Shown: in pieces, positions 1 to 64,000 of the stretch
How positions within the stretch are numbered: the first letter of the stretch is position 1
How the letters are laid out: every line of letters starts with the position of its first letter
Source of the DNA: an uncultured Litoreibacter sp.
Lineage (GTDB): Bacteria; Pseudomonadota; Alphaproteobacteria; Rhodobacterales; Rhodobacteraceae
Assembly: GCF_947501785.1 (NCBI RefSeq)
Contig: NZ_CANMXB010000001.1
Location: 372,001-436,000 of the forward strand
Direction: 5' to 3'
Length of the DNA stretch: 64,000 nt
Translations under genes and position numbers: made by a program
The notes under the pieces: generated by a model
What the model saw: only the letters and a program-made list of their open reading frames with translations
What the model was told of the DNA's origin: nothing
The model's database searches: none

Positions 1-375
1 ATCAAGCGCCTCCGCGCCATAGGCGCGTTCGGTGATGGGCAAGCCCAACAGCACCGAATTGGCGAACATGCAGCAAAACCCGATGGCGACGCTGTCCTCC
101 AGCGGGCGTTTGAACAGAATGCGCGCGCCGATCATGCCGAGGAAGAACATCAAGATGGTGGGGCCATAGTAGGAGGACAGCAGCCGCGGCTCGAAATAGG
201 CGCTCAGTTCCAGCCCGGCAATGGCCTTGAACAGCAAGCAAGGGATCGCGAATTGCTGAGTGAATTTCATCAGCCCGTCGACGCCAGAAGTTGGGAAGGC
301 TTTGTATTTGACTGCGAGATACCCTGCGCCGATCACCAGAAAGACCGGCAAGATGATCTCGAGAAGGACACTCAC
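1..375 (-). CDS. AEC-family (auxin efflux carrier-like) transporter, partial
   Basis: Reading the minus strand from a GTG at 375 gives an uninterrupted 125-codon frame that runs off the window. It begins VSVLLEIILPVFLVIGAGYL and continues with hydrophobic segments separated by short polar stretches. This is the character of the first transmembrane helices of AEC-family permeases, which are inner-membrane exporters or uptake carriers for organic anions. The GTG overlaps the TGA of the upstream MBL-fold gene (GTGA), so it is probably the last visible member of that operon and translationally coupled. The substrate cannot be assigned. About two thirds of a typical roughly 310-residue protein lies outside the window, so family assignment rests on the N-terminal third only. 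Confidence 0.8.
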   Translation of the reverse strand, partial: MSVLLEIILPVFLVIGAGYLAVKYKAFPTSGVDGLMKFTQQFAIPCLLFKAIAGLELSAYFEPRLLSSYYGPTILMFFLGMIGARILFKRPLEDSVAIGFCCMFANSVLLGLPITERAYGAEALD

Positions 376-1166
376 GCGGTGGGGACCTCGATGACCATGC
401 CGTCATAGGCTGGGGTGATGTGGTCGGGGGTTTCGGCCTCAACCGTGTCATAGTCCAGATCGATATGCATGTTGGTCAGGATGGCCTGTTTCGGCTCCAG
501 ATCCGCGATCCAGCCGAGCGTGTTTTCCAGATGCGAGTGGCTGGGATGCGGCGTGCGTCTGAGCGCGTCGATGATCAATACATCCAGCCCGTGCATGGCT
601 TTCCTTCCGCTGTCCAGATCAGACACGTCGGGTAAATAGGCCACATCATCTATGCGGAAGCCGAGCGAGCGGATCGTCCCGTGCTGCACCTCGAAGGGCG
701 TGAAGGTGATCGGCCCGCCGGGGCCGGTGATCGTCGTGTCACCTTCAATAGCGTTGAGGTCCAGAATGGGCGGGTAGCCTGACCCGGGCGGCGTTTCAAA
801 CACGTAGCCAAAGCGGGCGAGCAGCGCCTCTGATGTCGGCGCATCTGCCCAGACCTTCACCCGCTCGCGCATGTTGAACACCACCATGCGCAGGTCATCA
901 ATGCCGTGCACATGGTCCGCGTGTGGGTGGGTGTAGATCACGCCATCCAGCCGCCCGACACCCGCGCCAAGCAGCTGTTCGCGCAGGTCGGGCGAGCTGT
1001 CGATCAGCACCGTGGTGGTGCCCTCAGGGCCGTCCTGTTCCACCAGCAACGAACACCGGCGGCGGCGGTTCTTTGGGTTTTCGGGATCGCAATCGCCCCA
1101 ATGGCCGCCGAGGCGGGGCACCCCGCCGGAGGAGCCGCAGCCCAATATGGTGAAGCGGCGGGTCAT
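372..1166 (-). CDS. MBL-fold metallo-hydrolase (PhnP-like)
   Basis: This 264-residue protein has the metallo-beta-lactamase signature HPHADH at about residues 80-85, preceded by the Gly-rich GCGSSGG start and a CDPENPKNRRRRCS segment typical of PhnP-like cyclic phosphodiesterases. Later His and Asp residues (LPDVSDLD, HSHLE, NMHIDLD) complete a probable dinuclear metal site. Proteins of this group hydrolyse phosphodiester or related bonds in the cytoplasm, but the substrate here is unknown and no phosphonate genes are nearby. The ATG overlaps the stop of the TatD gene by 4 bases (ATGA), and its own stop overlaps the AEC transporter start, so it is part of the minus-strand operon. Roseobacters commonly keep this gene directly after TatD. 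Confidence 0.88.
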   Translation of the reverse strand: MTRRFTILGCGSSGGVPRLGGHWGDCDPENPKNRRRRCSLLVEQDGPEGTTTVLIDSSPDLREQLLGAGVGRLDGVIYTHPHADHVHGIDDLRMVVFNMRERVKVWADAPTSEALLARFGYVFETPPGSGYPPILDLNAIEGDTTITGPGGPITFTPFEVQHGTIRSLGFRIDDVAYLPDVSDLDSGRKAMHGLDVLIIDALRRTPHPSHSHLENTLGWIADLEPKQAILTNMHIDLDYDTVEAETPDHITPAYDGMVIEVPTA

Positions 1167-1954
1167 GCCGCTTTGGTGAACAGGCGGTTGAAATTGGCCT
1201 GCGTTTGGGCTGCGAAATCGGCGTAGTTCATGCCAAACACCTCCGCGCCGACTTTCGCGGTGTGGGCCGTGTAGGCAGGCTCGTTGCGCTTGCCGCGATA
1301 GGGCGGGGGCGCGAGGTAGGGGGCGTCGGTTTCGACCAACACGCGGTCCACGGGGGCAGACGCGAAGATGTCGCGCAGTTCTTGGCTTTTGGGGAAGGCG
1401 GAGATGCCGGACATGGACAGATAGAAGCCCAGATCAAGTGCGGCTGTAGCCAGCTCGGCAGACGACGAAAAGCAATGCATGACGCAAGAATATGCGCCCT
1501 TGGCGTGTTCTTCGCTGAGGATCCGCGCCATGTCCTCATCCGCCGCGCGGGCGTGGATGATCAGGGGCAGGCCGGTTTGGCGTGCAGCCTCGATATGCAC
1601 GCGCAGGCTTTCCTGTTGGATGGCCTTGCTGTCGGCTGTGTAGTGGTAGTCCAGACCGCTTTCACCGATGCCCACGAATTTGGGGTGCTCGGCCAACTTC
1701 ACCAGCTCGTCCACCGTGGCCAATGGCTCGTCCGCGGCGCTCATTGGGTGGGTGCCTGCGGCGTAGAACACGCTGTCATAGCTCTCCGCAATGGCGCGCA
1801 CCTGCGGTTCCAGTCGCAGCTTGGTGCAGATGGTGACCATGCGGGTCACGCCTGCCTCATGCGCGCTGGCGACGATGCCGTCGCGATCCTCGTCAAAATC
1901 GGGAAAGTCGAGGTGGCAATGGCTGTCTGTGATCTCTGGAATTTCTGGAGTCAT
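1163..1954 (-). CDS. TatD-family metal-dependent hydrolase
   Basis: The product has 263 residues, full length for TatD-family deoxyribonucleases/hydrolases. All expected metal ligands are visible: HxH at residues 12-14 (SHCHLD), Glu 98 (GESGLDY), His 134 (IIHAR), His 160 (VMHCF) and Asp 210 (ETDAPYL). The family forms a TIM barrel and hydrolyses DNA 3' ends or D-aminoacyl groups in the cytoplasm; the physiological substrate is uncertain. It starts 9 bases after the holB stop and overlaps the next gene by 4 bases. The tmk-holB-(metG)-tatD order is common in bacteria; no metG is present between them here. Confidence 0.93.
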   Translation of the reverse strand: MTPEIPEITDSHCHLDFPDFDEDRDGIVASAHEAGVTRMVTICTKLRLEPQVRAIAESYDSVFYAAGTHPMSAADEPLATVDELVKLAEHPKFVGIGESGLDYHYTADSKAIQQESLRVHIEAARQTGLPLIIHARAADEDMARILSEEHAKGAYSCVMHCFSSSAELATAALDLGFYLSMSGISAFPKSQELRDIFASAPVDRVLVETDAPYLAPPPYRGKRNEPAYTAHTAKVGAEVFGMNYADFAAQTQANFNRLFTKAA

Positions 1955-1963
1955 TCCCGCCTC

Positions 1964-3085
1964 TTACGCTGCGGTTTTGCCCGCCACTTCGTTCATCGTC
2001 AGAACCATATCAAGGATCAGCGAGGAGGGGTCAAGGTTCACCGCCTGACCATGCCGCGCGCGAGCGGAACTGGAGGCGGACAGCGTGGCCCATCGGCGGG
2101 CCGCGTCCTCGTTGGGGGACAAGCGAGCGAGTGTAAGGAGTTCACCCGATGCGGCTTGGTTTTCGACCATGCCGAGGCCTGCGCGGGACAGACGTGAGAG
2201 CGCCACGTCGAAAAGTCGCAGCATCAGGTCTAACCGCCCGTCCACATTGCGTGCAGCGGCCTTTTCGCCCAGCGCAATCGCGCGGGCGCGGTCGAGGCGG
2301 GGGAAAGTGTCGATGACCGACATCAGCTCTTTGTAAAGAGTCAGGCCATCGAGGTTGAGGAGGCGGAGCGCCTCGCCGACGGATCCGCCGGAAAGCTCCG
2401 ACAAGGCGACAGCGTGTTGGTTGGCGTCTGCGCCAGCGGCATTCAGCGCGACAGCCATATCATCGGCGTTCAACTGCTGGCAGCGCAATTCGCGGCAGCG
2501 TGACCGGATGGTGGGCAACAAACGGGACGGCTGGTGAGAGATCAGCAAGAGGATGCAATCGGCAGGCGGCTCTTCGAGCACTTTGAGCAGCGCATTGGCG
2601 GCGGAGACGTTCATCTCGTCCGCCGCGTCCACGATCACCACACGCTTGCCGCCATCTGGGTTGGACATGGAGAAGAAGCCTTTGAGCTTGCGCACCTCGT
2701 CAACGGTGATGACGGATTTCAGTTTCTTGGTTTTCTCGTCCCAACCCCGTCTGAGAAGGAACAACCCGGGTTCCGACAGCGCTGCGATGCGCGATGTGAC
2801 AGGGTGGTCCTCAGAGATATCCAGCGTTTCAGGGGCAGGGGTCGCAAACATGCCGGCATCATCCTTGGGCGTTGCGATCAGAAACTTTGCAAGCCGCCAA
2901 GCCAGCGTGGCCTTGCCCACGCCTTTGGGCCCGGTGATCAGCCATGCGTGATGCAGCCGGTCGCCGTTGAACGCATCAAGAAATGCGGACTCCGCCGGGC
3001 TTTGGCCGATCAGGCGCGCGGTCTCCCGCGGGTGTGGGGCGCCGTCGATCTGGTCAGGTTGGGGGATGTCGTCAATATCGCTCAT
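1964..3085 (-). CDS. holB: DNA polymerase III subunit delta'
   Basis: This 373-residue protein is an AAA+ clamp-loader subunit. A Walker A motif GPKGVGKAT lies at residues 52-60, followed by VIVDAADEMN (Walker B region), a sensor-like segment LLLISHQPSRLLPTIRSRC and a C-terminal helical collar domain. The delta' subunit works with delta and tau/gamma to load the beta sliding clamp at the replication fork. The ATG overlaps the tmk stop by 4 bases (ATGA), giving the classic tmk-holB pair. The SRC motif (arginine finger region) after the sensor is intact, supporting a functional protein. Confidence 0.95.
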   Translation of the reverse strand: MSDIDDIPQPDQIDGAPHPRETARLIGQSPAESAFLDAFNGDRLHHAWLITGPKGVGKATLAWRLAKFLIATPKDDAGMFATPAPETLDISEDHPVTSRIAALSEPGLFLLRRGWDEKTKKLKSVITVDEVRKLKGFFSMSNPDGGKRVVIVDAADEMNVSAANALLKVLEEPPADCILLLISHQPSRLLPTIRSRCRELRCQQLNADDMAVALNAAGADANQHAVALSELSGGSVGEALRLLNLDGLTLYKELMSVIDTFPRLDRARAIALGEKAAARNVDGRLDLMLRLFDVALSRLSRAGLGMVENQAASGELLTLARLSPNEDAARRWATLSASSSARARHGQAVNLDPSSLILDMVLTMNEVAGKTAA

Positions 3086-3693
3086 GCAAGGCGGTCTAGC
3101 ACAACCTTCAGCACGTCTGCACCCACTTCATCCGCGCTGCGCCCGCCGTCGATTACCACGCAGCGGTCGGGGTATTCTTCGGCCAAGGCCAGAAACCCCC
3201 CTCGCAACTTGTGTTGAAAATCCGCGCCGAACTCCTCGAACCGGTCCTCGCCGCTGTCGCGGGCAAGCCCGCGTTCGAGCGCCGTGTCAGGGTCCATGTC
3301 GATGATCAGCGTCAGGTCTGGTTCCGTGCCGATCATCTGCGCGTGAAGACTGTCGACCATCGCGCGATTTTCGCCGCGGGTGGCCCCTTGATAGACGCGG
3401 GTGCTGTCGGCGAAGCGGTCGCACACCACGATCTTGCCGCCTTTCAAGGCGGGCGCAATGCGGCGTTCCAGATGGTCTCGGCGCGCGGCGGTGAAGAGCA
3501 GGATTTCTGTTTCCGCCGACCACCGGTCCGGCTCGCCCTCAACCAGCAAGCGACGGATGTCCTCTGCGCCAGGAGAGCCGCCGGGTTCGCGGGTCAGCAC
3601 TACTGTGTGGCCGTCCGCCTCCAGCTTGCCCGCAAGCAAGCGCGATTGGGTCGATTTGCCCGACCCGTCAATGCCCTCAAACGAAATGAACAC
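3082..3693 (-). CDS. tmk: Thymidylate kinase
   Basis: The product has 203 residues, normal for bacterial TMP kinase, which phosphorylates dTMP to dTDP for DNA synthesis. The P-loop GIDGSGKST occurs at residues 7-15. The LTREPGGSPGAEDIR segment carries the DR(E)PGG-type substrate loop, and DRFADSTRVYQG is the conserved nucleotide-binding motif. Its start codon directly abuts the stop of the upstream D,D-carboxypeptidase gene, and its stop overlaps holB, so it is inside the operon. No irregularities were seen. Confidence 0.95.
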   Translation of the reverse strand: MFISFEGIDGSGKSTQSRLLAGKLEADGHTVVLTREPGGSPGAEDIRRLLVEGEPDRWSAETEILLFTAARRDHLERRIAPALKGGKIVVCDRFADSTRVYQGATRGENRAMVDSLHAQMIGTEPDLTLIIDMDPDTALERGLARDSGEDRFEEFGADFQHKLRGGFLALAEEYPDRCVVIDGGRSADEVGADVLKVVLDRLA

Positions 3694-4863
3694 CTAGAAC
3701 AGCGTGCCGGCTTGGCTTTGCAAACGGCCCGTCAACTGGCGGAACAAAACGGTGGCCGCCGTGCGCACCTTGACCACGAAGCCGCCCGCGGGGACGGTTT
3801 CAGTGGCCACCAAAGGGTGTTCGACATCGGCGAAGCCCGGGACGGTCACGATCAAGGTCGCAATTTCCTGCCCCTTCTCGATGGGCGCGTCCAGAGGTCC
3901 TACATAGTTGATCTTGGCAGAGACGCCGTCGCGGCCCAGTACCGGGATAAGCGCCTTGACGTCTTGTGTGGTGGCCATGTTCACGCTGGCGGCTTCACCC
4001 ATCCAGACCTCAGCCTTGGTGAGCGGCACGCCTTTCTCAAAGAGCTGCTTTTCCACGAACTGGTTGAACGCCCAGTTGGTGATGCGCTCGGCCTCTTGCG
4101 CGCGCTGCTCTTCGGAGTTGAGCCCGGAAAACACAAAGATGATGCGGCGGCCATTTTGAATAGCCGATCCGACGAGGCCGTAGCCTGCTTCCTGCGTGTG
4201 GCCGGTCTTGAGGCCATCCGCGCCGATATTGAGCTTCAGCAGCGGGTTGCGGTTGAACCGGTTGGCAACGGGGCTGTCATCGTACTGAAATTCCCTTTCG
4301 GCGAAGTAGCCATAATATTTCGGGAACTTGGTGACCAACCGCTTCCCCAGGATCGCCAGGTCGCGCATCGACATGCGGTGCCCGGCGGCTGGCCAGCCAT
4401 TGGCATTGGCAAAGGTGGAATTGGTCATCCCCAACTCAATCGCGCGTTGGGTCATCAGGCGCGCAAACCCTGCTTCCGATCCATCGGGTGACAGGCGCTC
4501 CCCCAAAGCGGTCGAGGCATCATTGCCGGACAACACGATCACCCCGCGGATCAGCTGTTCCACGGTTGGGCGGTCCTTGGTTTCCAGAAACATCGTTGAG
4601 CCGCCGTAGGAAGCAGCATGGGTGGAGACGGGCACGGGCTCATCCAAGCTGAGCCGTCCGTCTTCCAACGCCTCAAACACCATGTTCAGCGTCATCAGCT
4701 TGGACATGGACGCAGGCGGCAGGGCCATATCCGCGTTCTTTTCCATCAGGGTCTGGTCGGTGTTGACGTCAAAGACGATGGCCGACTTGGCGGGCGTGTC
4801 GAACGCCCAAGCGGGCAGGGCGGCGACCAGAAGGGCGGCGAGAAACGAGGCAGCGCGGATCAC
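3694..4863 (-). CDS. D-alanyl-D-alanine carboxypeptidase (PBP5/6 type)
   Basis: This 389-residue protein starts with a signal peptide (residues 1-20, cleavage likely after AWA) and contains the three serine-DD-peptidase motifs: SMSK at 52-55, SGN at 112-114 and KTG at 219-221. It trims the terminal D-Ala from peptidoglycan pentapeptides in the periplasm. The C-terminal region (about 280-389) corresponds to the beta-rich PBP5 C-terminal domain and ends in an amphipathic stretch that could anchor it to the membrane. It lies 25 bases after the SPOR lipoprotein gene and immediately before tmk. Two cell-wall genes in one operon suggest coordinated wall remodelling. Confidence 0.93.
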   Translation of the reverse strand: MIRAASFLAALLVAALPAWAFDTPAKSAIVFDVNTDQTLMEKNADMALPPASMSKLMTLNMVFEALEDGRLSLDEPVPVSTHAASYGGSTMFLETKDRPTVEQLIRGVIVLSGNDASTALGERLSPDGSEAGFARLMTQRAIELGMTNSTFANANGWPAAGHRMSMRDLAILGKRLVTKFPKYYGYFAEREFQYDDSPVANRFNRNPLLKLNIGADGLKTGHTQEAGYGLVGSAIQNGRRIIFVFSGLNSEEQRAQEAERITNWAFNQFVEKQLFEKGVPLTKAEVWMGEAASVNMATTQDVKALIPVLGRDGVSAKINYVGPLDAPIEKGQEIATLIVTVPGFADVEHPLVATETVPAGGFVVKVRTAATVLFRQLTGRLQSQAGTLF

Positions 4864-4888
4864 GGGACAAAGTGCTCCTTTTGAGGGT

Positions 4889-5794
4889 TTAGTTGGTCAC
4901 GAAATAGGCGTCGTTGAAGCCCAAGCCTTTTACCTTTTTCAACAATGTTGCCCGCTCCCCGCTGGTGCCGGCTGGCCCCACAAGGACGCGGTAGAATTTC
5001 TTGCCCTGGCTGGTCTGCTCTTTGACGATCGGCAGCACGCCCACTCCTCTGAGCGATGTCGCAGTGTTGTCTGCGTTAGATTTGACCGAGAAGATGCCGA
5101 TCTGAATGAACGGCTTGCTCAGGCTCGATGTCTGCTGCGGCTTGGGCGCGGCAGGTTTCGGAGCGGGCGCCGGTGCGGCGGCGGCAGGCGCTGGGTCGGC
5201 GGCGCGATCAATGGCGGCGGAGGCGGCTTCGACCGGATCCAATGTGCTGGCCTCAATATCTGTGGCAGGGGGAAGCGTTGCGTCGATGGCGTCCCCAGGT
5301 GCCGGCAGCGGCACGTCAGGCTCAACCACGATAGCTTCCTTGCGCAGCGCAACCACGCTGACTTTGACTGGTTGGCCGGCCAGCATGCCGAGTTCACCTG
5401 CAGCGTCCGAGCTCATTTGCAGTTTCGGTCCGGGGTTGTCGCGTTCGCGGCGGAAGAGCGCGCCAATGACGAACTTCCCGTTGGACTCGTTGCGGATGAT
5501 GACCCGCTCCGGATCTTTGATGCCAGGGTAGGCGACCCAGACGCCGCCCAGTGACGGTCTGCCGTCCCAAAGCGCATCTTCGTTTGCAGAAAACACCTCT
5601 GGCGCTTCGACGTCCCGCTCTCCGGCGGTCACGGCGGCCCCTGCATCTGCGCTTGAGGATGCCTCAGCGCTTGGCTTTTTCTTCAGGAAATCAAATTTGG
5701 GGCCTTTGCCCTCTTCGCAGCCTGCGACAATCAGTGCGACACCCAGCATCAACGCCGAGCGTTTTGCATAGAGCAGTTTACCTGCATTTGTCAT
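4889..5794 (-). CDS. SPOR-domain lipoprotein with DPBB/RlpA-like region
   Basis: From the ATG at 5794 (preceded by a GAGAGGGG ribosome site) the product has 301 residues. A lipoprotein signal ends in VAGC with the lipidated Cys at about residue 26. Residues about 80-150 (GGVWVAYPG, GKFVIGALFRRERDNPGP, ELGMLAGQPVKVSVV) resemble the double-psi beta-barrel of RlpA. Next comes a Pro/Ala-rich linker, and then a C-terminal SPOR domain (about 225-301; IQIGIFSVKSNADN to YRVLVGP). SPOR domains bind denuded peptidoglycan at the septum. The catalytic Asp/His pattern of lytic RlpA is not obvious, so it may bind rather than cleave. It is the first gene of the minus operon. An in-frame start 12 codons upstream (5830) is less likely. 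Confidence 0.85.
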   Translation of the reverse strand: MTNAGKLLYAKRSALMLGVALIVAGCEEGKGPKFDFLKKKPSAEASSSADAGAAVTAGERDVEAPEVFSANEDALWDGRPSLGGVWVAYPGIKDPERVIIRNESNGKFVIGALFRRERDNPGPKLQMSSDAAGELGMLAGQPVKVSVVALRKEAIVVEPDVPLPAPGDAIDATLPPATDIEASTLDPVEAASAAIDRAADPAPAAAAPAPAPKPAAPKPQQTSSLSKPFIQIGIFSVKSNADNTATSLRGVGVLPIVKEQTSQGKKFYRVLVGPAGTSGERATLLKKVKGLGFNDAYFVTN

Positions 5795-6028
5795 TTGTTT
5801 CGCCCCTCTCAACGTGCGTTCTCGACGCATCTTGTTCCGCCATTTTTGCGGTTTGCCCGTTCCCGGAAGGCCCTGCGGCCCTTACCCTCGGGGGCACTCT
5901 AGGGAATCGTGGCCGTTTTGCAAAGCCTGCGGCGCGGTTTCGGCAATATTTAGCGCGCTGATAATACGAATGTGACAAGCGCTTTGTGGCTTCCAGAATC
6001 GCGATGCTGCGGTTAGACCGCGCTCGTC

Positions 6029-6118
6029 GGAGGAGTGGCAGAGTGGTTGAATGCACCGGTCTTGAAAACCGACGTAGGTGAAAGTCTACCGTGGGTTCGA
6101 ATCCCACCTCCTCCGCCA
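6029..6118 (+). tRNA. tRNA-Ser (anticodon TGA)
   Basis: A full cloverleaf is visible. The 7-bp acceptor arms are at 6029-6035 and 6108-6114, with a discriminator G and an encoded CCA at 6116-6118. The anticodon loop CTTGAAA (6061-6067) carries the TGA anticodon at 6063-6065, and the T arm GTGGG/TTCGAAT/CCCAC is at 6091-6107. The long variable arm (about 6073-6090, GTAG/CTAC stem) is diagnostic of a class II tRNA such as serine. It decodes UCA (and probably other UCN) codons. The outermost anticodon-stem pair looks like a C-A mismatch (6056/6072), which is minor. Confidence 0.96.
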
Positions 6119-6256
6119 CTTGGCCCCAAAGCGGCCGATGGCACTGCCTTTCCGGACAATTCAAGTGGAGCGATTCATCGGGGTTTCACCGCGCGCCGCA
6201 GCAGGTAAATTGTTGCGAAGATTTTTTGCTGCATAGAGGAAGGTGTGGACAAATCT

Positions 6257-6270
6257 TTTACATGTGTCAA
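6257..6270. promoter_or_regulatory. Operator-like site upstream of the LacI-family regulator
   Basis: TTTACATGTGTCAA matches the perfect palindrome in front of smoE (7459-7472) in its left half (TTTACA) and in most of its right half, with a 2-base centre. LacI-family proteins bind such palindromes, so this is probably the regulator's own operator (autoregulation). It lies about 67 bases before the regulator ATG. Assignment is by motif comparison only. Confidence 0.55.
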
Positions 6271-6337
6271 AGTTTGACGAGGATGTTGCGGGTGCCGACT
6301 GATAGGCGCCGCAGTCGCAAGGAAAGGATGCTGGGTC

Positions 6338-7381
6338 ATGGCAAGCAGCAAACGTAAAGTCGCCACGATGAAGGAGCTGTCCGATACAATAGGCATCTCC
6401 CGACCGACCCTGTCGCGCTATTTCCAGGATCCCGCGCTCGTCCGGCCCGCGACATCGCAAAAAATCCAGCGATTGCTGGAGACGGTTGACTATGTTCCCA
6501 ATTTCTTTGCGACACGGATGAACCGCAAGGCGACGGGGATGATTGGCGTTATCATCCCATATCTAAACGATTTGTTCTTCACCAAGCTGCTGGAAGCGAT
6601 TGAGATCGCGGCGATGGAGGCGGGGTACACCGTCATCACCCAATGTTCCCATTCGGATCCCCGGATTGAGGCGCGGGCAGTGGAAACCTTTATGTCGATG
6701 AGCGTTGATGGCGCGCTTGTAGCGCCCCTTGGGAACCAAAGTGATCAGGCCGCGCACCAGCGATTGCAATCTCAGCTCCCATATGTGCTTGTGGATTCCC
6801 GCCCGGCGACAATGCCGGATGTTGATTTTGTTGGCACCGACCACGCGCAAAGCACTGGATTAATTACGGAATACTTGTGTCGTTTGGGCCGGCCACCTGT
6901 GTTTCTTGCCATGCCACGCGTGAATTTCAACGCTGTGGAGCGTGAGCGTGCCTATGTGAACGCAGTCACCGATCTTGGTTTCGAGCCGGAGGTGATTGGG
7001 ACAGAAGCGCTCGAACCTGAGTGGCATTATGAGGCGCATGGCGAGGCTGTGATCGATCATCACTTTGCGCGAGGCGAGTATTTGGACAGATCGATTCTCT
7101 GTGCAAATGACCGCGTTGCTATTGGCGCATTGCGCGCTGCGGCGCGGCATGGCGTCAAGCCAGGGGGGCAATCAGAGGGTGGTTTGCGCATTGCGGGCCA
7201 TGACGATTACCCGCTTTGCCCATTCACCTACCCAGCCTTGACCACAGTCGCGCAGGACTTTGAAGCCATTGGAAAGAAGTCAGTTTTTCGGTTGCTTCAA
7301 CTGATCTCCAGCAAAGGCGAGCCGCAAAAGCCGGAAGTAACACTGCTTCCTGGCGCGCTCAAATTGCGTGAATCTGCCTGA
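6338..7381 (+). CDS. LacI-family transcriptional regulator of the polyol operon
   Basis: The 347-residue protein begins with a LacI helix-turn-helix (MKELSDTIGISRPTLSRYFQDP, about residues 11-32) and hinge region, followed by a periplasmic-binding-protein-like sensor domain (GMIGVIIPYLNDLFF onward; VDFVGTDHAQS; ILCANDRVAIGALRAAARHG). It most likely represses the downstream sorbitol/mannitol transport and oxidation genes and is released by the polyol or a derivative. It is transcribed in the same direction as the operon. A perfect palindrome typical of LacI-family sites lies at the smoE promoter and a related one before this gene. The inducer is inferred from neighbours only. Confidence 0.9.
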   Translation: MASSKRKVATMKELSDTIGISRPTLSRYFQDPALVRPATSQKIQRLLETVDYVPNFFATRMNRKATGMIGVIIPYLNDLFFTKLLEAIEIAAMEAGYTVITQCSHSDPRIEARAVETFMSMSVDGALVAPLGNQSDQAAHQRLQSQLPYVLVDSRPATMPDVDFVGTDHAQSTGLITEYLCRLGRPPVFLAMPRVNFNAVERERAYVNAVTDLGFEPEVIGTEALEPEWHYEAHGEAVIDHHFARGEYLDRSILCANDRVAIGALRAAARHGVKPGGQSEGGLRIAGHDDYPLCPFTYPALTTVAQDFEAIGKKSVFRLLQLISSKGEPQKPEVTLLPGALKLRESA

Positions 7382-7430
7382 GGTTGCGGTACGCCGCAAT
7401 GTAGCATTTTTTTGGTTGAATCTTTTTTTG

Positions 7431-7459
7431 TTGACGCGGCGACATCTTATTGGCAATCT
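7431..7459 (+). promoter_or_regulatory. Candidate sigma-70 promoter of the smo operon
   Basis: A -35 hexamer TTGACG (7431-7436) is followed after 17 bases by CAATCT (7454-7459) as a plausible -10. The start site would fall in or just after the operator palindrome at 7459-7472, so bound repressor would block initiation. The spacing is ideal but the -10 is weak. Confidence 0.5.
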
Positions 7460-7472
7460 TTACACGTGTAAA
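7459..7472. promoter_or_regulatory. LacI-family operator at smoE
   Basis: TTTACACGTGTAAA is a perfect 14-bp palindrome with the central CG step typical of LacI-family operators. It sits 17 bases before the smoE ATG and overlaps the candidate -10. A related copy precedes the regulator gene at 6257-6270. Confidence 0.72.
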
Positions 7473-7488
7473 AAATGGGAGGACAGTC

Positions 7489-8790
7489 ATGTCTATGAAA
7501 CGCACACTGCTGAGCACAGCAGTTGGCCTCGGTTTTGCGGCTGGTATCGCAACGACCGCTCTGGCTGACGGCCACGCGAAAGAACTGACAATCGCGATCG
7601 TGAACAACGGTCACATGATCAACATGCAAAAAGTTGCTGAAGCTTACACCGAAGAAACCGGTGTGAAGCTGAACTGGGTTTCGCTGGAAGAAGGCGTCCT
7701 GCGCGAGCAGGTCACATCTGACACCGCAACCGGCGGCGGCCAGTACGACATCATCAACATCGGCATGCAAGAAGCACCCATCTGGGGCGCTGCTGGCTGG
7801 ATCGAGCCACTGGAATTCGGCGCTGACTACGACGTTGAAGACATCCTGCCCGCTATGCGCGCTGGTCTGTCCCACGAAGGCACCCTGTACGCTGCACCGT
7901 TCTACGGTGAATCGTCCATGGTCATGTACCGCAAGGACCTGGCAGACGCTGCTGGCGTAACCATCGCTGACAATGACAGCTGGGAAAATGTGAAAGCGGC
8001 TGCCGCTGCAATGCACGACCCCGATAACGGCGTTTACGGCGCATGTCTGCGCGGCAAGCCCGGCTGGGGCGACAATGGTGCGTTCATCACAACTGTGGCG
8101 AACTCCTTTGGCGCGGCTTGGTTCGACGCAGACTACAAACCACAGCTCGACTCCGCTGAATGGAACGCTGCAGTCACCTTCTACGTAGACCTGCTGCAGT
8201 CCTACGGCCCTCCAGGCTCGGAAGGGAACTCCTTCAACGAGATCCTCGCTCTGTACAACGAGGACAAGTGCGGTCTGTGGATCGACGCGACAATCGCGGC
8301 CTCCTTCCTTGAGAACGAGAATGTTGCATACGCTCAGTCGCCAAACGCTGGTAACCCAGTGGGTGCGAACTGGCTGTGGGCTTGGGCCATGGCTGTTCCA
8401 GCCGGCACCGAGAACGCTGCAGAAGCCAAGGCGTTCATCGAATGGGCAACTTCGAAAGAGTACGTCCAAGCCGTTGGTAACCACCCAGAGTTCGGTTGGG
8501 GCAAAGTACCAACCGGTCAGCGTGCGTCCACCTACGCGATCCCTGAGTTCCAAGCCGCAGCGAAATTCGCTGATGCCGAACTGGCTGCGATCAACTCCGC
8601 AGCGCCAGAAGCCACAGAGCTGAAGCCATATGTAGGTGTTCAGTTTGTTGCGATCCCTGAATTCCCAGAGATCGGTTCTGCTTTCGGTCAGGAAATGGCA
8701 GCGGCATTGTCCGGCGCCAAATCGGTCGAAGACGCTCTGGCAGCAGCCCAAGCGGCAGCTGTCTCGGTTATGGATGAAGCAGGCTACTAA
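7489..8790 (+). CDS. smoE: Sorbitol/mannitol ABC transporter substrate-binding protein
   Basis: From the ATG at 7489 (GGGAGGA ribosome site 6 bases upstream) the product is a 433-residue periplasmic protein. It has a Sec signal peptide (MSMKRTLLSTAVGLGFAAG..., cleavage near ALADG). The mature part is a cluster-D-type binding protein with the features of polyol-binding proteins (IGMQEAPIWGAAGWI, YGESSMVMYRKDL). It captures the polyol and delivers it to the SmoFGK permease. It heads the operon, right behind the palindromic operator. A strongly uniform choice of C/G-ending codons suggests high expression. A stem-loop follows the gene. Assignment to sorbitol/mannitol rests on the dehydrogenases encoded downstream. 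Confidence 0.9.
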   Translation: MSMKRTLLSTAVGLGFAAGIATTALADGHAKELTIAIVNNGHMINMQKVAEAYTEETGVKLNWVSLEEGVLREQVTSDTATGGGQYDIINIGMQEAPIWGAAGWIEPLEFGADYDVEDILPAMRAGLSHEGTLYAAPFYGESSMVMYRKDLADAAGVTIADNDSWENVKAAAAAMHDPDNGVYGACLRGKPGWGDNGAFITTVANSFGAAWFDADYKPQLDSAEWNAAVTFYVDLLQSYGPPGSEGNSFNEILALYNEDKCGLWIDATIAASFLENENVAYAQSPNAGNPVGANWLWAWAMAVPAGTENAAEAKAFIEWATSKEYVQAVGNHPEFGWGKVPTGQRASTYAIPEFQAAAKFADAELAAINSAAPEATELKPYVGVQFVAIPEFPEIGSAFGQEMAAALSGAKSVEDALAAAQAAAVSVMDEAGY

Positions 8791-8810
8791 GCCGCTTTGC
8801 TGAAAAATCA

Positions 8811-8839
8811 AAGAGGTCCGGCGCAGTGTCGGGCCTCTT
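8811..8839 (+). terminator. Intercistronic stem-loop after smoE
   Basis: AAGAGGTCCG (8811-8820) pairs with CGGGCCTCTT (8830-8839) through one G-U pair, with a 9-base loop and no real U tract. It probably causes partial termination or protects the smoE message from 3' decay, giving more binding protein than permease. Confidence 0.55.
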
Positions 8840-8936
8840 ACCCTAGCGCCTGATTTTCTTCGGCCGCTACACTAGAGTTCGACCACCGCCACACTATCGC
8901 ACTTCGCAAGTCTCGCTTTGCAAGGGTTCTACAGCT

Positions 8937-9875
8937 ATGTCCGACAGAACAATTCCTCGTCTTCTACAGACCCCGGCGGTCCTGCTGCTCTTGGTCTGGA
9001 TGTTGGTTCCGCTCAGCATGACGCTGTATTTCTCGTTCATCCGCTACGTGCTGAATAACTTGCGCAGGCCGGAATGGACCAAGCCTTTGCCCAGCAACTG
9101 GCGCGGCTTTGGGAATTACGAGTTCGTTCTGAACTCCAAGGATTTCTGGTTCGCCGTACAAAATAGCCTCTTCATTGTCGGCGGTATCCTGTTTCTCACG
9201 GTCACATTGGGCATTCTGATCGCCGTCCTCATCAATAAGTCCTTCCCGGGGCAGGGGATTGTGCGGGTCTTGCTGATCTCCCCCTTCTTTGTGATGCCCG
9301 CCGTGAACGCTGTGTTGTGGATCAACATGATCCTTGATCCGGTGCTGGGGCTTCAGGGCGTTGCCGTGGGCGGTATCAACGAGATGATTGCAGGCCTGCG
9401 GGGCGCACCGATAATCGGGGGCTTCTTCTCGCTGTGGCCCGAGTTCGAACCGATATCTTTCCGAGCGACGCAGACCTCATCATATGCCGTGATCATGATG
9501 GTCACCTGGCAGTGGACGCCCTTTGCGGTGCTGATCTTCATGACGTCGCTGCAATCTGAGGATCAGCAGCAAAAAGAAGCGGCCATTCTGGATGGCGCAA
9601 GCGCTTGGTCGCAATTCCGGTTCCTGACCTTGCCGCATCTGGGCCGATCCATCGCGATTGTCGTGATGATCCAGGCCATCTTCCATCTATCGCTATACGC
9701 GGAGATCGAGATTGTAAGCCGTGGCAACGGCAACAAGAACCTGCCGTATCTGATTGGCGAATTCGCCAATAACAACATTGGCGCGGCCAGTGCCACTGGC
9801 ATCTTCGCCGTCATTCTCGCCAACATTGTCGCGATCTTCCTGCTGCGGATCGTCGGCAAGACACTCATGGAATAG
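8937..9875 (+). CDS. smoF: Polyol ABC transporter permease (SmoF-like)
   Basis: This 312-residue inner-membrane protein has about six hydrophobic segments. It carries the MalF-type EAA loop (QQKEAAILDGASAWSQFRFLTLPHL, about residues 209-233), where the ATPase docks. It is one half of the heterodimeric permease pore. It follows smoE after a 146-base gap with a stem-loop and precedes smoG by 11 bases. The ATG at 8937 gives the expected length, though its ribosome site (AAGGG) is rather far upstream. Confidence 0.9.
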   Translation: MSDRTIPRLLQTPAVLLLLVWMLVPLSMTLYFSFIRYVLNNLRRPEWTKPLPSNWRGFGNYEFVLNSKDFWFAVQNSLFIVGGILFLTVTLGILIAVLINKSFPGQGIVRVLLISPFFVMPAVNAVLWINMILDPVLGLQGVAVGGINEMIAGLRGAPIIGGFFSLWPEFEPISFRATQTSSYAVIMMVTWQWTPFAVLIFMTSLQSEDQQQKEAAILDGASAWSQFRFLTLPHLGRSIAIVVMIQAIFHLSLYAEIEIVSRGNGNKNLPYLIGEFANNNIGAASATGIFAVILANIVAIFLLRIVGKTLME

Positions 9876-9886
9876 AGGACATCATC

Positions 9887-10723
9887 ATGGCAATTGTCGC
9901 GGAATCCTCAAAATTCAAAACCTACGCTCGCCCCGTTTTGGCGTGGATCGTTGGGCTGATCTTCTTCTTTCCGATCTTCTGGATGGTCTTGACCAGTTTC
10001 AAGACGGACGCCGACGCGGTGAAGCCGGAATATCTGATCTTCTTCACGCCGACGCTGGAGAACTACCTCAACATGACCGAGAATTACGACTACTGGCGGT
10101 TCGCCACGAACTCGGTCATCACATCGGTCTTTGCCACGATATTCGCGCTTTTCGTCGGTATTCCATCGGCTTACGCCATGGCCTTTAACCCCACGCGGCG
10201 GACCAAAGACATCCTGATGTGGATGTTGTCGACCAAGATGTTGCCTGCAGCGGCAGTGCTCTATCCGATGACCTTCCTGACCAAGAACCTGTTGGGGGTG
10301 TTCGACACCCATTTCCTGCTGATCCTGGTCCTGTGCCTCATCAACCTGCCTATCGCGATCTGGATGCTGTTCACCTACTTCAAAGAAATCCCCAAGGAGA
10401 TCATCGAGGCGGGCAAGATGGATGGGGTCAACACATGGGGCGAGATCAAGGAAATCCTGATACCGCTGGCATGGGGCGGCATCGCATCCACTGCGTTGCT
10501 GACCTTCATTTTCTGCTGGAACGAAGCCTACTGGACTGTGCGCCTGACGACGACGGACGCGGCAACATTGTCCAAGTTGATCGAAGGCAACCGCGCCCCT
10601 GAGGGGCTATTCTTCGGGCGCCTTTCGGCGGTCTCTACGGCAGCTGTTGGACCTATCGTGGTGCTCGGCTGGTTCTGTCAAAAACAACTGGTCCAGGGCC
10701 TCACCTTCGGCGCCGTGAAGTAA
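9887..10723 (+). CDS. smoG: Polyol ABC transporter permease (SmoG-like)
   Basis: The 278-residue MalG-type permease has six predicted membrane segments. Its EAA motif ([27 protein letters not shown]) sits at about residues 169-195. It forms the transmembrane channel with SmoF. The start codon has a GAGGA ribosome site 7 bases upstream, and the gene is only 11 bases after smoF, consistent with one transcript. Confidence 0.9.
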
Positions 10724-10734
10724 GGAATAGGGAT

Positions 10735-11739
10735 ATGGGACGCATTCAACTTAAGCAGGTTCAGAAAAAATTCGGCGATACGGAAGTTATTCCTCCGCTG
10801 GATCTCGAGATTGAAGACGGCGAGTTTGTTGTCTTTGTCGGCCCGTCGGGCTGCGGCAAGTCAACCTTGCTGCGACTGATCGCGGGTCTCGAGGACACCA
10901 CATCCGGCGCGATTGAAATTGACGGTGAAGACGCCACGCAGGTGCCACCGTCGAAACGGGGGCTGGCGATGGTGTTCCAGTCCTACGCGCTTTACCCGCA
11001 CATGACCGTTCGCAAGAACATCGCCTTCCCTTTGCGGATGGCCAAAATGAGCGAAGAAGAGCAGAACAAGCGCGTGGCTTCCGCGGCGGCTTCGTTGAAC
11101 CTGACCGACTACCTGGACCGCAAGCCGGGGCAGTTATCCGGCGGGCAACGCCAACGGGTTGCCATCGGCCGCGCCATTGTCCGCGAGCCGGCGGCATTTC
11201 TGTTTGATGAACCTTTGTCCAACCTTGACGCGGCCTTGCGGGTTGGCATGCGCATGGAAATTGGCGAACTGCATAACAAACTGAAAACCACCATGGTCTA
11301 CGTGACGCATGACCAAGTCGAAGCCATGACCATGGCCGACAAGATCGTTGTGTTGCAGGCAGGCGTGATTGAACAGGTTGGCAGCCCGCTGGATCTGTAC
11401 CGCACACCGCGTAACCTCTTTGTGGCGGGCTTTATTGGCAGCCCCACGATGAATTTCATCGAGGGACCGGAGGCCGACAAGTTGGGCGCGAAGACAATTG
11501 GCATTCGGCCAGAACATGTCGCCGTGTCCACCACCAAAGGCCAGTGGCAGGGCACCGTTGGCGTCGCCGAGCGGCTGGGGTCGGACACATTTATCCATGT
11601 TCACGGCATCGCAGGCTGTGATCCGTTCACCGTGCGCGCCGGTGGCGACATTGACGTCAAGCATGGGGACACGGTTTTCCTGACACCTGACGCCGCCCAA
11701 ATCCACAAATTCGGCCCCGATGGGTTGCGGATGTCATGA
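10735..11739 (+). CDS. smoK: Polyol ABC transporter ATP-binding protein (SmoK-like)
   Basis: A 334-residue ATPase of the MalK/UgpC group that powers the SmoFG permease from the cytoplasmic side. It shows Walker [10 protein letters not shown] (36-44), the Q-loop region [13 protein letters not shown], signature [15 protein letters not shown] and Walker [12 protein letters not shown], then a C-terminal OB-fold (TOBE) regulatory region (IGIRPEHV onward). An AAGGAA ribosome site precedes the ATG. Its stop overlaps the start of the dehydrogenase gene by 4 bases, directly linking transport to catabolism. Confidence 0.93.
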
Positions 11740-12500
11740 CGGCGCTTGCTGGCAAAGTTGCACTGGTGACGGGCGGGGGGCGCGGCATTGGCCGCGCGAT
11801 TTGCGAGGCCATGGCCCAGGCCGGCGCCAAGGTGGCTGTTGCCGACCTGAACGAAGCCGATGCGATCGAAACCGCAGAGGCGATTGGCGGCATGGCTGTC
11901 GTGATGAATGTCGCGCATTTTGAAGATGCCGCGCGCTGCGTCGCGCAGGTCGAGGACGCATTGGGCGGGGTTGATATCCTCGTCAACAACGCCGGTATCT
12001 TCAACATGGCTTCGATAGACAAGGTGACCCCCGAAGACTACCGCCGCCAGTATGACGTCAATGTCGGCGGCACGATCTTTGCCTGCCAAGCCGTTGTTCC
12101 GGCTATGAAAAGGCGCGGCAGCGGGTCGATCATCAACTTCTCGTCCCAAGCCGGCCGTAGGGGTGAACCCAACATTTCCATCTATTGCTCCACCAAGGCC
12201 GCGGTGATTTCCGTGACCCAGTCATTGGCGCTGGAGTTGGCGAGTGACAACATCCGCGTCAATGCCGTGGCCCCCGGGGTGATCGACACGCCAATGTGGG
12301 ACAGCGTGGACGCGCAGTTTGCGGAATATGAAAACAAACCAAAGGGCAAAAAAAAGCGTGAGGTCGGCGAGGCCGTGCCATTGGGACGCATGGGGGATCC
12401 GCGTGACGTGGCTGACCCTTGCGTGTTCCTCGCTTCGGATGCGGCGCGCTACATCACGGCGCAAACCCTTAACGTCGATGGCGGCAATTGGATGAGCTGA
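11736..12500 (+). CDS. smoS: Sorbitol (L-iditol 2-)dehydrogenase, SDR family
   Basis: This 254-residue short-chain dehydrogenase has the cofactor motif TGGGRGIG (12-19), NNAG (about 84-87), a catalytic Ser near 137 and YxxxK at 150-154. The C-terminal half ([26 protein letters not shown] and the ending NVDGGNWMS) closely recalls the SmoS sorbitol dehydrogenase of Rhodobacter as I remember it. It would oxidise D-sorbitol to D-fructose with NAD+, and perhaps galactitol or L-iditol. It overlaps smoK by 4 bases and mtlK by 1 base, so it is translationally coupled within the operon. Confidence 0.85.
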
Positions 12501-13981
12501 TGCTGAACACACTGCAGAAACTCTCGAATGCGATGCTGGGCGATTTGCCCAAGGGCGTGCGCGGTCCCGTCTACGACCGCATGGCGATCACACCCGGGAT
12601 TGTACATATCGGTTTGGGCAATTTTCACCGCGCCCATCAGGCCTGGTACCTGCATCGCCTGATGCAGCAGGGAGAGGCGTTGGACTGGGGCATTATCGGC
12701 GCCGGGGTGCGGGCTCCGGATGAGGCGCAGCGGCAAAGGCTTGAGGCCCAGGATTACCTGACGACCCTGATCGAACTGGACCCGGCGGGCCAATCGGCCG
12801 AAATCATTGGATCGATGATCGGATTTGTCCCCGTCGAGGATAACAACGCCGCCCTGATCGCCCAGATGGCAGACCCCGCGATACGGATCGTGTCACTGAC
12901 GGTGACCGAGGGGGGGTACTACATTGATCCGGTCACGCAGGCCTTTGACGTGGCACATGCCGACATTCAGCACGACGCGGCGCGGCCAGATAGCCCGCGC
13001 ACCGCTTTTGGCGCAATGATTGCGGCGCTGAAGATACGGCGGGCGAAAGGGACCGGCCCGTTTACGGCGCAAAGCTGCGACAACTTGCAGGGCAATGGTT
13101 CTATCCTGCGCCAAACGCTGGTCTCGCTGGCCCGGCTGTCCGATCCCGATCTGGCGGAATGGATAGACGACAACTGCGCATTCCCTGACTCCATGGTCGA
13201 TTGCATTGTTCCCGCAACGGGGCCAAAGGAGCTGAAGCTTGTGGAAAGCATTGGCATTGCAGACGCCGCGCCGGTTACCCATGAAAACTTCCGCCAATGG
13301 GTCATCGAGGATGATTTCTGCGCAGGTCGCCCTGATTGGAACAAGGTCGGCGCGACCTTCACGGAGGATGTGCATCCCTTTGAGGCAATGAAAATTCGTA
13401 TCCTGAACGGCGGCCACCAGTTGATCGCAGATGCGGGGGAGGTCCTCTCGGTGGAAACGATCTCGGACTGTATGGAGCATCCGTTGATTGGCGACTTTTT
13501 CCGCAAGGTGGCCAAGACCGAAATCGCCGATCAGGTTGACGCCGTTCCGGGCATGACGCCGGATGCCTACGCTGATCTGGTTGATCAAAGATTTTCCAAC
13601 CCGGAGATCATCGACACGGTGCGCCGCGTGGCCTTCGACGGCTCGTCTCGGCAGACTGGATTCATCCTGCCTACTTTGCGGGATGCATTGGCGAAGGGCG
13701 ACCCTGTGGAGGGGCTTATTCTGTCCCAGGCCATCTGGGCGCGGATGTGCGCCGGGACCCGCGAGGACGGATCAACCATAGCGCCAAACGACCCAATCTG
13801 GGACAAACTCACCCTTGCTGCCAGCTTGGCCAAGTCTGATCCGCAAGCATGGCTTGAGCAGCGGGAACTCTATGGCGATCTGGCAGAGAATTCGGTGTTC
13901 CAGGATCGGTTCAACCATTGGCTGTCGCAGATTTGGTCAATCGGGCTTGAGGCGACGCTGCGCGCGTATCTTGACGGATGA
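12500..13981 (+). CDS. mtlK: Mannitol 2-dehydrogenase
   Basis: From the ATG at 12500, which overlaps the smoS stop (TGATG), this is a 493-residue polyol-specific long-chain dehydrogenase. Near the start, VHIGLGNFHRAHQAWYL is the Rossmann-type NAD-binding segment. The catalytic region of the family appears as KIRILNGGHQLIADAG, with the conserved Lys, Asn and His. It oxidises D-mannitol to D-fructose in the cytoplasm. It is the last gene of the polyol operon and is followed by a bidirectional terminator. No fructokinase or xylulokinase is attached here, unlike the Rhodobacter smo operon, where xylB is nearby; xylB lies about 31 kb away. Confidence 0.92.
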   Translation: MLNTLQKLSNAMLGDLPKGVRGPVYDRMAITPGIVHIGLGNFHRAHQAWYLHRLMQQGEALDWGIIGAGVRAPDEAQRQRLEAQDYLTTLIELDPAGQSAEIIGSMIGFVPVEDNNAALIAQMADPAIRIVSLTVTEGGYYIDPVTQAFDVAHADIQHDAARPDSPRTAFGAMIAALKIRRAKGTGPFTAQSCDNLQGNGSILRQTLVSLARLSDPDLAEWIDDNCAFPDSMVDCIVPATGPKELKLVESIGIADAAPVTHENFRQWVIEDDFCAGRPDWNKVGATFTEDVHPFEAMKIRILNGGHQLIADAGEVLSVETISDCMEHPLIGDFFRKVAKTEIADQVDAVPGMTPDAYADLVDQRFSNPEIIDTVRRVAFDGSSRQTGFILPTLRDALAKGDPVEGLILSQAIWARMCAGTREDGSTIAPNDPIWDKLTLAASLAKSDPQAWLEQRELYGDLAENSVFQDRFNHWLSQIWSIGLEATLRAYLDG

Positions 13982-14011
13982 CGGAACGCCCGGCGGAATC
14001 GTTGTGAAATG

Positions 14012-14046
14012 AAAACGCCCGCGGCCATCAAGACACGGGGCGTTTT
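14012..14046. terminator. Bidirectional terminator between convergent mtlK and subtilase genes
   Basis: AAAACGCCC (14012-14020) is perfectly complementary to GGGCGTTTT (14038-14046). The A/T runs at both ends supply a U tail on either strand. It lies 31 bases after the mtlK stop and 4 bases beyond the end of the minus-strand subtilase gene. Confidence 0.85.
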
Positions 14047-14049
14047 GCT

Positions 14050-15771
14050 TCACAGGTTCAGATATGCATCCCTGAGATCCTTGGGACTGGTCGCCGGCAA
14101 TTTGCCCTTCGATAGCAACATGGCAATCTCTCGCGTGACTTGCGGGCAGGCGACGCTGGTGCCATCCAGGGCCTGCCGGCTTCCTGACAACGAACCCATG
14201 CAGACCATGCCCGGCAACTCGGGGCTGCGGTCCGAGGGCGCAACCTTGTCGCCCTCCAGCGGTCTGCCCTGATCAGGCCGGCCCAAACTGGAATAGGGGG
14301 CAGGGGGCTGATCGGCATTGTCATAGCTGCCGCCAACCCTGATCTGAAGCCCGCCATTGGCAAAGGCATTGACCGAGCCGGTGCGCTGCACGCCCGTTGC
14401 CGTTCCGGGAGGATCATGCAATATCTTTCGGCCGGTTTCGTCATAGACCCGATATGCATCGTCGCGGAGATTGGACTGCCGCCCGCCGCCGCCAAAGCCA
14501 CGCACGGCGTCATCGCGCTGGACATATGTATGCACCAACCCTCGATCCGCCGTGTCGACTGATACCTGCCAGGTCCCGGCGCTGATATAGGGCGCACCGA
14601 CCTCTTGAGGGACTGTGGGCGGCACAACCAAGGTGATCAGTTCTCTCCCGCCTGCGTCAGAGGGGTGCCATTGCAGATAGGCCCGGCCAACCTCCTGTCC
14701 GTCGATTTGAAGAACCTGATAACTGCCGTGGCTTTCGAAATCGGTCCGTTCCGGGCGGGGGGCATTGGGGAGATCCACCACTAGCTGCATCGGGTCCTTT
14801 GGCTGCGCGTCCAGATGCGAGCCCCAGAATTCAACAAAGCTGGGAGTCGGGTCGTCTGGTTGCAGCTGCCATCCCAAGGTGGCGTCTGTGCCGGGATCAA
14901 GGACCCCGTGCAGCTGATTGAGCCGCTGGTTGCCCATCGGCAGCACAAAGGTCACCGGCCCGATATCCGTGCCGGTTTGGGCGGAGACCGCGTCCATGAA
15001 TGCCTCGATCGCACCGGAGCCGTCTTTGGGACCGGCGCTCAGCCCATAGCTGAGGTTGATCACCAACGGCAGTTTGACAGACCCTTCCGCCAGCTTTTGC
15101 TTCTTCTCCAGCCAACGGCAGAGCCTGCGGGTGCGATGCACCAGATGCAGGACGCCCATGATGATGTAGATGGGGGAGAATGTGCCGAGGGTATCGCGGG
15201 TCACCTCTGGCGGCAGGCTGACGGCCATCACAGGAAAGTTGGGCGCGTCTTTGTCGTCAGGCTCAAATCCGGCGGCAAGATCGACCACGCCCGAGCCGTG
15301 GTTTGCAGAAAAAGCGCCGCTTTGAATGCTGCCGCGGCCGAAGTCTATTGCGCCTGTCGCGCGATAGAGGCTGTCTTCATCTGGCAATTCGGACGTGTTC
15401 AACTTGCCCAGGAGGTTCGAAATCTGCGCGCCGCGCAGCTCTCGCCCGAAGGGGAGGTCCGCCCCGACGCTGCCGGGTGGCGACGGGTCCGTTGCAGCCC
15501 CTTGCATCCAGATAGAAGCGACGCGCGCGGTTTTGCCCTTCAGGGTCAGCCGTTGATGCGCGAATGGCATGGCGTCATCAATCACGCCAATCACCACCGC
15601 TTTGCCGAGCTTCTTTGGAATGGCGTCATCGCTGAGATATGCGAACTCATCAGTGGACTCGGACGTCGGGTCATAGGCTTTGGGGGCGAGGTTCAGCGTG
15701 TCGCTGACCGCGATCCCGTCCAGATGTTTCAGCATATCGCCAAACGCACCTGCCATGGATCTGGCGCTCAT
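14050..15771 (-). CDS. Subtilisin-like (S8) serine peptidase without signal peptide
   Basis: This 573-residue protein contains a complete subtilase triad: Asp 65 (VIGVIDDAMPFAH), His 158 (NHGSGVVDLAAG) and Ser 539 (DGTSVACP), with the likely oxyanion Asn at 281 (LPMGNQ). There is no N-terminal signal peptide or hydrophobic segment, so it is predicted to be cytoplasmic or exported by a non-Sec route, which is unusual for S8 enzymes. A long insert of roughly 150-200 residues sits between the oxyanion Asn and the Ser motif. It starts with ATGA overlap to the 68-residue Cys-finger gene and is the last gene of a three-gene operon. The substrate is unknown. Neighbours suggest activity on, or processing of, the partner proteins. 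Confidence 0.8.
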   Translation of the reverse strand: MSARSMAGAFGDMLKHLDGIAVSDTLNLAPKAYDPTSESTDEFAYLSDDAIPKKLGKAVVIGVIDDAMPFAHQRLTLKGKTARVASIWMQGAATDPSPPGSVGADLPFGRELRGAQISNLLGKLNTSELPDEDSLYRATGAIDFGRGSIQSGAFSANHGSGVVDLAAGFEPDDKDAPNFPVMAVSLPPEVTRDTLGTFSPIYIIMGVLHLVHRTRRLCRWLEKKQKLAEGSVKLPLVINLSYGLSAGPKDGSGAIEAFMDAVSAQTGTDIGPVTFVLPMGNQRLNQLHGVLDPGTDATLGWQLQPDDPTPSFVEFWGSHLDAQPKDPMQLVVDLPNAPRPERTDFESHGSYQVLQIDGQEVGRAYLQWHPSDAGGRELITLVVPPTVPQEVGAPYISAGTWQVSVDTADRGLVHTYVQRDDAVRGFGGGGRQSNLRDDAYRVYDETGRKILHDPPGTATGVQRTGSVNAFANGGLQIRVGGSYDNADQPPAPYSSLGRPDQGRPLEGDKVAPSDRSPELPGMVCMGSLSGSRQALDGTSVACPQVTREIAMLLSKGKLPATSPKDLRDAYLNL

Positions 15772-15974
15772 CGTTTGAACGCCCGTTCCACAAGCTCATC
15801 CACATTGGTGCTCAGGGCCGTTGTGACCTCGATCAGGCATTTGCGGCTGACCTCATGTCCGCAGGCGGGGCAAGTCCCCTCCTGATCATCGAGCCAGTAA
15901 TGCGCATAGGGCGACGTGTCATTGTCAAAGCTCTTACGGTCAGCGGGGGCGGGGTCTTTCCAACTCACGTCCAT
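15768..15974 (-). CDS. Small Cys/His-finger protein of unknown function
   Basis: The ATG at 15974 gives 68 residues; an in-frame GTG 12 bases earlier (15986) is possible. The only recognisable motif is CPACGHEVSRKC (about residues 34-45): a CxxC knuckle, a His and a further Cys. That could bind one zinc ion alone or on dimerisation. The rest is acidic and hydrophilic with a helical C-terminus. The gene overlaps the stop of the PAP2/haloperoxidase gene by about 10 bases and the subtilase start by 4 bases, so all three proteins are probably made together. I do not recognise a family. It may be an adaptor, inhibitor or substrate for the subtilase. Confidence 0.65.
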   Translation of the reverse strand: MDVSWKDPAPADRKSFDNDTSPYAHYWLDDQEGTCPACGHEVSRKCLIEVTTALSTNVDELVERAFKR

Positions 15975-17197
15975 CTGCTGTCCCACTCTTTGACGGCGCC
16001 GTCCCAGATGTTTTGCAGCATAGGGGCAGGGGTGACAGTGATAGGTTTCAGCTCGGCGACGCTTTTGTCGTTGCCGCCCATCAACTTGTGCAGCTCGCCA
16101 AAATGGAAGTCGCGTGTGTTTTTGCCGTCATGGTAGTCATGGCCCCCAAAGCTACGTGGGGTGACGGTCTGCGCCCCGTCGCGTGCGCGCGACGCCAGGT
16201 ATTGGCCCAAAGTGATGCCAAGAACAGCGCCCGCGGCGCTGTCAGATGGGAAGTGCACGCCCGCGACTGTCCGGTTCGCCGCAATGCGCGCTGCCATCCG
16301 GTAGTATTGGCTTTCCGGGTCGATCTCAGCAGGGCTTGTGTCGCCCGCCGCCAGCTCGGTCATCAGCGTCGCCACCAGGAAAGATTGCGTCGAGTGCCCG
16401 CTGGGGAAGGTGGCATGATCCGGCGTCTGGATCATTGGCTGCAGCCGGTCTGAAAACGCCACTGGGCGCGGGCAGCCCAAGGTCAGCTTCATTTCCATTG
16501 CGACAACGGAGGCAAGATAAATGCCGGTGAACAGCAATTCCATCGTCGCCGACGACCGGTTGGGGTGTAGCTGTGATATCGCCCCGAAGTAGGACATGAT
16601 GTCGTCCAGTTGGGTGTGAATTTCCGGCAAGCGGTCGCCGCGCAACTCGGCGTAGTTGGCCACCATCGAAAGATCCCGTTTGAAGTCATCATCCGACGGG
16701 CGCGACAGCCCCACCAGCCTTGAGAAGGTAATCTCAAAGTCATCCTTCTTCTTTTTGGACTTCGTGGCGCAATATAGGGTTGAGGACGCCAAATCGCCCT
16801 TAGGCCAGTCCGGGTCTTTGACGAATTTCAGATCATTGAGAAGTTCGGACGCCATAACGGCGCGTTTGTGGTCCCCGGTCAGTCGGGCATAACGCTCGAA
16901 CTTGGAGAGCGGTGTGAACGAACCGCCGATGCCAGCAATTGTCTCTGTCCCGATGATGCCTTCGCGGGCGCGCGACAGGGCTGTCGACAAGAGGGGTGAG
17001 GCAAAGCTGCCGGCATGGCTGCTTCCGGTATTGCCTGTGTTACCGGTGTTTCCCGTATTCCCAGTATTGCCCGTGTTACCGGTGTTTCCCGTATTTCCGG
17101 TGTTACCGGTGTTACCGGTGTTACCGGTGTTACCCGTATTGCCTGTGTTACCCGTATTGCCTGTGTTGCCGGTATTCCCGGTGTTAAAAAACGACAC
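15965..17197 (-). CDS. PAP2 / vanadium-haloperoxidase-like protein with N-terminal Asn-Thr-Gly repeats
   Basis: I chose the GTG at 17197, which has a GGGGGA ribosome site 6 bases upstream, giving about 410 residues; a longer TTG-started frame (17290) lacks such a site. Immediately after VSFF come 18 consecutive NTG tripeptides, then a linker. The rest is an acid-phosphatase/vanadium-haloperoxidase fold with all three motifs: K-x6-RP (KLTLGCPRP), PSGH (FPSGHSTQ) and R-x5-H-x3-D (RTVAGVHFPSD). Such enzymes either hydrolyse phosphate esters or, with vanadate, oxidise halides. Which applies cannot be read from the motifs. No classical signal peptide precedes the repeats. First gene of the operon with the Cys-finger protein and subtilase; divergent from the large regulator. 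Confidence 0.78.
   Translation of the reverse strand: MSFFNTGNTGNTGNTGNTGNTGNTGNTGNTGNTGNTGNTGNTGNTGNTGNTGNTGNTGSSHAGSFASPLLSTALSRAREGIIGTETIAGIGGSFTPLSKFERYARLTGDHKRAVMASELLNDLKFVKDPDWPKGDLASSTLYCATKSKKKKDDFEITFSRLVGLSRPSDDDFKRDLSMVANYAELRGDRLPEIHTQLDDIMSYFGAISQLHPNRSSATMELLFTGIYLASVVAMEMKLTLGCPRPVAFSDRLQPMIQTPDHATFPSGHSTQSFLVATLMTELAAGDTSPAEIDPESQYYRMAARIAANRTVAGVHFPSDSAAGAVLGITLGQYLASRARDGAQTVTPRSFGGHDYHDGKNTRDFHFGELHKLMGGNDKSVAELKPITVTPAPMLQNIWDGAVKEWDSRWT
17024..17185 (-). repeat. Eighteen tandem 9-bp repeats encoding (Asn-Thr-Gly)18
   Basis: On the plus strand 18 units of the form NCC(G/C/A/T)GT(A/G)TT follow without interruption (162 bases). Units vary at synonymous positions (AAC/AAT, ACC/ACA/ACG/ACT, GGT/GGC/GGG/GGA) while the tripeptide NTG stays constant. 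The variation shows selection on the protein rather than very recent slippage, yet the 9-bp period makes copy-number change likely. Confidence 0.95.
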
Positions 17198-17238
17198 TTT
17201 TCGTCCCCCACTTAAAATTACTTTATAAGTCAATTTGT

Positions 17239-17249
17239 CGGTATTACCG
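17239..17249. promoter_or_regulatory. Palindrome in the divergent intergenic region of the haloperoxidase/subtilase locus
   Basis: CGGTATTACCG is an 11-bp perfect palindrome (odd centre) in the 155-base, AT-rich space between the PAP2 operon (minus) and the winged-helix regulator (plus). It could be the regulator's binding site. There is no second copy nearby to support this. Confidence 0.3.
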
Positions 17250-17352
17250 TCAATGCCGCGAGCGTAGCGCTGTTTTGGAAAACAAATCAATCGTGGATGT
17301 AGAGTGCACGGTACGGGCCATTTGCCCTGTTTTGTGATATATTGGGACTATT

Positions 17353-18924
17353 ATGGCCAAAATTACACTTGATCTGGTCGGTCCCGTTACGGTCAGGGGA
17401 CCTGACGGCGCGGATTTGACCCCGGGCAGTATGAAAGCGCGTGGTTTGCTGGCGTCGCTCGGAACGTCGCGCCATATGCGGATGAACCGCTCGAAGCTGC
17501 AAGACCGCTTGTGGAGCGCCAGCCCGCCAGAACAAGGCGGCAACAGCCTGCGTCAATGTTTGACTGAAATTCGGCGCTCCTTCGGCATACATCGTGATGC
17601 GTTGCAGTCATCCGGGGGGCTTGCCTGGCTCGACCCCGATCTGATTGACGTTGTGTTACGCCCGGTCGAGGCCGACCAAATCGGCGCCAGCGAGTTTGCC
17701 GAAGATCTTGATATCCGGGACCCGGAATTTGAGGACTGGCTGCGGCAGGCGCGGCTGCAATTTACCAGCCAGCAGACATCGGCGCCGCCAAATCTCGGCT
17801 CTGAGATTGTGTTGGACGATGTCCCTGTGCCCGTCTTCATCATCGCGCCAACGGCAACGGGGCGCCCCGAGCTGGACGCGATGAGCGACATGGTGGTGCG
17901 CGACGGCGCGCAGCAGGCCGCGGAGTTTTTGTCGGCACTGATATATGATGAAGCACAATACACGGGGACAACCCAACAAGCGCTGCGCCTGTCGTGCAAG
18001 GCGATAGGTTTTGGCGATGTGCTTTCCATGCAGGTGGATGTCAGCCACCTGGCGACGGGGCGCCAAATTTGGGGAAGAAGCATCAACATTGATGCCAGCG
18101 ACGCAGTCGATCAGCGGCAGAAACTGTCAGCAGAACTGACTTTGGCGCTGTTGAATTACGAATTCGGGGCAGGGGGAGCCCATGAGGACCGCGCCTCACT
18201 GCGCGACATCTTCTCATTCGAGCCGGACCGGTTGTTCCGCGCCGAACGCGCATTGCGCATCGACGAGGGCGACCCGCGTAGCCGGGCCACCCGGCTGGCC
18301 CTCCGCGCGTTTGTACACAACACCATCTATTTCGAACGTTTGACCGATGACGGGCAAAGCCTTCTGGATGAAGCGACCGCGTTTTGCCGCGAGGCTTACG
18401 ATCTGGAGCCGCAAAATTCAGTGGTTCTGGCGGTTAGCTCTCTTCTCGCATTTAGAACAAAGCAGTTGGAGCTGGCCTTTGACCTTGCCACCCAAGCGGT
18501 ACGAGCCAACCCTGCAAACCCACTGAGCCGCTACAGCATGGCGAGCGCCTATACCGGCAATGGAGAGCATGAAACCGCTTTTCAGGAAGCAAAACTTGCA
18601 TTGTCCAGCCCGCTCACCGCGCTCAACCCCGCAATCTGGCTTATGGGATGTTCTGTTTCCGCCGTCCGCGCCGACCGACTGGAAGAGGCGCTGCGATATG
18701 CCACGACAGCGCATGGCTATGCGCCAGAGTTCCGACCAGCGCTGCGCGCCATGGCGGCATTGCATTTTAGAAACGGTGATGAGGAGGCGACTGTGAGAGC
18801 CTTAACCCGTCTGCAGCAGCTCGAACCCGATTTTTCGCTAAAACTGATGGCGACCGATTCGTACCCTGTACCCTCTCTCCGGGCCGCTGGACTGCTCCAA
18901 GTGACCACATCAGGGCTGATTTGA
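17353..18924 (+). CDS. Winged-helix (SARP/BTAD-like) regulator with TPR-like C-terminal half
   Basis: The 523-residue protein begins with an OmpR/SARP-type winged-helix region (about 1-100: LDLVGPVTVRGPDG, KARGLLASLG, RSKLQDRLW, NSLRQCLTEIRRSFG). Such domains bind direct DNA repeats. A middle section (about 155-270, VPVFIIAPTATG through LATGRQIWGRSIN) resembles the TolB-like or cyclase-associated region found between wHTH and TPR domains. The C-terminal half is rich in paired helices with Ala at regular spacing (AYDLEPQNSVVLAVSSLLAF, LATQAVRANPANPLSRYSMASAYTGNGEHETA), that is, TPR-like. It is divergent from the PAP2-finger-subtilase operon and most likely controls it. The signal sensed is unknown. 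No transmembrane segment was seen. Confidence 0.78.
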   Translation: MAKITLDLVGPVTVRGPDGADLTPGSMKARGLLASLGTSRHMRMNRSKLQDRLWSASPPEQGGNSLRQCLTEIRRSFGIHRDALQSSGGLAWLDPDLIDVVLRPVEADQIGASEFAEDLDIRDPEFEDWLRQARLQFTSQQTSAPPNLGSEIVLDDVPVPVFIIAPTATGRPELDAMSDMVVRDGAQQAAEFLSALIYDEAQYTGTTQQALRLSCKAIGFGDVLSMQVDVSHLATGRQIWGRSINIDASDAVDQRQKLSAELTLALLNYEFGAGGAHEDRASLRDIFSFEPDRLFRAERALRIDEGDPRSRATRLALRAFVHNTIYFERLTDDGQSLLDEATAFCREAYDLEPQNSVVLAVSSLLAFRTKQLELAFDLATQAVRANPANPLSRYSMASAYTGNGEHETAFQEAKLALSSPLTALNPAIWLMGCSVSAVRADRLEEALRYATTAHGYAPEFRPALRAMAALHFRNGDEEATVRALTRLQQLEPDFSLKLMATDSYPVPSLRAAGLLQVTTSGLI

Positions 18925-19043
18925 CGCGATATGGGGTAATTTAATTTTCCATTTACGGATTTTTAACGGTTTACCCAAGGTAAATTCACAACCCATTCAC
19001 GGCGATGAGAGATGCTGGTCTTGTCAGCAATTACGGTTGATGA

Positions 19044-19121
19044 GGCCGACGACACTTTTGTTACCCAGTACTTCGGTACGAGTATTTTATTACCTAGCAA
19101 TTTATCCCCGTGTCGTCGGCC
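19044..19121. repeat. 12-bp perfect inverted repeat enclosing a UUCG hairpin; possible structured RNA
   Basis: GGCCGACGACAC (19044-19055) and GTGTCGTCGGCC (19110-19121) are exact complements separated by 54 AT-rich bases. Inside is a small GTAC-TTCG-GTAC hairpin (about 19068-19079). There is no open frame. It lies in the 265-base convergent gap between the regulator and pqiC, just before a terminator hairpin. It could be a small RNA, a long-loop terminator of the regulator message, or a miniature mobile-element remnant; none can be chosen from sequence alone. Confidence 0.45.
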
Positions 19122-19133
19122 ATAATTCCCAGA

Positions 19134-19166
19134 AAACCCGTCAATCGCATTACGATTGGCGGGTTT
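19134..19166 (-). terminator. Rho-independent terminator of the pqi operon
   Basis: AAACCCGTCAATCG (19134-19147) pairs with CGATTGGCGGGTTT (19153-19166) over 14 bp with one G-U pair and a 5-base loop. On the minus strand the stem is followed by TTTTC, suiting termination after pqiC (stop at 19190). It may also stop the plus-strand regulator transcript. Confidence 0.75.
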
Positions 19167-19189
19167 GCCCATTTTAGGCGGATTGCAGC

Positions 19190-19747
19190 TTATTTGAGGC
19201 CGTTACGTGCGATGAATTTTGCCAAGTCGAGAACAACCTGCCCGCGGGCTGCTGCTATGGCGGCAGGACCGCCTTCCAAATCGAAGGGCGCCGACTGTTC
19301 AAACAAGCCTGATCTTTCCCGACCTTCTTCGACCGCAACGAAATATTGACCTGAGGCGCGGAATATCCCGTCTGACCCGGCCAACAGTTCCTCAAACCGG
19401 ATTTCCAAACGTGCGTCGGGGAAGGCTTCAAATGGCCACGGGTCCGACGCAATGCGGGCACCGGTCAATTTTGACAGGTTGCGGGTCATATCCAGCGCGA
19501 TTGCACGCTCGGGCGCATCCGCCCACAACACGCTTGTTGAACTCTTCAGCACGCCACCTTCGCCTTCGAGGGTGATCTCATCGGCTGCGGCATAGCTGGG
19601 TAGGGTCACATCGCGAATTTCCACCGACCCAAACCCGATACGTATGGTTTCCGTGACGGCGGGCGGCGCCGCTGTGTAGCGGTCAGCATCTCCGCCGCAC
19701 GCACCAAGGGCCATGACGGCGGCTAGAGCAAATCGGGTCCTAAACAT
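19190..19747 (-). CDS. pqiC: PqiC-like lipoprotein of the Pqi lipid-transport system
   Basis: The ATG at 19747 gives 185 residues beginning MFRTRFALAAVMALGACGG, a lipoprotein signal with the lipid-acceptor Cys at about residue 17. The body resembles the ABC-type transport auxiliary lipoprotein family (PqiC/YmbA): RIGFGSVEIRDVTLPSYAAADEI, TSVLWADAPERAIALDMTRNLS, RLEIRFEELL. These sit on the inner leaflet of the outer membrane and receive the PqiB needle. It starts 4 bases after the pqiB stop and ends the operon. Confidence 0.85.
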   Translation of the reverse strand: MFRTRFALAAVMALGACGGDADRYTAAPPAVTETIRIGFGSVEIRDVTLPSYAAADEITLEGEGGVLKSSTSVLWADAPERAIALDMTRNLSKLTGARIASDPWPFEAFPDARLEIRFEELLAGSDGIFRASGQYFVAVEEGRERSGLFEQSAPFDLEGGPAAIAAARGQVVLDLAKFIARNGLK

Positions 19748-19751
19748 GAAA

Positions 19752-22166
19752 CTAGCGTCCTCTGACCAACGAGCTTGGGTTACGCTCAATTGTTTTGGCC
19801 AGAGACGCAAGCGCCTTGGCGGCTTTTTGGATATCGCGCAATGCGGCTTCAACATCGCGGCTGATCTCCTCGCCCTTGTCGAAACCGCGTATCGTGGTGC
19901 TGGCCTGATTGAGCACACTGGACATCCGCGTCATAAGCGCCGGCAGGTCGTCTGCCGCAACGGCGACAGCATCGGCGGCAGAGCGGGCGGAGGCCAACGT
20001 GGCATTGGCATTTTCGATAACGCCGCCTTCGCGGATCGCTTTCAGGGTTGCCTCGATCTCCAACAATGCGGCGCTCAGATCAGCTGGCAAGGCCTTGAAC
20101 GCATCGGTGCCAATGACCGTATCAGCCGTTGCGGCTAGGTCGGTCAGTTCCTGAACCAGCGTATCGACGGGCAGGGCTTCGGCCTTGTCAGCGACTGCTT
20201 GGAATGACGCGAGCAACTCCGGCACGCCTTCTGCCGCGCTGGTGACGCCTTTTGCAGCGTTGCCAGCCTGGTCCACGGCGTCACGCAGGCGTTGAACGAG
20301 CTGCTCTTCCTCGATGCTGGTGAGCAGCTTGTTGGCATTCTCGAGCAATCCGCCGTTCTGGCGTAATGCTTGAAGGGTGCTTTCAACTTCGCCAAGGGCG
20401 GCACTGAGGTCACCGGGCAATGCTTGCGTGGCTTCGCTTTTGAGAAGCGTGTCCGCGCTTGCGGCAACGCGCGCCAGTTCCGCCATCAATTCTTCCGCTG
20501 GCAGGGCTGTGGCCTTGTCAGCGAGCGCGGTGACCGAAGTCAGCAGCGCGGGCAGACCAACAATGGCTGTATCAACGCCTTCCGCGGCCACTGTAGCAGC
20601 GTCTACCGCCTTGCCAAGGCGGGTGACCAGCTGCTCCTGCTCCAATTGGGCGACGATTTTTTCGATCCGTTCCAAAGTGGCGTTTAACACGACAGGCACG
20701 TTTTGAATTTCGTCCGAGGTCACGAGGCCGCGGACATCGCCCAACAGACCCACAACTTCGGCAGGCGCGTCTTGCAGGTCTTCATTGCCAACGAATGTTC
20801 GCGCCGCATTCAGAAAACCAATGGCGGAGTCCAACAATTCTTCGATTGGCAGATTGTTAATGCGCGTGATGACGCCCTCGACGGTACCTGCCGCGTCTGT
20901 GATCTGCCCGGCCGTCGTAGGTAGCTGCGGGATCTCCGCGTTCATGTCGAATTCCGCATCTGCCGCATCCTCGATCTGAAGAAACTCTACCTTCAGCCCG
21001 CCGGTCAACAGGCTGGCAGAGGTCAACCGTGCGCGGAAGCCTTCCCGCACCCGCCCGGCAAGGAAGTTCAGCGCCGCGGCGGGGGATGGGGTCGATTCCA
21101 AGCCAAGCTTGGCCGGCTGAATGGCCAGTGTCGCGTTCAAGCGCACGCGCCCGTCGCCAAACTGCGCCCGGTCGACAATGCCCGACACGCTTTGCACTTC
21201 GCCGATCTTCAGCCCGCTGAGCTCTACGGCGGCGCCCACGGCCAGACCCGACACGTTGTCATCAAAGATCGCGTTGACCTGCAGCGTTTCCACCTCAGAG
21301 GCGTTGAAGACAGAATTTCGCGCGGTTTCCTCGTCAACGTTGATCAAGAAAGTTTCGCCATCGGGGACCCGCTCCCCACCGGACACAAACGTATCAAATG
21401 AAATGCCGCCAGAGATGAGCGTGGCCAACGAGGTAAAGTCGATCTCCGCGCCGGAGGCACCAATGGATACGCTGAAGCCGGACGTTTCCCAGAAACGGGT
21501 CGATGCGGTGATCAACCGCCCGTGCGGCTCATAGATGATGGCCTCGGCAATGGCATAGTTGGTGCGCGGTGAGATACGCGCCTTGCCGACGCGCCCAACT
21601 TCGATGCCGCGAAAGAAAATCGGGGCGTTTTCGGTCAACTGACCGTTGGCAGTGGCCCGCAAAGCGATCTCAAGGCCCGGTTTGCTGGGCCGAAACAGCG
21701 GTGCATCTTCAAGCCCGCGGAATTCAGATGCGGCCTCGCCAATCTCGCTGTCCCACGAGCCTTCGATGAAGACACCTGAAAGAACAGTGTCCAGCCCGCT
21801 GACCCCGCGCGCTGTCAGTTCGGGACGGACCACCCAGAATGTGGACCCGTTGTCGACGTAAGGCGCGACGTTCTTGTCCAACCGCACTGTCGCCAGAACT
21901 GTGCCCAACCCGTCGGTGAAGCTAACATCTTCGACAACGCCCACGGCAATGTCGCGGTATTTCAGTAAGGTCTCATCCTTTGAAATCCCGGCCCCATTCT
22001 CGAACTCGATCGTGATCACCGGTCCGCGGTTGGAATAGCTTTGCCATGCCACGCCCAGGGCAATGGCGAGGGCGATCAGCGGGATGAACCAGACAAAAGA
22101 GACCTGCGAAAAGACGCCGCCGCTGCGGGCAGGCTCGATCTTCACCTCTGTGGGCGTCTTTGCCAT
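19752..22166 (-). CDS. pqiB: PqiB-like MCE-domain lipid transport protein, C-terminally extended
   Basis: The 804-residue protein has one N-terminal transmembrane helix (about 20-42) and three MCE domains (roughly 48-140, 165-240 and 295-360). A long Ala/Leu-rich helical region follows. In E. coli PqiB (about 546 residues) the MCE rings and coiled coil form a tunnel across the periplasm. Here the helical part is some 250 residues longer and contains a clear tandem duplication of about 110 residues (LVTRLGKAVDAA.../LVQRLRDAVDQA...; LPGDLSAALGEVESTL/LPADLSAALLEIEATL). It abuts pqiA' (1-base gap) and precedes pqiC. The longer needle may reflect a wider span or different assembly. Confidence 0.9.
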   Translation of the reverse strand: MAKTPTEVKIEPARSGGVFSQVSFVWFIPLIALAIALGVAWQSYSNRGPVITIEFENGAGISKDETLLKYRDIAVGVVEDVSFTDGLGTVLATVRLDKNVAPYVDNGSTFWVVRPELTARGVSGLDTVLSGVFIEGSWDSEIGEAASEFRGLEDAPLFRPSKPGLEIALRATANGQLTENAPIFFRGIEVGRVGKARISPRTNYAIAEAIIYEPHGRLITASTRFWETSGFSVSIGASGAEIDFTSLATLISGGISFDTFVSGGERVPDGETFLINVDEETARNSVFNASEVETLQVNAIFDDNVSGLAVGAAVELSGLKIGEVQSVSGIVDRAQFGDGRVRLNATLAIQPAKLGLESTPSPAAALNFLAGRVREGFRARLTSASLLTGGLKVEFLQIEDAADAEFDMNAEIPQLPTTAGQITDAAGTVEGVITRINNLPIEELLDSAIGFLNAARTFVGNEDLQDAPAEVVGLLGDVRGLVTSDEIQNVPVVLNATLERIEKIVAQLEQEQLVTRLGKAVDAATVAAEGVDTAIVGLPALLTSVTALADKATALPAEELMAELARVAASADTLLKSEATQALPGDLSAALGEVESTLQALRQNGGLLENANKLLTSIEEEQLVQRLRDAVDQAGNAAKGVTSAAEGVPELLASFQAVADKAEALPVDTLVQELTDLAATADTVIGTDAFKALPADLSAALLEIEATLKAIREGGVIENANATLASARSAADAVAVAADDLPALMTRMSSVLNQASTTIRGFDKGEEISRDVEAALRDIQKAAKALASLAKTIERNPSSLVRGR
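19975..20634 (-). repeat. Tandem duplication (two about 110-residue units) within pqiB
   Basis: Two successive units in the PqiB C-terminal helical region align along their whole length, from QLV(T/Q)RL..AVD through GVP.LL, AL(P), SADT/TADT and LP.DLSAAL to ENAN. The nucleotide period is about 330 bases (boundaries approximate). A more diverged related segment precedes the first unit. Confidence 0.75.
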
Positions 22167-22811
22167 CTATTCCTCCCCCTCGACATCAGCCTTTTGAGCA
22201 TCCCAAATCAGGCGCGAGTCAAAGCTCTGCGCAGACAACATGGTGAAAATCACCGAGAGCGCAAAGAACAGGCTCGCCGGACCGGGGGTGACCGACGCGA
22301 GCGTGTTGAGTTGCACAAGCGAGGACATGATCGCAACCACAAAGATGTCAATCATCGACCAGCGACCGATATACTCCACAACCTCGTACAGTATCTGACG
22401 CTGGCGGCGGGTTGCGGTATCGACCCGTTTGACGCTGATGGCCAGATAGGCGATTGCGAAGAACTTCCCAAGCGGGATGACCACGCTGGCAAACAAAATG
22501 ATCAGCGCCACACCGACCGCGTCATGGGTCAAAAGTTCGACCGCGCCGCCTACGATCGTATCCTCTTGAACCTGAAACAGGGTGCGGGTGCGCAGCATCG
22601 GAAACAGGTTGGCAGGGATGTAGCACATGAAGCCGACAAACCACCACGCCCAGACCCGCTGAAGGCTCTTATGGTCACGCGAGATGAGTGTTTTGCCGCA
22701 GCGGCCGCAGGTGGTTGTCCCTGTGGGCCAAACCTGAGTGCAGCGACGGCACCCCACCACGCCCAGCTCGCGCGCCGTGGCCACGTCGAACATGTCTGGT
22801 GCAAGGCTCAT
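22167..22811 (-). CDS. pqiA: PqiA-domain membrane protein (second half)
   Basis: The ATG at 22811 overlaps the stop of the preceding pqiA-type gene (ATGA) and gives 214 residues. It opens with a zinc-ribbon-like pair CRRC...CGRCGK (about residues 20-40). Four hydrophobic helices follow, with the PqiA features NLFPML, VVIPLGKFFAI and WSMIDIFVVAIM. In E. coli one PqiA polypeptide contains two such modules; here they are separate genes. It is an inner-membrane partner of PqiB in lipid trafficking. Confidence 0.88.
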   Translation of the reverse strand: MSLAPDMFDVATARELGVVGCRRCTQVWPTGTTTCGRCGKTLISRDHKSLQRVWAWWFVGFMCYIPANLFPMLRTRTLFQVQEDTIVGGAVELLTHDAVGVALIILFASVVIPLGKFFAIAYLAISVKRVDTATRRQRQILYEVVEYIGRWSMIDIFVVAIMSSLVQLNTLASVTPGPASLFFALSVIFTMLSAQSFDSRLIWDAQKADVEGEE

Positions 22812-23443
22812 TTTCGCAGCCCGTCCAGCGACTTCCAGACAGTCCAGCGACACATGAACCGGTCCTGGGCAACGACCAGCAACACAAGCAGCGCGAACAT
22901 CCAAAACGCCGGGCCAAAAGTGACATCCGCCAAATCGGTCAGTTTGACCAATGCCACGGCACAGCCAATGGCGAAAATCTCGGCCATGGACCAGGGCCGC
23001 AGCGCCTCGGCCAGGCGAAACGCTTGACGCGATCCCCTTGCAGGCATCCGATCCAACACAACAGGAACCAAGACATAAAGCGCCAACAGCACGCGAAGCA
23101 GCGGTATGAAAATGATCAGCGCCGCAGTTGACAGCGCAAGCGCCACCAGTGGCCCATCACTAAAGGCGAGGGCCGCATCAAGAATTGAAACCGAGTTGGA
23201 GTTTCCCGCCGCCCTGAGTGTCAGAAATGGGAAAACTGTCGCCGCGATGACCAGCACCACAATCGCCAGCGAGACCGCTATGATTTGCAGTCCGGCCTTG
23301 GCGCGCGGGGCGATCAGCACGGTGTGACAACGCACACACACCGCCCGTTCCCCAGTACGAGGCCGCTCAAGCTTATAGGCTGCATCGCAATGCGGGCAGA
23401 CGATAAGGTCGGTGATTGGCTGTGGCGGCGGCAGGCTGGTCAT
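22808..23443 (-). CDS. pqiA: PqiA-domain membrane protein (first half)
   Basis: A 211-residue inner-membrane protein with an N-terminal double CxxC zinc-ribbon (CPHCDAAY, CVRCHTV, about residues 16-40) and four hydrophobic helices. It includes the family motifs VFPFL and PWSMAEIFAIG. Overlap with the second PqiA gene by 4 bases points to obligate co-expression, so the two proteins probably act as a heterodimer in place of the fused PqiA. It is the first pqi gene, 32 bases downstream of the TetR-type gene on the same strand. Confidence 0.88.
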   Translation of the reverse strand: MTSLPPPQPITDLIVCPHCDAAYKLERPRTGERAVCVRCHTVLIAPRAKAGLQIIAVSLAIVVLVIAATVFPFLTLRAAGNSNSVSILDAALAFSDGPLVALALSTAALIIFIPLLRVLLALYVLVPVVLDRMPARGSRQAFRLAEALRPWSMAEIFAIGCAVALVKLTDLADVTFGPAFWMFALLVLLVVAQDRFMCRWTVWKSLDGLRK

Positions 23444-23475
23444 TGGGCAAGACTAATTCAGCCGGTCGTAATGAT

Positions 23476-24054
23476 CTATAGGGGTTTGATCCGCGCCCGG
23501 AGGCCGGCGACCGCGGCCTCGAAGCGGGACATGTCACCCTCTGCCCGCGCGCTGACTTGTGCGCCCTCTGCCAAGGCAAGCGTTGCCGGACCTTCTTGCG
23601 CGGGGTCGTTTGGAGCAGCAATTGTCCCATCGGCGGCGCCGGCCTCAAATACGGAGGCCAGCCAGTCGAATGTCATCGCGCGGAACGCCGCGATGTCGCG
23701 TTGAACATCTGGGGTCAGGCCGTCTCGCCCCATTGCCAAGGCCACGCAAAGGCACAACGTTTTAGAGCCGTTTACCGCGTCGCGGTGCATGTCCAAAAAC
23801 CCTTCTAGCCGCTCTCCACCGGATGCGGATTGTGCGTCTATTGTCGCATAATGCGCCTCGACCCGTTCGCGGTAGCGCTTCATCAGTGCGGCGATCAGAT
23901 CCGCCTTGGAAGCGAAATGGTGGTGGATGGAGGCTTTGCGGATGCCTACGACTTCGCTCAGATCGGCATAGCTAAAGCCGTCATGCCCGCGTGCGCGGGC
24001 CACCTGCTCGGCGGCGTCCAAGAGGGCGGTTTTGGTATCAATCGGCTTGGTCAT
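23476..24054 (-). CDS. TetR/AcrR-family transcriptional regulator
   Basis: The ATG at 24054 gives 192 residues that begin directly before the TetR helix-turn-helix (TALLDAAEQVARARGHDGFSYADLSEVVGIRKASIHHHFASKADL, about residues 8-53). An ATG 6 codons earlier (24072) is possible. Neither has a good ribosome site, so translation may be from a leaderless or weakly initiated message. The C-terminal ligand domain is of the AcrR/TetR C type with a LCLCVALA segment. It lies upstream of and collinear with pqiA, and is divergent from the M20 peptidase gene (143-base gap), so either could be its target. Confidence 0.85.
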   Translation of the reverse strand: MTKPIDTKTALLDAAEQVARARGHDGFSYADLSEVVGIRKASIHHHFASKADLIAALMKRYRERVEAHYATIDAQSASGGERLEGFLDMHRDAVNGSKTLCLCVALAMGRDGLTPDVQRDIAAFRAMTFDWLASVFEAGAADGTIAAPNDPAQEGPATLALAEGAQVSARAEGDMSRFEAAVAGLRARIKPL

Positions 24055-24196
24055 GACATCGATATTAGGCATGTCGTGTAAGGGTCTGCAATGGGGATGA
24101 ATACGCCAAATTGCCTGAGCGACAACCGGGGTCTCCCTATTGTCGCACGGGGCAAAGCGGTCTAGCGTTTCGACGGCATCCAACACAGGCGTATTC

Positions 24197-25486
24197 ATGG
24201 CAGTTTCCCCCTCGCAGTTTGACAGTCTGGCCGCTCGAATTGAGGGCAAACGCGATGATCTCATTGCGTTGACCCAGGATTTGGTGCGCATTCCTACGTT
24301 GAACCCACCTGGGGAAAATTATCGTGAGATTTGCGGATATTTGGCTGAGCGAATGGCCAAGTCCGGGTTTGAGGTCGCGCTGATCCGCGCCGAGGGAACG
24401 CCAGGAGATTCGAAGAAATATCCGCGCTGGAACGTCGTTGCGCGCCGCGACGGTGCGCATCCCGGCGAATGTGTGCATTTCAATTCCCATACGGATGTTG
24501 TCGAGGTGGGGCAGGGTTGGACCACCGATCCATTCGGCGCTGCATTGATTGACGGCAAGATATACGGGCGCGGGACCTGCGATATGAAAGGTGGTCTTGC
24601 GGCCTCGATCATCGCAGTGGAGGCGTTTGTAGAGGCATTTCCAGATTACAGCGGATCTATCGAGATTTCGGGCACGGCTGACGAGGAAACGGGCGGCTAT
24701 GGCGGTGTCGCCTACCTGGCCGAGAAGGGCCATTACAAACACGTGGACCACGTCATCATTCCCGAGCCACTGCAAAAAGACCGCATCTGCCTGGGGCATC
24801 GCGGCGTGTGGTGGGCAGAGATCGAAACCCATGGCGAGATCGCGCATGGCTCGATGCCGTTTCTGGGCGATTGTGCCGTGCGCCATATGGGGGCTGTGCT
24901 TGCCGAGATGGAAGAGAGCCTTTACCCACTTCTGGCCTCCAAACGTACGGACATGCCGGTTGTGCCGGAGGGCGCAAAACAATCGACGATGAACATCAAC
25001 TCATTCCATGGCGGGCAGGCCGAGCCGGAACCTGATTTCACCGGATTGCCATCGGCTTGCGTACCGGACAGGGCCAAGATGATCATCGACCGGCGCTACT
25101 TGATTGAGGAAAGCGAAGAGGAGGTTAGGGCTGAAGTCGTGGGACTGCTGGACAAGCTGAAAGAAGAACGACCGAATTTCAGCTACGCTATCAACGAATT
25201 GTGGAGCGTCGCCCCGACAATGACCGAAAAGGACGCCCCTGTGGTCGCGTCAGTGCAATCGGCTGTACAAGCTGTGCTTGGCAAGCAAGCGGAATATGTG
25301 GTCAGCCCGGGGACCTATGATCAAAAGCATATCGATCGGATAGGGCGGCTAAAGAACTGTATCGCTTATGGTCCGGGGCTGCTGGAGCTTGCGCATAAGC
25401 CGGATGAATATGTGGGCGTGGACGACATGTTGGACAGCGCCAAAGTCATGGGCCATTGCCTGATGGACTTGCTGTTACCTGATTGA
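24197..25486 (+). CDS. M20-family deacylase (ArgE/DapE type)
   Basis: From the ATG at 24197 the product has 429 residues. The M20 metal-site motifs are in order: HFNSHTDVVEVG (about 93-104), RGTCDMKGGLAAS (about 124-136) and TADEETGG (about 161-168, catalytic Glu), followed by the dimerisation domain and a C-terminal His-bearing segment near YGPGLLELAHKPDE. These zinc enzymes remove acyl groups from amino acids (acetylornithine deacetylase / succinyl-diaminopimelate desuccinylase type). The exact substrate is not determinable and no arginine or lysine genes are nearby. It is divergent from the TetR-type gene and followed by a tandem hairpin element. Confidence 0.88.
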   Translation: MAVSPSQFDSLAARIEGKRDDLIALTQDLVRIPTLNPPGENYREICGYLAERMAKSGFEVALIRAEGTPGDSKKYPRWNVVARRDGAHPGECVHFNSHTDVVEVGQGWTTDPFGAALIDGKIYGRGTCDMKGGLAASIIAVEAFVEAFPDYSGSIEISGTADEETGGYGGVAYLAEKGHYKHVDHVIIPEPLQKDRICLGHRGVWWAEIETHGEIAHGSMPFLGDCAVRHMGAVLAEMEESLYPLLASKRTDMPVVPEGAKQSTMNINSFHGGQAEPEPDFTGLPSACVPDRAKMIIDRRYLIEESEEEVRAEVVGLLDKLKEERPNFSYAINELWSVAPTMTEKDAPVVASVQSAVQAVLGKQAEYVVSPGTYDQKHIDRIGRLKNCIAYGPGLLELAHKPDEYVGVDDMLDSAKVMGHCLMDLLLPD

Positions 25487-25515
25487 GCTAACGCGCACGA
25501 CAATTTTGCGTTCTT

Positions 25516-25575
25516 GAAGGGGTTTCACCCCTTCGCCACGCGGGCAAAACCCCGCGCATATTTCGGGCAGAAAGA
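25516..25575 (+). repeat. Intergenic tandem hairpin element / terminator after the M20 gene
   Basis: GAAGGGG (25516-25522) pairs with CCCCTTC (25528-25534), and CGCGGG (25539-25544) pairs with CCCGCG (25551-25556), followed by CATATTTC and GAAAGAAG. The same order (G-rich hairpin, CCCCG, ATATTT, GAAAGA) occurs at 42641-42685, which suggests one family of dispersed intergenic elements that also act as terminators. Confidence 0.6.
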
Positions 25576-25589
25576 AGCTGGGCGCAGGC

Positions 25590-25784
25590 TTATTTCTTAT
25601 CGCGCGCGGCTTTCTCTTCCTTGGTCAGCTTATTGTTCCACACGTTGTTGCTGAGGCCCAATTCAGGCTTGAGCGGTTTGGTCTTTCCAACTTTGACCTC
25701 GCCTCCCTTGTTCAGAAATTCCTGAATAAGCGCATCATCTGTGGTGGGTTTTGGGACATGTTTCATGGGAGCGAGCTTAGGCAT
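25590..25784 (-). CDS. Small basic protein, unknown function
   Basis: The ATG at 25784 gives 64 residues; an internal ATG at 25766 would give 58 and may be the true start, as neither has a clear ribosome site. The protein is hydrophilic and Lys-rich (KHVPKPTTDDALIQEFLNKGG, ending LTKEEKAARDKK). I recall similar short Rhodobacterales proteins with the GLSNN..WNNKLTKEE pattern, but no function is known to me. It ends before the hairpin element and is followed upstream by panC on the same strand with an overlap-free gap of about 44 bases. Confidence 0.6.
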   Translation of the reverse strand: MPKLAPMKHVPKPTTDDALIQEFLNKGGEVKVGKTKPLKPELGLSNNVWNNKLTKEEKAARDKK

Positions 25785-25827
25785 TGAAAATAGAATGCGC
25801 AATGCGCCGTGATCTGTGCGCCAAACG

Positions 25828-26673
25828 CTAACCAACCGCAATATTGTCGATCAGCCTGACCCCGGCCAGCCAGGCCGCGGCCAGCAGGCGGGCCGGGCGA
25901 TCAGCTGTCTGCAACAGTTCCAGCGTGTCAGCGGAGCGCAATTCGAGATACTCGACCTCTGTGAAGCCGGCACGGTCGATGCGGGAAATAGCCTCTGTTT
26001 TCAGGGTTTCAAAATCTCCTCCTCTCAGGAGGCCGTCAGCCATTTCTTCCATTGCACGGTTCAGCTCGGGCGCCCATGTCCGGGCGCGGTCGGACAGCAA
26101 CAGGTTGCGCGATGACATGGCCAGGCCGTCTTCCTCGCGGATAGTGGGGCACGGAACAACGGCAGTGCCCAAATCCAGATCCGCCGACAGCCGAGTGACG
26201 ACCTGCAGCTGTTGGTAGTCTTTCTCCCCGAAATAGGCGCGGTCGGCCATCGATTGTGTGAAGAGCTTGGTGACAACCGTCGCGACCCCGTCAAAGTGGC
26301 CCGGCCGATGGGCCCCACAGAGCGCATCGGTAAGCCCGGAGACAGAAACAGTCGTTGCAAATCCATCAGGGTAGATTTCCGCGCCATCCGGGGCATAGAC
26401 CGCGTCGACTTCGAAAGGGGTCAGTTTGCGGGCGTCTTCTTCTTCGGTCCGTGGGTAGTTTTCGTAGTCCTCGGGGGAGTTGAACTGCTTGGGATTGACG
26501 AACACGGTGACAATCACCCTGTCGCACTCCTTTTTCGCGGCTCGCACGAGGCTGAGATGCCCTTGATGCAGCGCGCCCATCGTTGGCACAACTCCGACTG
26601 TTTCGCCGCTTCGTTTCCAGCGTGTCGCAAGGTCGCGCAGCGCGGACCGTTTCCGGATGATAGGTGGGGTCAT
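25828..26673 (-). CDS. panC: Pantothenate synthetase (pantoate--beta-alanine ligase)
   Basis: This 281-residue enzyme joins pantoate and beta-alanine with ATP to give pantothenate, the precursor of coenzyme A. The HxGH nucleotidyl-transferase motif is in PTMGALHQGHLSLVR (about 30-45). Other family segments are VNPKQFNSPEDYENYPR, LFTQSMADRAYFGEKDYQQL and EEDGLAMSSRN. The ATG overlaps the panB stop by one base (TAATG), giving the usual panBC operon. Confidence 0.96.
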   Translation of the reverse strand: MTPPIIRKRSALRDLATRWKRSGETVGVVPTMGALHQGHLSLVRAAKKECDRVIVTVFVNPKQFNSPEDYENYPRTEEEDARKLTPFEVDAVYAPDGAEIYPDGFATTVSVSGLTDALCGAHRPGHFDGVATVVTKLFTQSMADRAYFGEKDYQQLQVVTRLSADLDLGTAVVPCPTIREEDGLAMSSRNLLLSDRARTWAPELNRAMEEMADGLLRGGDFETLKTEAISRIDRAGFTEVEYLELRSADTLELLQTADRPARLLAAAWLAGVRLIDNIAVG

Positions 26674-27509
26674 TATGGGGCCTTCTGTTTTGGAGCCTCG
26701 TCCGCGAAGACATGTTCGGGCGCAGGGAACGTGCGTGCCTGAACCTCCCGTGCGTAGGTATCGATTGCAGATTTAGCGTCGTCACCCAAATGGCTGTAAC
26801 GTTTGACAAATTTGGCTTTGAAAGCGGTAAACAGGCCCAACATGTCGTCAACGACCAGAATTTGCCCGTCGCAGGAGGCGGAGGCCCCGATGCCGATGGT
26901 GGGGATATCAATTGCCTGGGTGATCCGGTCGGCGAGCGTTTCGGGCACTTTTTCCAAAACCACGGCGAACGCACCTGCGGCCGCAACGGCCTTTGCATCA
27001 ACCATCATCTGATCCGCCGCAGGTCCGCGTCCCTGGACCTTGTAGCCGCCCAGGGTGTGGATGGATTGGGGGGTCAGCCCGATATGGGCCATCACTGGTA
27101 TCCCGCGTTTGCTCAAGAATTCAATGGTTTGCGCCATGGTGCTCCCGCCTTCCAGTTTGACGGCGCCGGCCCCGGTCTCGCTCATCAGGCGGGCGGCGTT
27201 GCGAAAGGCCTGCTCGGGGCTTTCCTCGTAGGAACCAAATGGCATGTCGATCACCAACATTGAGCTGTTCAGCCCCCGACGCACCGCTTGGCCATGCAGG
27301 ATCATCATCTCCATCGTCACGTCGAGAGTGGAACTTAGGCCATGCAGCACCATGCCCACCGAGTCACCCACCAACACAAAGTCGCACACCCCATCCATCA
27401 ATTGGGCCATTGGCGTGGTGTATGCCGTGAGGCTGACGATCGGCGTGCCTCCCTTTCTGGCCTTGATATCTTGGGGCATTGGGGCCGTTTTTCGGGCGGT
27501 TGCGCTCAT
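26673..27509 (-). CDS. panB: Ketopantoate hydroxymethyltransferase
   Basis: The 278-residue protein catalyses transfer of a hydroxymethyl group from 5,10-methylene-THF to alpha-ketoisovalerate, the first committed step of pantothenate synthesis. Recognisable segments are [26 protein letters not shown] (metal-binding Asp), [32 protein letters not shown] and [15 protein letters not shown]. It is first of the panBC pair and divergent from the peptide-transport operon across about 149 bases. Confidence 0.96.
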
Positions 27510-27658
27510 CTCGGGGGCTCCGTCAGGTTTGATAACACGCAGCGGTTAGCAATTGCGGGCGCGGGATGCCAGCTTAACTGCCTTGATTACGGTCCGTTTC
27601 CCCGTCAGTCTTGAACCCGTGGCGCGGGGCTGCGCGCTGATTGCCTGGGAGAATTGTC

Positions 27659-29131
27659 ATGAACCGTTCATTGTTTGGAAGCGCTGCGGCTGCGGCATTG
27701 CTGGTCGGGTTTGCCGCGCAGGCGGCTGATGTGACAGTCGGGTTGCAACTGGAGCCGCCCCATCTCGACCCAACATCTGCCGCTGCGGGCGCAATTGACC
27801 AAGTGCTTTATTCCAATGTTTTCGAAGGGCTTACGCGGTTTGGCTCTGACGGGTCGGTGAACCCCGGGCTGGCCGAGAGCTGGATCATATCAGATGATGG
27901 GCTGGAATATACGTTCAAGCTGCATGAGGGGGTGAAGTTCCACGACGGTTCTGATCTGGATGCGGGGGACGTGGTGTTCTCGCTTGATCGCGCGCGGGCG
28001 GAGGATTCGACCAATGCGCAAAAAGCGTTGTTTGCCAATATTGCCGGCGTCGATGCCGTGGATGCAACAACGGTCAAAGTCACGCTTGCCAAGCCACAGG
28101 GGAATTTCCTGTTCAATATGGCGTGGGGCGACGCCGTTATCGTGGCGCCGGAAAGCATCGACACCATCAAATCGAACCCGGTCGGCACCGGCGCATTCAA
28201 ATTCGGGGATTGGAAGCAGGGAGATTCAATTTCCCTCGAGAAGAATGCTGACTATTGGGGCGAACCCGCCAAGCTGGATAACGCAACATTCAAATTCATC
28301 TCTGACCCAACCGCCGCCTTCGCTGCAATGATGGCCGAAGACATTGACGCCTTCTACGTCTACCCGGCGCCGGAAAACCTGGTGCAGTTTGAGGCGGACC
28401 CGCGGTTCACCGTTCTTGCTGGCAACACCGAGGGCGAAACGATTATGGCGATGAACAACAAATTGCCGCCCTTCGACAATAAGCTGGTGCGCCAAGCGGT
28501 GAGCCACGCCATCGACCGATCCGCTATTATCGATGGAGCGATGTTTGGCTATGGCACTCCCATCGGGACGCATTTTGCGCCGCATAACCCGGCCTATTTG
28601 GACCTGACCGGCAATTCGGAATACGACCCCGAGAAAGCAAAGGCTTTGCTGGCAGAGGCCGGGTTCCCGGATGGGTTCTCCACGACGTTGAAGCTGCCCC
28701 CGCCGTCATACGCGCGCCGCGGCGGAGAGATCATCGCCGCCCAGCTTCGTGAGGTGGGGATCGAGACAGAGATCAGCAACCTGGAATGGGCGCAGTGGCT
28801 TGAGCAGGCATTCAAAGGCTACGATTACGGCTTGACCATAGTCAGCCACACGGAGCCCATGGATATCGGCATCTATGCGCGGCCGGAATATTATTTCCAG
28901 TATGACAACGCTGACTTTCAGAAGCTGATTGCAGATTTGGATGCCGAGAATGACCCGGCCAAGCGCACAGAAATGCTGCATATGGCGCAGACTATCATTT
29001 CCGAGGATTACGTGAACGCCTATCTGTTCCAGCTGGCGCAAACGTCAGTGGTGAACGCAAAGCTGAACGGCATCTGGGTCGATGCGCCCACGCAAGCGGT
29101 TGACCTGACCGCTGTGAGTTGGTCCGACTAG
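27659..29131 (+). CDS. Peptide/nickel-type ABC transporter substrate-binding protein
   Basis: The ATG at 27659, with GGGAGA upstream, gives a 490-residue periplasmic protein. It has a signal peptide (MNRSLFGSAAAAALLVGFAAQAA) and the family-5 extracellular solute-binding fold (LQLEPPHLDPTSAAAGAIDQVLYSNVFEGLTRF, FHDGSDLDAGDVVFSLDRA, ADYWGEPAKLDNATFKFISDPTAAFAAM). It is the first gene of a five-component uptake operon in the standard DppA-B-C-DF order. Oligopeptide, dipeptide or opine-like substrates are possible; the sequence does not decide. It begins 149 bases from divergent panB. Confidence 0.9.
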   Translation: MNRSLFGSAAAAALLVGFAAQAADVTVGLQLEPPHLDPTSAAAGAIDQVLYSNVFEGLTRFGSDGSVNPGLAESWIISDDGLEYTFKLHEGVKFHDGSDLDAGDVVFSLDRARAEDSTNAQKALFANIAGVDAVDATTVKVTLAKPQGNFLFNMAWGDAVIVAPESIDTIKSNPVGTGAFKFGDWKQGDSISLEKNADYWGEPAKLDNATFKFISDPTAAFAAMMAEDIDAFYVYPAPENLVQFEADPRFTVLAGNTEGETIMAMNNKLPPFDNKLVRQAVSHAIDRSAIIDGAMFGYGTPIGTHFAPHNPAYLDLTGNSEYDPEKAKALLAEAGFPDGFSTTLKLPPPSYARRGGEIIAAQLREVGIETEISNLEWAQWLEQAFKGYDYGLTIVSHTEPMDIGIYARPEYYFQYDNADFQKLIADLDAENDPAKRTEMLHMAQTIISEDYVNAYLFQLAQTSVVNAKLNGIWVDAPTQAVDLTAVSWSD

Positions 29132-29152
29132 AGGCGGGCGTGGCTGCACCAG

Positions 29153-30100
29153 GTGCTGCGCTACGCATTGATAAGGCTGGTCTCGCTTTGCGTGTCATTG
29201 ATCGTGGCGAGCCTTGTCATATTCTTCACGCTTGAGGTGGTGCCCGGGGACCCGGCCTCCTTCATGCTTGGGATCAATGCGCAGCCGGAAACGTTGGATG
29301 CCCTGCGCGACGAGCTGGGACTGAACGAAGGACGGTGGCAGCGGTATACCAGCTGGGTCGGCGGTTTGCTTACCGGCGATCTTGGCACCTCCTACACATA
29401 CCGCTCGCCTGTGTCCGAGATTGTGGCCGAGCGGTTGGTGATTTCATTGCCTTTGGCGCTCTATGCGCTCAGCCTGACAGTGTTGATTGCGTTTCCGGTA
29501 GGGATCATCGCCGCAACGAAACGCGGCTCGCTGACCGACATGTCGGTGATGGGTGGCACCCAGCTGGGCGTGGCGGTTCCAAACTTCTGGTTTGCCATGA
29601 TCATGGTGCTGATCTTCGCGATCAATCTGCGTTGGTTTTCGGCGGGCGGCTTTCCAGGGTGGGAGGCTGGGTTCTTTCCGGCCATGAAGGCGCTGACCTT
29701 GCCAGCCATTTCATTGGCATTGCCGCAGGCATCGATCCTGGCGCGGGTGATGCGGTCCTCGCTGCTGGATACTTTGTCAGAAGATTACATCCGCACCTCC
29801 CGCGCCAAGGGGCTGACGAAGCGGCAGGCCTTGCGCCGGCACGCGCTGCGCAACGCGCTTATCCCGGTGCTGACGATCATCGGGCTGCAGTTCTCCTTCC
29901 TGCTGGCGGGCGCGATCATCATTGAAAACGTGTTTTTCCTTCCGGGGCTGGGGAGGCTGGTGTTTCAGGCCATTTCCCAGCGCGACCTAATTGTCGTCGA
30001 AAGCGTGGTGATGTTGCTGGTATTTGCGGTGATCGTCGTCAATTTCCTGGTTGATCTGGCCTATGTCTGGGTGGACCCAAGGTTGCGGGGGAGAACATGA
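29153..30100 (+). CDS. Peptide-type ABC transporter permease (DppB-like)
   Basis: The GTG at 29153 gives a 315-residue inner-membrane permease. It starts with MLRYALIRLVSLCVSLIVASLVIFF and the conserved VPGDPASFMLG segment of DppB/OppB proteins. The EAA-type loop near DTLSEDYIRTSRAKGLTKRQALRRHALRNALIP (about 203-235) contacts the ATPase. It follows the binding protein by 21 bases and overlaps the next permease by 4 bases (ATGA). Confidence 0.92.
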   Translation: MLRYALIRLVSLCVSLIVASLVIFFTLEVVPGDPASFMLGINAQPETLDALRDELGLNEGRWQRYTSWVGGLLTGDLGTSYTYRSPVSEIVAERLVISLPLALYALSLTVLIAFPVGIIAATKRGSLTDMSVMGGTQLGVAVPNFWFAMIMVLIFAINLRWFSAGGFPGWEAGFFPAMKALTLPAISLALPQASILARVMRSSLLDTLSEDYIRTSRAKGLTKRQALRRHALRNALIPVLTIIGLQFSFLLAGAIIIENVFFLPGLGRLVFQAISQRDLIVVESVVMLLVFAVIVVNFLVDLAYVWVDPRLRGRT

Positions 30101-30909
30101 AGACTCTCGTCTTAGGCCTTGGCATCACGGCCGTTTTTGTGGTTGCAGCTTTGGTGTCCTTTTTCTGGACGCCATATGACCACACCGCGCTTGAGATCAC
30201 CAACAAGCTGAAATCCCCGACGGCGGCGCATCTGTTTGGTACGGACCATCTGGGGCGTGACATCCTGTCGATGATTATGGTCGGCGCGCGCACATCTATT
30301 GCTGTCGCACTTGTGGCAGTGGGTATCGGTATGGGGCTTGGCGTGCCGTTGGGGCTGACGGCGGCGGCGTGGCGGGGCAGCATCCTTGACGAGATCATCA
30401 TGCGGTCCAACGATTTGATCTTCGCCTTTCCGTCGCTCTTGATCGCCATCATGATCACAGCCGTTTGGGGGCCTTCTGCCACCAATGCCATCATCGCGAT
30501 CGGCATCTTCAATGTCCCGGTCTTCGCGCGGGTCACACGTGGCGCGGCATTGTCGCTTTGGACGCGTGACTACATTTTGGCCGCACGGGTCGCAGGCAAG
30601 AACGGCGCGCGTATCTCGGTAGAGCACATTCTGCCAAACGTCATGAACCTGCTGATCGTGCAAGGGACCATTCAGTTCTCGCTGGGCATACTGGCAGAAG
30701 CGGCGCTGTCCTATGTCGGCCTTGGCGCTCAGCCGCCGACGCCCAGTTGGGGGCGTATGCTGGCAGATAGCCAAACGCTATTCATGCTGGCCCCGCATAT
30801 CACCCTGTTCCCTGGCTTTGCGATCTTGCTGACGGTGCTGGGTTTGAACCTGGCGGGCGACGGACTGCGTGACTTGATCGACCCGAAACTGCGGAAGGTT
30901 GCCAGATGA
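30097..30909 (+). CDS. Peptide-type ABC transporter permease (DppC-like)
   Basis: A 270-residue partner permease, somewhat shorter than usual because it begins close to the first membrane helix. It has HLFGTDHLGRDILSMIMVGARTSI, the DppC/OppC periplasmic-loop signature, and the ATPase-docking loop TRDYILAARVAGKNGARISVEHILPNVM (about 155-182). It ends [17 protein letters not shown]. It overlaps both neighbours by 4 bases, so the permease pair and ATPase are translationally coupled. Confidence 0.92.
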   Translation: MKTLVLGLGITAVFVVAALVSFFWTPYDHTALEITNKLKSPTAAHLFGTDHLGRDILSMIMVGARTSIAVALVAVGIGMGLGVPLGLTAAAWRGSILDEIIMRSNDLIFAFPSLLIAIMITAVWGPSATNAIIAIGIFNVPVFARVTRGAALSLWTRDYILAARVAGKNGARISVEHILPNVMNLLIVQGTIQFSLGILAEAALSYVGLGAQPPTPSWGRMLADSQTLFMLAPHITLFPGFAILLTVLGLNLAGDGLRDLIDPKLRKVAR

Positions 30910-32501
30910 GCCTTCTACAAATCCGCAAGCTGAGTATGGCAATCCACGGGACCCCGATCCTGAAAGATGTCTCATTGGAGATCGCAGCAGGCGAAATCCA
31001 TGGCGTGATTGGTGAAAGTGGCTCCGGCAAGTCGATGACGGCGTTCTCCGTCATGCAGCTGCTGCCGGATGGGGCGGCATGCTCCGGGCAAATCCTGTTG
31101 GACGATGTGTCCGTGCTCGATGCTGGCGAGGCCGATCTTTGTGCGATGCGCGGCGATGCCGTTGGCATGGTCTTTCAGGAACCGATGACCGCGCTAAACC
31201 CGGTCATGTCCATTGGTGATCAGGTGGCAGAGACCATCTTGATCCATGAAGACGTCTCGAAGGCTGATGCTATGGCACGCGCTCAGGCTGCATTGGAGCG
31301 GTGCGAGCTGCCTGCTCACAAGTTCCCCATGGCTCGCTTCCCCCACGAGCTGTCGGGAGGTCAACGGCAGCGCGTCGTGATTGCCATGGCAATTGCGCTG
31401 CGCCCGAAGTTGCTGATCGCCGATGAACCCACCACGGCACTGGATGTCACGACGCAGGCCGAAATTCTCGACCTCATTCGCAAACTGGTGGATGAAGACG
31501 GCATGGGGGTGATGTTGATCACCCACGATCTGGCCGTGGTCACCGGTTTGGCGGACCGTATCAGCATCATGAAAGATGGTTGCGTGGTTGAGCAGGGCGC
31601 GGCTGCCACCCTGCATCGCGACATGACCCACCCCTATACGAAAGCGTTATTTGCCGCGTCCGCTCATCAGCCCGATCGCAACGAACGGCCCGGTGAGGCG
31701 CCTTTGTTGCAAGTGGAGGGGCTTGTGCGCAGATACTCTTTGCCGCGCAAATCGCTCTTTGGCCCCGCGCAGAGCTTCGAGGCGGTTGATGACGTCAGCT
31801 TCGAGGTCAAGAAGGGCGAGAGTCTTGGCCTTGTGGGCGAAAGCGGATGCGGCAAGTCGACGTTGACGCGTGCCATTTTGGGCCTTGAAAGAGTGCAGGC
31901 GGGCAAGATTTTCATGGAAGGTGTGCCGGTTCTCTCTGGTGGGCGGGTGCAAACTTCGGTGCGACGCAAGATGCAGGTCGTCTTTCAAGATCCATACGGC
32001 TCCTTCAATCCTCGTCACCGGGTCGGCCGGTTGGTGAGCGAACCTTTCTTTCTGCACGGACGCAAGGCAAGTGCTGTCGAAATCGACGAAGCGCTTGTGT
32101 CAGTTGGTTTAGCTCCGCACGATAAGCATAAGTATATACATGAGTTTTCGGGCGGGCAGCGGCAGAGAATTGCGATAGCCCGCGCGCTTATCATCAAACC
32201 CGAATTGATCATTTTGGACGAGGCTGTTTCAGCCCTGGATGTCTCTATCCGCGCGCAAATTTTGGATCTGCTCGCAGATCTTTCTACGCAGTTTGGACTG
32301 ACCTATTTGTTCATTAGCCATGATCTGTCTGTTGTCCGGTCCATCACAGACCGGGTGCTGGTCATGAAGTCCGGCAAATTTGTGGAGGAAGGGTCTACGG
32401 AAACGGTCTTTGAAAACCCTGCACATCCCTATACCAAGTCGTTGATTGCGGCGGCACCAAGATTGCCGGATATGGATGATATGCAAGGTGTAACACCCTG
32501 A
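30906..32501 (+). CDS. Peptide-type ABC transporter, fused double ATP-binding protein (DppD-DppF-like)
   Basis: The 531-residue cytoplasmic protein carries two complete ATPase halves. The first has GESGSGKS (about 38-45), [17 protein letters not shown] and [12 protein letters not shown]. The second has GESGCGKST (about 312-320), [16 protein letters not shown] and [12 protein letters not shown]. Each half has the oligopeptide-transporter C-terminal extension (AHPYTKALF / AHPYTKSLI). This single-chain arrangement replaces separate DppD and DppF. It completes the transporter; a GNAT gene follows after 13 bases. Confidence 0.93.
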
Positions 32502-32514
32502 AATACTGAGGTTA

Positions 32515-33021
32515 ATGGTGGCAGATAATTGGCAATTGGCGCTTCTGAACGAAGCTGCGGACGGCGCACGGGTCCTAGATTGTGCGCAGCGCGCACGCGA
32601 CTACATCTTGCTTGAGGCCGGACGGGAGCCAGATGCAACCTGGGTTACCGGATATTTCAACGATATCCCGCCAGGTCGAACCAAAGAGGATATTTTGGTT
32701 CTCGGGATCGAACAGGTAGACGGCTCGCTTACCGGGCTGCTTGGCATGGCACCGGGATATGAGACACAATCCGAGTGGTATATCGGTCTGCTGTTGGTGG
32801 CAGAATCGGAGCGGGGCAACGGCCTTGGCGCGACCGTTTTGAAGGAAGTCGTGGCACTTGCAAAAGCGTCAGGTGCTCAAACCCTGAAAGTTGCGGTGCT
32901 GACAAAGAACGCGGCAGGCCTACGGTTTTGGGAACGGCACGGGTTCGAACACCTGCGGGACGCACCCGATGACGGACAGGGTGATGGCCATGACCGGGTT
33001 GTTCTGCAGCGTCGGCTCTGA
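32515..33021 (+). CDS. GNAT-family N-acetyltransferase
   Basis: The product is 168 residues with the acetyl-CoA-binding loop of the GNAT fold in LLLVAESERGNGLGATVLKEVVALAKASGAQTLKVAVLTKNAAGLRFWERHGFEHLRD (about 96-153; R-G-N-G-L-G is the pyrophosphate loop). It would transfer an acetyl group to an amine on a small molecule or protein. Being 13 bases behind the peptide ABC ATPase it is probably co-transcribed, so it may modify the imported compound. The acceptor is unknown. Confidence 0.85.
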   Translation: MVADNWQLALLNEAADGARVLDCAQRARDYILLEAGREPDATWVTGYFNDIPPGRTKEDILVLGIEQVDGSLTGLLGMAPGYETQSEWYIGLLLVAESERGNGLGATVLKEVVALAKASGAQTLKVAVLTKNAAGLRFWERHGFEHLRDAPDDGQGDGHDRVVLQRRL

Positions 33022-33105
33022 TTTGCCAGAAGAATTGGCTTGAATACGTATTCTGTGAGCGTAGGGTACCTGTAATCTGCTGCTTGCGCTCAAGGAAGAA
33101 CTGTT

Positions 33106-34077
33106 ATGACGCCTGATGAAATGAATGCCCGCATCGTCCGCTATGGCGATCTGATTCCATGCAAGACGGCGTTCATTGACGCGCACACGCCCGGCAGCGA
33201 CCAGAAAGAGAATTTTACCATAATCGGCGGGGGCGTGTCAGAGAGCCCAGATCAGCACGTTCACATAGCAGACAAGATTGGGTTCAATATCGGCGCGGCC
33301 GGACAGCCGCCCAAATGCCGCAATTCGCTGCATTCCCATCGCACGGCAGAGGTGTTCTTCGTCCTAAAGGGTCGCTGGCACTTTTTCTGGGGGCGTTGGG
33401 GGGATGCGGGTGAGGTCACGCTTGAAGAGGGTGACATCATCAACATCCCCACCGGCATTTTCCGTGGGTTCGAAAATATCGGCACGGATTACGGGATGAT
33501 TATGGCCATTCTCGGCGGGGATGATGCCGGCGGCGGTGTGATTTGGGCGCCGCAGGTGATCGAAGACGCGCAGGATCACGGCCTTGTTCTGGGTGAGAAC
33601 GGCAAGCTGTACGATACAAAGCAAGGTGTGGCGCTGCCCGACGGTGTGTCGCCCATGCCGTTACTGTCGGACGCCCAGCTGAAAGACTATCCCGAGCCAA
33701 CGACCCTCGACGTCGTCCCACATTACGTCGCGCGGTATTACGACATGATGGCGCTGTCCGACCGCCAGCCAGCCAAGGTCATCGGGCCCGATGCCATGTT
33801 GCGTGACCGACCCGGGTTTGACGTCGAATTGCTGTCGCGCGGTTCATTGGGGGCAGATCGCTATAGCGTGCCAACCAATGAGGTGCTGATGCCGATGCGC
33901 GGACACTGGAAACTGACCTGGGAGCAGGGGGAGGCCGTGCTGAACCCAGGCGATACCTGCGCGGTGCCTGCTGATCTGCCCCACAGCCTGACACCGTCAA
34001 TGACCGGCGAGGCATCCTGTTTCCGCATTTTGGGAACAGACGACCCTGCGGGCGCCACGATGACGCTTTCAACCTAG
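33106..34077 (+). CDS. Bicupin protein, possible dioxygenase-like metalloenzyme
   Basis: This 323-residue protein has two cupin domains with complementary partial metal sites. The N-terminal cupin (about 50-145) shows HSHRTAEVFFVLKG, the HxHxxxE metal motif, but its second motif has Arg in place of His (GDIINIPTGIFRGF). The C-terminal cupin (about 235-315) lacks HxH (VPTNEVLMPMRGHW) but keeps a GDTCAVPADLPHS second motif. Bicupins of this layout include gentisate-type dioxygenases and sugar isomerases. The family cannot be pinned down by eye. It is 84 bases after the GNAT gene and could belong to the same transcript or stand alone. Confidence 0.75.
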   Translation: MTPDEMNARIVRYGDLIPCKTAFIDAHTPGSDQKENFTIIGGGVSESPDQHVHIADKIGFNIGAAGQPPKCRNSLHSHRTAEVFFVLKGRWHFFWGRWGDAGEVTLEEGDIINIPTGIFRGFENIGTDYGMIMAILGGDDAGGGVIWAPQVIEDAQDHGLVLGENGKLYDTKQGVALPDGVSPMPLLSDAQLKDYPEPTTLDVVPHYVARYYDMMALSDRQPAKVIGPDAMLRDRPGFDVELLSRGSLGADRYSVPTNEVLMPMRGHWKLTWEQGEAVLNPGDTCAVPADLPHSLTPSMTGEASCFRILGTDDPAGATMTLST

Positions 34078-34136
34078 GGCCAGCATCACAAACCGTAACA
34101 TTAAAGACTCACCGCGCGGTATCAAAGTAGTGGGGG

Positions 34137-34221
34137 ACGTCAGTAACTGTGTTTTCCCCGCACTGCCACCACTAGATAGGCCATTTTTTGCTTGGTTTCT
34201 GACCTCACGTCAGGTTACTGT
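34137..34221. repeat. Imperfect direct repeat upstream of the adhesin gene
   Basis: ACGTCAGTAACTGT (34137-34150) and ACGTCAGGTTACTGT (34207-34221) share a common core 70 bases apart. They lie in the 204-base region before the adhesin start, which is otherwise without genes. They may be binding sites for an activator or repressor of the secretion cluster. There is no further support. Confidence 0.35.
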
Positions 34222-34281
34222 CCCTTCAATCATAATAAGGCACGCGTAAAAATGCGCGGCCATTGAGGCGGAGTAGTAGTA

Positions 34282-37200
34282 ATGGATGCGATTGAGTTCG
34301 TAGTCCGCGGACAGGATGGCAACATCCGTCGCGGCGTTTTTCAAGACATTGATGGCCAATCTGCAATGAACGTCGGTGTGGGCGAGGATGTCTCGCTTAA
34401 CATTCGTCGGTATCAAGCAGTGGGCTACACGCGAGAGGGCAACACTTTGGTGGTTGCTCTTGCTGACGGCCGCAGCCTGCGGCTGAATGGATTTTTCGAG
34501 GGCAATAACGAGCTCTATATTTCGGCAGATGGTCAACTGACAGAGGTGGCCTTGTCCGAACATGCCGGTGGCATTGATGCTGTGTATCAAGAGGCGCAAG
34601 CCTTCGGTAAGTGGAGCCCGGACGACGCGCTGTTTTTCACAGGCGGGCCTGATGTCGACACGATCATTGCGGCAGATGCCGCAGCGGTGAACGAACAGCC
34701 GACGATGCTTGCAGCCCCAATTCTCGCTGGTCTAGGCGGTTTGGGTGGCGGCGGTCTTGCCGCAGGCGCCGCGCTTGTCGGTGTTGGCCTTGTTGGCACC
34801 GGCGGCGGTGGTGGAGGCGGCGGCGGAGGCGGCGGCCTTGGCGACACCACGCCCCCTGATGTGGCCGTGACTGAAGGCACCATCTCCGTAAATCACGTCT
34901 TCAATGGTGAAGACCATGGCGACGGTGTTGAGATTGCCGGTACGGGCGAGCCCGGCGCGGCAATTGTCGTGGTTATCGGCGATGCCGAGCAGGAAACGGT
35001 CGTCGCTGACGATGGGTCTTGGTCTGTCGTGTTCCCAACGGCGGATGTGGCCGGCGGTGAGCGCGATCAGGAAATTACGGTTACGGCGACGGACGCAACC
35101 GGCAACTACACGATGCTGACGGACACAATCCGGCTGGACACCATCACCACGGTTGAGCTGAGCGAGATTGATGGCGCTGTTGCATCCAGCAACACGGTGA
35201 TCAACGCCGAAGGTCATGCCAACGGCGTCACGATGAGCGGGGCTGGTGAGCCCGGCGCGTCAATCACAGTTGAAGTGGCTGGCGGGCCGTCAGCAACCAC
35301 GACAGTTGCGGATGATGGCACTTGGGCTATCAACTTTACGCCGGGCGAGATCGCGACTGGCGAATACGAGGCGGGCGTTACAGTCACCGCAATTGATCTG
35401 GCAGGCAATTCTGCAACCACAACGCAGACGATGGTTGTCGACACGATCAGCAATGTATCGATCACCGGTAATTCTGCAGGTGCGGATGGGGTGGTCAACT
35501 CTGTCGAGAACACCGCGGCAACGGCCATCGTGGGGGCGGCGCAGGCCGGATCCAGCGTGGTTGTAACGGTAACGGGACCAAATGGAAATGTGCTGGGTAC
35601 TCAAACAGTTACCGCAAATTCTTCAGGTGAATGGCAGGCCAGCTATGCGGCGGGCACCTTCCCGGGCGGCGAGTATGATGTCAGCATTACCGCTGTCGCA
35701 ACCGATGGCGCGGGTAACAGCTCTTCCACTTCGGCGACATTGCCGATCGACACCCTGACAAATGTTGAGCTATCCGCGATTGACGGCGATCTGGTGAATT
35801 CTGGCGCAGTCATCAACGCGGCGGAGCGGGCCGACGGCGTGTCCATGTCGGGCACTGGCGAGCCGGGCGGTGCGGTTGTCGTTACGGTTCCAGGCGGCGG
35901 CACGGCCACGACCACCGTTGGCAGCAACGGCCAGTGGTCTGTGAACTTCGCGGCGGGCGATATCCCGGCGGGCGAAACCACTGTCCCTGTAAGTGTCAGT
36001 ATCACCGATGCGGCGGGCAATACCGCCTCTTCAACCCAGAACATGGTCATCGATACCGTGACCACCGTTGATATCACTGGCAACAATGCTGGCACAGACG
36101 GTGTCTATAACAACACCGAGGCCGGGCGCACGGTCACGTTGAATGGCACCGCGCAACCAAATGCCTCTGTCGAGGTAACGCTGACCAGTGACACCGGCGC
36201 GTTCCTTGGAACCACAACGGTCGTTGCAAACGGTGCTGGGCAATGGGCGGCCAACTTCTCTGCGGGCAGTTTGCCTGGTGGTGAATACGGCGTGAATGTC
36301 TCTGCGCAAGCCACTGATGCAGCAGGAAATACCGCGACTGACACATCGACATTCCAGGTCGACACGGTTGCCGATATCTCTGTCAATGACGGCTCCCGCG
36401 ACGATGGCGGTGTCATCAATATTGTCGAGGCAGGCAACGGTGTGACCCTGACCGGCTCAACCGATCCGAACTCAGTTGTCAGCGTGAACTTTGCGGGCAG
36501 CATGCGGACGGTGCAATCCGATGGTTCAGGCAATTGGGCGGCGACGTTCTCGTCCTCCGATATCCCGATGGGTGTGGAGACGACCTTGCCAATCACCGCC
36601 AGCTTCACGGACGCAGCAGGCAATACTGCCACGGCGACCGGCACGGTCGGCGTAGACACGATCGTGCGCAATCTAGGTGTGTCAGCAGCGACCGGCGACG
36701 GCGTCATTGACGCGCAGGAGGCAGGCGCAGGCTTTACCCTGACCGGCACAACTGAGCAGGGCGCACAAAGCGTAACGGTCGCCTTCGGGTCAGGTCAGCC
36801 GCGCAATGCGGTTGTGGATGCGGCGGGCAACTGGTCGATCACATTCGCCCCGGGCGACATTCCCGAAGGGGAGTACGACACCGACATCACCGTTACGACG
36901 GTTGATATCAACGACAACGTCGACAGTGTCACCAGCCCGGTTCGTGTTGATACCGAGGTGCCAGAGGCGCCAATCGTCATTCGCTACGTCGAATCGACGA
37001 ACGGCATCAACGATGGCTTGCAAGGCATTTCCACGGAGCTGACGGACGACATCAGCGGCATCAGCCAGATCAACGCTGCTGGTCAAGTGTCCAACGTCGG
37101 CTACCAGTCGCAGACATCCGCGTTTGGCGGCGGTCGTTTGGACTTCGAGTTTGACAACACCATCCCGAACGGCGCGAGCCTGGTTATCCAGGCGGAAGAC

Positions 37201-37542
37201 TCTGTCGGCAACCAGAATGACACATTGCTTGTTCTGGAGGATGCGGGGACGAACACCGTGAACATTTCGTCTCCCGCGCTGGATCAGTTCGACATCGGCG
37301 CGATTGACCTCAGCATTGCGGAAGACAGCAGTCTCACCATCTCGGAAAGCGATCTTCTGGCTATGTCTGGCGTCAGCGACACATTGATTGTCCATGGCGG
37401 CACAGACGATGTGGTTAACGCGGCCGGTGCAACCTTTACCGGGGCGACCGAAGTGATCGGCAATCAGGTTTATAACGTCTACTCGCTTGGCGAGGGCAGC
37501 CTGATCATTGACAGCGAGATCACGGTCAACCCAGTCATCTAA
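34282..37542 (+). CDS. BapA-like Ig-repeat adhesin, probable type I secretion substrate
   Basis: The 1086-residue protein begins with a BapA/LapF-type prefix domain (about 1-125: MDAIEFVVRGQDGNIRRG, SLNIRRYQAVGYTREGNTLVVALADGRSLRLNGFF). An Ala/Gly segment ending in a run of 12 Gly (about 174-185) follows. Next come seven bacterial Ig-like domains of about 100 residues (roughly 190-890), each ending in a D.AGN......D(T/S) motif, and one diverged domain. The last 150 residues (LSIAEDSSLTISESDLLAMSGVSDTLIVHGGTDDVV...NVYSLGEGSLIIDSEI) look like the C-terminal uncleaved secretion region of such adhesins. No Sec signal peptide is present. The next three genes encode a type I secretion system. It is small for this class, which often exceeds 2000 residues. 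Confidence 0.85.
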   Translation: MDAIEFVVRGQDGNIRRGVFQDIDGQSAMNVGVGEDVSLNIRRYQAVGYTREGNTLVVALADGRSLRLNGFFEGNNELYISADGQLTEVALSEHAGGIDAVYQEAQAFGKWSPDDALFFTGGPDVDTIIAADAAAVNEQPTMLAAPILAGLGGLGGGGLAAGAALVGVGLVGTGGGGGGGGGGGGLGDTTPPDVAVTEGTISVNHVFNGEDHGDGVEIAGTGEPGAAIVVVIGDAEQETVVADDGSWSVVFPTADVAGGERDQEITVTATDATGNYTMLTDTIRLDTITTVELSEIDGAVASSNTVINAEGHANGVTMSGAGEPGASITVEVAGGPSATTTVADDGTWAINFTPGEIATGEYEAGVTVTAIDLAGNSATTTQTMVVDTISNVSITGNSAGADGVVNSVENTAATAIVGAAQAGSSVVVTVTGPNGNVLGTQTVTANSSGEWQASYAAGTFPGGEYDVSITAVATDGAGNSSSTSATLPIDTLTNVELSAIDGDLVNSGAVINAAERADGVSMSGTGEPGGAVVVTVPGGGTATTTVGSNGQWSVNFAAGDIPAGETTVPVSVSITDAAGNTASSTQNMVIDTVTTVDITGNNAGTDGVYNNTEAGRTVTLNGTAQPNASVEVTLTSDTGAFLGTTTVVANGAGQWAANFSAGSLPGGEYGVNVSAQATDAAGNTATDTSTFQVDTVADISVNDGSRDDGGVINIVEAGNGVTLTGSTDPNSVVSVNFAGSMRTVQSDGSGNWAATFSSSDIPMGVETTLPITASFTDAAGNTATATGTVGVDTIVRNLGVSAATGDGVIDAQEAGAGFTLTGTTEQGAQSVTVAFGSGQPRNAVVDAAGNWSITFAPGDIPEGEYDTDITVTTVDINDNVDSVTSPVRVDTEVPEAPIVIRYVESTNGINDGLQGISTELTDDISGISQINAAGQVSNVGYQSQTSAFGGGRLDFEFDNTIPNGASLVIQAEDSVGNQNDTLLVLEDAGTNTVNISSPALDQFDIGAIDLSIAEDSSLTISESDLLAMSGVSDTLIVHGGTDDVVNAAGATFTGATEVIGNQVYNVYSLGEGSLIIDSEITVNPVI

Positions 37543-37553
37543 AAACACGAAGA

Positions 37554-37584
37554 TCGCCCGCCAAGTCTCTGATTTGGCGGGCGA
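37554..37584 (+). terminator. Stem-loop between the adhesin and its secretion genes
   Basis: TCGCCCGCCAA (37554-37564) and TTGGCGGGCGA (37574-37584) form an 11-bp perfect stem with a 9-base loop and no U tract. It starts 12 bases after the adhesin stop. It probably reduces read-through to the secretion genes or stabilises the adhesin mRNA, and it makes a start for the next gene inside this hairpin unlikely. Confidence 0.65.
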
Positions 37585-37624
37585 ACCACCAACAAAAAAC
37601 AACAGAATAATCTGGGTAAGTGGT

Positions 37625-38980
37625 GTGAATACGGGGCGGTTAACAAAGAACATAATGCTGAGTGTCGGCGTGTCTGCAATCCTTGCAGGCTGCATGGGGA
37701 CCGATCTCGCAGAAACGACGCGCAACGCTTTTTCGGGCGCGTCACCAGACAAGCAAGCGACATCGGACGCAGCGAAGGCCCAACCGGCATTAGCTGGAGG
37801 CACGGGTGGTACGGGCGAGAATGCCAGCTCTCTCATCATCGACGGTCTGTTGGACCGTCAGTCTGTCTTGGGCTCGGGCAACAGTTACTCGAAGGTCGCG
37901 GGCGCCGTCCTGGCGGCCAACTCCCGCGCGGCCGAGGCTGAACTGCGCAGCGCGAAACTGCGCGCGCAGGCCGCGTCCAAGAACTGGTTGCCGACGATAG
38001 GGCCGAACCTGTCTTTGACCTCCCTTGGGGAGGTGGTTGCGGGCATGTTGATAGATCAAGTGCTGTTTGCCAACGGGCGCAAGAAGGCCGAGCGCCAATT
38101 CGCAAAGGCCGATGTCGAGGTGGCCGCCGTCGTGCTGGCTGAGGACACCAATGACAGGGTGCTGACCGCCTTGGATCTTTACATTTCAGCTGAAGAGGCG
38201 CGAGCAAAGGCGCGGGCAGGCGATGACGTTCTGACGCAGATGGAACGCTTTGCCTACATCATGCAGCGTCGCGTTGAAGGTGGCGTATCCGACCGGGCTG
38301 ACCTTCAGGTCACCCGCCAGAAGCTGGCTGAGATCGAAAGCAACCGGGCGTCGGATGCCCAAGCTGCAGCGACCGCCGTTGCAGAATTGAACGCTATGTC
38401 GCTGACCCCGCTGGACGGGGTGCGTGGCCTTGCCGCCATCAAGACGCCGTCGGCGACGGCGAAGCCCCTGGCTGTGTTGAAAGCAGAGGCGGAGCGAGAA
38501 CGCGCCGTAGCGCAGGCCACGATCGACCGCTCTGGCTTCCTGCCCACCGTCTCGGCGCGCGGCAATGTTGCGAAGGGCGGTTCGTCAGCCAGCATTGACG
38601 TGGCCGCCGAAAATCCCATCGGGTTTGGCACCGGAGCCAGCCTGAAGGCCATTGAGGCCGCTCGCGAAGCGGCCAGCCGGAAGGTTGATCAGGCCGATGA
38701 AGACAGCGCGCGGGTACTGCGCCGACTGGAACAGCAGCTTATCGCCCTTGAGCAGAAGCAGGCCAGCTCTGAACTGCTGGTCTCGCAGGCCAATGAAAAC
38801 CTCGCTCTGTTTGAGCGGCAATATAAGGCGGGCGTCCGCCCGGTGATGGACGTTGTGCGGGTATATGAAACCAAGGTGCGGGTAGAGCGCGAGCAGATTG
38901 GTTACGCTTTCAAAGCTGCGGCTGTGCGGTTGAAGGTCGCCGCTGAGCTAGGTGTTCTTGTGGATGGAGCGGACATATGA
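37625..38980 (+). CDS. TolC-family outer-membrane channel of the type I secretion system
   Basis: I place the start at the GTG at 37625, just after the stem-loop; the ATG at 37655 is an alternative. The 451-residue product has a lipoprotein-type signal (MLSVGVSAILAGC, Cys at about 23), like many outer-membrane efflux proteins. Two long helical repeats typical of TolC follow (about 100-270 and 290-440, e.g. LGSGNSYSKVAGAVLAANSRAAEAELRSAKLRAQAASKNWLP and VSQANENLALFERQYKAGVRPVMDVV). It forms the trimeric exit duct for the adhesin. It overlaps the ABC transporter gene by 4 bases. Confidence 0.87.
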   Translation: MNTGRLTKNIMLSVGVSAILAGCMGTDLAETTRNAFSGASPDKQATSDAAKAQPALAGGTGGTGENASSLIIDGLLDRQSVLGSGNSYSKVAGAVLAANSRAAEAELRSAKLRAQAASKNWLPTIGPNLSLTSLGEVVAGMLIDQVLFANGRKKAERQFAKADVEVAAVVLAEDTNDRVLTALDLYISAEEARAKARAGDDVLTQMERFAYIMQRRVEGGVSDRADLQVTRQKLAEIESNRASDAQAAATAVAELNAMSLTPLDGVRGLAAIKTPSATAKPLAVLKAEAERERAVAQATIDRSGFLPTVSARGNVAKGGSSASIDVAAENPIGFGTGASLKAIEAAREAASRKVDQADEDSARVLRRLEQQLIALEQKQASSELLVSQANENLALFERQYKAGVRPVMDVVRVYETKVRVEREQIGYAFKAAAVRLKVAAELGVLVDGADI

Positions 38981-41412
38981 GCGCTCCTGTAGTTGCGTTT
39001 GACATGGCGCGGGCCAAAGCCGCCGCTGCACCGGCGCCATTGGACAAGTCCGAGGCAACGCAGACCCAGCACAAGAAGGTGCCGGTCATCCGGTTTGAAC
39101 CGCCGAAACTGACCGATCCCAAGCCGGGGTTTGAGGTGACGCCAGACGCGCAGAGCGGCAAACCGCCCGTCATTGTGATGCCGTCACCCGCCACCAAGGT
39201 AAAACCTGCGCCAAAGGCACCTTCGCCAATTGTTCTGCCGGACATTCAGGCTGCGAATGATGCCGCACCAAGAGACACCAATCCGCCAAAGCGGCAGCGC
39301 GCCCGGGCTGATCTGGCCGCGACATATGCCGGCCTGCTGGGCGTCGATTTGCTGGCTGCTGACATCCTTGATGCGGCGGCCGACACCGGGGCTGGCGCCG
39401 CCGAGCTGACCACGGACGTTTTGGCAGAGGCATTGACGGCCCTTGGGTTGACGGCACGGGTCAGCAAGTCAAAACCGGCCCCCGACCTTTGGCCGGCCAT
39501 GGTGGAAATGACGACAGGCCAAATGGTTCTGGTGATCAGCCAAGACGGCACAATGTTGACGCTGCTGGACGCCACCACTCCCGACAAACGCACTGAGGTC
39601 GACATCGCGGAATTCGCCAAAGTTGCGACCGCAAAAATACTCTGCGCGGTGACAACGATTGAGCAGGTTGAAGACCGCTATCAGATCGCCAACGTCAAGT
39701 CACATTGGTTCTGGGGCGAGTTCACCAAGTACCGCCGCTATATCGCCGAGATTGCGCTTGGCTCTTTCGTGGCGAACATCCTGGCGGTCGCCGTGGCGCT
39801 GTTCTCCCTGCAGGTCTATGACCGTGTGATCCCGCACCAATCTCAAGCCACCCTGTGGGTGCTGGCCATCGGTGCTGTCGGCGCGCTGGTGATGGAAGCT
39901 GCCATCAAAATCGCCCGGTCCCGGCTTATGGATGGGGCAGGCCGTCAGGTCGAACTGGCGGTGCAGAAAACCCTGATGAGCCGTTTGCTTGGTATGCGCG
40001 GCGGACAGAAGAACATGACGCCGTCGGGCACGTTCTCAGCCATGCGCGAGTTCTCGTCTGTACGGGAGTTCTTTACGGCTTCGACCATCGGGTCGCTGAC
40101 TGACATCCCGTTCATATTCGTATTCCTGCTGCTGGTGGGGTCTATCGCTGGCAACCTTGTTTGGGTGCTGGTTCTTGGCGGCATCCTGATGGTTCTGCCA
40201 GGGTTCTTTCTGCAAAGGAAGATGACACGCCTGACTGAAGAAACCCAAGGTGCCTCGGTCAAGGCCAGCCGGTTGCTGCAGGAGGCGATTTACGAGGCCG
40301 ACACGGTAAAAGCCAACCGTGGCGAAGACCGTTTCGCCCGCATTTGGGAAGAGCTGACCACACTGTCGGCGGTCAAGTCCTCTGAACAACGCAAACTGGC
40401 GGCAACACTGACCTTCTGGTCGCAAGGCGTGCAGCAGGCCACCTATGTGACCGCGGTCGTAGTTGGAACATTCCTGGTGTTTGCGGGTGAATTCACTGTC
40501 GGTTCCATCATTGCCGTCGGTATCCTGACGTCGCGGACATTGGCGCCGCTTACCCAACTGGCGGGCACCATGGCGCGTTGGTCGAATGTGAAGACGGCTT
40601 TGACCGGTCTGGAAGCGGTCGCCGTATCCGAGCAGGACCATGACGCCACGCGGACCTATATGCGCCGGGAGACATTGGATGGCCGCTTTGAAATGCGCGA
40701 CCTGATCCATCGCTATGACGATGACAGCGCGCCGGTGCTTGATATCTCCGGGGTGGCGATTGAGCCGGGCCAGCGGGTTGCGGTGCTTGGGGCCAACGGG
40801 TCCGGAAAATCAACAATGCTGAAACTGCTGACCGGTCTTGTGTCGCCGGATGCCGGACGCGTGACGATTGACGGCATTGATATGGGACAGTTGCACAATC
40901 GCGACCTGCGGCGCGGCATCGGTTATCTCGCCCAAGACGTGCGCCTGTTCCAGGGCACGTTGCGCGACAACCTGAACCTTAGCCAGCTGGAGCGGGACGA
41001 CACCAGATTAATGGATGCGCTGTTCTTTGCCGGTCTTGGCTCGTTTGTGCAGAACCATCCCAAAGGTCTGGACCTGCCGGTCCATGACGGCGGGGCAGGG
41101 CTGTCGATTGGCCAGCGTCAATCCATCGGCTGGGCACGCCTCTGGCTGGCGGATCCGCGTGTTGTGTTGCTGGACGAGCCGACGGCAGCCTTGGACCAGA
41201 CGCTGGAGACCACACTGGTGTCACGGCTGGAAACATGGCTGGCAGGACGCACGGCCGTGATCGCGACCCACCGGATGCCGATCTTGTCACTGACCGACCG
41301 GGTGCTGATCTTGCAAAACGGCAAGCTGGCGGTAGACGGCCCGCGCGACGCGGTGCTGTCACACATGAAATCGGCGCGCGCCGAGGCGCAAGGCAAGAAG
41401 GAGACCGCATAA
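38977..41412 (+). CDS. Type I secretion ABC transporter (LapB-like)
   Basis: This 811-residue protein is longer than usual because of a Pro/Ala/Lys-rich, probably disordered N-terminal extension (about 1-110). Then comes a C39-peptidase-like domain without an obvious catalytic Cys (about 110-230), a six-helix membrane domain (about 255-550) and an ATPase domain. Walker A GANGSGKST is at 605-613, the signature is the variant LSIGQRQS, and Walker B is VVLLDEPTAALD. It energises one-step export of the adhesin across both membranes. The start overlaps the TolC-type stop (ATGA) and the stop overlaps the HlyD-type start (TAATG). Confidence 0.92.
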   Translation: MSAPVVAFDMARAKAAAAPAPLDKSEATQTQHKKVPVIRFEPPKLTDPKPGFEVTPDAQSGKPPVIVMPSPATKVKPAPKAPSPIVLPDIQAANDAAPRDTNPPKRQRARADLAATYAGLLGVDLLAADILDAAADTGAGAAELTTDVLAEALTALGLTARVSKSKPAPDLWPAMVEMTTGQMVLVISQDGTMLTLLDATTPDKRTEVDIAEFAKVATAKILCAVTTIEQVEDRYQIANVKSHWFWGEFTKYRRYIAEIALGSFVANILAVAVALFSLQVYDRVIPHQSQATLWVLAIGAVGALVMEAAIKIARSRLMDGAGRQVELAVQKTLMSRLLGMRGGQKNMTPSGTFSAMREFSSVREFFTASTIGSLTDIPFIFVFLLLVGSIAGNLVWVLVLGGILMVLPGFFLQRKMTRLTEETQGASVKASRLLQEAIYEADTVKANRGEDRFARIWEELTTLSAVKSSEQRKLAATLTFWSQGVQQATYVTAVVVGTFLVFAGEFTVGSIIAVGILTSRTLAPLTQLAGTMARWSNVKTALTGLEAVAVSEQDHDATRTYMRRETLDGRFEMRDLIHRYDDDSAPVLDISGVAIEPGQRVAVLGANGSGKSTMLKLLTGLVSPDAGRVTIDGIDMGQLHNRDLRRGIGYLAQDVRLFQGTLRDNLNLSQLERDDTRLMDALFFAGLGSFVQNHPKGLDLPVHDGGAGLSIGQRQSIGWARLWLADPRVVLLDEPTAALDQTLETTLVSRLETWLAGRTAVIATHRMPILSLTDRVLILQNGKLAVDGPRDAVLSHMKSARAEAQGKKETA

Positions 41413-42581
41413 TGGCTGTCATCGATGCAGGGTTCAGCGCGCAGATGCGTGCGCCAAGCTGGACGATCCGCATGGTGATCCTAACCGTCGCGTTGTTTGT
41501 GGTTTGGGCGGCGTTTGCCTCCCTCGACGAAATCGTGCGCGGGGATGGCGAGATGGTATCTTCGTCGCGCCCGCAGATCATTCAGAACCTCGAAGGCGGC
41601 ATTCTGTCCGAGATGCTGGTCAGCGAAGGCGACACGGTCAAGCCCGGCGACGTGCTGGCACGGTTGCATGGCACGCAATTCTCGACCGCCGTGGATGACC
41701 TGCAGGACCAGATTGACACGTTGGAGGTGCGTCAGATCCGGCTGGAAGCAGAGCTGGAAGGGCGGTTTGACTTCAACGTTCCGTCGCATCTGGCGCAACG
41801 CCAGCCCAACATGGTGGCGTCCGAGATGGCGTTGCTGCATGCACGCCAGTCCGATTTTGAGAGCCGCACATCCGGTGCACGAAACGTCCTGCAGCAGGCC
41901 GCCAAGGAGCTTGCCTTGCTGGAACGGCTGCTGGACGAAGAAATCGTATCTCTGATCGAGGTGACCCGCGCCCGCAAAACGCATGGCGACGCCGAGGCTA
42001 AATTTAACGACATCGTGACCAAGGCCGAGTTGGACCGGGCGGGGGAGTATTCCGACACGTTGAAGGAATTGGCGACACTGCGGCAAAACCAGAAGATTTC
42101 GCGCGACCAGTTGGAACGCACCGTGATCCGCTCTCCGATGGCGGGGATTGTGAACAACGTCTCCGTCTCCACCATTGGCGGCGTGATCCGCCCTGGCGAA
42201 GAGATTTTTCAGATCATCCCGCTGGACGAGGAGCTGTTTGTCGAGGCCAAGGTCAAACCGCAAGACATTGGCAGTATCCGCCTGGGGCAGGCCGCCACAG
42301 TGAAGCTGTCGGCCTACGACTACACGATCTACGGCTCACTAGTGGGGGAGGTCATGGTGATCTCTGCCGACACGTTCAAAGACGAACGCGTTGCGGATGG
42401 TGACCCCCATTACAAGGTGACGTTGAAGCTGGACACGGATGCGATGACCCACCGGCAGCGCAACGTGGCCCTGCGGCCCGGGATGCAGGCCTCCGTCGAG
42501 TTGCATACTGGTGAGAAAACGGTTTTGCAGTATTTGACCAAGCCGCTCTACAAATCCCGCGAGGCGCTGCGCGAAAGATAG
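41412..42581 (+). CDS. HlyD-family membrane fusion protein of the type I secretion system
   Basis: Starting at the ATG that overlaps the transporter stop (TAATG), the product has 389 residues. It has a single N-terminal transmembrane helix (about 18-40), a short barrel segment (VRGDGEMVSSSRPQIIQNLEGGILSEMLVSEGDTVKPGDVLARL), a long coiled coil (about 95-250), and a C-terminal lipoyl/beta-barrel region (RSPMAGIVNNVSVSTIGGVIRPGEEIFQIIPLDEELFVEAKVKPQDIGSI). It bridges the inner-membrane ABC transporter to the TolC-type channel. It is the last gene of the secretion cluster, convergent with the glycerate kinase gene. Confidence 0.93.
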   Translation: MAVIDAGFSAQMRAPSWTIRMVILTVALFVVWAAFASLDEIVRGDGEMVSSSRPQIIQNLEGGILSEMLVSEGDTVKPGDVLARLHGTQFSTAVDDLQDQIDTLEVRQIRLEAELEGRFDFNVPSHLAQRQPNMVASEMALLHARQSDFESRTSGARNVLQQAAKELALLERLLDEEIVSLIEVTRARKTHGDAEAKFNDIVTKAELDRAGEYSDTLKELATLRQNQKISRDQLERTVIRSPMAGIVNNVSVSTIGGVIRPGEEIFQIIPLDEELFVEAKVKPQDIGSIRLGQAATVKLSAYDYTIYGSLVGEVMVISADTFKDERVADGDPHYKVTLKLDTDAMTHRQRNVALRPGMQASVELHTGEKTVLQYLTKPLYKSREALRER

Positions 42582-42611
42582 GGTTTGCGCCGCGCATTGC
42601 GCGTCGCGATG

Positions 42612-42685
42612 GTGGGGCTCCGCCCCACACCCCGTTTCTCTTGGGGCTCTGCCCCAAACCCCGGGATATTTTAGAACATGGAAAG
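42612..42685. repeat. Rhodobacteraceae-type intergenic hairpin element
   Basis: Two adjacent hairpins, GTGGGG/CCCCAC (42612-42628) and TTGGGGC/GCCCCAA (42641-42657), are followed by ACCCCGGGATATTTT and GGAAAGAGG. From memory, the GGGGCTCTGCCCC...CCCCGG..TATTT pattern is very common between roseobacter genes. A related copy is at 25516-25575. It sits between convergent genes and may terminate both. Confidence 0.7.
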
Positions 42686-42689
42686 AGGC

Positions 42690-43907
42690 TTAGCGTTTGA
42701 GCAGGATTTGAACGTCTGCCACGTTGGTACCTGTGCCACCTGTGATGACCAGATCGCCAGAGGATGCGAGCGCGGCATATGCGTCATTGTTGGCCAGCCG
42801 CGCGTGGGGGTCCGTCATGCGGGCCGCGCTTGATGCGTCGACCAGACCGCCTGCCGCATCCGTTGGCCCGTCGCGCCCATCGGTACCACCGGACAGGAAC
42901 ACCCAGTCGCCTCCGATGCCCGCAAGAGCCATACGCAGGGCGAGATCCTGATTGCGGCCGCCTTTGCCGGTGCCGGTTAGCGTGACCGTGGTCTCGCCGC
43001 CGAACAACAGCGCTGCGGGGCCCTCTGTCTCATGGGCGATCTGTGCGAGGCGTGGGGCGACATCGGCCACGTTGCCTTCAAGGCGGTCATCGACGATGAC
43101 CGCGCCCGCATGAGCGTCCCGCATCGCTTCTAAGCTTTTGCGGTTGGAGCAGATCAGCATGTTTTCAGCTTCGGGCGGTCCGTCGTCGTTGCTGTCCGTA
43201 TCAAGATGGCTTTGCACCGAGGCGGGCAGTTGTTCCCAGAGCGATGCGAGCAGTTTTCGCGCATCGCTTTTGGTGCCGATCGGGGCCACGGTTGGGCCGC
43301 TGGCGATCACCCGCAGGTCGTCGCCGACGACGTCAGAGAGGATGTAGGCCTCAACCTTGGCCGGGGCCGCCATGCACGCCATGCCGCCGCCTTTGAGTTG
43401 GCTCAGTTGCTGACGGACAAGGTTCATCTCGGTGATGTCGAAACCCGCACCGAGCAGGACTTCAGACGTCCTGGCTTTGTCGGCAAGCGAGACACCTTCG
43501 ACTGGCAGAGGAAGCAGAGCCGACCCGCCACCTGAAATCAGCGCGACAATACGGTCTCTTGCCGAGGTGCTTTTGAGCAACTCCGCCATTGCAGTCGCGC
43601 CAGCCAGCCCGTTCTCATCAGGCACTGGGTGGCCCGCAGCCAAGACCGTTGCGCCTTCGATGTCGCGCGCGTTTTCGTAATTGGTGACCACCAGTGCTTC
43701 GGCGGGTCCTTCCGTCATGGCCAAGGCTTGCTCCATCATGGGGCAGGCCGCCTTGCCGACGGCGATGAGGATCAGGCGGCCATTCTCGGGCGCGCTGAAG
43801 GGAGAAGTGACTTGCGCGGCGAGCGCTTTGGCCGGGTCAGCAGCTTCGATTGCGACGTCGAAAAGGCGCAAGGCCTCGGCGCGCAGGTCTTTGATTGTGT
43901 CGCTCAT
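42690..43907 (-). CDS. Glycerate 2-kinase (GckA/TtuD, MOFRL family)
   Basis: The ATG at 43907 has a strong GGGAGGGG ribosome site and yields 405 residues. The protein has the glycerate-kinase N-domain (LILIAVGKAACPMMEQAL, VLAAGHPVPDENGLAGA, RIVALISGGGSALLPLPVEGVSL) and the C-terminal MOFRL domain (ALLFGGETTVTLTGTGKGGRNQDLALRMAL, SGGTDGRDGPTDAAGG). It phosphorylates D-glycerate to 2-phosphoglycerate in the cytoplasm, feeding serine-cycle or hydroxypyruvate metabolism into glycolysis. It is collinear with the xyl genes but separated from xylA by 76 bases. A role in the xylose pathway is not required by the isomerase route. Confidence 0.92.
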   Translation of the reverse strand: MSDTIKDLRAEALRLFDVAIEAADPAKALAAQVTSPFSAPENGRLILIAVGKAACPMMEQALAMTEGPAEALVVTNYENARDIEGATVLAAGHPVPDENGLAGATAMAELLKSTSARDRIVALISGGGSALLPLPVEGVSLADKARTSEVLLGAGFDITEMNLVRQQLSQLKGGGMACMAAPAKVEAYILSDVVGDDLRVIASGPTVAPIGTKSDARKLLASLWEQLPASVQSHLDTDSNDDGPPEAENMLICSNRKSLEAMRDAHAGAVIVDDRLEGNVADVAPRLAQIAHETEGPAALLFGGETTVTLTGTGKGGRNQDLALRMALAGIGGDWVFLSGGTDGRDGPTDAAGGLVDASSAARMTDPHARLANNDAYAALASSGDLVITGGTGTNVADVQILLKR

Positions 43908-43983
43908 TGCCCCTCCCTTGTGATGGGGCATGTTATGGCAAAGACTGGTGCGGGCTGAAATACCCAAAGCTGGGGAGCGACGG

Positions 43984-45276
43984 TCAGGTGAAGCGATTGA
44001 CGAGGTTTTCCAGAATTTCCTGCTGGCCGGAGCGGGGGGACGGGTTGATGTCATCAGCTGCGACCTTGGAGGCAATGCCTTCGAGCGTGCCATCGAGATG
44101 GTCCGAGCTGTCCCACCCAGCATATCGCGCCGCACGCTTGGCTTCGAGCTGACCGTCTTCCAGCAGTGCAGCGGCGGCTTTCAGACCACGCGCGCAGATA
44201 TCCATGCCGCCGATATGGGCGGCGATCAGATCCTGCGGATCGAGCGACTGGCGGCGCAGTTTGGCGTCGAAATTTGTCCCGCCGGTGATAAACCCGCCCG
44301 CTTTCAAAACCTCGTAGTAGGCCAATGCAACCTCGGGCGTGTTGTTGGGGAATTGATCCGTGTCCCACCCCGATTGGTAGTCGTTGCGGTTCATGTCGAT
44401 GGATCCAAAAATGCCAAGCGAGGAGGCCATGGCCAGCTCGTGCTCAAAGCTATGGCCGGCGAGGATGGCGTGCCCTTGTTCGATGTTCATCTGAACCTCG
44501 TTTTCCAACCCGAACTGTTTGAGGAAGCCGTAGACCGTGGCAACGTCGTAATCATACTGATGCTTGGTTGGCTCTTGCGGCTTGGGCTCGATCAGGATTG
44601 CGCCTTTGAAGCCAATTTTGTGTTTGTAGTCGACGACCATCTGCAGGAACCGGCCAGCCTGTTCGCGTTCGCGTTTCAGGTCGGTATTGAGCAGTGTTTC
44701 ATACCCCTCGCGACCGCCCCAGAGCACGTAATTTTCGCCGCCCAGCTTATGGGTCGCATCTATACAGGTTTTCACAGTGGCCGCCGAAAACGCGAACACA
44801 TCCGGGTCCGGGTTGGTGGCCGCACCCGCCATGTAGCGGCGGTGCGAAAACAGATTGGCGGTCCCCCAAAGCAGCTTTGGTCCTCCGGCGGCCATCTTCT
44901 CGCCGAGGTAGTCGACCATTTCTTCTAGGTTCTTGGTGTTCTCGGCGAAATTGGCACCTTCGGGACGGATGTCGGCGTCATGGAAGCAGTAGAAGGGGAC
45001 GCCAAGGATATCGAACATCTCGAAGGCCTCGTCAGCCTTGAGCTTGGCCAGCTCCATTGTGTCGCCGAACCACGGGCGTTCGAAGGTTTGCCCGCCGAAG
45101 GGGTCGCCGCCGGGCCACGCGAAGGAATGCCACCACGCGCAGGCGAAACGCAGGTGGTCTTCCATCCGTTTGCCCATCACCATTTCGTCCGGGTTGTAGT
45201 GGCGGAAGGCCATCGGGTTGGTGCTGTCTGCGCCCTCAAAGGTTGCTTTGTCGATGCCTTGGAAAAAGTCGGTCAT
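43984..45276 (-). CDS. xylA: Xylose isomerase
   Basis: This 430-residue enzyme interconverts D-xylose and D-xylulose. Family segments are present in order: [20 protein letters not shown] (catalytic His), [47 protein letters not shown] (metal-binding Glu and Lys) and [19 protein letters not shown]. The length fits the group II isomerases of Gram-negative bacteria. It follows xylB with a 4-base overlap and is the last of the xylose genes proper. Confidence 0.96.
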
Positions 45277-46709
45277 GAAAGGGTCCTTAAGGCGTTGTAG
45301 GTTTGTCTGTAGCGTTGGTGCGCGGCGGAGAAAGCATCCTGCAAAGACGCATCCGGCTCAATCGTTGCCGCGACTTTCGGTGCAGTTGCCAGTGTGGTGT
45401 CGCCTGTCGCGCCCATCATGCCGAGACGTGCAGCCCCGAAAGCGGCGCCGAAATCGCCCGAGACGGGGATTTGGATCGGCTGACCCAGAACCGTTGCCAT
45501 GATCTCCAACCAGACGCGGGACGCGGAGCCGCCGCCAACGGCAATGAGCGTGTCGATTTGGGTGCCGGTTTGTGCAAGGGCGTCGGCAGAGTCCTTCAGA
45601 GCAAAAGCAACCCCCTCCAGAACCGCGCGGGTTCCTGCCTTAAGGTCAGTTTCGTGTTCCAACCCGATCAGTGCACCTCGGATTTGGGCGTCATTATGTG
45701 GCGTGCGCTCCCCGCCGAGATAGGGGAGGAAGCAGGCACGGCCGGGGGCCTCAATACCCGTGAGCGCTGAAGTCAGGTCAGCGGCGTTTGACCGGGTCAG
45801 CCGCGCGTACCATTCGAGGCTATCCGCGGCGGAAAGGACGACACCCATCTGATGCCAGGTCCCGGGGAGTGCGTGGCAGAACGTGTGAACTGCGCTCGCC
45901 GCGTCGGGGCTGTATGACGGCGTGGCCGCAAAGAGCACGCCGGAAGTCCCCAGCGACAGGAATGCCTGCCCGGGCCGGGTCACGCCGCAGCCGACTGCGG
46001 TTGCCGCATTGTCTCCGCCGCCGCCTGCAACAGGTGTTCCGGCTGGGATGCCCCAGTTGTCGGCCAGGGCCTGTCTCAGACCTCCGGAGGGGGCGGAGCC
46101 TTCGACCAGGCTGGGCATGTGGTCGCGTGACAAGCCGGTGGCTGACAGCAACACATCCGACCAATCGCGCGCGCCGACATCGAGCCAAGATGTGCCAGCG
46201 GCATCCGACATCTCTGAAACGGCGTCGCCGGTGAACCAAAGTCGCAAGTAGTCCTTGGGCAGCAGCACTTTCGCTGTACGGTCAAAAATTTTTCGTTCGT
46301 TGTTATGCACCCAAGCGAGCTTGGGCGCCGTGAAACCGGGGAAGACGATGTTGCCCGTGACCTCGCGGAAATGCCGGTCCGCATCCATTTCGGCGGCCTC
46401 GGAATGGCTGCGCGTGTCGTTCCACAAAATACAGGGGCGCAGCACGTCGCCTGACTTGTCGATCAGGGTGGCCCCATGCATATGGCCCGACAAGCCTATG
46501 CCCTTGATTGCCGACAGGTCAGCCTTGCCCTGCAATTCGGCCATAACCGCAGAGGTCGCCGCCAGCCAGTCTGCGGGGGCTTGTTCTGACCAGCCGGGAT
46601 GGGGGCGGGAAACGGTCAGGGACGCTTTGGCCTCGGCAATGGGCTCTTGATCCGCGCCGATCAGCAGCCCCTTTACCGAAGATGTCCCCAGGTCGAGGCC
46701 GAGATACAT
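45273..46709 (-). CDS. xylB: Xylulokinase
   Basis: The 478-residue FGGY-family kinase phosphorylates D-xylulose to xylulose 5-phosphate for the pentose phosphate pathway. The N-terminal phosphate loop [14 protein letters not shown] (2-16), [10 protein letters not shown] substrate segment, [16 protein letters not shown] and the C-terminal [20 protein letters not shown] motif are all intact. It lies one base after xylG and overlaps xylA by 4 bases. Besides xylose, it could also serve polyol-derived xylulose, as in Rhodobacter smo operons. Confidence 0.95.
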
Positions 46710-46710
46710 A

Positions 46711-47463
46711 TCACGCCGCCCGTTTGGGGTTTTTGCCCATGATGATCATCGACAGGATGTCATCCTCGGTCACGTCCTCAACCCGTTCTGTCCCGATCAA
46801 CGCGCCGTTTTTCATCACCGACACACGGTCGCACAGCTCCAGCATTTCGCGGGTGTCGTGGCTGATTAGAAAGATCCCCAGCCCTTGCGCTTTGAGCTCT
46901 TGGATCAGGTCGGCCACCATTTTGGTCTCATGCACACCTAAGGCAGCCGTCGGTTCATCCATGATCAGGATTTTGGCGTTGAAATACACTGCGCGTGCAA
47001 TGGCGACGGATTGGCGCTGCCCGCCCGACAATGCGCTGACCGGCTCCTTCAGTTTCTTGAAGTTGGGGTTCAGGCGCGCCATGATCTTGGCGGTTTCTGC
47101 CGCCATCTTGGCGTCATCCACAAAGCCAATAGGTGAGGTCAGTTCGCGCCCCAGAAAAAGGTTTGAAGCGGCATCAAGATTGTCGGCCAGAGCCAGCGTT
47201 TGGTAGATTGTCTCAATATTGTGGTCGCGGGCATCGCGGGGCGAATTGATCTCGGCGTGCTTGCCGTTGATCAAGATTTCGCCGCCGTCCTTTTGATAGG
47301 CCCCCGACAAGATCTTGATCAGCGTCGATTTACCGGCACCGTTATGGCCGAGCAGTCCAACGACTTCACCTGGATACAGATCAAGACTGACATGATCCAC
47401 CGCACGGATACCGCCGAACGAAATCGAGATGTCTTTGAGTTGAACGAGCGGGGTTTCACTCAT
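46711..47463 (-). CDS. xylG: Sugar ABC transporter ATP-binding protein (XylG-like, single domain)
   Basis: This 250-residue ATPase has one nucleotide-binding domain: GHNGAGKST (about 36-44), LSGGQRQSVAIARAVYF, ILIMDEPTAALGVHET and the H-loop SHD. Classical XylG of E. coli is a fused double ATPase of about 510 residues. The short form here must dimerise to power the XylH permease and is the usual roseobacter/Rhizobium variant of the xylose/fructose-type importer. It overlaps xylH by 4 bases. Confidence 0.88.
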   Translation of the reverse strand: MSETPLVQLKDISISFGGIRAVDHVSLDLYPGEVVGLLGHNGAGKSTLIKILSGAYQKDGGEILINGKHAEINSPRDARDHNIETIYQTLALADNLDAASNLFLGRELTSPIGFVDDAKMAAETAKIMARLNPNFKKLKEPVSALSGGQRQSVAIARAVYFNAKILIMDEPTAALGVHETKMVADLIQELKAQGLGIFLISHDTREMLELCDRVSVMKNGALIGTERVEDVTEDDILSMIIMGKNPKRAA

Positions 47464-48773
47464 TTCGAGTTCCTCCGGTATAGAATGTCGAGGAAGACGG
47501 CGATGACCAGCACTGAGCCCACGACGACCTGTTGAATAGCTGCATCAAAGCCGATCAGCACCATCCCCGTTTGCAGACTTTGCATCACGATTGCCCCGAG
47601 AATTGCGCCGTAGATCGTGCCGACGCCGCCAGCCAGTGATGTGCCACCGATGACCGCGGCTGCGATGACGTACAGCTCATCCAGCGTTCCAAGTGCTGCC
47701 GTCGCCGAGCCGAGGCGGGCAGAGGCCACGACCGCCGACAGGCCCGTCAAGAATCCCATCAGCGCGAAGATTTTGACCGTCATCCAGCGGGTGTTGATGC
47801 CCGCCAGCTCGGCGGCTTCGGGATTGCCGCCAATCGCGTAGACGTAGCGACCAAACTTGGTGCGCGACATCAAGATGGTCATTGCAATCGCGACGCCCAC
47901 CAATATCAGCACCGGGATCGCGTAGCCGTGCGAGATAAATATCTCCTCGACCGGGGTCGTGATGCCATTGGCCTCTACGTATCTTTTGACGATACCTTTT
48001 GGCCATGGGTAGGCGTTGACCAGAAGCGTGGCTCCGATGACTGCGCCGCACCCGACAATGGCCAGAAAAACCTCGGCCCATGCGGGGCGCTGATGAAGCT
48101 CAAAATGCTTGCGCTTGCGTCGGCCCATGACGATCAGCCCGAGAACCGCGGCGCATGCCAGGGCGCAAACGATCCAGCTTCCGGCATATCCAATGGCCCC
48201 ATAGGGTCCGCCGCCCAGCAATTTGAACGTCGCATCCACCGGCGAGATGGTCTCGCCACGCGCCACGAGGAAGCCGACACCACGCCAGACAAGCAGGCCG
48301 CCAAGTGTAACGATGAAGGCCGGGATAGTGCCGTAGGCAATCATGTAGCCTTGAAAACCACCGATGATCGTGCCGACGACCAAGCCAGCCAAAATGGCGA
48401 TGACCCAGATCATCGGGTGCCCGAGGCCTAAGTATTGGGGCAGGATGTTGACCTGCAGGGTCCCCATGACGATGGCGATGAAGCCAAGCATTGACCCGAC
48501 CGACAGGTCAATGTGACGGGTGACAATGACGAGCACCATGCCCGTGGCCATGATGCCGATGGACGAGGTCTGCACCGACAAGTTCCACAAGTTGCGCGGT
48601 GTCAGGAATGCGCCGAAGCCGTTGACGACCTGACCGTAGACGTGAAAGCCGACCCAGATCAAGGCAAGCGCCGCGAGCATGCCCAGAAGGCGCGTGTCGA
48701 CCTCGGTCTCGCGCAAGAAGCGCGTCACCGCTCCGTCGGGTTTTTGGTCGCTGGCATTGGATGTGTCAGACAT
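47460..48773 (-). CDS. xylH: Xylose ABC transporter permease (XylH-like)
   Basis: A 437-residue inner-membrane protein with about ten hydrophobic helices of the BPD_transp_2 family (RbsC/XylH). Typical segments are TRHIDLSVGSMLGFIAIVMG, YGTIPAFIVTLGGLLVWRGVGFL, FGRYVYAIGGNPEAAELAGIN and GGTSLAGGVGTIYGAILGA. It forms the D-xylose channel. It follows xylF after 138 bases containing a stem-loop and is coupled to xylG by a 4-base overlap. Confidence 0.93.
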   Translation of the reverse strand: MSDTSNASDQKPDGAVTRFLRETEVDTRLLGMLAALALIWVGFHVYGQVVNGFGAFLTPRNLWNLSVQTSSIGIMATGMVLVIVTRHIDLSVGSMLGFIAIVMGTLQVNILPQYLGLGHPMIWVIAILAGLVVGTIIGGFQGYMIAYGTIPAFIVTLGGLLVWRGVGFLVARGETISPVDATFKLLGGGPYGAIGYAGSWIVCALACAAVLGLIVMGRRKRKHFELHQRPAWAEVFLAIVGCGAVIGATLLVNAYPWPKGIVKRYVEANGITTPVEEIFISHGYAIPVLILVGVAIAMTILMSRTKFGRYVYAIGGNPEAAELAGINTRWMTVKIFALMGFLTGLSAVVASARLGSATAALGTLDELYVIAAAVIGGTSLAGGVGTIYGAILGAIVMQSLQTGMVLIGFDAAIQQVVVGSVLVIAVFLDILYRRNSK

Positions 48774-48863
48774 TGACTTGGCCTCGAAACAGTTTGCGCG
48801 TCGAGAGCCGTCTCTAGGTGAGGCGGGGCCAGATGCGCAGAAAAAAGGTTAGAAGGGTAGGGT

Positions 48864-48893
48864 GGCACCGGCGAGAGGAAGCCCGCCGGTGCC
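48864..48893 (-). terminator. Stem-loop between xylF and xylH
   Basis: GGCACCGGCG (48864-48873) and CGCCGGTGCC (48884-48893) give a perfect 10-bp stem with a 10-base loop. On the minus strand a T-rich stretch follows only about 25 bases later. It likely lowers read-through from the abundant binding-protein gene into the permease genes. Confidence 0.65.
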
Positions 48894-48911
48894 CTTGTGG
48901 TCAGTGAAAGC

Positions 48912-49943
48912 CTAGCAGCCGGCTACGCCGTCCTGTGCGCCTTCGCAGACTTTGTCTTTCGCGATGTGGCCCGCTTCGATCACCAGGTTGATATTGGACT
49001 GAGTGATCGGAGTTGGGTCCAGCAGGATTGCGTTCATCTCGACGCCTTTTGCGCCGCCGGAGAACTTGCCTGCGCCTTCAATGGCGTCCATGGCTGTGCC
49101 ATTGGCCAGTGCCACAGCGATCTCGCCAGCGGCTGTGCCCAGATCGATGCTGTTTTTCCAAACCGACACGGACTGCGTGCCACGTGCAACGCGGTTCAGC
49201 GCCGCGTGGTCACCGTCTTGGCCGCCGATTGGGATGTTCAGACCCTGAGCTTCCAGTGCAGCGATCGAGCCGCCAGCCATGCCGTCGTTCTGGGACAGAA
49301 CCGCGTCAACGTTGTTGTTGTTGGCAGTCAGGATCTGTTCCATGTTTTTCTGGGCGTTGTCTGGCTTCCAACCATCGGTGAAGGCCTCACCCACGATTGT
49401 GATGTCGCCGCTGTCGATTGCAGGCTGGATGACTTCCATCATGCCTTCCAGCAGGAAGCCTGCGTTTGGATCGCCCTTGTCCCCCTTGATCACTGCGTAG
49501 TTGCCCTTTGGCACTTCAGCAAAAACGGTTTCCGCGATGATGCGGCCCACGCCTTTGTTGTCGAATGTCAGGTAGAAGGTGCGTTGATCTTCAATCAGGC
49601 GGTCATAGCCGATCATTGGGATGCCTTCAGCTTCGGCGATATCCAGTGCCGGGCCGATGGCGTCCTTGTCTTGCGCCAGAATAATCAGAGCGTCTGCGCC
49701 TTGTGCGATCAGCGCTTCGATGTCTGTCAACTGCTTGGACGCAGAAGATTGCGCGTCAGCGGAAATGTATTTCGCGCCAGCAGCGTCCAAAGCGGCTTTG
49801 ATCGCTGCTTCATCAGTTTTCCAACGCTCTTCTTGAAAGTTGGACCAGCTGACGCCGATGGTTTTCGCATGGCCGTCGGCCAATGCTGCTGTTGTTGTGA
49901 AGCCGGCGAATGCAATCGCGGCTACGGTCAATGCCTTGCGCAT
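48912..49943 (-). CDS. xylF: D-xylose ABC transporter substrate-binding protein
   Basis: The ATG at 49943 is preceded by a GGGAGGA ribosome site and gives 343 residues. A signal peptide (MRKALTVAAIAFAGFTTTAALA) is followed by a periplasmic-binding-protein-1 fold. XylF-type segments include IGVSWSNFQEERWKTDEAAIKAAL, DIEALIAQGADALIILAQDKDAI, AEAEGIPMIGYDRLI and LSQNDGMAGGSIAALEAQGL. It captures D-xylose for XylGH. First gene of the minus-strand xyl operon and divergent from the ROK regulator; a palindrome sits in between. Confidence 0.94.
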   Translation of the reverse strand: MRKALTVAAIAFAGFTTTAALADGHAKTIGVSWSNFQEERWKTDEAAIKAALDAAGAKYISADAQSSASKQLTDIEALIAQGADALIILAQDKDAIGPALDIAEAEGIPMIGYDRLIEDQRTFYLTFDNKGVGRIIAETVFAEVPKGNYAVIKGDKGDPNAGFLLEGMMEVIQPAIDSGDITIVGEAFTDGWKPDNAQKNMEQILTANNNNVDAVLSQNDGMAGGSIAALEAQGLNIPIGGQDGDHAALNRVARGTQSVSVWKNSIDLGTAAGEIAVALANGTAMDAIEGAGKFSGGAKGVEMNAILLDPTPITQSNINLVIEAGHIAKDKVCEGAQDGVAGC

Positions 49944-50045
49944 GAATATCCTCCCAAAGTTTCTTGTCAGGGGTGCCTCCTGCACGGACCTGACAGCCCC
50001 GACTCGAATCGAGGCAGTATCAACATGGACATAATTAATTCAGCT

Positions 50046-50062
50046 GTCAAAATTAATTTGAC
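50046..50062. promoter_or_regulatory. Candidate XylR (ROK) operator between xylF and xylR
   Basis: GTCAAAATTAATTTGAC has 6-bp perfect arms (GTCAAA/TTTGAC) around an AT centre, and a second AATTAATT block lies 10 bases away (50033-50040). On the minus strand, TTGACA (complement of 50045-50050) is a good -35 hexamer for xylF, so a bound repressor would cover the promoter. The whole gap (49944-50176) is notably AT-rich compared with its neighbours. Confidence 0.6.
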
Positions 50063-50176
50063 CGCAAACCGCAAATCGCGCAGGTTTGACATCGGAGGCG
50101 CTCGGGAGTTTCCGATTTTTGGGTTCATTTCGGCAAGAGAGAAGCCAGATTTCAGAGAATCGAATAGGAAATAGTT

Positions 50177-51466
50177 TTGGACGTGAAAGAAAAGCCGCAA
50201 CGCAGCATGAATGCCGCAACACAGCATGGCTCCGCGCTGGAGGGATGCGGCCCAGTTCTGCCGTCCGGCGGGCGCGCTCCGAAGCCGCTACGCCAGCAAA
50301 TATTTGAGCGTGTGCGCGCAGCAGGGCAAACCCCACGCATAGATGTGTCGAAGGATTTGGGAATTTCACCCGGCTCGGTGACCCAACTGACTTCAGAATT
50401 GATAGCCCACAACCTGGTGGTGGAAGCTGAAACGTCTCACGAAACGAGCACGCGCGGACGCCCGCCAGTGGCTCTGGAGGTTGCTCCGGACGCGGGGTAC
50501 GTCGTCGGTATCAAGCTGGGCGACTTCAATCACTCCGCCGTCATTGTTGATTTCGCAGGCAAGCAGGTTGCCGAGCTCGACTGTGCCGCAGCGGCCCAAA
50601 AACACGAAGTGGACGGACTGCTTGTTGAAGCGGAGACGCTGTTGGCTCGGTTAATCAAGTCCGCTGACATGACCCATGACCAGATTTCGGGAGTTGGCGT
50701 CGGCCTTGCCGGGATGGTGGACCATGATGCCGGCCTTGTCCCCTGGTCGCCATTGCTGTCGTCACGCAATGTTCCGTTGCGCGATCTTTTGACAGAGCGG
50801 CTGGGACTTCCCGTCTACATAGACAATGACGCCAATATGCTGACCCTTGCCGAGCTTTGGTTCGGGGCGGGGCGTAACAAGCAGTCCTTTGCGGTTGTGA
50901 CCATCGAATATGGTGTCGGCATGGGGTTGGTGCTGGACAACAGGCTGTACCGCGGCTCGGGCGGGCTGGGGATGGAGCTGGGGCATACGAAGGTTCAACT
51001 GGATGGTGCGTTGTGCAGGTGCGGAAACCGAGGTTGCTTGGAGGCCTATGTGGCGGACTATGCCTTGGTCCGGGAGGCCCGCATCGCGCTTGACATGAAG
51101 GCAGAACAATTCGGTCCGGTACAAGTCATGCTGGAAACCCTTTACGATCAGGCCAAGGCCGGAAATGAAAGGGCGCGCACCATATTCAGGCGGGCTGGTC
51201 GGTACCTGTCGGTGGCCTTGAGCAATGTGGCTCATTTGTTTGATCCCAGCCTGATTATTCTGTCGGGTGAGCGGATGCAGTATGACTACCTCTATGCCGA
51301 AGACGTGCTGTCGGAAATGAAGGCCCTGACGTTGGACAAAGGCCGCGACGGGCCGGAAATTGACATCAATGTCTGGGGTGGCTTCGTTTGGGCCCGCGGC
51401 GCGGCAGCTCTGGCGCTTTCGGCCACGACTGATGAGCTTCTTGGCGACGGCTGGGCAGAAGCGTGA
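50177..51466 (+). CDS. xylR: ROK-family transcriptional regulator of xylose genes (XylR-like)
   Basis: The frame opens with a TTG at 50177 (AGGAAA ribosome site upstream) giving 429 residues; an ATG at 50207 is the conservative alternative. An N-terminal helix-turn-helix (PLRQQIFERVRAAGQTPRIDVSKDLGISPGSVTQLTSELI, about 36-76) is followed by a ROK sugar-sensing domain (GVGVGLAGMVDHDAGLV, IDNDANMLTLAELWFGAG) with the ROK zinc motif CRCGNRGCLE (about 280-289). XylR proteins of this type repress xylose genes and release DNA on binding xylose. It is divergent from xylF with a palindromic site between. Its TGA overlaps the GTG of the CRTAC1-type gene (GTGA). Confidence 0.88.
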   Translation: MDVKEKPQRSMNAATQHGSALEGCGPVLPSGGRAPKPLRQQIFERVRAAGQTPRIDVSKDLGISPGSVTQLTSELIAHNLVVEAETSHETSTRGRPPVALEVAPDAGYVVGIKLGDFNHSAVIVDFAGKQVAELDCAAAAQKHEVDGLLVEAETLLARLIKSADMTHDQISGVGVGLAGMVDHDAGLVPWSPLLSSRNVPLRDLLTERLGLPVYIDNDANMLTLAELWFGAGRNKQSFAVVTIEYGVGMGLVLDNRLYRGSGGLGMELGHTKVQLDGALCRCGNRGCLEAYVADYALVREARIALDMKAEQFGPVQVMLETLYDQAKAGNERARTIFRRAGRYLSVALSNVAHLFDPSLIILSGERMQYDYLYAEDVLSEMKALTLDKGRDGPEIDINVWGGFVWARGAAALALSATTDELLGDGWAEA

Positions 51467-52950
51467 GGGCTCTTTTTCTTTGCCTCGTGCCCGGGGTCGC
51501 CTTGGCGGACCCTGCGTTTGAGCCCCGACCGTTGCCGATCGAACATGTGTATTCTGGCGGCTGGGAACATTTCGTTGGCGGCGGTGTTGCGGTTCTGGAT
51601 TGCAATGGTGACGGGTTCGACGACCTCTTCATGGCCGGGGGGGCGGCGCAGTCTTCATTGTTGATCAACACTACAAAGACGCAGGGTGCCGATATCACCT
51701 TTCGGCAGCATCCTGTGTCGCTGCGCTCCGGGGTGACCGGCGCGTACCCGTTGGACTTTGATAGTGACGGCACCCTGGATTTGATGGTGTTGCGTGTAGG
51801 CGAGAACATCATCTTGGAAAACGACGGCGCATGCGGCTTTTCCAGAGCCAATGAAAAATGGGGGTTGGATGGGGGCGACCGCTGGACCACGGCATTTTCT
51901 GCAACCTGGGAGGCTGGACAGGATTGGCCGACACTGGCGTTCGGCAATTACGTGGATCGTGATGATCCGGACGGCCCTTTCGAGGCCTGCGACAGCAACG
52001 CCTTGTTCCGCCACGACGGATCGACTTTCGTCAAGACCGTCTTGCAGCCCGGATTTTGCGCCCTTTCCATGCTCTTTTCGGATTGGAACAGAGATGGCAC
52101 CCAGGATTTGCGTGTCTCAAACGATCGCCATTACTATGTCAGTGGCGGGTCAGAGCAGATGTGGGCGATGCCCGGGCTGACGCTTATGAACGGCGACGGC
52201 TGGGAGCCGATTAGCATTTGGGGAATGGGCATTGCGTCGCGTGATTTCACAGGCGATGGGCGGCCGGAGGTGGTCCTGACATCGATGGGCGACCAACTGA
52301 TGCAGATTTCCGGTGAGTCCGGTTATTCTGCTGCACCGTTCAGCATCGGAACTTATGCCCAGCGTCCCTACATCGGCGACGAGGGGCGACCTTCGACCGG
52401 GTGGCACGCACAGTTCGCCGATGTGAACAACGATGCTCGGGCCGACCTGTTCATAGCGAAGGGCAACGTGGATCAAATGCCCGGCATGGCAACGAAGGAC
52501 CCCAACAATCTGCTGATCCAAGGAGAGGACGGGACATTTGTCGAGCGGGGCGACATCGCAGGTGTCGCCAGCGTGGTGAGGTCGCGCGGCGCGGCGCTGA
52601 GTGATCTCAACCGCGACGGTCTGCTGGACATCGTGGTGGTAAACCGAAGGGCACCGGCCGAGCTGTACCAAAACCTAACGCCTAATGCCGGAGGCTGGGT
52701 CGGGGTTGCCCTTCGTCAAAGGGGGTCCAACACACAAGCCGTTGGGGCCTGGGTTGAGATGTCTTCCGGCGGGGTGACCCAGACTCAGGAAGTGACCGTT
52801 GGCGGGGGCCACGCCGGAGGCCAATCCGGGATGCTTCACTTTGGGCTCGGAACGCAAACATCAGCCTCCCTTCGCGTTCTTTGGCCTGATGGGGAAACAT
52901 CAGATTGGATAGACGCGACATCCGGCCAGGTGATCAATTTCGACAGATAG
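51463..52950 (+). CDS. CRTAC1/ASPIC-UnbV family FG-GAP repeat protein
   Basis: The GTG start overlaps the xylR stop. The 495-residue protein has a short signal peptide (MRALFLCLVPGVALA) and at least six calcium-binding FG-GAP/VCBS blades with DxNxDG-type loops (DCNGDGFDDL, DFDSDGTLDL, DWNRDGTQDL, DFTGDGRPEV, DVNNDARADL, DLNRDGLLDI), spread over residues about 40-400. A C-terminal ASPIC/UnbV domain follows (VGVALRQRGSNTQAVGAWVEM to LRVLWPDGETSDW, about 405-490). It should fold as a periplasmic or extracellular beta-propeller. Function is unknown. It is convergent (9-base gap) with a di-heme peroxidase, a pairing that may be meaningful. Confidence 0.88.
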   Translation: MRALFLCLVPGVALADPAFEPRPLPIEHVYSGGWEHFVGGGVAVLDCNGDGFDDLFMAGGAAQSSLLINTTKTQGADITFRQHPVSLRSGVTGAYPLDFDSDGTLDLMVLRVGENIILENDGACGFSRANEKWGLDGGDRWTTAFSATWEAGQDWPTLAFGNYVDRDDPDGPFEACDSNALFRHDGSTFVKTVLQPGFCALSMLFSDWNRDGTQDLRVSNDRHYYVSGGSEQMWAMPGLTLMNGDGWEPISIWGMGIASRDFTGDGRPEVVLTSMGDQLMQISGESGYSAAPFSIGTYAQRPYIGDEGRPSTGWHAQFADVNNDARADLFIAKGNVDQMPGMATKDPNNLLIQGEDGTFVERGDIAGVASVVRSRGAALSDLNRDGLLDIVVVNRRAPAELYQNLTPNAGGWVGVALRQRGSNTQAVGAWVEMSSGGVTQTQEVTVGGGHAGGQSGMLHFGLGTQTSASLRVLWPDGETSDWIDATSGQVINFDR

Positions 52951-52959
52951 AGGCCGACC

Positions 52960-54273
52960 TTATCGGTCTACTTTCAATCCACTTGGAACCGATTGCGGGA
53001 TGCCCAGACGCCCCTCTAACGCAACGCGGTCTTCCAATGTGTGGAGGAAGGCCACCAGCTGCGCAACTTCCAGATCGTTCAGATGACTTGTGAAGATCGT
53101 TGCGGCGTCTCGAATGGCCGCGACTTCCGCTGGCCGGTCCATGACCCACCAATCATCTGTGTCCAGAGGCGGCAGAATGGCGGTGTCGCGCGCAAAATTG
53201 GCGAGTGCGAAATAGGGATCAACATGCGCCCGGATAAAGTCGCCAAGATCAGCATAGGCCCCCGTATGCCCATAGGGCGCGGTTTTGGTCACGTTTCTCA
53301 AGGATGGTGTACGAAACTTGTAGGCGTCACCGTCTTTGCCGGTTACCCGCATCCGGCCAATGTCGCGGCTATGGCTCTCAAAGCGCGCGGCTTTGCCGGG
53401 ACCGAACTGGGGAACGCCAGTCGCGTGAAATCCGTGATCCGTCTGGAACGTGCCGGAATGGCAGGTCGCGCATTCGGCGTCACCATAAAACAGTTCCATC
53501 CCGGCCGTCGCATCTGCCGGCAGCGTGCCGCCACGCAGGAACGCGTCAAACGGACTGTCGTCGGAACGCCACTCAAGCTCAATGAATGCTGCGATCGCGT
53601 TGGAAATATCGGTAAACGCAATTGGATGACCACCTTCAATATCGGGGTATACTGCCTTGAATTTATTTCGGTATTCCTCAATCGAGGACACCCGCTTCGA
53701 GATGATGTCCCATGCCCCGCCATCCCCAGTGATGCGTCCGGAACGTACAGCTTTGGAGACGTCATTTTCGCTGTAATGGCCGGCCATTTCGTCCGGACTG
53801 AGGACCGGAAACATGGTCTGGGCCGACAGCAGCGACGCGAAACCCTGCGTCATGTCCTCATCCATCGGCGTGCGAATGCCGCCAGGCTTCGTCGGATCCT
53901 CTTCGATCCTGCCGTCATGGAACATCACGGTGAATTCCCGTGCCCCAAGGTTGAAAAGGGCCTGGGCGTGGCGCGGGATGCGTTGTTCCGGCATGTTCTT
54001 CGGGTCGGACCGGCGTTCGGGCCCCAGACCAACCCCACCTTCGCCCAGCGACAGGGACACTCCGTCACCCGTGGCAAAATTCGGATGGTGGCATATCGCG
54101 CAAGAAATATTGCGGTTGCCCGATAGTATCGGATCATAAAAGAGCAATTGCCCCAATTCGGCTTCGGTGCGGTCTACTGGCCTATAGTCGGTGTCCAGGG
54201 CAGGCGACGGAAGGTCCGCCGCCGACAACGGAAACGCCACAAGAGAGGCGATTGCGAAGGCTTCAAATTTCAT
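52960..54273 (-). CDS. Di-heme cytochrome c peroxidase / MauG-family protein
   Basis: The ATG at 54273 has a GGAGAG ribosome site 8 bases upstream (a GTG directly before it is less likely), giving 437 residues. A signal peptide (to LSAA, about residue 19) leads to a periplasmic protein with two c-type heme sites, CAICH (about 58-62) and CATCH (about 268-272). The CcpA/MauG signature TPSLRNVTKTAPYGHTGAYADLGDFI occurs in the C-terminal domain. Family members reduce hydrogen peroxide or oxidise protein side chains. Whether it is a true peroxidase or a MauG-type modifying enzyme is unresolved. Convergent with the CRTAC1-type gene. Confidence 0.9.
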   Translation of the reverse strand: MKFEAFAIASLVAFPLSAADLPSPALDTDYRPVDRTEAELGQLLFYDPILSGNRNISCAICHHPNFATGDGVSLSLGEGGVGLGPERRSDPKNMPEQRIPRHAQALFNLGAREFTVMFHDGRIEEDPTKPGGIRTPMDEDMTQGFASLLSAQTMFPVLSPDEMAGHYSENDVSKAVRSGRITGDGGAWDIISKRVSSIEEYRNKFKAVYPDIEGGHPIAFTDISNAIAAFIELEWRSDDSPFDAFLRGGTLPADATAGMELFYGDAECATCHSGTFQTDHGFHATGVPQFGPGKAARFESHSRDIGRMRVTGKDGDAYKFRTPSLRNVTKTAPYGHTGAYADLGDFIRAHVDPYFALANFARDTAILPPLDTDDWWVMDRPAEVAAIRDAATIFTSHLNDLEVAQLVAFLHTLEDRVALEGRLGIPQSVPSGLKVDR

Positions 54274-54666
54274 CACACTGGCTCTCCGAATAACTCAAAA
54301 GGAAGCTTACCTAACGTCTTGAAAACGACAAGAGGAAAGCCGCGAAACTATCAGATTTCACTCAGAAAATAGGGCTGCGACCGATTGTGGATTCCTGTCC
54401 CGCATCTGGCACGAATTCTGCCAGCGTGGTGCGCGCGGCGGCGCGGGTTGGTTAAAACACTGTGGGGTTCGGTCTCTCAATTTTCAATTGCTCTTGACGG
54501 TAGCGGCGGCACCCCCCAATTCAAGGTAGGCGTCTGGCTCATCGGTGAGGGCGGTTTGCCCCCCTTGCAGCCGGATTCTTCCGCAACTAACGTCATCTTC
54601 ACAATTCGCGCGTATCACGCGCCATAACCGCACCCGGTGCAGACACATATACAGGCAGGCAGCGCT
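54274..54666. other. Gene-free region upstream of clpP
   Basis: These 393 bases separate the divergent peroxidase gene and clpP. No convincing coding frame or RNA gene was found. The first about 100 bases are AT-rich and should hold the peroxidase promoter. A heat-shock-like promoter for clpP lies at 54493-54521. Short Pro/Cys-poor open frames on both strands here look like chance. Confidence 0.6.
54493..54521 (+). promoter_or_regulatory. Candidate sigma-32 (RpoH) promoter of clpP
   Basis: CTTGACG (54493-54499), 13 bases, then CCCCCAAT (54513-54520) resembles the heat-shock consensus CTTGAA-N13-17-CCCCATNT. ClpP is a known heat-shock gene in alphaproteobacteria. The element is about 146 bases before the ATG. 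The -10 match is partial. Confidence 0.45.
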
Positions 54667-55293
54667 ATGACCGATCCAGTTGAAACCTACATGAACCTCG
54701 TCCCGATGGTGGTCGAACAGACAAGCCGCGGCGAACGCGCTTACGACATTTTCTCGCGCCTGTTGAAGGAGCGGATCATCTTTCTGAACGGGCCGATACA
54801 TGATGGCATGAGCCAGCTCATCGTTGCGCAATTGCTTCATCTGGAAGCAGAAAATCCGACCAAGGATATTTCAATGTACATCAACTCGCCTGGCGGTGTG
54901 GTGACGGCTGGACTGTCCATTTACGACACGATGCAATACATCCGGCCGAAAGTGTCCACGTTGATCGTGGGTCAGGCGGCGTCGGCCGGGTCGCTGCTGG
55001 CGGTCGCCGGCGAGGCCGGGATGCGTTTCTCATTGCCAAACGCGCGGATCATGGTGCACCAGCCGTCCGGCGGCTATCAGGGTCAGGCAACGGACATTCT
55101 GATCCACGCAGAAGAGACCAAAAAGCTGAAGCAGAAATTGAACGAAATCTATGCAAAGCACACGGGTCAAACGGTTAAGGCAATCGAGAAGGCGCTTGAG
55201 CGGGACAACTTCATGTCGCCAGAAGAAGCGCTCGAATGGGGCCACATTGACGAGATCGTGACCAATCGGACGAAAGAAGACGAGAAGTCGTAA
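54667..55293 (+). CDS. clpP: ATP-dependent Clp protease proteolytic subunit
   Basis: The ATG at 54667 gives 208 residues. The serine-protease triad is present: Ser 106 (GQAASAGSL), His 131 (IMVHQPSGG) and Asp 180 ([11 protein letters not shown]). ClpP forms a two-ring, 14-subunit chamber that degrades unfolded proteins delivered by ClpX or ClpA. There is no long propeptide. A strong terminator follows the gene, so clpX, 180 bases downstream, probably has its own promoter as well. Confidence 0.97.
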
Positions 55294-55320
55294 AATTTGA
55301 GCGCTGGGCGTTCATTGTTT

Positions 55321-55369
55321 CTTGCGGGCGTTGCGGTAAAGACTCTGGGCCGCCCGCAAGGTTGTTTTT
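55321..55369 (+). terminator. Rho-independent terminator after clpP
   Basis: CTTGCGGGCG (55321-55330) pairs perfectly with CGCCCGCAAG (55351-55360). The loop is 20 bases and the stem is followed by GTTGTTTTT. It separates clpP from clpX. Confidence 0.75.
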
Positions 55370-55473
55370 CGGATTGTACCTCCCTAGCGGCTGGCCTAAC
55401 CTGAATCTCAACGACGAAGCGGGCGCATGAATTTGCGTGCAAATACTGGCGATACCCCAGATGAGGTGGTGTG

Positions 55474-56739
55474 ATGGCGAATAATTCCGGTGATAGCAAA
55501 AACACCCTCTACTGCTCATTCTGCGGTAAGTCGCAGCACGAGGTGCGCAAGCTGATCGCGGGCCCGACCGTTTTCATTTGTGATGAATGCGTCGAGCTCT
55601 GCATGGATATCATTCGCGAGGAAACGAAGACCGCTGGTCTGAAGTCCTCGGACGGGGTTCCGACACCGCAGGAAATTTGTGATGTGTTGGATGACTATGT
55701 GATCGGGCAGGGGCACGCGAAGCGGGTTCTGTCTGTCGCCGTTCACAACCATTACAAACGGCTGAACCATGCGGCGAAGTCCGGCGATATCGAACTCGCC
55801 AAATCAAACATCATGCTGATCGGTCCGACGGGCTGCGGTAAGACATTGTTGGCACAAACTCTCGCACGGATTTTGGATGTTCCGTTTACCATGGCAGATG
55901 CCACGACGCTGACCGAAGCCGGTTACGTGGGCGAAGACGTTGAAAACATTATTCTGAAGCTATTGCAGGCTTCCGAGTACAATGTGGAACGCGCGCAGCG
56001 TGGCATCGTCTATATTGATGAGGTCGACAAGATCACACGCAAGTCCGACAACCCGTCCATAACCCGCGATGTGTCGGGCGAAGGCGTGCAGCAGGCGTTG
56101 CTGAAAATTATGGAAGGCACCGTGGCCTCCGTGCCGCCGCAAGGCGGACGCAAGCATCCGCAGCAAGAATTCCTGCAGGTCGACACCACAAACATCTTGT
56201 TTATCTGCGGTGGGGCCTTTGCCGGTCTTGAAAAGATTATCGCACAGCGGGGCAAGGGCTCTGCCATGGGCTTTGGTGCCGACGTGCGTGACGAAGACAA
56301 CAAAGGCGTCGGTGAGTTCTTCCAGGATCTGGAACCTGAAGACCTGCTGAAATTTGGTCTGATCCCCGAATTTGTGGGCCGTCTGCCGGTTATCGCGACA
56401 CTTGAAGACCTCGATGAAGAAGCGCTTGTCACGATCTTGACGCAGCCGAAGAACGCGTTGGTCAAACAGTATCAACGCCTGTTTGAACTTGAAGACGCCA
56501 AGCTTAACTTCACCGAAGACGCCCTGTCGGCTATCTCGAAGCGGGCGATCGAGCGCAAGACCGGTGCACGCGGGCTGCGGTCGATCTTGGAAGACATCCT
56601 GCTGGACACGATGTTCGACCTGCCGGGGCTGGATGGTGTCGACGAGGTTGTGGTCAATGAAGAGGCCGTTGGCCGCGAGGCCAAGCCATTGGTCATCTAC
56701 GGCGAGCAGAAGAAAGAGGCGGAAGCCGAAGCCAGCTAA
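55474..56739 (+). CDS. clpX: Clp protease ATP-binding subunit ClpX
   Basis: The ATG at 55474 follows a GAGGTGG ribosome site and gives 421 residues. An N-terminal zinc-binding domain uses Cys 14, 17, 36 and 39. The AAA+ core has Walker A GPTGCGKT (117-124), Walker [11 protein letters not shown], the pore-loop region GYVGEDVEN and sensor-2 GARGLRSI. ClpX recognises tagged substrates, unfolds them and feeds them to ClpP. It is in the normal clpP-clpX order and ends with a terminator 26 bases downstream that intrudes into the next open frame. Confidence 0.97.
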
Positions 56740-56749
56740 GGCGGGCAAA

Positions 56750-57283
56750 ATGCTTAAGGATTTGAAAAGGTCGGCCCTTCGGGTCGGCCTTTTTGTATTG
56801 ATGGTGGCCGCCCTGCCGTTCGTTCTTCTCTTCGCTTGGCACATTAACAACGTCTTGTTCGCGAACCCTCGTTATGCCGCAGAAGTCTTTGAGCAGTTCC
56901 TTGACGAGTTTGCTGTTCTCGAAAGCCGACGCTGGCACCCGATAGGTGGACAATTTCGATGGGATTGCACCTTCGCAATCGTGGGCCTGCCTGAGACGGT
57001 CCCGGATAGCCCGCCACAACGCAAACGAGCGGACACCTGGACGAGTTGGCAACTAGAGTGGGGTGGAAACGATTGGCGCCCGACACCTGCCGCACCACTT
57101 CCTACAAATACCCGCGATGCCATTGGATCATGCGCGCATAACTGGGCTCCGCTTGTCGCTGATCGCATCGGAAAGGCGCTTGCGCAGCCGGGGTCTTTTG
57201 TCATCATCGGGCCGAGTGGCGAATCCGTCCATTTGTATTCAAAACCCTACAAAATCGCGGCGCGGGTCCGATTTGGCGATTGA
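56750..57283 (+). CDS. Hypothetical membrane-anchored protein
   Basis: The 177-residue frame from the ATG at 56750 starts with a basic segment and one transmembrane helix (MLKDLKRSALRVGLFVLMVAALPFVLLFAWHINN), followed by a soluble domain with no motif I recognise (RRWHPIGGQFRWDCTFAIVGLPE, SWQLEWGGNDWRP, SFVIIGPSGESVHLYSKPY). Its codons 6-15 are written by the clpX terminator hairpin, so transcripts must start downstream or read through. An alternative start is the ATG at 56801 (160 residues). It lies just before the RidA-like gene (12-base gap) and may be co-transcribed with it. Confidence 0.65.
   Translation: MLKDLKRSALRVGLFVLMVAALPFVLLFAWHINNVLFANPRYAAEVFEQFLDEFAVLESRRWHPIGGQFRWDCTFAIVGLPETVPDSPPQRKRADTWTSWQLEWGGNDWRPTPAAPLPTNTRDAIGSCAHNWAPLVADRIGKALAQPGSFVIIGPSGESVHLYSKPYKIAARVRFGD
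56765..56794 (+). terminator. Rho-independent terminator of clpX, inside the next reading frame
   Basis: AAAAGGTCGGCC (56765-56776) pairs with GGTCGGCCTTTT (56782-56793) through two G-U pairs around a CTTCG loop, ending in a run of five T. It is a textbook terminator 26 bases after the clpX stop, but overlaps the start of the 177-residue frame. Confidence 0.85.
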
Positions 57284-57294
57284 GGAGAGACCAC

Positions 57295-57678
57295 ATGACC
57301 ATCAAACGCATCCATTCTGGTGGCGCTTTTGAACCCAAAGTCGGCTATTGCCGGGCAGTGGTTGCGGGCGACTGGGTCCATGTTGCCGGGACAGTTGCCG
57401 CGCCGGGACCGGATGGCGAACCGCCAATGGGAGCCGCGGCACAATGTGACAGCGCGCTCAACATCATCTCCAGTGCATTGGAGGAGGCAGGCGCGGACTT
57501 CTCAAAAGTTGTCCGCGTGAGTTACATGTTGCCGGCCGCCGAAGAGTTTGAACAATGCTGGCCCGCACTTCGCGCTGCCTTCGGTGACAACCCGCCAGCC
57601 GCCACAATGCTTGAATGCGGGCTGATTGACCCCAAATACCGCATCGAAATTGAGGTAACGGCCTATATCGGCGGCTGA
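57295..57678 (+). CDS. RidA-family (YjgF/YER057c) protein lacking the catalytic Arg
   Basis: The ATG at 57295 has a GAGGAGA ribosome site and gives 127 residues covering the whole chorismate-mutase-like RidA fold ([52 protein letters not shown]). In active enamine/imine deaminases the segment near residue 105 reads PAR(S/A), the Arg binding the substrate carboxylate. Here it aligns as PAATMLECG, with Ala instead of Arg. The protein is therefore probably not a RidA-type deaminase but one of the non-deaminating subfamilies of unknown role. Confidence 0.85.
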
Positions 57679-57761
57679 TCTCCGCAGCTTTCGTACGGCT
57701 TGCCACTGGACCTTGTCGCGCCCATGGGCCATATCTAACCCAACGCATTCGGAGGCACCTC

Positions 57762-58148
57762 ATGGGCATTCTTAACTCTATCCTGCGCGCTGCGACCTGG
57801 TGGGATGGGCAGACGCTGAACACGCAATTCTTCACATGGCGCAATGGCGTGAAAGTGGGGGAGGATGCCGAAGGCAATATCTTTTACCAGTCCAAGGACG
57901 CCAAGCGGCGTTGGGTTATCTACAACGGCGAGGCCGAGGCGTCGCGCGTGAGCCCTGATTGGCACGGCTGGTTGCATCACACATACAAGGACGCGCCAAC
58001 CGACGCGCCGCTGGCCCACAAGTCCTGGGAAAAGCCGCATCACGAGAACCTGACCGGCACGGCCATGGCCTATGCGCCATCTGGGTCTATCCGCAAATCG
58101 GGTGGCAATGAGAAGCGCGACTATGAGGCGTGGTCGCCGGAAGGTTAG
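57762..58148 (+). CDS. NADH:ubiquinone oxidoreductase NDUFA12-family subunit
   Basis: This 128-residue protein matches the complex I accessory subunit family NDUFA12/B17.2. Residues about 24-60 contain [34 protein letters not shown], with RRWV.Y.G as the family hallmark; then W(H)GWLH and the C-terminal Pro-rich segment. It sits at the Q-module/N-module interface of alphaproteobacterial complex I. In this group it is usually encoded away from nuo and next to mlaD and DUF2155 genes, exactly as here. Confidence 0.92.
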
Positions 58149-58171
58149 GGCAGGCTGCGGGGCTGGGCACA

Positions 58172-58621
58172 ATGGCACAGAACACTACAGAGGTACTTGT
58201 CGGCACCGGCGTTCTTGCGGTCGCTGCAGGCTTTTTGATTTACGCAGCGGGACTAACCGGTTTTGCGGCAACCACACCGGACAGCTACAATCTGAATGCC
58301 AGCTTCCGCTCGGCCGAAGGGGTCGGGGTCGGCACCGAGGTGCGTATGGCCGGGGTCAAGGTGGGCACTGTTACCGGGCTGGACCTCAACGCTGAAACGT
58401 TTCGTGCCGACACGACCTTCACCATGAATCAAGGCATTGAGATCCCTGATGACAGCGCGATCTCAATCTCCTCCGAAGGGCTTCTGGGCGGCAACTTTGT
58501 CGAGATTATTCCGGGCGGATCGCCATTCAACATCGACCCCGATGGTGAGATAGAAGACACCCAAAGCTCCGTTAGCTTGGTGACCTTGTTGCTGAAATTC
58601 GTGTCGGGCAGCGACGAGTGA
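58172..58621 (+). CDS. mlaD: Outer-membrane lipid asymmetry protein MlaD
   Basis: The ATG at 58172 yields 149 residues: an N-terminal transmembrane helix (about 8-30) and one MCE domain (about 38-118: SYNLNASFRSAEGVGVGTEVRMAGVKVGTVTGLDL, ISISSEGLLGGNFVEIIPGG). MlaD forms a hexameric ring in the inner membrane that moves phospholipids between membranes. Other mla genes are not adjacent. The stop overlaps the GTG start of the DUF2155 gene (GTGA). Confidence 0.92.
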   Translation: MAQNTTEVLVGTGVLAVAAGFLIYAAGLTGFAATTPDSYNLNASFRSAEGVGVGTEVRMAGVKVGTVTGLDLNAETFRADTTFTMNQGIEIPDDSAISISSEGLLGGNFVEIIPGGSPFNIDPDGEIEDTQSSVSLVTLLLKFVSGSDE

Positions 58622-59121
58622 GGCTTTCGGCTTTGATCCTTCTGGCGGTGATGGCATCGCCGCTTTCTGCGCAGACCACGATCGAGGGGGACAACACCAC
58701 GATCCAGCTGGGCAACACCGAAGATATTACCACGCAGACACGGGCGCAGGTCTCCAGTGCGCCCGCCGCGCAGCTGCGGGGGCTGGATAAACTGTCAGGG
58801 GCGAGTGTCGATCTACAATCAACCAACCTCAAACCTGTGGAATTCGGCGCGCTTGAAATTACGATGCATGATTGCCGGTACCCCAAGGACAACCCATCCG
58901 GGGATGCCTATGTGCGTTTGACAATTTTGGACCGGGGTCTCGAAAAGCCAGTGTTTGATGGGTGGATGGTCGCGTCCAGTCCGGCGCTCAGCGCACTGGA
59001 CCACCCGCGTTATGATGTTTGGGTTATTCGCTGCAAACTTGACGACCGGACACCGTCTGTGGTTGCCGGAGAAAGCTCGCCTCGCCCGATAATGCGGCCT
59101 GAAGGGCTTGGTGGTAACTAG
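58618..59121 (+). CDS. DUF2155-domain periplasmic protein
   Basis: Starting from GTG at 58618, this 167-residue protein has a signal peptide (MRLSALILLAVMASPLSA) and a DUF2155 domain (about 53-145: LRGLDKLSGASVDLQ, GALEITMHDCRYPKDNPSGDAYVRLTILD, FDGWMVASSPALSALDHPRYDVWVIRC). Two Cys residues (in HDCRYP and VIRCK) could form a disulfide. Function is unknown in the family. It overlaps mlaD by 4 bases upstream. Its last 98 bases overlap the 3' end of aat on the other strand. Confidence 0.9.
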   Translation: MRLSALILLAVMASPLSAQTTIEGDNTTIQLGNTEDITTQTRAQVSSAPAAQLRGLDKLSGASVDLQSTNLKPVEFGALEITMHDCRYPKDNPSGDAYVRLTILDRGLEKPVFDGWMVASSPALSALDHPRYDVWVIRCKLDDRTPSVVAGESSPRPIMRPEGLGGN

Positions 59122-59650
59122 CGCGGCTTATCTCGATGCCGCCGAGGCTCGCCAGATGGTCCGTCAGGAATTGGGTGTCAAACAGCTGATAGCCCCCGAA
59201 TTTCAATCGGCTGACCAAATAGGCAAGTGCGATTTTGGACGCGTCGCGGTGGTGCGAAAACATGCTTTCCCCGAAATAGGCCGCCCGTAGCGTCACGCCA
59301 TAAACGCCGCCCACTAATGCGTCACCGTCCCAGACTTCCACCGAATGTGCATGGCCCGCGTCGAAAAGGTCCATGTAGATTGCGACGATCTCATCGTTGA
59401 TCCATGTCTCGTCGCGGTCCGCGCACCCCTCAATGACGCCAGCAAAATTTGTGTCGATGCGGATATCATATGGTTCGCGCAAAATGGTTTTTCGCAAGGA
59501 TCGTGACATGCGGAATGCGTCCAGCGGGATGATGCCGCGTCGCTCGGGATCGACCCAGAACACACCCTCATCATCACGCGCCTCCGACATTGGAAAGATG
59601 CCGCGCGCGTAAGCGTTGAGGATCAAGTTTGGGCTCAGGTCTTTGGGCAT
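59024..59650 (-). CDS. aat: Leucyl/phenylalanyl-tRNA--protein transferase
   Basis: This 208-residue enzyme adds Leu or Phe to proteins with N-terminal Arg/Lys, marking them for ClpAP degradation by the N-end rule. Family segments are present: LILNAYARGIFPMSEARDDEGVFWVDPERRGIIPLD, CADRDETWINDEIVAIYMDLFDAGHAHSVEVWDGDALVGGVYGV, FGESMFSHHRDASKIALAYL and GGYQLFDTQFLTDHLASLGG. The final about 33 residues overlap the DUF2155 gene tail-to-tail. It is downstream of accC with a terminator between, so it is likely transcribed separately. Confidence 0.94.
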   Translation of the reverse strand: MPKDLSPNLILNAYARGIFPMSEARDDEGVFWVDPERRGIIPLDAFRMSRSLRKTILREPYDIRIDTNFAGVIEGCADRDETWINDEIVAIYMDLFDAGHAHSVEVWDGDALVGGVYGVTLRAAYFGESMFSHHRDASKIALAYLVSRLKFGGYQLFDTQFLTDHLASLGGIEISRASYHQALQAALSGEASFLRQPQTVSGRQVCSE

Positions 59651-59665
59651 GTTGTCCAGAAACTA

Positions 59666-59699
59666 GAAAAGGCTTTGCCACAATCTAGTGGCAAAGCCT
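59666..59699 (-). terminator. Rho-independent terminator of accB-accC
   Basis: AGGCTTTGCCA (59670-59680) is perfectly complementary to TGGCAAAGCCT (59689-59699), with an 8-base loop. Read on the minus strand it is followed by TTTTC. It lies 25 bases beyond the accC stop and just upstream of aat. Confidence 0.85.
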
Positions 59700-59723
59700 C
59701 CAATCATAAAGTGCCGGGCTGGG

Positions 59724-61067
59724 TCAGGTGTTTTCGTCCAGCCATTTTTCCAACCAATGGATATTGTATTCGCCGGTCAGCACCGCGTCCTCTTCCAGCA
59801 GCGCATGGAAGAGCGGCGTCGTGGTGTCGATGCCGTCAACGATCAATTCGCCCAAGGCGCGTTTCAGCCGCGCAAGGGCGGCAGGGCGATCAGGGCCATG
59901 CACGATCAGCTTGGCGATCAGCGAGTCGTAATAGGGCGGGATCGAGTAGCCGTCATAAAGCGCGCTGTCCATCCGCACACCCAAACCGCCGGGGGCGTGG
60001 TATTGTGTGATTTTTCCGGGGCATGGCGTGAATTGCGGCACCTTCTCGGCGTTAATCCGCACCTCGATGGCGTGGCCGTTGATTTGCAGATCGTCCTGCT
60101 CGAACGACATCCCAAGGCCGGCGGCGACGTTGATCTGTTCGCGCACAAGATCGACGCCGAAGATGGCCTCCGTTACGGGGTGTTCGACCTGCAGGCGGGT
60201 GTTCATCTCAATGAAATAGAACTCGCCGTCTTCATACAGGAATTCGACCGTGCCGGCGCCAGCGTAGTCAATCGTGGCAACCGCGTCAGCGCAGACTTTG
60301 CCGATCTTGGCGCGGGTGGCTTCGTCGATGGCGGGGCCGGGGGCCTCTTCAAAGACCTTCTGGTGGCGACGTTGCAAGGAACAATCGCGTTCCCCCAAGT
60401 GAACCGCGCGGCCCTTGCCGTCGCCGAAGACCTGAATTTCGATGTGACGCGGGCGACCGAGATATTTCTCGATATAGACCTCGTCATTGCCGAAGTTCGA
60501 TTTGCCTTCAGAGCGCGCGGTGCGGAACGCGTTTTCCATCTCTGCCGCCGAATTGGCGAGCTTCATGCCTTTGCCGCCGCCGCCTGCCGTGGCCTTGATG
60601 ATGACCGGATATCCGATCTCTTCACCGACCTTCAGAGCGGCTTCCAGGTCAGGCACACCCCCGTCAGAGCCGGGCACGCAAGGCACCCCCAACTTTTTCA
60701 TCGTGTCCTTGGCGGTGATCTTGTCACCCATGACGCGGATATGCTCGGCTGTGGGGCCGATGAAGGTGATGCCGTGATCTTGCAGGGCTTGCACGAAATT
60801 CGCGTTCTCGGACAGGAACCCGTAGCCGGGGTGAATGGCTTCTGCCCCAGTGATCTCGGCGGCCGAAATAATGGCCGCCACGTTCAGATAGCTTTGCGTG
60901 CCGGGGGCGGGGCCGATGCAGATGGCTTCATCGGCCATACGCACATGCATGGCGTCAGCGTCAGCGGTCGAATGAACGGCGACCGAACCGATGCCCATTT
61001 CCCGCGCTGCGCGGATAACGCGAAGGGCGATCTCGCCCCTGTTGGCGATCAGGATTTTGTTGAACAT
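59724..61067 (-). CDS. accC: Acetyl-CoA carboxylase biotin carboxylase subunit
   Basis: The 447-residue ATP-grasp enzyme carboxylates biotin on AccB using bicarbonate and ATP. Visible signatures: KILIANRGEIALRVIRAAREMGI at the N-terminus, GYGFLSENANF, the Gly-rich loop KATAGGGGKGMKLA (about 158-171), HIEIQVFGDGKGRAVHLGERDCSLQRRHQKV and FIEMNTRLQVEHPVTE with the catalytic Glu/Asn/Arg. It is 3 bases downstream of accB, the normal accBC pair for fatty-acid synthesis. Confidence 0.97.
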   Translation of the reverse strand: MFNKILIANRGEIALRVIRAAREMGIGSVAVHSTADADAMHVRMADEAICIGPAPGTQSYLNVAAIISAAEITGAEAIHPGYGFLSENANFVQALQDHGITFIGPTAEHIRVMGDKITAKDTMKKLGVPCVPGSDGGVPDLEAALKVGEEIGYPVIIKATAGGGGKGMKLANSAAEMENAFRTARSEGKSNFGNDEVYIEKYLGRPRHIEIQVFGDGKGRAVHLGERDCSLQRRHQKVFEEAPGPAIDEATRAKIGKVCADAVATIDYAGAGTVEFLYEDGEFYFIEMNTRLQVEHPVTEAIFGVDLVREQINVAAGLGMSFEQDDLQINGHAIEVRINAEKVPQFTPCPGKITQYHAPGGLGVRMDSALYDGYSIPPYYDSLIAKLIVHGPDRPAALARLKRALGELIVDGIDTTTPLFHALLEEDAVLTGEYNIHWLEKWLDENT

Positions 61068-61070
61068 GGC

Positions 61071-61574
61071 TTATTCGATAATCATCAGGGGAGCGCCGAA
61101 TTCGACCGGAGAGCCGTCTTCGACAAGAATGCGCTTCACCGTGCCCGATTTCGGCGCGGGGATTTGGTTCATCGTTTTCATCGCCTCGATGATCAGGATG
61201 GTTTGACCCTCTTTGACCTTGTCGCCTTGGCTGACGAAGGCGGGCGTGCCGGGCTCTGCCTGCAGGTAGCAGGTGCCGACCATTGGCGAAGTTACCGCGC
61301 CGGGGTGTTGTGCCGGATCATCCGTGTCGGATGCTGCAGCGGGCGCAGCTGTGGGCACCGCGGCAGGAGCCGCTGCTGGGGCAGGCGCAGCCGCCGCGGG
61401 CGCAGCCGCTGCCACCATTTGAACGGCTTGCCCACCTTTGGACACCCGGACATCAAGGCTGTCATCTGACGCGTATTCGCGCTTCACGCGCAATTCGGTC
61501 AGGTCATTTTCGTTTAGAAGCTCTGCAAGTGCCTTGATGAAGGCGACGTCGGTGTCGTGTGGCGTCTTTGCCAT
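61071..61574 (-). CDS. accB: Biotin carboxyl carrier protein of acetyl-CoA carboxylase
   Basis: The ATG at 61574, with GAGGAG upstream, gives 167 residues. An N-terminal dimerisation/helical part (about 1-60) is joined by an Ala/Pro-rich flexible linker (about 62-95) to the C-terminal biotinyl domain. The biotinylated Lys is at about 133 in the EAMKTM motif. It shuttles carboxyl groups from AccC to the carboxyltransferase. Start of the accBC operon. Confidence 0.96.
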
Positions 61575-61688
61575 CAGGGAATACTCCTCACCCTTTTCGC
61601 GCCCCGGCTGACCGGGATCTGTCATTGCAACGCTTATAGGCCAAGCGCGGCAGGGTGAAAAGTGAGCATTGTCGGATTTACATCTGGC

Positions 61689-62006
61689 CTAAGGTTGCGG
61701 CGTCTCGATGGGTTCAGCCGCATTGGCATGATAGATGCTTTCCGGCTGCGCATCTGGAATCGAATCTGGCACCGCAACTGACAATTCTGCGCGCTTCGGG
61801 ACCTCCAGTGGAGGCCTTTCCTCGTTGGGGAGGTCGGCCCCATTTGCGTTGGATTTTTGGGTCACGGCTAGCGTGGTCAATTGGTCGCCCGAAGTCACTT
61901 CCGCGGACACGGGCGATGTCTGGGCGTCGGCAGTTTCCGCAACGCCGTAGCGCGGCGTGTGGGTGGCTATGTTGTGGGCGGCGCCTATCAGTTGGTTGGT
62001 GAGCAT
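61689..62006 (-). CDS. Hypothetical protein, 105 residues
   Basis: The frame begins MLTNQLIGAAHNIATHTPRYGVAE after an AGGGG sequence about 9 bases upstream, and continues as a hydrophilic, Pro/Glu/Ala-rich, probably disordered chain. No signal peptide, membrane helix or known motif is visible. Codon use is less clearly coding than in its neighbours, but balanced amino-acid composition (no Arg-rich shadow bias) favours this frame over the other open frames in the 575-base gap between accB and acs. It could be a real small gene or a chance frame. Confidence 0.45.
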   Translation of the reverse strand: MLTNQLIGAAHNIATHTPRYGVAETADAQTSPVSAEVTSGDQLTTLAVTQKSNANGADLPNEERPPLEVPKRAELSVAVPDSIPDAQPESIYHANAAEPIETPQP

Positions 62007-62113
62007 TGTAAATAACCCCTAGAAACAAGGCCCCCACCGGAGCCGAGATTCTCGTCCAGAGGTTATCAAATGGTTAAGGCGTCAGGCTTGGATGGCAGCA
62101 GTTTTCTTAAAAT

Positions 62114-62136
62114 GACGCGGCAAGTTTGACCGCGCC
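62114..62136 (-). terminator. Possible terminator of acs
   Basis: GACGCGG (62114-62120) pairs with CCGCGCC (62130-62136) with one G-U pair and a 9-base loop. On the minus strand the stem is followed by ATTTTAAG. It begins 15 bases beyond the acs stop. Confidence 0.5.
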
Positions 62137-62150
62137 AGCCTGTTGCCCGG

Positions 62151-64000
62151 CTATGCTCGGTTCATTCGGTTGTCGATAAGGTCGTCGACCACCGAGGGAT
62201 CTGCCAATGTAGAGGTATCCCCAAGCGCGCCGTAATCATTCTCAGCAATTTTGCGAAGAATACGGCGCATAATCTTGCCAGACCTGGTCTTGGGCAGGCC
62301 AGGCGCCCACTGTATCAGGTCGGGCTTGGCGATAGGGCCGATATCCTTGCGGACCCAGACTTCCAACTCCTTGCGCAACTCCTCGGAAGGAACTTCGCCG
62401 CTCATCAGAGTAACGTATGCATAGATGCCCTGGCCCTTGATATCGTGCGGGTAGCCGACCACCGCAGACTCAGAGACTTTGGGGTGCGCGACCAGCGAGG
62501 ATTCGACCTCGGCCGTGCCCATCCGGTGCCCTGACACGTTGATAACATCGTCGACCCGGCCCGTGATCCAGTAATACCCGTCGGCGTCGCGTTTGCAGCC
62601 GTCACCGGTGAAGTAGTAGCCCTTGTAGTCGTCGAAATAGGTTTTCATGAAGCGGTCATGGTCGCCAAAGACGGTGCGCATCTGCGCGGGCCAGCTGTCT
62701 TTGATGCAAAGCACACCTTCGGCCTCCATGGATGTGATTTCTTCGCCAGAGGTGGGTTCCAGGATCACGGGCTCGATGCCGAAGAACGGGGTGGTGGCGG
62801 AGCCGGGCTTGGTGGTGGTGGCCCCGGGCAGGGGCGTCAAAAGGTGGCCGCCGGTTTCCGTCTGCCACCATGTATCGACGATCGGGCAAGTGCCTTTGCC
62901 AACCACGTCATTGTACCAGTTCCAGGCTTCGGGATTGATAGGCTCGCCCACGGTGCCCAGGACCTTGATGGAGGACAGGTCGTAAGGTTCGACAAAGCTG
63001 TCACCCTGACCCATCAGCGCGCGGATGGCGGTGGGGGCGGTGTAGAATTGGTTGACCTTGTGCTTTTCGCAGACGGCCCAGAACCGACCTGCGTCGGGGT
63101 AGGTGGGCACGCCCTCGAACATCAGCGTGGTCGCGCCGTTGGCCAAGGGCCCGTAGACGATGTAGCTATGGCCGGTGACCCAGCCCACATCCGCGGTGCA
63201 CCAGAAGACGTCGCCGTCATGGTAGTCGAACGTGTATTGATGCGTCATCGACGCGTAGACGATGTAGCCGCCGGTGGTGTGGACCACGCCTTTGGGCATG
63301 CCGGTTGATCCAGATGTGTAGAGGATGAACAGCGGGTCCTCGGCCCCCATTTCCTCGGGCGGGCAGTCGGCGGGGACGGTGGCCTCCATCTCGTGCAGCC
63401 AGTGGTCGCGGCCTTTGGTCATGGGGACGTCGCCACCAGTGCGGCGGACGACTAGCATTTGGGCGTCATGGGTCACGCCCTCGAACGCCTTGTCGCAATT
63501 GACCTTGAGCGGGGTGTTCTTGCCGCCGCGCGGGGCCTCGTCTGCCGTGATAACCACCTTCGCCTCGGACCCGTTCACACGGGCTGCCAAAGCGTCGGCG
63601 GAGAAACCCGCGAAGACGATGGAATGGATAGCCCCGATCCGCGTGCAGGCGAGCATTGCAACGGCGGCCTCGGGGATCATCGGCATGTAGATGACCGCGC
63701 GGTCGCCTTTGCCCACGCCCATGGCTTTCAGCACGTTGGCAAATTTGCAGGTGCGGGCGTGCAGCTCGTTATAGGTGATGTGCAGCGCGTCGTCGGTGGG
63801 GCTGTCGGGCTCCCAGATGATGGCGGTCTGATCGCCGCGGGTCGCCAGATGGCGGTCGATGCAGTTGGCAGAGACGTTGAGCGTGCCGTCTTCGTACCAT
63901 TTTATATCGACCTTGCCGTGCTCGTAAGTAGAGTCTTTGACTTTCGTATACGGCGTCATCCAGTCGATGCGCTTGCCATGCTCGCCCCAGAACGCCACCG
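62151..64000 (-). CDS. acs: Acetyl-CoA synthetase, 5' end beyond the window
   Basis: At least 615 codons are visible, so only about 35 N-terminal residues of this roughly 650-residue enzyme are missing. It converts acetate, ATP and CoA to acetyl-CoA. The frame contains [20 protein letters not shown], the AMP-binding loop [64 protein letters not shown] and the acetylation/catalytic Lys motif [11 protein letters not shown]. The final codons at 63998-64000 continue upstream without a start, so the gene is truncated by the window edge, not by mutation. Useful for growth on acetate. Confidence 0.96.

Follow-up and report, generated by a model that had tools for sequence, protein, structure and literature searches.

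A widespread proteobacterial module combining a putative TPR sensor, a repeat-tailed PAP2-fold enzyme and an exchangeable peptidase

Genes at the locus

The window, that is the whole stretch of 64,000 nucleotides that was analysed, carries four neighbouring ORFs by ORF reading: three on the (−) strand and one divergent ORF on the (+) strand, here called REG. The features are as follows.

14050..15771, (−): S8 (subtilase) peptidase, 573 aa, assigned by PF00082, triad and predicted fold
15577-15579, 15298-15300 and 14155-14157, (−): codons of the S8 triad residues Asp65, His158 and Ser539
15768..15974, (−): small ORF, 68 aa, probably a split-off N-terminal segment of S8
15965..17197, (−): PAP2/vanadium-haloperoxidase-like enzyme, 410 aa, PF01569, with GTG 17197 as the likely start
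16202..16525, (−): PAP2 catalytic core as matched by Pfam, residues 256-363 of the 441-aa ORF
17024..17185, (−): (Asn-Thr-Gly)x18 N-terminal array of PAP2, residues 5-58 of the protein from GTG 17197, perfect in the protein and codon-scrambled in the DNA
17198..17352, no strand: intergenic region of 155 bp that separates the divergent starts of REG and PAP2; presumed to be a control region
17353..18924, (+): REG, 523 aa, with sub-threshold TPR matches and a weak AfsR-type N-terminal match

The (−) genes overlap end to start, by 10 nt between PAP2 and the small ORF (15965-15974) and by 4 nt between the small ORF and S8 (15768-15771); ORFs were taken from a mechanical caller, so that start sites and gaps are approximate. 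A preliminary description of this DNA had reported the ORFs and overlaps together with the complete PAP2 motifs and the S8 triad, and these were all recovered. Its Cys finger and its SARP-like regulator were not, and it had overlooked the perfect (NTG)18 micro-repeat at the N-terminus of PAP2.

The PAP2 protein scored 53.1 bits against Pfam PF01569 (cut-off 27.2) and carries the KX6RP, PSGH and RX5HX3D motifs of the PAP2 superfamily: K268, R275, P296/S297/H299, R340, H346 and D350 show no variation across 19 aligned rows, the window's included, and the Gly of PSGH is nearly invariant. The three motifs are common to class A acid phosphatases and vanadium haloperoxidases, from which the protein differs in its longer N-terminal region, its repeat tail and the linked REG and peptidase genes. 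The sequence does not decide between haloperoxidase and phosphatase; among the folds nearest to the predicted structure acid phosphatases come first (TMt 0.57-0.69) and vanadium haloperoxidases rank lower. The longest ORF begins at TTG 17290, but GTG 17197 is the more likely start, since it is preceded by GGGGGA and its product MSFF(NTG)18 resembles the MSFF(NAD)n of locus L239.

S8 reached 26.3 bits against Pfam PF00082, above the family cut-off of 21.8. All 20 rows of one alignment keep D65, H158 and S539; in a second S8 alignment of 16 rows H158 and S539 were again invariant, with D65 at 90% or more. As described before, no signal peptide was evident on inspection by eye. The PDB folds nearest to the S8 model (pLDDT 82.7) are the subtilases CspB, CspA and CspC of clostridial spore germination (Foldseek E 2.7e-20, TMq 0.55), and we regard S8 as a putative protease of subtilase fold with an intact triad. 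According to the excerpted text of PMC3567191, CspB acts through proteolysis in a signal pathway. However, identity between S8 and the Csp rows is 12-16%, the scores lie far below the NCBIfam family cut-offs for CspC (17.4 vs 675 bits) and CspBA (15.5 vs 1250), the partner of S8 is a PAP2 protein and S8 proteins of the window's clade lack the long N-terminal region. With regard to the jellyroll insertion of the Csp protease domain, the model shows a strand-rich stretch at about residues 285-420 and its alignment to CspB as a whole spans 543 columns.

The 68-aa ORF had been read as a Cys/His finger protein and possible adaptor. Its CPACGH is not conserved: CxxC occurs in one of 31 intergenic small ORFs, namely the window's own, and a zinc-finger protein was rejected given the absence of conserved Cys/His ligands. 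The ORF is limited to one clade and is probably a detached N-terminal segment of S8, which speaks against the adaptor role as well, although the evidence is mixed. The small ORF aligned to S8 N-termini with an hhalign probability of 71.6 over 25 columns, and median S8 length is 585 aa with and 701 aa without it; the MxLxW start, a simple pattern, was found in none of the 31 S8 proteins accompanied by the small ORF, yet in just 44/150 of the others. A RiPP precursor was likewise dropped, as the ORF is clade-limited and resembles the S8 N-terminus. The excerpt of PMC3567191 reports that CspB folding was restored by a prodomain supplied in trans.

Window REG gave only sub-threshold TPR-type matches in Pfam. 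No BTAD domain was listed, and the AfsR model matched weakly at N-terminal residues 4-91 (24.9 bits, cut-off 1430), which does not uphold a SARP-like regulator. Its sequence suggests a winged-helix-like N-terminus and a C-terminal TPR region; the middle region we take to be TolB/FlgO-like.

The module across genomes and its peptidases

Around S8 relatives of at least 300 bits, PAP2 was present in 101 of 103 fetched stretches and PAP2 together with REG in 100 of 103, a gene counting as present anywhere within the stretch, strict adjacency not being required. Below 300 bits, a line chosen after both groups had been looked at, the corresponding counts were 2/13 and 1/13. A PAP2-core profile recovered 452 relatives in genome contigs, 80 of which were kept, and REG, PAP2 and S8 were all there at 78 of the 80 PAP2 loci of named genomes; a genome-contig search with the S8 protein alone returned no relatives. 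In the genome searches, queries A3 and A9 were cores without the tail, and the PAP2 membership profile behind the neighbourhood, array and ordinary-PAP2 counts was made from complete ORFs with their tails. Locus sets overlap between collections and contain near relatives such as three Rhizobium plasmids. That REG, PAP2 and S8 form a conserved module, widespread in proteobacteria, is well supported; the co-occurrence proposed for four proteins holds for these three, which are nearly always together, and fails for the 68-aa protein.

L072 encodes an S8 of the family with neither PAP2 nor REG in the stretch; L341, counted among the genome matches, has an exported PAP2 without array and without REG; and at L045, where the assembly is fragmented, pieces of REG, PAP2 and S8 are seemingly compressed into a single ORF.

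Seed profiles sorted 187 distinct REG N-termini into 142 winged-helix-like and 44 nucleotide-cyclase-like ones, with one unassigned. A divergent transcriptional regulator is thus general only in part, given the cyclase-like group and the 46 of the 103 loci with PAP2 at which REG, PAP2 and S8 share a strand.

Among distant relatives the peptidase is exchanged. Tailed PAP2 proteins also stand beside other S8 subfamilies (15 loci), papain-like proteins (8 loci, of which only 2 pass the Pfam C1 cut-off), HE[FM]GH proteins of HExxH type (4 loci) and glutamic A4/G1-type proteins (3 loci), and at L340 TH-repeat, PAP2 and S8 form a single polypeptide. An array was found at 31 of 34 loci of the second subtype, L225 and L341 being arrayless and L227 having no PAP2 by that profile; one second-subtype REG, that of L234, does contain BTAD (50.7 bits). 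That a single position can hold peptidases of serine, cysteine, glutamic and probably metallo type argues that the system needs proteolysis itself and not a particular protease. A protease from seemingly four unrelated classes, together with a tailed PAP2 and a sensor, suggests an undescribed protease-controlled system. The 'protease-controlled effector' of the preliminary description is still a good reading, strengthened by this exchange and by the one PAP2-S8 fusion; its interpretation as a whole is partly supported. Literature searches in an open-access library that covers few subscription papers turned up no account of the module; a Burkholderia PAP2 protein appears in a table of PMC10303873, the excerpted text of which held nothing bearing on the module.

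The micro-repeat array of PAP2

An array is present in 190 of 196 distinct PAP2 relatives (duplicates dropped by the last 200 residues), with 104 units in total, and in 0/8 ordinary PAP2 proteins. Repeats within the first 260 aa occur in 150/155 PAP2 ORFs, 0/175 S8 and 2/167 REG, and in 3/1490 further long ORFs from these neighbourhoods. Two of these three, at L172 and L174, lie antisense to PAP2 arrays, and the third, in the window, is a run of poly-Gly; of the two REGs, that of L101 begins with ORF sequence on the strand opposite the PAP2 array and the second was not placed. Of the six relatives in which the run test saw no array, two (L085 and L298) are truncated by contig ends and one (L086) carries a degenerate NTRSx repeat; the ORF start of L303 may be wrong, and L075 and L225 are plainly without array. 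The array of L278 is interrupted by a run of N. Within the window's genome the exact three-unit NTG pattern was found in one place only, so that no second NTG array came up as a partner. It is unusual in itself that nearly every family member has a short perfect peptide array with scrambled DNA. The unit often differs from genus to genus, and the roughly 100 units are a natural series for asking what purpose a low-complexity tail serves.

Successive units differ by 1576 synonymous and 132 non-synonymous changes (pS 0.91, pN 0.026): the arrays are kept at the protein level while synonymous sites are saturated, i.e. they are under purifying selection. Synonymous saturation with almost zero amino-acid change disfavours the view that the array is a functionless by-product of replication slippage on a tolerant N-terminus, as do its near-universal presence in PAP2 relatives, the fact that units are DNA-identical throughout in only 1/190 arrays, and the codons shared by adjacent units, which are fewer than in shuffles (1258 vs 1645 ± 26 of 4366). 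Slippage would agree with the Phaeobacter plasmids, in which copy number differs by whole 9-bp units, and with units two apart, which share codons more often than shuffles (1569 vs 1417 ± 26 of 3778), a trace of past duplication; as a full account of the array we consider it very improbable. A similar array is the PTD tripeptide repeat of a gracilibacterium (Sieber et al. 2019, PMC6851277): in the excerpted text, repeated 9-mers vary synonymously, the amino-acid repeat is under stabilising selection and the nucleotide variants, according to its authors, suppress slippage. It is described there from one population, plus a co-occurring Colwellia protein, and unlike for the PAP2 arrays the excerpt names no PAP2, peptidase partner or cross-species unit switching.

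The arrays consist of 38% G and 14% A, followed by N, S, H, Q, V and T, with 0.2% P and no C. Unit periods of 2, 3, 4 and 5 all occur, some arrays have just 3 copies (9 aa), and in the predicted structure the array has pLDDT <50, as disorder would give. Like prokaryotic collagen-like proteins, the NTG array of the window scores above the cut-off of Pfam Collagen (33.7 vs 27.2 bits). However, Gly at every third residue is not a property of the family: 29/90 units are without Gly, which makes the match a coincidence of this one unit, and with periods of 2-5 among the relatives a collagen-like tail was rejected. The G-rich, P-poor and C-free composition and the low pLDDT would also suit a tail that drives homotypic self-assembly of PAP2 into a condensate, fibre or multimer, the peptidase then serving disassembly or quality control. 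Uniformity of the array would give like-with-like contacts, and a unit switch would block cross-assembly. Units such as GAGS, GVG, NTG and NSY recall the low-complexity repeats of silk, elastin, collagen and prion-like proteins. Charged or oddly mixed units (AEN, EAV, WEN, GRS, NR) would share no one assembly chemistry, though, and the 3-copy arrays also count against self-assembly, which we regard as possible but doubtful.

A possible role of the repeat tail

Our tentative proposal, which we hold at somewhat less than an even chance, is that a peptidase under the control of a TPR sensor has the PAP2 repeat tail as its substrate or docking site. The module comprises (i) a putative sensor/regulator with TPR repeats and a DNA-binding or nucleotide-cyclase-like N-terminus, (ii) an enzyme of PAP2 fold whose micro-repeat tail is disordered and specific to the lineage and (iii) a peptidase of exchangeable catalytic class. 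REG would sense a condition and switch on the PAP2 and peptidase pair; the peptidase would carry out limited proteolysis on PAP2, or be docked by it, via the tail, and PAP2 activity, as the effector, would be released or localised. If the tail is a peptidase target or dock, this would be a new bacterial coupling of proteolysis to an effector enzyme. In its favour we count the near-constant neighbourhood, the varied peptidases beside tailed PAP2 proteins, the fusion at L340, the near-universal tail and its purifying selection. Several observations count against the proposal. A single cleavage or docking motif is hard to picture with four unit periods; the tail, often Gly-rich, might only be a flexible tether; and L072 without partners, the absence of an S8 or REG divergence peak (see below) and the weak C1 support of the papain-like proteins do not favour it.

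The tail might further be a lineage-specific recognition code for the partner peptidase or the REG TPR, unit and reader changing together, which we think rather unlikely. Turnover of the tail is evident: the whole unit is switched between sister species in a comparison of selected rows (36 of 80 loci; 17 pairs), with HGE and HGQ, or NAQ and HGE, as examples in Paracoccus-type sister proteins. By whole-protein identity over these 17 pairs (6 switched, 11 same-unit), S8 and REG did not diverge along with the unit, and windows along 4 of the pairs revealed no peak of local divergence in the S8 of switched sister species, or in their REG after trimming of ORF starts. The sole outlying REG of the six switched pairs is that of L252/L249 (47%, vs 73% for PAP2 and 64% for S8). 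Array type also follows peptidase type, with period 4 at 8/8 papain-like loci, TGN or TSN at 3/3 A4/G1 loci and Arg- or Lys-bearing units at 11/11 loci of the same-strand second S8 subtype; we did not count this link as evidence because the groups look like clades.

Switched units between sister species, and unrelated peptidases that interchange beside a fixed core, would also be expected of a conflict, programmed-death or kin-recognition module, with peptidase and PAP2 as harmful effectors and the tail as identity tag. Its distribution is patchy, with an S8 match in 71/295 family genomes and 20/398 phylum genomes (query A1; both counts contain weak matches outside the module, e.g. L116, L117 and L120), and 38 plasmid records carry an S8 match. 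However, PADLOC on the four core proteins returned only a generic subtilase model for S8 (20.7 bits) and nothing for PAP2, the small ORF or REG, and we judge a conflict role unlikely. Among 21 Phaeobacter plasmids the unit is constant in the 11 that were read, from 3 species, a point against identities being switched rapidly inside a genus.

Genes and conservation of the REG–PAP2–S8 module

All four ORFs that the preliminary description had claimed at 14050-18924 are present in the window, arranged as follows.

PAP2/vanadium-haloperoxidase-like enzyme (PAP2): minus strand, first of three; start probably GTG 17197
68-aa ORF (small ORF): minus strand, second
Subtilase peptidase (S8): minus strand, third; the overlaps in this series are 10 nt and 4 nt
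Regulator with TPR C-terminus (REG): divergent from the three minus-strand genes

In Pfam scans PAP2 (53.1 bits) and Peptidase_S8 (26.3 bits) each exceeded the cut-off, the TPR-type matches of REG were all sub-threshold and no match over the cut-off was obtained for the small ORF. GTG 17197 is preferred as PAP2 start because GGGGGA lies just ahead of it; from this codon the protein opens with MSFF and then has 18 perfect Asn-Thr-Gly units, an array absent from the preliminary description. ABC transporter and dehydrogenase-like genes (8937-13981) end directly upstream of the module, and a Paracoccus plasmid copy also adjoins genes of the ABC permease and SDR types, a similarity that may be coincidental. 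The window further contains a long ORF (34282-37542) that has a poly-Gly run and bears no relation to the module.

An S8 search of 295 family genomes yielded matches in 71, including weak ones from other S8 groups; 84 neighbourhoods, six and four plasmid loci, and 20 loci from class and phylum searches were fetched. At or above 300 bits there are 103 S8 proteins; the fetched stretch contains PAP2 for 101 of them and both PAP2 and REG for 100. The exceptions are L072 (S8 alone), L085 (PAP2 there, contig ending ahead of any REG) and L045, where the pieces are squeezed into a single ORF. Of 13 S8 proteins with weaker scores, 2 are accompanied by PAP2. When we searched with the PAP2 core, 78 of the best 80 of 452 loci (those from named genomes) carried all three genes, one of the others lacking S8 and one REG. 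Hosts among these 80 include Paracoccus, Salipiger, Ruegeria, Microvirga, Bradyrhizobium, Tardiphaga and Polaromonas, and plasmid copies were read in Phaeobacter, Paracoccus, Rhizobium, Bosea, Roseibium, Microvirga, Caballeronia and Paraburkholderia. Two metagenome bins labelled as other phyla were given no weight.

The strand layout varies across the 103 PAP2-containing loci: 46 have the whole trio on one strand, 33 have REG opposite, 21 have S8 convergent with PAP2, and the remaining 3 follow another layout or are incomplete. In the 78 cases of PAP2 and S8 on a common strand, 34 pairs overlap and the gap has a median of 2.5 nt. The single frame of L045 (5898-7841; REG N-terminus, PAP2 fragment and S8) lies in a fragmented assembly and is either a deletion or an assembly artefact. 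In the genome of L072, the lone family S8 and a PAP2+REG pair (L224) are on separate contigs, possibly a dissociated system.

The constant part of REG is the TPR-bearing C-terminus together with a middle region that we take to be TolB-like. With seed profiles, the N-termini of 187 distinct proteins were winged-helix-like in 142, cyclase-like in 44 and unassigned in 1; six proteins match both kinds of profile. In one pair of loci (L249/L252, units NAQ and NAR) REG is 47% identical, compared with 73% for PAP2 and 64% for S8.

The S8 model (pLDDT 82.7) has clostridial Csp proteases as its closest folds. A retained prodomain is reported to keep CspB inactive, and cortex-hydrolase activation is reported to need CspB (PMC3567191). 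The small ORF, previously proposed as a Cys finger, goes with short S8 proteins, whose median is 585 aa against 701 aa where it is missing. It begins with MxLxW...PY, much as long S8 proteins do (hhalign probability 71.6, 25 columns). With moderate confidence we read it as a putative detached N-terminal segment of S8 rather than as a finger.

The repeat tail of PAP2

A short perfect N-terminal peptide repeat was found in 190 of 196 distinct PAP2 relatives, with 104 different units, a median length of 24.5 aa and periods of 3 (161 proteins), 4 (22), 2 (6) and 5 (1). It is present in 78 of the best 80 of 452 loci, those from named genomes. Other ORFs in the same neighbourhoods rarely carry such repeats (S8 0/175, REG 2/167, other long ORFs 3/1490), and by position at least three of these five are antisense readings of PAP2 arrays. 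As a control, PAP2 was sought by Pfam in 26 relatives. Of the 30 loci obtained, 14 are group members including the window's own, all with an array; 9 (8 proteins) have ordinary PAP2, none with an array; and 7 lack a readable ORF. The NTG array is coded at a single place in the window's genome, and its pLDDT is below 50 in the AlphaFold model.

Base differences between successive units number 1576 (synonymous) and 132 (non-synonymous), with pS 0.91 and pN 0.026; in the window the counts are 36 and 0. The bulk of the 132 falls in arrays whose units include Ser, Leu or Arg, which have two codon boxes. The arrays are thus old as DNA and held as protein. Adjacent units share a codon in 1258 of 4366 comparisons, fewer than in shuffles among units (1645 +/- 26), and units two apart in 1569 of 3778, more than in shuffles (1417 +/- 26). 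This pattern is consistent with slippage removing identical neighbours, or selection disfavouring them, and with unit pairs having been duplicated.

Eleven of 21 Phaeobacter plasmids, from three species, were read and have a constant NSF unit in 5 to 7 copies. The Paracoccus loci that were read show NAQ, NAH, NAK, NAR, HGE, HGQ, HAK, QGQ and QAH, and one of them has no array. Sisters in the PAP2 tree may carry unlike units, as in L246 (NAQ) and L251 (HGE); in L253 (HGE) and L259 (HGQ) the last 310 residues are 94% identical and every copy is changed. Such a switch may reflect either copy-by-copy change under selection or replacement of the whole array. The PAP2 N-termini of L096 and L100 (= L317), from two species, read NSQ(n)-ATE-NSQ and NHQ(n)-ATE-NHQ, the single copy after ATE having switched along with the array.

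Our searches of an open-access library brought up no account of the module. The closest published phenomenon found is a gracilibacterium PTD array, which in the part of the source seen comes without a PAP2-module setting (PMC6851277).

Exchangeable peptidases and the possible role of the tail

A core-only PAP2 search matched 96 of 295 family genomes, and the tail-free core profile A9, with matches in 80 of 248 family and 10 of 337 class genomes, supplied further loci. At 33 distant loci with PAP2, tail and REG are each present in 31, and the peptidase partners differ.

Peptidase partners beside distant PAP2 proteins
Papain-like: 8 loci (L226, L228, L232, L233, L234, L236, L327, L329)
Other S8 subfamilies: 15 loci; 7 scanned by Pfam, all 7 over cut-off
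Glutamic A4/G1 peptidase: L343, L344, L345
Large HE[FM]GH protein (~890-980 aa), convergent with PAP2: L336, L338, L339, L342

These assignments are unevenly supported. The papain-like proteins were grouped by a custom profile and alignment. Pfam C1 exceeds its cut-off in L226 and L233 and falls short of it in L228, L234 and L327, with no match at all in L232, L236 and L329; all eight retain the Cys, and all except the truncated L236 an NS(W/Y/H)G motif. The A4 assignment is firm for L345 (8.7e-21), to which L343 and L344 are joined by phmmer (9e-22, 5e-11). All three keep a candidate Gln and Glu, presumably the catalytic residues. The HE[FM]GH proteins also conserve HSxGDxxA and gave no Pfam match in the three of four scanned; the HExxH motif by itself suggests metallopeptidases, possibly of an undescribed family.

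Because tail, PAP2 and REG are retained whichever peptidase type is present, what the module always needs seems to be proteolytic action on something within it. The tail would be the natural candidate target, being exposed, disordered, under selection and adjoining the enzyme. Two points speak against this reading: in the compared pairs neither S8 nor REG visibly co-diverges with the unit switches, one outlier aside, and the many array periods are hard to reconcile with a single recognition motif. The tail may instead drive self-assembly, or may have an identity role in conflict.

At L340 (3985-6765) a 926-aa single chain combines a TH-repeat, a PAP2 core (PF01569, 28.9 bits) and an S8 domain (PF00082, 52.2 bits) behind an N-terminus that by eye resembles a twin-arginine signal; it is a natural fusion of the module and apparently exported. 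In a further subtype (L237, L238, L326, L328, L330-L335, L337), adjoining another S8 subfamily, the array lies deeper in the read ORF, beginning at about residue 54-130, and contains Arg or Lys at all 11 loci (NR, SR, NK, NRG).
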